From IMG/VR virus record IMGVR_UViG_3300030382_002866, positions 9,387 through 30,434 of that record: DNA of 21,048 nucleotides, one strand, 5' to 3'. The DNA comes from a virus. Positions 1 to 21,048 of the stretch are shown here, piece after piece (the stretch's first letter is position 1; the number at the start of each line of letters is the position of its first letter). The position numbers and the translations under genes were made by a program. The notes beneath the pieces were generated by a model. It was given only the letters and a program-made list of their open reading frames with translations, ran no database searches and was not told where the DNA came from.

Positions 1-1
1 A

Positions 2-274
2 TGGTTTGATTTTGTGTTTTATACATATACAAAGAAGAATGGTAACTCTCAAGATTACATGTGGAGAACAAAGCATTCTGAAATATATGAGCATGCTAAA
101 GATAGAACTGATTTACTTCCATCAGATATGAAACAAGATTTCCAGCTTGTAATTGGAGCTGCTAAAGAGAAAGGATTCTCAAATGTAAGAATTCTAATTG
201 TCGGTAGCCCAGGTACTGGAAAAACAAAGAGTCTATCTACACTAATTAACAAAGGAGAAGAAAATGGCAATTAG
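2..274 (+). CDS. Sak4-like recombination ATPase, C-terminal part (5' end outside window)
   Basis: The frame is open to the left edge, so the gene begins upstream; a GTG at 14 is only an internal possibility. The visible residues contain AKDRTDLLP followed by an acidic helix, which resembles the usual C-terminal signature of phage Sak4-type RecA-fold ATPases (single-strand annealing and recombination). About 25 residues later comes a good Walker A motif, GSPGTGKT, and the protein stops 18 residues after it. Walker A normally lies at the N-terminus in this family, so the order is reversed. The stop overlaps the start of the SSB-like gene by 11 bases, and pairing a recombinase ATPase with an SSB fits. 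Seen: motif order and the overlap. Known: Sak4 architecture. Inferred: a circular permutation or a second, truncated P-loop copy. Another P-loop ATPase remains possible. Confidence 0.65.
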   Translation, partial: WFDFVFYTYTKKNGNSQDYMWRTKHSEIYEHAKDRTDLLPSDMKQDFQLVIGAAKEKGFSNVRILIVGSPGTGKTKSLSTLINKGEENGN

Positions 275-821
275 AACAGTAACAGTTGGTTCTGGTAGTG
301 GTGCTGATTATGAACCAGGATGGAAAGAACTAACAATAAAGAAAGCCAAATATGATACCTATAATGGTAAAAAGTTTATAGATATTTGGTTTGATGATTA
401 TCCAGACAATATGAATGCTCGTGTATATGAGACCATAAACAAAACTACACATGAAGAGTTTAGAATCTCTAATTGGTTTAGGTTTGCTAATGCTGGTATA
501 CAGGAGGTTATTGATAATGGTGCTAAACATCCAGTTATAACATATGATGATGATCCAGCAAATCTTAATGGAATGACTATAAATGTATTATTTCATAAAG
601 ATCCTAAAGATGATAAGTACACTCGTATATGGCGTGAACCTGCTCCTGTTGTAATGGATACAGATAAACTCTCATATACAGAAGAAAATGTAGCATTCTG
701 GAAAAGTCGTGCTGAAAGAAGTCTAAACACATTTCAATCTATGAATGGAGAAAGCCCAAGTTCAATAGAGACTGTTATTAAATCAATAACAGATCCTCCT
801 ACAACTGAAGTACCATTCTAG
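264..821 (+). CDS. Probable single-stranded DNA-binding protein
   Basis: A 185-residue protein. Residues 1-130 alternate beta-strand-like segments rich in aromatic residues (WKEL, FIDIWF, NWFRF, RIWREP), as expected for an OB-fold. The rest is polar, and the protein ends in an acidic-proline tail closing with EVPF. A short acidic tip ending in P-F is typical of bacterial and phage SSBs, where it recruits partner enzymes. The start is the ATG preceded by AAAGGAGAAG, inside the last codons of the ATPase gene. Its position between a Sak4-like ATPase and a primase-helicase supports a role in coating single-stranded DNA during replication or recombination. I do not recognise a specific family, so the call rests on tail, composition and context. 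Confidence 0.55.
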   Translation: MAIRTVTVGSGSGADYEPGWKELTIKKAKYDTYNGKKFIDIWFDDYPDNMNARVYETINKTTHEEFRISNWFRFANAGIQEVIDNGAKHPVITYDDDPANLNGMTINVLFHKDPKDDKYTRIWREPAPVVMDTDKLSYTEENVAFWKSRAERSLNTFQSMNGESPSSIETVIKSITDPPTTEVPF

Positions 822-835
822 AATCCAATAATATT

Positions 836-907
836 AGAAGCTGGTAGATATCTATCTCATATATAGAACCCCGCATCATCCGCATCTGCCAGCTTCTTTT
901 AAAAGAA
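836..907 (+). promoter_or_regulatory. Stem-loop with U-tract before the winged-helix gene
   Basis: A perfect 9 bp stem pairs 836-844 (AGAAGCTGG) with 889-897 (CCAGCTTCT) and runs directly into a T-tract. The 44-base loop contains a 5 bp hairpin (851-855 with 863-867) and an unpaired C-rich part. It could be an imperfect intrinsic terminator for the ATPase/SSB pair or a small leader. The palindrome TTCTTTTAAAAGAA (894-907) then overlaps the approach to the next ribosome binding site. The loop is long for a simple terminator, so the role is uncertain. Confidence 0.45.
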
Positions 908-918
908 AGGAAAATATA

Positions 919-1170
919 ATGGTACCAACTGTAAGACAACATATAGAAATAATGATCAAATGGTATTGGAATAATAGAAAACTAGGATTTCGTACCAGAG
1001 ATATACAAGGTCTTTCAAGAAGAGGAAAGAAATTATATGGAAGAAGGTTAGGATCTCCTTCTACATATGAAAGAGTCTTCAGAGACATGAAAGAGAAAAA
1101 CATAATCAATGTAAAAGAAAAATCAACTAAAAAAGATTCAGTATGGTTATTAAGGGGACATAGCTTATGA
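919..1170 (+). CDS. Small basic winged-helix-like protein
   Basis: An 83-residue, strongly basic protein. The order of elements suggests a winged helix: a first helix (residues 4-20), a basic stretch (RTRDIQGLSRRGKK), a helix with STYERVFRDMKEK (about 47-60), then a short hairpin (IINVKEK..DSVWLL). Such proteins usually bind DNA as regulators or replication accessory factors. The start ATG follows AAAGAAAGGAAAATATA, giving a good SD. The stop overlaps the primase-helicase start in ATGA, so the two are probably translationally coupled and it may help load or regulate the primase-helicase. The fold is inferred from sequence pattern alone; no specific family is recognised. Confidence 0.6.
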   Translation: MVPTVRQHIEIMIKWYWNNRKLGFRTRDIQGLSRRGKKLYGRRLGSPSTYERVFRDMKEKNIINVKEKSTKKDSVWLLRGHSL

Positions 1171-2891
1171 TATTAAAAGAATACGCATTTTCGTTAACTA
1201 ATCGTCACCATTTCTTCCCACCAAGCCAAGTATCCTCATTTTATAACATATCTTCTGATACATTCATGTCCTTATGGGATTATGATGAAGAAGTAGTTGA
1301 ACATGTGAAGGAAAAGAAAACCTTATCTGGATATAGAGGAAAGTTATATATGCCTGATGAATTTATATTTGATGTTGATGGAGCAAATATAAAACAAGCT
1401 AAAGATTTAACTCTTGCACTAATAAATCTATTAGACATTCCAGTACAAGTATATTTCTCTGGAGAGAAAGGATTCCATGTTCATATATCTGGTTCTGCAT
1501 TCAAATGGGAACCATGTAATGATTTGCATTTAAAGGTTAAACATATCTTAAAGAATAAAGGCATATATGATTATGCAGATCCGCTTGTTATAGATAGAGT
1601 AAGGTTAATTAGAATTCCTAATACTTTAAAGATAAATTCTGGATATTGGAAAGTTCCAATAAAGCAATCTGAAATCATGGATGTAGATGAGCATTGGTTA
1701 GATATAAATGCTGCAAGACCTAAAGATAACTTTAACTATGAAGAGTTAGAAACAGAACCTGTATTTGATGTGACTGTATCTCTTCCAAAAGCAAAGTTTG
1801 TTTCTCAGGGAAGAGCTTCTATCTCTAATGAATATATATGCATTCAAAGGATGATGGAAAATGTACCATATGGTTTCAGGCATAAAGCTGCATTAACTCT
1901 TGGATCTCATTTAAGAATAAGATTCCCAGAAGATGCTGTAAGAATATTCATGGAATATTGGAGAAGTAAAATATCTGTACTTGACAATCCATTTACTGAA
2001 GATGAGATGGAGAAGATAATGCATTCAGTGTATAATGCTAATAGTGGTGAAGGATATCATTTTGGATGTCATTCTGAAGTTAAAGATAGAATGTGTTCAC
2101 CTGAATGCAAACTATATAAAGCTAAGAAATCAATCAGTAATTATGAAGTAAGCGATCTTGAACAAGAGTTAATAAAATTCTATTCAACAGATCAAGTTCC
2201 ATTAGATATAGGTAAGATGTATGACCAACATTTTCCTATATATCCAGGTGAAACTGTACTTCTTACTGCTCCTCCAGAATCAATGAAATCAATGCTAATG
2301 TTAAATTGGCTGCTTGCTATCAAAAAACAATCATATTTTATGGAGTTTGAGATGTCAAGGAAGCAGGTAATTGAAAGAATAGCAATGATACATAATGGAT
2401 GGAATCAGGAAGATCTAAAGAATCATTACAAAACTGGTAAAAATGGAATGCCTAAGATGAGTCATATAAAGTTTGATTTCGAGCCTTGTTTTCCATGGGA
2501 GATAAAGAAGAAGCTTGATGTTATTAACTTTAAGCCAGAAGTAATATTCATAGACCATTGTGGATTAATGAAGTCAAGATTCAGAGATGAGATATCAAAA
2601 GATAAAGATATTTCTGAAAGCATAATGAATCTATCTAAAGATTTAGACTGCATTGTAATAGGAATATGGGAATTATCTAAGGATGCATTTAAGAATGGAA
2701 TAGATATATCAAGTCCATCAGGATCATTTAGGATATCTTATAATGCCAATAAGATATTAGCATTAAAGCCAATCAGGGGTAGTGAAGGTGTAATAAAACA
2801 TCTTGAACTCATTACTTTAAAGAATAGAGAACAAGAAAGACTCAATTGCAGGCTTGATGTAGATCAAAGAAAAAATGGCAGAATCATATAG
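1167..2891 (+). CDS. Primase-helicase: archaeo-eukaryotic primase domain fused to DnaB/RecA-like domain
   Basis: A 574-residue bifunctional replication protein. The N-terminal primase domain shows the metal-binding DVD (69-71), SGEKGFHVH (98-106) and RLIRIPN (146-152), matching the three AEP motifs for primer synthesis. A Cys cluster (C301, C310, C314, with H298 or H302) may bind metal between the domains. The C-terminal RecA-like domain follows the DnaB pattern: a P-loop position at 368-375, an EMSRKQVIERIAMI segment (395-408) and a Walker B-like FID (461-463). The P-loop is degenerate, APPESMKS: both glycines of GxxxxGKS are lost but Lys374 and Ser375 remain. It would unwind the fork and lay primers for a polymerase outside this window. 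The start overlaps the previous stop by 4 bases. Loss of ATPase activity, or a relaxed P-loop, cannot be decided here. Confidence 0.85.
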   Translation: MILKEYAFSLTNRHHFFPPSQVSSFYNISSDTFMSLWDYDEEVVEHVKEKKTLSGYRGKLYMPDEFIFDVDGANIKQAKDLTLALINLLDIPVQVYFSGEKGFHVHISGSAFKWEPCNDLHLKVKHILKNKGIYDYADPLVIDRVRLIRIPNTLKINSGYWKVPIKQSEIMDVDEHWLDINAARPKDNFNYEELETEPVFDVTVSLPKAKFVSQGRASISNEYICIQRMMENVPYGFRHKAALTLGSHLRIRFPEDAVRIFMEYWRSKISVLDNPFTEDEMEKIMHSVYNANSGEGYHFGCHSEVKDRMCSPECKLYKAKKSISNYEVSDLEQELIKFYSTDQVPLDIGKMYDQHFPIYPGETVLLTAPPESMKSMLMLNWLLAIKKQSYFMEFEMSRKQVIERIAMIHNGWNQEDLKNHYKTGKNGMPKMSHIKFDFEPCFPWEIKKKLDVINFKPEVIFIDHCGLMKSRFRDEISKDKDISESIMNLSKDLDCIVIGIWELSKDAFKNGIDISSPSGSFRISYNANKILALKPIRGSEGVIKHLELITLKNREQERLNCRLDVDQRKNGRII

Positions 2892-2903
2892 AAAGGAAAA
2901 ACA

Positions 2904-3629
2904 ATGAGTGAATTAACATTACATTGTGGAGCAGAGGAAGTATTATTAAGTGACCTTGATAAAGTTCCTTTGCCAGAAGAGACAAGAACATATAAGCCAG
3001 TATCTCATTTTGATTTGGTTAAAAATACAGCAGATATGGGAAATATGTTTCTTAAGAACCAAGGATATAAACTTGAAAGTCAGAATTATGCCCTTGGTAG
3101 AAAAGGAAATCATATGTTCTTTTGTCTAAACTATAAAAATGGTACTGAAGATGTAGGCTTAACTATTGGTGGTAGAAATAGTTATGATAAAAGCACTACA
3201 ATAGGTATTGCAGTTGGAATGAATGTATTCATCTGTGATAATCTATGCTTCAGGGGAGATCAAGTAACATACCTAAGAAAACATACTGGTAATGTATATG
3301 ATGATCTTGAAGTTATCTTAATGCGTACAATGAAGAATGCTGATACTGAATTCAAGAAAATGAATGATCAGTCAATGAAAATGAAAGACATTGAACTTAC
3401 TGATAATAATGCTTATAGACAATTAGGATTACTATTTGGTAAAAATATTCTTCTTCCAAGACAATTATCAGTTGCAAAGAGAGAGTGGGAAAAACCTACA
3501 CATGAAGCATTCAAAGAAAAGAATATGTGGTCTTTCTATAACGCTTGTACTGAAGCATTGAAATTGTCACCACCAAAAGAAGTGCTAACACGTCATGTTA
3601 AGCTGCATAAAGAATTAGCTGTAGCTTAA
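2904..3629 (+). CDS. DUF932-family phage protein
   Basis: A 241-residue protein. The central part (about 55-125) contains MFFCLNY, GGRNSYDKSTTIGIAVGMNVFICDNLCF, which matches the DUF932 pattern of a conserved N-S-H/Y-D-x-S-T segment followed by a strand and a 'C.N..' segment. DUF932 proteins are widespread in phages and plasmids, usually beside replication genes, and their biochemical role is not established. The start follows AGAAAGGAAAAACA, 12 bases after the primase-helicase stop, so they are one operon. The length is at the short end of what I expect for the family. Function in DNA replication or modification is inferred from context only. Confidence 0.7.
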   Translation: MSELTLHCGAEEVLLSDLDKVPLPEETRTYKPVSHFDLVKNTADMGNMFLKNQGYKLESQNYALGRKGNHMFFCLNYKNGTEDVGLTIGGRNSYDKSTTIGIAVGMNVFICDNLCFRGDQVTYLRKHTGNVYDDLEVILMRTMKNADTEFKKMNDQSMKMKDIELTDNNAYRQLGLLFGKNILLPRQLSVAKREWEKPTHEAFKEKNMWSFYNACTEALKLSPPKEVLTRHVKLHKELAVA

Positions 3630-3638
3630 TGAAAACTA

Positions 3639-3721
3639 TGAAGATAGAGAGTGGTTTTGAGCTGAACTCCTTGAGCAAAAAGTCAACTATGAGGTTCTCC
3701 TTTCTCCACTCTCTAACTTCA
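3639..3721 (+). promoter_or_regulatory. Aptamer-like folded leader (P1 stem)
   Basis: Bases 3639-3654 pair with 3706-3721 to form a stem of 5 + 9 bp with a 2x2 internal loop (TGAAG, AGAGAGTGG against CCACTCTCT, CTTCA). The enclosed 51 bases hold a possible TTTTG/CAAAA helix (3655-3659 with 3676-3680) and GAG/CTC hairpins. The 3' strand of this stem (3702-3709) can instead pair perfectly with 3733-3740, the 5' arm of the next, terminator-like hairpin. This is the layout of an attenuator or riboswitch. No known aptamer class is recognised. Confidence 0.5.
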
Positions 3722-3726
3722 GATAT

Positions 3727-3780
3727 AAAGGGGTGGAGAATGAGATTCTCGTAAAGGTTAACAACTCCACCTCTTTTATT
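3727..3780 (+). terminator. Terminator-like hairpin before the small-gene cluster
   Basis: Twelve pairs (11 Watson-Crick, one G-U) join 3727-3738 (AAAGGGGTGGAG) with 3765-3776 (CTCCACCTCTTT), followed by TATT. The 26-base loop includes a small GAG-ATT-CTC hairpin. The stem ends in a T-tract, as in an intrinsic terminator, and lies just before the ribosome binding site of the gene at 3793. It competes with the upstream leader for bases 3733-3738. Confidence 0.55.
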
Positions 3781-3792
3781 AAGGAAAACATT

Positions 3793-3978
3793 ATGGTAAC
3801 AGTTACAGTAAAATTAACAGAAGAAGAAATTGATACAATCTTTATGTATATTTCTAAAGGTATTATATCAGATAGATCTAAGCAATTAAAGAAGGACTTT
3901 CAAAAGATAAAAGATATAATTAAAGAAGCTAAAGAAGAAAGGATTAGAGGTTTACATGGAAAGCAATGTGAAGATTAA
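3793..3978 (+). CDS. Small helical protein of unknown function
   Basis: A 61-residue protein, first of the small-gene cluster behind the leader. A short beta-like start (TVTVKL) is followed by two lysine/glutamate-rich helices. I chose the ATG at 3793, which follows AAGGAAAA at good spacing, over an in-frame GTG at 3733, because that GTG lies inside the terminator-like hairpin and lacks an SD. The 3' end overlaps the next gene by 23 bases. No family is recognised; size, charge and position suggest an accessory early phage protein. Confidence 0.6.
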   Translation: MVTVTVKLTEEEIDTIFMYISKGIISDRSKQLKKDFQKIKDIIKEAKEERIRGLHGKQCED

Positions 3979-4258
3979 AAAATTATCTAATAGAGATTAT
4001 GTTAGAGATTATGTTTACTTAGGAGAATATGGTAGATTTGACAAATCAATAGTACAATCTAAAACCATGGAATCTGCTATGAGATTTCTTATGAGAGGTC
4101 TTTCAGTAGCAAAGAAAGAAACTAAGAAAAAAGATACTGATGAGTGGATAAATGATTGTTATCTTTTAATCAAGTATTGGGATCAATGCACTACATTAGC
4201 AAAGAAAAGAAGACACCTAAGTCGTAAAAAAGATCAAAGAAAGGGTAGACAAAGATGA
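3956..4258 (+). CDS. Unknown basic protein
   Basis: A 100-residue protein with a tyrosine-rich N-terminal section (RDYVRDYVYLGEYGRF, about 13-28), a central helix and a very basic C-terminus (KKRRHLSRKKDQRKGRQR) suited to nucleic-acid contact. The start overlaps the preceding gene and has AGAGG upstream. The stop overlaps the following 31-residue ORF in ATGA. I recognise no family. The basic tail and the context suggest nucleic-acid or ribosome binding, but that is inference. Confidence 0.6.
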   Translation: MESNVKIKKLSNRDYVRDYVYLGEYGRFDKSIVQSKTMESAMRFLMRGLSVAKKETKKKDTDEWINDCYLLIKYWDQCTTLAKKRRHLSRKKDQRKGRQR

Positions 4259-4350
4259 AAACAATATTACTATTTGAATTATTCCTTTTAATACAAATTG
4301 TTATAGCTTATTTCATATATAAAGTTATACAGGAAGGAAGAAAAAGATGA
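4255..4350 (+). CDS. Single-pass membrane micropeptide (31 residues)
   Basis: A 31-residue ORF fills exactly the gap between its neighbours, overlapping the upstream stop and the downstream start in ATGA at both ends. Residues 4-23 form one continuous hydrophobic segment (from ILLFELFLLIQ to YFIY), followed by a positive tail ending in EGRKR. This gives a single predicted transmembrane helix with the tail inside by the positive-inside rule. The exact nesting favours a real, translationally coupled gene. Function is unknown; small phage membrane peptides can act in superinfection exclusion or lysis timing, but nothing here shows either. Confidence 0.6.
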   Translation: MKTILLFELFLLIQIVIAYFIYKVIQEGRKR

Positions 4351-4553
4351 TACAGATCACAAAAGTTAAGAAAGTATTTCATGATCGTGGAATACAAGTA
4401 TCTACTGATGCAATTAATCTTATCAGACATGATATAGATAAACAAATAAGACAAATGGCTGATAGATGCAGAGATGGTAATGTTAAAAGACTTACTGTTT
4501 CAACATATAATATTGCTATTGGTAAGTACACTACATATTTAAAGGAGGATTAG
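4347..4553 (+). CDS. Possible histone-fold protein
   Basis: A 68-residue protein that follows the histone-fold plan of archaeal histones such as HMfB (69 residues): a short first helix (VKKVFHDRG, 7-15), a VSTDA turn (18-22, compare VSDDA), a long central helix (about 20-42), a KRLTV loop-strand (47-51, compare RKTI) and a last helix (STYNIAIGKY, 52-61). The central helix is about two residues shorter than in HMfB. Histone-fold dimers bind and compact DNA, and phage-encoded histones have been described as a class. It is encoded within 600 bases of a SET-domain methyltransferase. The SD is AGGAAGG and the start overlaps the membrane peptide stop. Another three-helix DNA-binding protein is possible; the match was made by eye. 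Confidence 0.45.
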   Translation: MIQITKVKKVFHDRGIQVSTDAINLIRHDIDKQIRQMADRCRDGNVKRLTVSTYNIAIGKYTTYLKED

Positions 4554-4554
4554 C

Positions 4555-4842
4555 ATGACTGATTATGAAATAGGTGACTGGATAAAAGTAACAGATGAAG
4601 AAGATTACTATAATATTAAATCTATTGATTTAGATTCAGGTTATGTTGAAGTGCAAGATGTTGGTGGACATACTTGGTATACTGCTGTTAAGACCATTGA
4701 ACGTAAATGCAACAATGAGGAGATATATGGAGTAACTGAGAAAACAACAGCAGATGAATTTAATAAAGAACAGTATTCACATTTTGGAGATGATGAAGAA
4801 GATAATAATAAAATAAATACTAAACCACTAAATTGCAGTTAA
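4555..4842 (+). CDS. Small acidic protein with SH3/Tudor-like N-terminal half
   Basis: A 95-residue protein. Residues 4-50 read as a small beta-barrel (IGDWIKV, YYNIKSIDL, GYVEVQDV, TWYTAVKTIER), the pattern of SH3-like, KOW or Tudor folds. The rest is acidic and low in complexity (GDDEEDNNK). A strong SD, AAAGGAGG, overlaps the 3' end of the histone-fold candidate gene, so the two are co-expressed. Acidic SH3-like phage proteins can bind host polymerases or mimic DNA; a reader-like role for a modified protein is only speculation from the neighbouring SET gene. No family is recognised. Confidence 0.55.
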   Translation: MTDYEIGDWIKVTDEEDYYNIKSIDLDSGYVEVQDVGGHTWYTAVKTIERKCNNEEIYGVTEKTTADEFNKEQYSHFGDDEEDNNKINTKPLNCS

Positions 4843-4855
4843 AAGGAGAATAAGT

Positions 4856-4966
4856 ATGAAAAAAACAAAAGCAAAAAGAAAGTACACTATAGATCCCTGG
4901 AATAGGTTCATGCGTAAAGTTATAAAGGGAGCAAAAGCTTTCTTTAGTCCAGCGTTTAAAAAATAG
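4856..4966 (+). CDS. Basic micropeptide (36 residues)
   Basis: A 36-residue ORF with a clear SD (AAAAGGAGAATAAGT before ATG) and close spacing on both sides. It starts with a lysine/arginine-rich stretch (KKTKAKRKY) and ends in an amphipathic segment (FMRKVIKGAKAFFSPAFKK). Net charge is strongly positive, which would suit binding to nucleic acid or to an anionic membrane. No family is recognised. The strong ribosome binding site is the main reason to accept it as a gene. Confidence 0.55.
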   Translation: MKKTKAKRKYTIDPWNRFMRKVIKGAKAFFSPAFKK

Positions 4967-4975
4967 GAGTATTAA

Positions 4976-5140
4976 ATGGTTGTAAAAAAGAAAAGTAATG
5001 CGCCCAAAGAAGTAGGCTTAAAAGAGATAAAGAAAGATATGTTAAAGCTTATTGATAGCGTAGATGCTCTTGAACAGAAGATAGTTAACGTATCTCACAG
5101 AGTAAAGAAACTGGAAGCAAGAGTTGGCATTCCTATATGA
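4976..5140 (+). CDS. Small coiled-coil protein (54 residues)
   Basis: A 54-residue ORF with AGGAG upstream. Its stop overlaps the SET-domain gene start in ATGA. From about residue 16 to 50 it shows regular heptad spacing of hydrophobic residues (IKKDMLKLIDSVDALEQKI..VSHRVKKLEARV, split here by a short break), so a dimeric coiled coil is likely. The direct coupling to the SET gene makes a partner or adaptor role for the methyltransferase reasonable but unproven. It resembles many short phage proteins with a C-terminal KLEARVG-type end; no exact family is named. Confidence 0.6.
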   Translation: MVVKKKSNAPKEVGLKEIKKDMLKLIDSVDALEQKIVNVSHRVKKLEARVGIPI

Positions 5141-5463
5141 AAACCTATAGACCTTTACCAAGATATCTTACTGTTAAAAGGTCTAAGATTAATGGCTTAG
5201 GGTTATTTGCTCTAAAGGCAATTAAAGAAGGAAAGAAGATAGGAACTACTCATTACGATCTTAATGGTGAAATTTGGAGTGGTTTAATGAGAACTCCGCT
5301 AGGAGGATTTATTAATCACTCCAATGAACCAAACTGTGTAATAGACAAAACATCCTTTGACTGGATTCTTTATACTCTTAGAAATATTAAAAAAGGTGAA
5401 GAACTAACAGTTAAATACGAAACATATGAGGTAGCAAATGATACATATAGAAATGGAAGATAA
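5137..5463 (+). CDS. SET-domain protein lysine methyltransferase homologue
   Basis: A 108-residue minimal SET domain. Seen: GLGLFA (20-25, SAM-binding G-x-G), GFINHSNEPNC (57-67, the N-H-S-x-x-P-N motif of the active-site pseudoknot) and GEELTVKYE (87-95, the second half with the candidate catalytic Tyr94). Its length is close to that of the Chlorella virus enzyme vSET (119 residues), which methylates histone H3 by itself. SET enzymes transfer methyl groups from SAM to lysine side chains. The substrate here is unknown: the histone-fold candidate encoded at 4347, a host ribosomal or polymerase protein, or a virion protein. There is no post-SET cysteine cluster. The gene is coupled to the upstream coiled-coil gene and overlaps the next gene by 26 bases. 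Confidence 0.85.
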   Translation: MKTYRPLPRYLTVKRSKINGLGLFALKAIKEGKKIGTTHYDLNGEIWSGLMRTPLGGFINHSNEPNCVIDKTSFDWILYTLRNIKKGEELTVKYETYEVANDTYRNGR

Positions 5464-5692
5464 TTATACTCAAACTACACGTTATTACGGATCTGCAAAT
5501 GATAAGAGTTTTACAGTTGAGTGTTACTATGATAGTAATTCTGATCATTGGGAAATTAGACAAATTACGTGGATCACTGAAGATTTGAGTACACTGCCTA
5601 AAAAGAGGGTAGAAGGGAAGATTAAAGATTTTGTAAGTAAATGGTTATTTGATAAACCAAAGGAAGAAGAGGAAGAAAATGGGACTGTTTAA
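5438..5692 (+). CDS. Unknown beta-rich protein with acidic tail
   Basis: An 84-residue protein overlapping the end of the SET gene by 26 bases. I chose ATG 5438 because GAGG lies six bases upstream; ATG 5453 is a weaker alternative. The N-terminal half alternates strands (RYYGSANDKSFTVECYYD, HWEIRQITWI), and the C-terminus is a helix ending in KEEEEENG. The acidic run also supplies the purine-rich SD of the next gene. No family is recognised. Confidence 0.55.
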   Translation: MIHIEMEDNYTQTTRYYGSANDKSFTVECYYDSNSDHWEIRQITWITEDLSTLPKKRVEGKIKDFVSKWLFDKPKEEEEENGTV

Positions 5693-5903
5693 AGACTTAA
5701 CAATAGATACGATAGACCATGATAGATTTAATAATATAGTAAATGATCTTGATGGTGGAACACAAACAGATGAAGAGTTCTGTAAAGTATTCACAAAGAA
5801 AGTATTCAAATTATTTGGCACTAAATATACTTCTAAAGGTATAGTTGAAGAATATGAAGACAGATATGTGGATAGTAAACTAAATAGATTAAGAGGAAAA
5901 TAA
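5679..5903 (+). CDS. Unknown small protein before the large RNA
   Basis: A 74-residue mixed-charge protein with no recognised domain. ATG 5679 follows GGAAGAAGAGGAAG and is preferred over an in-frame ATG at 5649, which would extend the protein by ten basic residues inside the upstream gene. The gene overlaps the preceding one by 14 bases. It ends eight bases before the first helix of the large folded RNA, so the two probably lie on one transcript. Confidence 0.55.
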   Translation: MGLFKDLTIDTIDHDRFNNIVNDLDGGTQTDEEFCKVFTKKVFKLFGTKYTSKGIVEEYEDRYVDSKLNRLRGK

Positions 5904-5910
5904 AAATTAA

Positions 5911-6380
5911 TGGCTCTCAAGATATTAGCCCCTCCATACGGGCAAAACAGTATAAGGTCGGTTTAGCCACCACTGTTAAGGTTCCTATACGAATGGAAAT
6001 GAAACCTGTCATACATGGCGGACAGGCACGAGAGCCAAAATTGAGGGGATATAACAGTTTGATGAAATCATAAGTGAATTGAATTGTTAGGTTGGCACCA
6101 ATATCCCCGATTTTGGATCATGTAGAGGGAGCTGCGTTAAGCAGAGTAGTGGAGAGTCAAAGGACTCGTAGGCCGTGGTGGGGTAGGTTGAAAAACACTA
6201 CCCGTGTACACATGATCCAATAACTATGAACAAATACACCGATGAGCTCCTAGGAGCAAAAATGCTAGGCAGTACAGGTCTGAAACGGACGTAATAAGAT
6301 ATCACCCTGTATACATGCCAGATTATAAACACACACGGTTAACATCTTGATTGCGAGATGAGGGGCTAATATTTGTTCAT
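5911..6380 (+). ncRNA. Large ornate structured RNA (ROOL/GOLLD-like in character, class unassigned)
   Basis: The only gene-free stretch over 300 bases. Four consecutive domains are each closed by a perfect helix: A 5911-5918/6030-6037 (8 bp), B 6045-6052/6101-6108 (8 bp), C 6113-6123/6210-6220 (11 bp), D 6226-6236/6370-6380 (11 bp). Inside are perfect hairpins: in A 5946-5951/5972-5977, 5982-5985/5995-5998 and 6005-6010/6021-6026; in B 6053-6059/6082-6088; in C 6132-6135/6141-6144, 6154-6158/6163-6167 and 6181-6186/6198-6203; in D 6268-6271/6316-6319, 6273-6278/6306-6311 and 6343-6349/6354-6360. A perfect 13 bp helix, 5922-5934/6360-6372, ties domain A to the end of D and makes the whole a pseudoknotted unit. 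No ORF, tRNA or terminator is seen. It is richer in G+C than its flanks. It probably lies within the + operon. The strand is inferred from neighbouring genes and from G-U pairs. Confidence 0.85.
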
Positions 6381-6400
6381 TTAATTAGAAAGGAATATCA

Positions 6401-6730
6401 ATGTCACTAAATGATCCTACAGATAAAAATATATACCAGTTCATGTCTCTTGGTACAAGTAGATTTAGTCATGGAAGAATACTTCTTGAAGATTGGGATA
6501 AAGTTATCACAATAAAGAATGGTTGTTACATGCAATTTGAAATAAATAAACCATCTAAGAGAGATCCTAATCCACAAATAAGTATTATACTAAAAGGTGG
6601 AAACTGGAGTATAGATGATAAGATCAGTAAGACTGCAAAGAGTTCACTTACAGCAAGAGCTGGCAGTAGACTAACACTTGGTATAATTGATCATAACTTA
6701 AAAGGAGAAGAAGATGGCATCACCGAGTAA
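6401..6730 (+). CDS. Unknown protein downstream of the large RNA
   Basis: A 109-residue protein with SD AGAAAGGAATATCA, starting 20 bases after the last RNA helix. Its middle is strand-rich (KVITIKNGCYMQFEI, QISIILKGGNW) and the C-terminus is helix-strand (SSLTARAGSRLTLGII). It overlaps the nuclease gene by 17 bases. No family is recognised. It could be a partner of the nuclease or of the RNA, but only adjacency suggests this. Confidence 0.6.
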   Translation: MSLNDPTDKNIYQFMSLGTSRFSHGRILLEDWDKVITIKNGCYMQFEINKPSKRDPNPQISIILKGGNWSIDDKISKTAKSSLTARAGSRLTLGIIDHNLKGEEDGITE

Positions 6731-7019
6731 AGCAAAAGGAAATAGATTTGAAAGATTGGTGGTAAATTTGGCTGCTAAGGCAGGTTTATCATCAAAGAGG
6801 GCATATGCATCCAATGGGATGTCTTTGGGCCTAGAAGAGGACGTAGACTGCCTTGTAGGTGGTTTTAAGGTTCAATGCAAGACCAGGGCTAGAATAGCTA
6901 AGTGGATTAAAGTTCCTGAATCCTGCGATGTGACTGCAGTAAAGGAAGATAGAGGAGATACATTCATTGTAATGCGTTACAATGATTGGTTAGAACTAAT
7001 TAACATGATGGGAAAGTAA
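6714..7019 (+). CDS. PD-(D/E)XK nuclease, Holliday-junction-resolvase-like
   Basis: A 101-residue protein. Seen in order: KGNRFER (8-14, with Glu13), a basic RAYASNG segment (29-35), Asp45 in EDVDCLV, and Q54-C-K56. This E...D...Q-x-K arrangement is the PD-(D/E)XK active site with Gln in place of the second acid, and the K-G-x-x-x-E-R start is typical of Hjc-like resolvases. Such enzymes cut four-way junctions or branched DNA before packaging. The SD is AAAAGGAGAAG. Context (Sak4-like ATPase, SSB, primase-helicase) fits recombination-dependent replication. A different structure-specific endonuclease of the same fold is the main alternative. Confidence 0.75.
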   Translation: MASPSKAKGNRFERLVVNLAAKAGLSSKRAYASNGMSLGLEEDVDCLVGGFKVQCKTRARIAKWIKVPESCDVTAVKEDRGDTFIVMRYNDWLELINMMGK

Positions 7020-7208
7020 ATGAACAATAAAGAAAAGTTGGAATCAATAAATGCACTAAATTTGGATGATATGAAAAAACTATTTAAAACATATTTGTAT
7101 AACACAAAGAAAAATATTGATAAATCTACTAATACATTGGATATACTACAGCATGCTAATAATCTAAATGTTGTTTTAGCTAGAGATATAGGTAAATTTA
7201 TTGGTTAA
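7020..7208 (+). CDS. Unknown small helical protein, last gene of the + block
   Basis: A 62-residue, mostly helical protein starting directly after the nuclease stop (TAAATG). The upstream GGGAAAG offers only a modest SD, so coupled translation is likely. No recognised domain. It is followed by the converging terminator, which marks the end of the + operon. Confidence 0.5.
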   Translation: MNNKEKLESINALNLDDMKKLFKTYLYNTKKNIDKSTNTLDILQHANNLNVVLARDIGKFIG

Positions 7209-7220
7209 CCTCATGAAAAG

Positions 7221-7254
7221 AAAGAGAGGGAGAGAGAAATCTTTCCCTCTTTTT
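7221..7254. terminator. Bidirectional terminator between converging blocks
   Basis: AGAGGGA (7225-7231) pairs with TCCCTCT (7244-7250), extended by A-T and G-T pairs to 7221/7254. T-rich tails stand on both strands (TTTTT on +, CTTTCTTTT on -). It lies between the last + gene and the stop of the first - gene, whose stop codon sits at its edge. Confidence 0.75.
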
Positions 7255-10081
7255 ATCTTAAATATGCATCAATACTTTTAACTGCTGCAGCATAACTAGG
7301 AGATAATTCTCTTAACAATTTTTCTCTTTCTCTTTTAACTGACCTAGATACATAAGCTTTAGTTCCAGTAGCCTTTCTTGCAAACTTCATAAAACTATCT
7401 GAAGATTCTTGAGCTTCTTTATCAGCAAAAAGACCAGTTTCAGTTAAAAAACTTCTCATATAATGTTTATTCAATAAAGCTTCCCTTGTATGAAACCATG
7501 TTCTAGCTCCCTGTAAATTAACTAACCTAGCTAATCTATAGTTTCTATCCATGTCATTAATATTTTCTACTGGTGATATATCATTTGTTATTCCAAGAAT
7601 TGCAAGTCTATGACTATGATCAATTTTCATCATATTAAAAATTTCCATTGTTTCAAGAAAAGCACCAAAAGTAGGTCCAAGCTCTCCAAGTTCTCCTTTG
7701 CCATATAAAGCTCTTTCAGCTTTTTTCCGACCTTCCTTAGTACCTCTGTCAGCAGTCCAATAATCAAAATATCCTTTTATCCATTCATAGGAATCATTTT
7801 GAAATAAATTTGTAAAACCAATACCTAAAGCTGCAGTAAGACCACCTGATATTGAATAAGCTATACCTAACCTGTATAACCTTAATGCTTCATACTCAGC
7901 AAGCCCACCAGATTTTATCCTTCTAAGTCCAGATTTTATCCAGTTCCATTGCATATCTATATTAGAAAATCTATACTGCTTGTACTGTCCTATAACTGAA
8001 CCTACTGGACCTTTTATAAGTTTAGGTTTTTGAATTGTAGAATATTCATAATGTATATCAATAACCTTATTATAAGCCATTTCACCAGCAGCTCTGTTTA
8101 TCCAGGACTTTCTCTCTGCATCAGTAGCAGACTTTTTTCCTATTTCCTTACTTATAAACCATTCTGGTAACTCAGATAAATTTTTATGCACAAGCCCATA
8201 AGCAGTTGTAAAAGCATGCCTTCTTATGACATCTTCTACACTTCTATGCATATAAGCACCTACATCAGCAACCTTATCTAATACTCTTAATGTTTTATCA
8301 AACAAAGTTTCATTAACAATCATTATCTTACCATCTACTTCAGCCATACCAGGTGGCAATGCAGTACTTTCTCTTGTACCTCTGGTAGCTGCAGCAGTAT
8401 TATAACTCTTTGTTAAATTCTTTATAAAAGAATCATCTGTTTTCCAGTATAAACCATGTCTTTCAATAGAATCAGTCATGGCATTCTCAATGTCTTTATT
8501 GCCTTGTATATATGCTCTAGCTATCTTGGGAGCTCTAAATCCTAGATCCATATACTCAAAAAACTTCTGAGTATAATTTCTTGCTGGACTTCTAACATTA
8601 TAACCCATAGTTCTAATAAACCCCAATGAAGTAGCAAACCTTGCCAGTCTTTTAGATCTAGTATTTTGTTGACTGTTAGTAATTACAGATTCTTCAGCTA
8701 TATTGAGTAAGGTACCTATAGCTTCATCTGCAAATTTCATTACTTGTTCACTTTCCAAAGTATTATGACGTTTAGCAAATTCTTTGCTCTTTATTAAGCT
8801 ATCAAAAGCATTAGCTAAAACAGTCTCAACCGACCTTTTATAATTATACCTTGTTATATCATGAATGTACTGAGATATAAAGAATAGAGGGTTCCTTGAA
8901 TAATATTCCTCTGCCTGCTCACCTCTTGATTTTAACCTATCAATAAAAGATCTATCACTAGATAAAATCTGATCCTTGAATTTCTCAGTTGCAGTCATCT
9001 TCATATCTGGACTGTCAGCTTCCATCCAATCGTGAAAAACCTCAAGATGCTTCATCATAGTTAAGATCTGGTGAGGCATATAGCCCTCTTTACGAAGCCT
9101 TTTCCCAGATTCGCCTACTTCAGCAAGCTGCTGATCATTTAAATCATATCTTTTATCATTAACAGATTCATTTGTAAATTCAAGCTCTTTAATTTTGCTC
9201 TCTATGGTATCAAGAAATTTTTCAAGACCTCTTGCACTGTTTTCTCTCATATCCAATCTTTTAGCAAAATCTCTTTCCATCCTTAAAGCATTTAATGCAA
9301 CAATTGATAAATCTTTCCTTGAATCAATCCAAGCACCTTGAATTGATTTAGCTATCTTCTTTTGAGAAGCAGTCCACGGAACAGCATTGCCATCAGGAGT
9401 AGATTTTCTTAAACCATCGACATCTGCTCCCTGTAGTATATCTGCTATACCATAAAATAGATCACCAGCCACTGTTCTTGTTCTAATACTTCCTTTTGAC
9501 TGTAATTCCTTTTGTATTTCATTATAAATATTATTTACTTCTTTTGGATCAGTAGTAGACATAATCAAAGATTCAAGCTTTGCAAGTGTACTTGTATCTA
9601 CATCAAAATGTTTTCTACTGGCTAAATCTTTCATACCTTTTTGTATCTTACCTAGATTTATTTGGGCATTTTGCTTGTGTCTTCTTTCATATGAAACCAC
9701 GTGCAACAAATCTCTATAAGTCTCTTCCCCACCTGGAAGTATTTTCAGTTTCTGAGGAAGCAGCTTCCATGAATGAAATGCAGTCTCATACCCTCTCTCA
9801 ATAGATCTTGTCCATTCTTTCATATACTTCTCAAACACTCTAACATCACTCATTGTAGGCTGATGCAATTCAAAGTTCTTACCAGTAGCCTGCTGGAACC
9901 TTTCATTGAATATTTCTGCATCATTGTGCCATCCAAATTTCTTCAAAGTAGCATTATTTGTAAAATGCTTATCTTTTGCTTCTGTAAGCCTAAGATCAAC
10001 TCTATCTATCTCCTTATCACTAAGATCTGGATAAAGATTTTTAGCACCACTGCAATACATCCAATTTCCTGATATAGGCAT
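7253..10081 (-). CDS. Large virion or DNA-ejection-type protein (942 residues)
   Basis: A long, mostly alpha-helical protein with many charged helices and few cysteines. The middle holds RTMGYNVRSPARNYTQKF, similar to the 'G.N..S...N.TQ' segment seen in very large phage internal and polyvalent proteins. Farther on comes VGSVIGQYKQYRFSNIDM and a hydrophobic, glycine-rich segment (YSISGGLTAALGIGF) that could insert in a membrane. I infer an internal virion protein ejected with the DNA. It has the only strong SD in the - block (AAAAGGAG, 10088-10095), so it may be translated at a higher level than its neighbours. It is last in its operon. No enzymatic motif is recognised; a structural or pseudo-enzymatic partner of the giant protein is possible. 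Confidence 0.6.
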   Translation of the reverse strand: MPISGNWMYCSGAKNLYPDLSDKEIDRVDLRLTEAKDKHFTNNATLKKFGWHNDAEIFNERFQQATGKNFELHQPTMSDVRVFEKYMKEWTRSIERGYETAFHSWKLLPQKLKILPGGEETYRDLLHVVSYERRHKQNAQINLGKIQKGMKDLASRKHFDVDTSTLAKLESLIMSTTDPKEVNNIYNEIQKELQSKGSIRTRTVAGDLFYGIADILQGADVDGLRKSTPDGNAVPWTASQKKIAKSIQGAWIDSRKDLSIVALNALRMERDFAKRLDMRENSARGLEKFLDTIESKIKELEFTNESVNDKRYDLNDQQLAEVGESGKRLRKEGYMPHQILTMMKHLEVFHDWMEADSPDMKMTATEKFKDQILSSDRSFIDRLKSRGEQAEEYYSRNPLFFISQYIHDITRYNYKRSVETVLANAFDSLIKSKEFAKRHNTLESEQVMKFADEAIGTLLNIAEESVITNSQQNTRSKRLARFATSLGFIRTMGYNVRSPARNYTQKFFEYMDLGFRAPKIARAYIQGNKDIENAMTDSIERHGLYWKTDDSFIKNLTKSYNTAAATRGTRESTALPPGMAEVDGKIMIVNETLFDKTLRVLDKVADVGAYMHRSVEDVIRRHAFTTAYGLVHKNLSELPEWFISKEIGKKSATDAERKSWINRAAGEMAYNKVIDIHYEYSTIQKPKLIKGPVGSVIGQYKQYRFSNIDMQWNWIKSGLRRIKSGGLAEYEALRLYRLGIAYSISGGLTAALGIGFTNLFQNDSYEWIKGYFDYWTADRGTKEGRKKAERALYGKGELGELGPTFGAFLETMEIFNMMKIDHSHRLAILGITNDISPVENINDMDRNYRLARLVNLQGARTWFHTREALLNKHYMRSFLTETGLFADKEAQESSDSFMKFARKATGTKAYVSRSVKREREKLLRELSPSYAAAVKSIDAYLR

Positions 10082-10182
10082 TATAGGCTCCTTTTCAAAA
10101 TTCTATTCGTAGGGTAGGGCACCTTTTTAAAATCAGTTTGAAAATTTGATATATATAATATAACTTTTTCGTTATTTTTCAT
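10081..10182 (-). CDS. Possible 33-residue linking ORF
   Basis: An ORF of 33 residues fills the whole gap between two large genes. Its ATG lies one base after the TAA of the giant gene, and its TAA shares a base with the ATG of the 942-residue gene. The AGG at the end of the giant gene is a weak SD, so re-initiation would be needed. The peptide is basic and mixed (it includes VILYISNF and RILKRSL). The exact fit at both ends argues for translation; the high A+T content and weak SD argue against. Confidence 0.4.
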   Translation of the reverse strand: MKNNEKVILYISNFQTDFKKVPYPTNRILKRSL

Positions 10183-10183
10183 T

Positions 10184-13100
10184 TTATAAACCTGGCTGCC
10201 TGCAACGTCTTTCTCTCTCTTTCTTCTCACTAAATAATTGATCTATAGTTTTCTTAAGTTCAGTTCCCTTCTTGCCATGCTTTCTCACTAATATTGGATT
10301 AGAATTTGAACTCTCTCCTATTGTAAACATATTAGCTCCACCCCTAGCACCTATTATTTTTCTTGATATCCTAGCCATATCAAATGGAGTAATTAATCTG
10401 TCACCATTTATAAATTGATTTATCATAGACATAGCATTATTAAACTCATGTTCTTTTCCTTTAACTAAATTATCAGGCCTAAGAATATTCTTATCAATAT
10501 CAACAAGTCTCTTACTCATGTTTGATAAATAAGATGCAGTCCTTGTGGAAGCAATGTCAACATTAGTGTAAGGGTCAGTTAACCCATAATATACAAGAGC
10601 ATGTTTTCTAGATAATTCCAGTATAATATTGTTTGCTTCCTCTGATGTCATAACATTATCTTTTGAAAAAGACTGTCTTTCTCTTACGTCAGTCAAGTAA
10701 CTGTATATAGTTTTAGATATCTTTTCATTCTCAGTAAATTTATAATCATATGCAAACTTGCCATTACTCTGCCTAACTACATAAGTATTCTGATCAATCT
10801 CTGGAGTCATTAACTTAAATATAAATGATCTTCTCTTTAGTGGATCATTCAAACCATATCTATTACCAATATCATTCAAAAACAAATGTAATAATGTCTT
10901 TCTATCATTAGCTAATTGTACTCCATCTCTATGCACACCCCACTCTCTGCCTACCTTTCCATACTGACCTGTAAAATTTAAATAAGCAGGTATTACAGAA
11001 CCATCATACTGAAGCTTATTCATAGAGACTACCTTTCCTCCACCTGAAACCATTTCAAGCAAAGGCTTTCCATAAGCAACCCATTTTTCTCTTAACCTAT
11101 CTTGCCTCTTTGCTGGAGAAAGATCAAATTTCTTTCCTCCCCTTACTATAATATCGCTAGGGCTTATAGCCTTTTGATTTGTTTCACCCTCTCTTATGAC
11201 CTGCTGAATATTTTTACCCCTGCTATCCCAAACAACCCAGTCCTCACCATAAGCAGTCTGCTTTCCTTCAGCTCTACCCTGTGAAAATCTAAATACATTC
11301 TCAAGCCTTTGTGCAGATATCTTAGAACCTGCTAAAAGCTCAAGCTCTATCTTAAGATTAGTATAATACTCAACACTATTTGCAGCCTTTTCTATGTCAT
11401 ACGGATTAGAATATTGACTTGCCTTTAATCTAGCAAGCTCACCTTCAAGACTTGACAGCCTATCAGATACCATAGCCAATTGAGCTAATGTTCCCTCATC
11501 CTTAACCATTTTAAAAATCTTATCACTTACACTGCGAATATTAGTTGGATCCTGAGGTAAGCTTTGACTCTCTCCTTGAAATATTAAAGTTTCTATAGCA
11601 GTTTCTCGACTTGCTCCATGTCTTTTAACCCGCAGAGCAGCATCATAAGAACTTGACAATGACCTCATTGAAATCTCAAAAGGATTATTACTTTCATTTG
11701 TTATGAATTTATATAATCTATTTTTACCAGTTGTCAAGTCTATTTTATATCCCTCTATATCTAATATCTTATCTCTCTGTGTTCTGCCAGTCCAGTAAGC
11801 ATTCTTAACACCAGACCATCCAGTAAAAACATCCTTCAATGTCATCTTACTTTTAATATCAGCATCAGTAAGCTCACCCCTGTTATAAGTTAGATACTTA
11901 TTAAGAGGACTTACAATCTCCCTGTATAATGTTTCTGCCACTAAATCTCCACCTACTTTGCCATCTAATCTTTTTTGATTGACACCTTCACCAACAAACT
12001 CAAACAATCCTTCAAACTGAGTGATAGGCTCACCATTAACTATTTTCTCCTTTCCAAACAAAATATCCCTGATAAAATTATCTATACCAGGAGAGAATCC
12101 TTTCTCTGTTCGCACATCTATAATATCTCTATAATTATCTAAAAAATACTTTACTGTCTTAGATATATTTCCTACAACATCAATATATTCTCTTCTGCTC
12201 TTCATCTTAATCAAAACTTGCTTATTATTAATAATCATCTTTCCAAGAACTCCACCTTCATCTAAAGCATTCATAAGATAAGTTGATATCTGGTGAAGCT
12301 TTACAAACCTACCACGCAATGCACTAGTATTATTAACATCTTTAAACCAATCTCTCATACCAGCTTGATCACCCATATCAAGTTGAACCTTTTTAATTAA
12401 TGACTCTGAATACTCTACAGGATCATTAATAATTCTAGCTCCAGCCATTGTAGCAACTTCTTTAATAAAATCAGGAGGTGCTGTACTATAAACATTTGAC
12501 TTATCAAAATCATGATCAGCATCCTGCCTTAAAACATCAACAGAATTCTGCCTTGTGCTATTACCTTCTCTCTCATCATAATGATTCCAGATAGGATTCT
12601 CTTCAGTACCAATATTTTCTCTGTGTACCTTATTTACAATAACATCAAAAGCATTTCTTGGCTGCCTTGTATTCATCACACCCATCCACATATTATCTCT
12701 TAAGGCACCAGTCTCATCAACTAAAGAAGCTAACCTATCAAGCATTTTCTCGTTGGTAGCTCCCTCAGTCTCCCAAAATGTTCTCAGCTCTTTAATATCA
12801 TTTTCTATAGCCTCATAGACTTCCTTGTTTCCTTTCTTTTGTTCAGCCAATAATTTAGGAAGCTTACCCTTAATAATATCTATGAAAGTTCCATCTTTTT
12901 TAAGTTCCATCCCCTCAACAATAACAGTAAAACCTTTCTTTTCATTAGGTATAATAACAAACTCAGATTTACTATTTTTAGATATAACAGGATTAAAAAA
13001 GCTATGCCTTGCTATGAAAAATCCAGTTACATTTTTATTTTTATCTCCATTTACAGGAAATTCATTATGAGTAGACCTACCTAAGGCTTTAAAAGGCATC

Positions 13101-16100
13101 TGGGCTATGTCACTATTTATCCCAAACCCACCGTATATCCTTTGTCTTCCTATGTTATCTTCACCTTCATAAAGTACAGGCAAATCTACATTCTTGTCTG
13201 CAAGGAAAGGAGCCATAGGACTATAAGAAGATCCTTTAACTTCCCTTGATGCAATCTTAGAACCTTGAAAGTACCTGCTAAACAAGTTATCAACTACCAA
13301 ATCTCCCATCCAATCACTTACAACTACACCTTGGCTATCAAGAAAAGAATCCAAAGCTGTTCGTGCTGGATTTAAATCTCCCTCAGTCCTTGCCATATCT
13401 GATAAACTTCTTCCTATTCCAGTAAGAGCTTCAGGAGAATCTTGAAGTTTTCCCATTAAATTCCCAAACTCTGAAACATGGTCACCAATCTGAGTCCAGT
13501 CATGCAATCCACTCTTATTAGAATAATGAACTCCAGTATTAGAACCAACAGTACCTGTATGAGGAACAGATACTTGTGTAAGATTGTATGCTTCCCATGG
13601 TGCTTCTGTTACACCAGTACCATCTCTCGCAGAATCTATTGTCCATAACATTATCTCTTCTATGCTTGCAGCATCAACCTCTCCCCTTCTGGTAATAGGT
13701 TCAACATAGTTTGGTTCAAGATTTCCCCCTGGTACTCTACTGACATTAATTTTATTACCAGACTTAAACTTTACTTCATCTAATTTAGCATCATCTAAAG
13801 CCTCACCTATCTTAGGATCATAAAAAAATGCTGTCTTATCATAAGAAACTTTTAAGCTGCCATCTTCCCTTATCTGTATGTCAACACCCTTTGGTTTCAT
13901 AGAACCAACATTAAATCCTACAATTTCTCCTGCCTCATTAAGCTGAATCAACTCCCTGCTTGGAGCAAAAGTACCTAAAAATCTCAAGAAAGCAGACTTA
14001 CTTAAAAATGTAGGGGAATCAGTTACCTCTTTACTGATAGATTCAATAAACTGCTCCATCTTATCTCTATCTACATCCATCATTATATCCTCATCATACA
14101 TATCTAATCTTTTTCTAAATCTGTCAATAACAGACAACACTTCTCCACTATCATCTATTGATATACTTCTCATTGGTCTTAATACACCATTCTCATCTCT
14201 CATGCCCCTATAAGAGTCAGCAAGTCTAACTGCAAGACTACTACCAGTTTCTGCAGCCACAAGATCATAGAACTCAGTCAATGCATTATGATATCTATCA
14301 TTTAAAATTTTACCACTACTAATATCAGCAAGCTTTCTTCTCTTCATATAGTCAAGCTCTTGAACTCTTTCCAATCCAGTTCTTCCACCATCTATAAGTA
14401 AAGATGGCTGATTTAAGATATTCCAGGCTTCATTAATACCATCTTTCAAAAGATCAACAGTCATATCAGGAGTTCTAAATCTCTGTAGAAAATCTCTTGC
14501 TGCCCTAGTATTAGCACCATATATTGCACCAACAAGTTCAGATAAGATACCACCTTCTGCATATGCAGCCTTAACAGATCGCTCTGCTAAGTCTTTGCTT
14601 ACTACTATTTGTGTCTGATCATTTAAAATTACCCTTATCATTGGCACTGAATCTGGAGAAATCTCTGCTATAAGATTTTCCTTCAATGTCTGTTTAAGGT
14701 ATTCATTCCTCACGGTCTTTGATTCAATGCCTATACCAGCTTCAATCTGTCCATCTATAGTAGACATTATACTATCATCAAATGTTCTCAGATCCCTTGC
14801 AACCTCTTCTCCCTCCATAAGAAACTTTACATCTTTTTGAAGCTCATACCAACCTTCTCCATTTCCAAACAAGATATTCTTAAGCCCTGTAAGACCTCTC
14901 CCATCGCCTGCTCTTTGCACAGGAAGTCCAACCTTATCAGATATAAACATACCACCATCAAAACCACCAACATATTTAACTCTCTTTACATCATCTGAAA
15001 AAGCTTTAGCAGAAACTAACTGCCATGCATCATTATATATCTGCTCAATACCACCCCTCTGGACAATATCTGGTGGCTCTTTATCTCTTGCATTTACAAG
15101 ATCAGTAACAGCTCTAATTATAGGTAAATTCCCAACAATATCATTAGCAGTCTTACCTCCTAAAGCTTTATCTATAATACTCTCCTGATCAGAAGTACGA
15201 ACTCCATAATCAGACTCAAACTTTTGAGGAGTAGTATTTATTCTTAACACATGCTCTCTTGTATATATATCATATGTACTTTTCTTAATCTGCTCATCCA
15301 CATATGCTGATATGTTCTCATAGCCTAAAACTTTGGCTCCTAACATCTCCTTTGCCTTAGCTATTACATTTACTAATTCTTGTCTGTATAATTCATCAAC
15401 TATATTTCCTTTATCCCTATCAATAACATCCATCAAATCTCTTTTTTGAAATCTCTCAAGACTTTCCATAAGAGATGAAGTTTCTTGAAGCTTCATATTT
15501 ATAAGAGCATCATAATCCCTAGTATCAATAAGATGCTTAATATTAGCTCTTAATGTTCCCATATTTTCTATAAGATCTTTCAAGCTTCCACTAAGACGTG
15601 TATCAAAATCTCTCATTTCTCCATAATCTTTTATATACTTATCATTATCACTCCCTATCTTATTCATAAAGGCTTCCAGATTTATATAACCATTATGCAA
15701 ATCACTTACATGTCCTATATGTGAAAATAGTCTTGCAGTGCTAAGTATATTTCTAACATTAACTGCTCCACCAGCATCTTTAACTAGTCTAGCAATATTA
15801 TTAACATCATTAGTTATATTAAATTTACCAGAAGCAGCACTTATGCCTGATTGAAAGTCAGAATAATAATCCATTAACTTATCTAAGTTCACTTCCTGTA
15901 AATCAGGAGATGCTTTCAAGATATCAAACAACGCCTTAGAGTCTGGTATTTCTATTGTACCTTCTCTTCTTATAACCAGTCCACCATATCTAGACAGATC
16001 TCCAATACTTGTACCGCTAGGAGCAACACCACCGTTCATCATAACAAGCAGACTAAATTTTAATTGCTGATCCCTATGTATGCTCTGTATGTCAAGAGTA

Positions 16101-19003
16101 TTAACCATATGATCAACAGACTGGCTTAAGAGTCTTTCATATGCAGCATCATGATCAAAAATATCACCTAATTTATTCCTAATATGCTCTCTTGCAATTG
16201 AAATTGTCTCCAATGTTACAGTTTTATTAGTAGGCTTATTCATATTCTTATTACCAGTCAGAATATTATGAACATTCTGAACTCTGGAATGAAATTGTGA
16301 AAGTTCAGTAACCCTTGCTGCATCTATCTTGGTATCTAACTCACCTGGACCAAACTCAGCTATCACTCCTTCATTTAATTGTAATGAAGATAATTGCCTA
16401 TCTAATAGCTCAACATCAGTTTCAGATAAGCTTGTGAATAATTTTTTTCTGGTAGAAGCTGATGAATTCATGAACAAAACATTGTTTGTATCCATATCAG
16501 TCTTTGTAACATTATAGGCTATCCACATATTATTATCATGTAAAATATTCCTATCATGCATCATGGTATCCCTACCATATGTATTGTCATTCATCAATCC
16601 GACAAATTGTTTATATCCTTTTTCAACACTTTTCAATTCAGTATTACTCAAAGTCTTCATCTCCCTTGGAGGTGGACCTTCAACAATAAGCCATCCATTT
16701 GCCATACCTTCTTCAATAAACTTTGCATGTGTAGCTTTTAAAGACTGTAATTCTGGAGATGGTCTTGACCCAAGTAATTTCTCAATATCAATTTTTGGCA
16801 GTCTAAGTATACCTGTTGTTGGATCATACTTACCTGAGGTATCTATTCCAATGCTCTCATAAAAATCAGTCATAGCTCTCATCTGTAGATCTATAAATCT
16901 TTCATTGGCAGTGTTACCAGACTGCAATTCAACTTGTCTTAACCATACTTCAGGATTCGTCTTGTGTTCTTTGATACCAGGTATATCATTGATCCTGCCC
17001 ACAATTTCCAATGCCTCACCAGGAGTTACATGCCTCATTACACGTCCAATATCAGTAGCATTATTATCATAGTGAGCAATCACCTGCATTGCAATTCTTA
17101 ACTTGGCACTCTGTACAGGATCTCCTGTTACATCAATAACTGATTCGTAAGCTTCATTTAATGGTTTTGCTCCTTCTATTACTGCTGAATCCTCAGCTAC
17201 AACAAACTTATCCCTAAGAATATCATCTACTATCTTATAATCACCACTATTAATTAAAGAACGACCCCTGTACTCCACAACAGCAGGATTAATATCAAGA
17301 CCATTGCCTCTTGATTTATATCCCATCATTTCAAGTCCATGCCTCACAGCTTTTATCTTTTTAATGTTAGCTGTGTAATACTGCTTTAACTCCCCTGTCT
17401 CAATAAATCTTGACTGTTTTGCACTAGTACTGCCTTCACCAAAAGTCCTTCCAGATTTAGCAAAGACCATCCCAACTATCATATTAGATACTATTTCTGT
17501 TGGGTCGGCACCAAATGCTCCAACTATAGAAAACTTACCAGTATCATCATAATACTGCTTAATAGCAGGAAGATTCATAGCTAATGCACCAGCTATCATT
17601 CTTGGAGAAGCACCCCATAAATCTTTTCTGATCTCTGTTCCCATATAACCAAGCCATTCCCTGGAAAAATCTTTCCTAACCTTCTGAAGCATAGGTATAG
17701 CTTCTTCCTTTGTCAGATCTCCTATCTTCTTACCAAGCAATTCCTTGGATAATACATTAGACTTTAAAGCTCCCCCAGAAACATCATCTATAAGCTGTAA
17801 TGTAGTTCTTGCTTGTTCACCTGCCATTCTATTTGCAGGTTTCCATGCTTTTCTTAAAGTATTCAATCCAGACAAAGCTTCCTTATGAAGTTTAGACCCA
17901 GCTCTACCTCCCTTTAGAAACCTGGTTGGTGCAATCAATGACATCCATAATCCAGACTTACCAGAATGCTTAAGAGTCTCCATAAAACCTGAATTTAAAT
18001 TCTCAAAATGCTTTAATTCTTTTTGATCAAACTCCCCACCTAAAATTTCACCAGTTTTATAAGTTATATTCTCAACAGCAGCTTGAGCTAAATGATGTGT
18101 AAATCCTAAAGCTGCATCACTTGCCATAGCAGATATCAATTGACCTGTTTTTCCAGTTAGAGTCCACTCAGCAGCTCTTCCAGCAACACCAGGACCCTTT
18201 GCTGTCCATGCAGCAGCCCTTCCAATCAATCCATCCATGTAATTATGAAATTGATGAGTAGAATATTTCATGGAAGAAGATATAAGATCATCTGACAACT
18301 TCATTGCAGACTCAAGTCCCATGTCAGGCATCTCACCAAGTAATTTACGACTTAGGTCATCTACAGCAGAAGTATATGCTTCTTGACTGTGTTTCCAAAG
18401 TCTCTTATATCCAGGAGACCTAACTATTTTAGTAGCCTCCCTCATAGCAGCCAGAGTACCTCTCTCAAGACCTTCTAAAGCAAGATCATCAACCTCACCT
18501 GCTGCTAACTTATCACCATACTTTGTTAAAAGCTCAATACCCCTTTTCTCACCAAACTTTTCTACTGCTTCAGTACCTGCTTTTCTTGCTATATATGTAC
18601 CTGTCTTATTTGTTGCTGTTCTTGTAAGAAGCTTACTAAGTAAACCAAGACCCTTAGCAGTCCAGCTAAATGTAGCCAACATTCCTAAGCCTTGTCCTGC
18701 TATATATCCAACCTTACCAGCTCCAGTCTGTTCTTCCCATGGCTTATATGTACCAAGAGCAAGAGCTGATCTTCCTTTTTTACCAGTTTCTGTTAATGCA
18801 GCTACATCTAATGCTCCCCATGATGCAGAAGAAAGAGCCCCCCATGAAAGATTTCCAGCAAAATCCATCATCATACTGCTCTCATCCTCATCAGTTACAT
18901 AATCAGCCTGCATCTGCTGATTATATAATTCTAGCATCTTTTCTTTATATTCTCTGCGTTTCCTAGCTTCTTCGGATTCAATATATGTATTACCGTTACT
19001 CAT
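10184..19003 (-). CDS. Giant virion protein with two-barrel RNA polymerase catalytic motif (2939 residues)
   Basis: A single uninterrupted 8.8 kb gene. The N-terminus (about 44-125) is glycine/alanine-rich with hydrophobic stretches (GKVGYIAGQGLGMLA), as in ejected virion proteins. Near the middle-to-C-terminal third, NTRQP (2111-2115) is followed 50 residues on by QDADHDFDKSNVY (2160-2172). This mirrors the RxP element and NADFDGD loop of RNA polymerase beta-prime, and more closely the DxDxDK loop of crAss-like phage polymerases; D2163, D2165 and D2167 would hold the catalytic Mg. REVKGSS (1920-1926) may belong to the partner barrel. Known: the crAss-like phage phi14:2 packages such an enzyme. 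Inferred: this protein enters the cell and transcribes early genes. The remainder is helical and unassigned. Alternative: a structural ejection protein with a chance motif. Confidence 0.6.
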   Translation of the reverse strand: MSNGNTYIESEEARKRREYKEKMLELYNQQMQADYVTDEDESSMMMDFAGNLSWGALSSASWGALDVAALTETGKKGRSALALGTYKPWEEQTGAGKVGYIAGQGLGMLATFSWTAKGLGLLSKLLTRTATNKTGTYIARKAGTEAVEKFGEKRGIELLTKYGDKLAAGEVDDLALEGLERGTLAAMREATKIVRSPGYKRLWKHSQEAYTSAVDDLSRKLLGEMPDMGLESAMKLSDDLISSSMKYSTHQFHNYMDGLIGRAAAWTAKGPGVAGRAAEWTLTGKTGQLISAMASDAALGFTHHLAQAAVENITYKTGEILGGEFDQKELKHFENLNSGFMETLKHSGKSGLWMSLIAPTRFLKGGRAGSKLHKEALSGLNTLRKAWKPANRMAGEQARTTLQLIDDVSGGALKSNVLSKELLGKKIGDLTKEEAIPMLQKVRKDFSREWLGYMGTEIRKDLWGASPRMIAGALAMNLPAIKQYYDDTGKFSIVGAFGADPTEIVSNMIVGMVFAKSGRTFGEGSTSAKQSRFIETGELKQYYTANIKKIKAVRHGLEMMGYKSRGNGLDINPAVVEYRGRSLINSGDYKIVDDILRDKFVVAEDSAVIEGAKPLNEAYESVIDVTGDPVQSAKLRIAMQVIAHYDNNATDIGRVMRHVTPGEALEIVGRINDIPGIKEHKTNPEVWLRQVELQSGNTANERFIDLQMRAMTDFYESIGIDTSGKYDPTTGILRLPKIDIEKLLGSRPSPELQSLKATHAKFIEEGMANGWLIVEGPPPREMKTLSNTELKSVEKGYKQFVGLMNDNTYGRDTMMHDRNILHDNNMWIAYNVTKTDMDTNNVLFMNSSASTRKKLFTSLSETDVELLDRQLSSLQLNEGVIAEFGPGELDTKIDAARVTELSQFHSRVQNVHNILTGNKNMNKPTNKTVTLETISIAREHIRNKLGDIFDHDAAYERLLSQSVDHMVNTLDIQSIHRDQQLKFSLLVMMNGGVAPSGTSIGDLSRYGGLVIRREGTIEIPDSKALFDILKASPDLQEVNLDKLMDYYSDFQSGISAASGKFNITNDVNNIARLVKDAGGAVNVRNILSTARLFSHIGHVSDLHNGYINLEAFMNKIGSDNDKYIKDYGEMRDFDTRLSGSLKDLIENMGTLRANIKHLIDTRDYDALINMKLQETSSLMESLERFQKRDLMDVIDRDKGNIVDELYRQELVNVIAKAKEMLGAKVLGYENISAYVDEQIKKSTYDIYTREHVLRINTTPQKFESDYGVRTSDQESIIDKALGGKTANDIVGNLPIIRAVTDLVNARDKEPPDIVQRGGIEQIYNDAWQLVSAKAFSDDVKRVKYVGGFDGGMFISDKVGLPVQRAGDGRGLTGLKNILFGNGEGWYELQKDVKFLMEGEEVARDLRTFDDSIMSTIDGQIEAGIGIESKTVRNEYLKQTLKENLIAEISPDSVPMIRVILNDQTQIVVSKDLAERSVKAAYAEGGILSELVGAIYGANTRAARDFLQRFRTPDMTVDLLKDGINEAWNILNQPSLLIDGGRTGLERVQELDYMKRRKLADISSGKILNDRYHNALTEFYDLVAAETGSSLAVRLADSYRGMRDENGVLRPMRSISIDDSGEVLSVIDRFRKRLDMYDEDIMMDVDRDKMEQFIESISKEVTDSPTFLSKSAFLRFLGTFAPSRELIQLNEAGEIVGFNVGSMKPKGVDIQIREDGSLKVSYDKTAFFYDPKIGEALDDAKLDEVKFKSGNKINVSRVPGGNLEPNYVEPITRRGEVDAASIEEIMLWTIDSARDGTGVTEAPWEAYNLTQVSVPHTGTVGSNTGVHYSNKSGLHDWTQIGDHVSEFGNLMGKLQDSPEALTGIGRSLSDMARTEGDLNPARTALDSFLDSQGVVVSDWMGDLVVDNLFSRYFQGSKIASREVKGSSYSPMAPFLADKNVDLPVLYEGEDNIGRQRIYGGFGINSDIAQMPFKALGRSTHNEFPVNGDKNKNVTGFFIARHSFFNPVISKNSKSEFVIIPNEKKGFTVIVEGMELKKDGTFIDIIKGKLPKLLAEQKKGNKEVYEAIENDIKELRTFWETEGATNEKMLDRLASLVDETGALRDNMWMGVMNTRQPRNAFDVIVNKVHRENIGTEENPIWNHYDEREGNSTRQNSVDVLRQDADHDFDKSNVYSTAPPDFIKEVATMAGARIINDPVEYSESLIKKVQLDMGDQAGMRDWFKDVNNTSALRGRFVKLHQISTYLMNALDEGGVLGKMIINNKQVLIKMKSRREYIDVVGNISKTVKYFLDNYRDIIDVRTEKGFSPGIDNFIRDILFGKEKIVNGEPITQFEGLFEFVGEGVNQKRLDGKVGGDLVAETLYREIVSPLNKYLTYNRGELTDADIKSKMTLKDVFTGWSGVKNAYWTGRTQRDKILDIEGYKIDLTTGKNRLYKFITNESNNPFEISMRSLSSSYDAALRVKRHGASRETAIETLIFQGESQSLPQDPTNIRSVSDKIFKMVKDEGTLAQLAMVSDRLSSLEGELARLKASQYSNPYDIEKAANSVEYYTNLKIELELLAGSKISAQRLENVFRFSQGRAEGKQTAYGEDWVVWDSRGKNIQQVIREGETNQKAISPSDIIVRGGKKFDLSPAKRQDRLREKWVAYGKPLLEMVSGGGKVVSMNKLQYDGSVIPAYLNFTGQYGKVGREWGVHRDGVQLANDRKTLLHLFLNDIGNRYGLNDPLKRRSFIFKLMTPEIDQNTYVVRQSNGKFAYDYKFTENEKISKTIYSYLTDVRERQSFSKDNVMTSEEANNIILELSRKHALVYYGLTDPYTNVDIASTRTASYLSNMSKRLVDIDKNILRPDNLVKGKEHEFNNAMSMINQFINGDRLITPFDMARISRKIIGARGGANMFTIGESSNSNPILVRKHGKKGTELKKTIDQLFSEKKERERRCRQPGL

Positions 19004-19006
19004 CTT

Positions 19007-19549
19007 TTATCTTATATACCTTTCAGAGTGTGGTTTATCTGACAAATAATCAAGAGATTCTTTGATCTGTCTAGATCCCATGAAAGGCTTACTACTTACT
19101 TCAATCCCCAATAAAGACAAAAGTGCATTAGCTGCATCTACTGGAAAACCAATTGTATTTGCGACTACTGATCTTTGATAATCTCCTCCCATCATCTTCC
19201 CTACTAATGGCCCTACCTTTTCTTTTATATACTGACCTCCCTTCCCATAAAGCTCTTTCTGCCCTGCTGCTCGCTGTATATCTGCTTCTGTCTGAAGTAA
19301 AAGCCCTTTTCCAAATACATTAAGTGGATTTGGCCCCTCCTGTATTCCAGGAATCTTCGGTTGAACTCCATATGAAAGCTGACCTTCATCAGCAACTTCT
19401 GCAGTCGCTAATCTCTCTTCTTCTGCAGCCTGTTGTGCTGCAAGAATCTGTGCAGCCTCCTCTGCAGTAGCCTTTCTAACCGAATCCTGCTTAGCTCTAG
19501 CAAAATCTGCTTTTATTCTAAGCTTATCAAATGCTGATACATTACTCAT
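19007..19549 (-). CDS. Small virion-associated protein, N-terminal coiled coil
   Basis: A 181-residue protein with an alanine/glutamate-rich helix near residues 20-60 (AEEAAQILAAQQAAEEER), a proline-glycine linker and a glycine-rich C-terminal half (GKGGQYIKEKVGPLVGKMMGG). I chose the ATG at 19549, which overlaps the preceding stop by 8 bases and follows GGAGCTGGGG, over a GTG at 19567. It lies three bases before the giant gene. Small, alanine-rich proteins next to ejection proteins are often internal virion proteins, but no family is recognised. Confidence 0.55.
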   Translation of the reverse strand: MSNVSAFDKLRIKADFARAKQDSVRKATAEEAAQILAAQQAAEEERLATAEVADEGQLSYGVQPKIPGIQEGPNPLNVFGKGLLLQTEADIQRAAGQKELYGKGGQYIKEKVGPLVGKMMGGDYQRSVVANTIGFPVDAANALLSLLGIEVSSKPFMGSRQIKESLDYLSDKPHSERYIR

Positions 19550-20990
19550 ATTCAACCCCAGCTCCACTAATATTTGTAATCCATTTATCTTCTTTTATAT
19601 CATAATAATATTGATCTCTAACTTGATTCACCCAATCATCTAAAAGCAAAGCTTCACTAGCAGTAAGATCCTCAACATTCAATTTGTCATAACCACCCTT
19701 TCTGCCAGTAAGCCCTTCTACAGAATTTGTTCTGAAATATCTTCTTAATATTCCTCTTACAGTACCCTCAGATCTAAGATCTATACCAAGAATATAAAAA
19801 ACATCACTCCTATATTTTTCAGCTAAATCTGGACTTATATTCTTATTTTCTCTATACTGCATATATGCTTTTGCTATAAGTTCATCTCTTGTATTAAAAA
19901 GAGGAACTTTAATTCCTGCCTTAATATCAGATCTACTATATTTTCTCTCTTGACTATTCTCATTAAATATAGTTTCTCCTATCTCCATTGCATCCAACAC
20001 TAATGAAGAGGTTGCCTTACCTTCTGACAGTGTTAGATATAACTTCTCAAGTTCAGCTGCAGGAAGATTTTTAATATCTGCCAATGGCACACCTAACTTA
20101 AGAGCAATTTGAGGATCAAACAATAATCCTATCCTGAATGTTTCAACACTAAAAGTCTGCTTTCCACTATCTTGCATACTAGTATCTTTTTCTTTCAGAC
20201 CAGAAAGAAATTCTCCATATCCAAAAGTAGCCTGCATCATTGCAACGCCAGACTCATCTATCATAGGATAATACTCACCAGCTCTATTTAAAGATTCATT
20301 AATAATCTGCTTTCTAGATACTCCCCCAACTACCCTCTCCTCTAATTCTAATTTTGTTAATCTCCGTGCCTCAAGACCTTCGGCAACACCTGGATCAAAC
20401 TTGTGTTTTTCAAAGTAAGTCTCCAGAGGTTTAGGCATTAGAGCCTTTTCTTCTAATTCAGGATAATACTTTTCCCTAAAGATATCTTGTGTAATGTCCT
20501 CAGACCCCCATGTTCCCCTCTCTTCTTCAGTCACACCTGTTGTATAAGTAGCCCCAACACCTTTAGTTAAAAAGTTCTCCGCCTGACTAAGTCTTAATAA
20601 ATTATCTATTGAATTAATTATTGCAGGATTTAGAAGTTTTATTTGTTCATCAGTAGCAGCTATAGTTTGCTCATAATATTTAAAAGGCTCTTCATATATA
20701 TCTGCTGTTATACCTTGGACCTTACCAGTTTTATATAGATCTCCTAAATTATCTGCTTCTCCTGTATAACCAGCAATTTGGGCTTGTTTCTCTAGATAAG
20801 CAACTTCATATGTATTTCTTCTTTTTTCAAGACTAGCTAACCTATCTGAAGCTAACTCCAGTTTAGTTTCTTCTTCATCTTGCTTGGCTTCAATATGTTT
20901 CGATGCTAATCCTAATATTAATGCATTCAGTTCACGCATCGCATCTGCAGCTCCGTAATCTAATCTAGGCTGTCTTGGTGTCCAAGCCAT
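19542..20990 (-). CDS. Probable internal virion protein (482 residues)
   Basis: A 482-residue helical protein. Residues 25-75 form a likely coiled coil (KHIEAKQDEEETKLELASDR followed by LASLEKRR). The rest is charged helices with no catalytic motif or signal peptide. The ATG shares one base with the stop of the preceding gene, and the 3' end overlaps the 181-residue gene, so these genes form one late operon. Position before two small or giant structural genes suggests a tail, ejection or internal core role. No family is recognised. Confidence 0.55.
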   Translation of the reverse strand: MAWTPRQPRLDYGAADAMRELNALILGLASKHIEAKQDEEETKLELASDRLASLEKRRNTYEVAYLEKQAQIAGYTGEADNLGDLYKTGKVQGITADIYEEPFKYYEQTIAATDEQIKLLNPAIINSIDNLLRLSQAENFLTKGVGATYTTGVTEEERGTWGSEDITQDIFREKYYPELEEKALMPKPLETYFEKHKFDPGVAEGLEARRLTKLELEERVVGGVSRKQIINESLNRAGEYYPMIDESGVAMMQATFGYGEFLSGLKEKDTSMQDSGKQTFSVETFRIGLLFDPQIALKLGVPLADIKNLPAAELEKLYLTLSEGKATSSLVLDAMEIGETIFNENSQERKYSRSDIKAGIKVPLFNTRDELIAKAYMQYRENKNISPDLAEKYRSDVFYILGIDLRSEGTVRGILRRYFRTNSVEGLTGRKGGYDKLNVEDLTASEALLLDDWVNQVRDQYYYDIKEDKWITNISGAGVEYE

Positions 20991-21048
20991 TATTTTATCT
21001 TTCCATTTTGTATCTTATTAATTGCATCTAAAGCATTATTTCCCTTTT
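20990..21048 (-). CDS. C-terminal end of a gene (5' part outside window)
   Basis: An open frame enters from the right edge and gives an 18-residue end, KGNNALDAINKIQNGKIK, before TAA at 20990-20992. The stop shares a base with the next ATG, matching the tight spacing of this operon. It is too short for a functional call; another late virion gene is likely. Confidence 0.6.
   Translation of the reverse strand, partial: KGNNALDAINKIQNGKIK

Follow-up and report, generated by a model that had tools for sequence, protein, structure and literature searches.

GOLLD (RF02032) is a single RNA, often longer than 800 nt, that forms a 14-mer cage, and ROOL (RF03087) is a large ornate phage RNA to which no function has been assigned (PMC12286853). 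The pistol ribozyme (RF02679) is compact and has been found close to phage genes (PMC4604425). That phage intergenic DNA can contain structured RNAs has a precedent in the wcaG, manA and PhotoRC-II motifs of marine phages, which were found by comparative genomics and lie in the potential 5′ UTRs of genes of recognisable classes (PMC2864571).

The DNA analysed here (the window, 21,048 nt) comprises bases 9387–30434 of G000, a 30,434-base IMG/VR virus contig. G000 is tailed-phage-like, encoding a terminase small subunit, a DnaB-like helicase-primase and a RusA/PDDEXK-like nuclease. The source is an uncultured virus of bacteria, and no close relatives of G000 were found in a cultured-phage collection. 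A gene finder that uses dicodons and had been trained on these phages placed no gene between 5903 and 6401, which leaves a gene-free gap of 497 nt. The original prediction regarded this as the only gene-free stretch of the genome. It is indeed the sole large gap in the window, but G000 has three more, of 509, 744 and 760 nt, further upstream. The gap is preceded by a gene whose product begins MGLFKDLTID (5679–5903, + strand), a homolog of which also lies 5′ of the RNA slot in the relative G009. It is followed by p6401 (6401–6730, + strand), a gene of unassigned function that starts 20 nt past the last structured domain. In G009 p6401 is missing from the corresponding place, and the last structured domain is followed by a RusA/PDDEXK-like gene; a search with the p6401 protein as query found no relatives. 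Elsewhere in the window, 10184–19003 on the − strand encodes a 2939-aa protein that takes up nearly one third of the contig and for which PHROGs gave no convincing match.

The gap had been predicted to contain four consecutive domains with closing helices of 8, 8, 11 and 11 bp, and these helices are present exactly where they had been placed. The domains, named D1–D4, are separated by linkers of 4–7 nt. The fold energy of 5904–6400 was −145.7 kcal/mol (z = −3.9), and none of 100 shuffles was equally stable. Neither a chain of four successive helices of 8 bp or more nor two helices of 11 bp or more arose in 2000 dinucleotide shuffles of the gap region, which agrees with the earlier view that nested helices of this kind are not a product of chance.

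Neither GOLLD nor ROOL was matched in the window by the Rfam models, as had been anticipated. With a GOLLD cut-off of 150 bits (conserved 3′ domain), no match was obtained in the window or in G000; the identical search detected GOLLD above the cut-off in G009 (181 bits; L185 11445–11859) and G021 (2604–3013; 173 bits), just under it in G014 (7908–8338; 148 bits) and below it in G018 (1065–1513; 85 bits). The link to GOLLD thus holds at the level of the lineage, in which relatives carry a true GOLLD RNA in another gap. Like GOLLD, the locus studied here would be a phage-encoded structured noncoding RNA locus, but GOLLD is a single RNA with many members longer than 800 nt, whereas the 497-nt gap holds four separate modules of 64–155 nt. 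ROOL was likewise absent from the window and from the 50 related records searched, a weak negative, as the record-level search matched no control genome. The pistol ribozyme was detected in the relative G003 (18437–18501, equal to L005 2843–2907) with 62.5 bits against a cut-off of 34.5 bits, as a compact RNA inside a 931-nt noncoding stretch; there was none in G000, and D1–D4 each gave no match. More generally, none of the 4227 Rfam families matched the modules at gathering or permissive thresholds, be it in the window, in the whole of G000 or in relatives. BLASTN with the whole region and with D4 gave no match in phage and plasmid collections, and we found no description of the modules in the open-access literature. 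The earlier suggestion of a possibly new class is in line with these searches.

Homologs were sought in 2.2 Mb of related IMG/VR phage DNA, in contigs gathered via helicase and nuclease. Which contigs were matched differed from one part of the gap to another. Module D4 (6226–6380, + strand) is closed by an 11-bp helix (6226–6236/6370–6380) and contains an inner ACCG/CGGT helix (6238–6241/6336–6339) and a hairpin (6343–6360). A covariance model, R1, built from six sequences scored the window D4 at 153.7 bits and yielded ten matches, eight of them distinct; the homologs are in L148, L104 (=L055), L137, L139, L162 (=L183), L182 and L092. Among the members the closing helix is almost wholly rewritten while the strands between the helices are fixed apart from small variations: CACCGATGA, AAATGCT (with one AAATTGCT variant), ACACGGTTA and AGGGGCTA, the last of which is found in all eight distinct sequences. 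Two-sided changes were seen in 13 of 26 pairs (eight sequences) and in none of 500 shuffles to that extent, a count that, here and below, is not a probability, the alignments having been built with structure in mind. Standard pairs made up 96.9% of the pair cells, and sliding the partners by 1–3 columns left at most three two-sided pairs. Of 50 related records searched over their full length, four had D4, and scanning all of IMG/VR for the core sequence of the module retrieved nine contigs. A Yersinia match to the core pattern (L176) was not recovered by R1.

Module D3 (6113–6220, + strand) has an 11-bp closing helix (6113–6123/6210–6220) around a core that reads AGAGGGAG, a hairpin with the loop GTKAA, GTGG, an optional hairpin, GTGGTGG, another hairpin and CRTGTAC. 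The D3 model, R2, scored the window at 101.6 bits, L009 at 97, L050 at 84.5 and L137 at 69.4; it matched three of 51 records, the window's own included, and L137 in addition. Two-sided changes were present in 13 of 20 pairs (four sequences, three of them independent) and were not reached in any of 500 shuffles. For this alignment a large inserted hairpin was cut from a closely similar pair among the four sequences, because the insertions made the MAFFT alignment wrong.

Module D1 (5911–6037, + strand) is closed by an 8-bp helix (5911–5918/6030–6037). Its conserved strings are GATATYAGCCC, CTATACGA and GAAACC, followed by the hairpin CCTGTY-ATACRTGGCG-RACAGG. Homologs were found in L148 (5132–5306) and in L217 (~2330–2430, − strand; = L215), whose 9-kb contig has D1 and lacks D4 and D3. 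Seven of 14 pairs changed on both sides among three sequences, which 2 of 500 shuffles reached; slid versions gave at most two. A match to the D1 pattern in L216 sits in a GC-rich coding region and was rejected as chance.

Module D2 (6045–6108, + strand) has an 8-bp closing helix (6045–6052/6101–6108) and a long inner hairpin, together with the hairpin GGU-UGGC-ACC, which reads GGUU-GGCR-AACC in relatives. nhmmer found homologs in L092, L162, L009, L011 and L094. As insertions made the MAFFT version wrong, D2 was aligned by hand, and in this alignment of six sequences, which has no shuffle control, 7 of 15 helix columns showed two-sided change.

In all three tests run with the tool (D4, D3 and D1) the slid controls dropped to background. 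Compensatory changes support helices of all four modules, for D2 by the hand alignment, in keeping with the earlier proposal that the region is RNA; the pairing, the absence of which in homologous phages had been named as grounds against it, is conserved there. Judged by these alignments, each module is a conserved predicted RNA fold with compensatory changes around conserved junction or loop sequence. We class D1–D4 as four candidate new RNA families within a broad known kind, phage structured noncoding RNA. They are rare and patchy in distribution.

The most unusual feature of D1–D4 is their shuffled modular arrangement. Every module has homologs, alone or in other combinations. The window has the order D1-D2-D3-D4, and G009 (the contig of L092) has D2-D4 right after the homolog of the MGLFKD gene. 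L148 has D4 and then D1. In L162 the order is another element, D4, another element and D2. L009 has D3 and D2, which lie apart. Each module is thus seen without one or more of the others, and the combination and order of these predicted folds vary even after the same upstream gene. D1 and D3 appear to be gained or lost as units that leave D2 and D4 intact. The original prediction of one four-domain RNA class does not fit these observations, as each domain forms its own family. Since the domains occur separately, and since G009 has just D2 and D4 after the same upstream gene, a cage-forming giant RNA of all four domains, which had also been considered, is unlikely.

We think it probable that the gap is an operon slot holding four independent and interchangeable RNA modules, self-contained cargo rather than one large RNA. 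On this reading, a slot in a phage operon has been filled head to tail with D1–D4, four families that would have gone unrecognised until now. The modules would be transcribed within the operon transcript, and each would be a self-contained RNA that either processes itself or targets molecules of the host or the phage in trans. Such slots would serve as cargo bays, comparable gaps in relatives containing GOLLD or pistol. RNAs that are catalytic or that recognise one specific partner commonly keep their junctions conserved and their stems free to vary. Taken together with the varied downstream genes, these properties favour autonomous cargo RNAs.

A different possibility is that one or more modules, above all D4 and D3, work in cis as leaders of the following gene, be it as riboswitch-like elements or as switches of translation. 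The junction strands are much more conserved than the stems, and D4 ends shortly before a start codon: 20–21 nt in the window and L092, which have a GGA-type ribosome site, and 17 nt in L182. This spacing also suits 5′-leader control and is a counterpoint to the preferred reading. However, the genes after D4 are unrelated. At least four kinds were seen (p6401, the RusA/PDDEXK-like gene, a C-x2-C protein and another unassigned one), and in L162 and L148 an RNA module follows instead. D4 has no one consistent downstream gene class, in contrast to wcaG, manA and PhotoRC-II with their recognisable classes of genes, and Rfam found no sequence relation to these motifs. In the window, 180–292 nt and further modules separate D2 and D3 from the next gene. 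The varying downstream gene makes control of a single neighbour less likely, and overall we regard cis-acting leaders as unlikely.

Alternatively, some modules may be self-cleaving ribozymes of new types that cleave the polycistronic transcript, the presumed role of pistol in the comparable noncoding stretch of G003. Compact multi-helix folds with conserved junctions would fit this, and D4 resembles a hammerhead in part. The hammerhead core is CUGANGA-[stem II]-GAAA, and D4 has CCGAUGA-[hairpin]-AAAA(U). But every D4 sequence has C as its second core base, and the order of helices around a cleavage site is not recognisable; as Rfam gave no match either, D4 was rejected as a hammerhead. All known ribozyme families in Rfam were unmatched by the modules, and for these reasons a ribozyme identity seems to us a rather poor prospect.

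The whole 470-nt cluster could also be a single large ornate RNA, perhaps joined by pairing between its ends. The linkers of only 4–7 nt are compatible with this, as is a 13-bp perfect complement that the original prediction had missed: ATATTAGCCCCTC in D1 (5922–5934, + strand) is perfectly complementary to GAGGGGCTAATAT in D4 (6360–6372, + strand), GATATTAGCCCC facing GGGGCTAATAT. In L148, where the order and spacing of the two modules are changed, about 10 of 11 complement positions are still able to pair. Taken alone the complement is weak evidence, because 73 of 2000 shuffles of the region (3.7%) also contain some 13-mer complement. Each motif is conserved in its own family, and pairing between the two can be examined in two genomes only. 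No sense-strand copy of the D1 motif was found in the DNA searched from six D4 genomes. We therefore rejected the D1 complement as a general reason for the invariant AGGGGCTA of D4, and the same genomes argue against a single RNA, as do G009, with D2-D4 and neither D1 nor D3, and the other modules that occur singly or in other orders. A single large RNA is thus very unlikely, although in this phage the complement could mean that the whole cluster acts as one unit. A D1-D4 pairing would cross the D1 closing helix, forming a pseudoknot, or act between molecules. D1 and D4 may, speculatively, interact through GAUAUUAGCCCC/GGGGCUAAUAU, and we consider the complement no more than suggestive. Lastly, DNA-level mobile inverted repeats (MITE-like) with incidental RNA folding would account for perfect inverted repeats at the borders and for modules that come and go as units, but can hardly be credited given that internal helices covary too (the D4 hairpin, D3 P2 and P4, the D1 hairpin), that the modules have a single orientation, the strand of the neighbouring genes, wherever inspected, and that no target-site duplication was seen at the D1/D3 junctions relative to G009.

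If the slot does hold autonomous RNA cargo, one small region would contain four new RNA families with covariation support, and in the intergenic DNA of this lineage compact RNAs would be gained, lost and rearranged as whole units, next to GOLLD and pistol. The purpose of ornate phage RNAs would become testable with parts of 64–155 nt instead of RNAs of 600–800 nt, and phage genomes could be searched for RNA cargo modules besides single large RNAs. A bolder extension, which we put forward as doubtful, is that the lineage maintains a shuffling repertoire of structured RNAs, with cargo consisting of RNA instead of protein genes, and that D1–D4 are four new functional classes, at least one of them a new ribozyme or host-targeting RNA, with D1 and D4 joined as an RNA-RNA pair by their conserved complementary motifs.

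Intergenic DNA between same-strand genes from twelve contigs of the lineage was folded in 250-nt pieces. The mean z was −1.98 for the sense strand and −1.12 for the reverse complement (paired test of sense vs antisense, p = 1.5e-8), and matched coding pieces had a mean z of −0.66. Sense-strand structure is thus a feature of intergenic DNA across the lineage, which speaks for the preferred reading of the gap. The 744- and 760-nt noncoding stretches of G000 have just scattered pieces in common with G001, the helicase of which is 97% identical, and appear to turn over fast. The 760-nt stretch (L014 3921–4680, upstream on the window's contig) has z of about −3 per third and no Rfam match, and contains two tRNA T-arm-like strings, GGTTCGATTCC near 3962 and GGTTCGAATCC near 4559. 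In our reading, GOLLD of G009 and this unrelated stretch of G000 occupy the same gene neighbourhood. The 509-nt noncoding stretch (L014 1517–2025) lies between divergent genes and has 64–79% identity over much of its length to many relatives, with the conserved strings TATCGGAGAAAAC, CTAGGGTACC and TTTTAGTGTGTGG; it is perhaps a control region or another RNA. In L162, two more helix-closed elements flank D4 at 1085–1215 (GAGTATAGGT...ACCTATACTC) and 1405–1590 (GGGCTTGG...CCAAGTCC), which are likely further module types. Small intergenic elements with a closing helix were also seen in the window at 822–918 and 3627–3789 (z −4.7 and −4.1), and in several relatives the gap 5′ of the helicase holds a helix-closed element of differing sequence.
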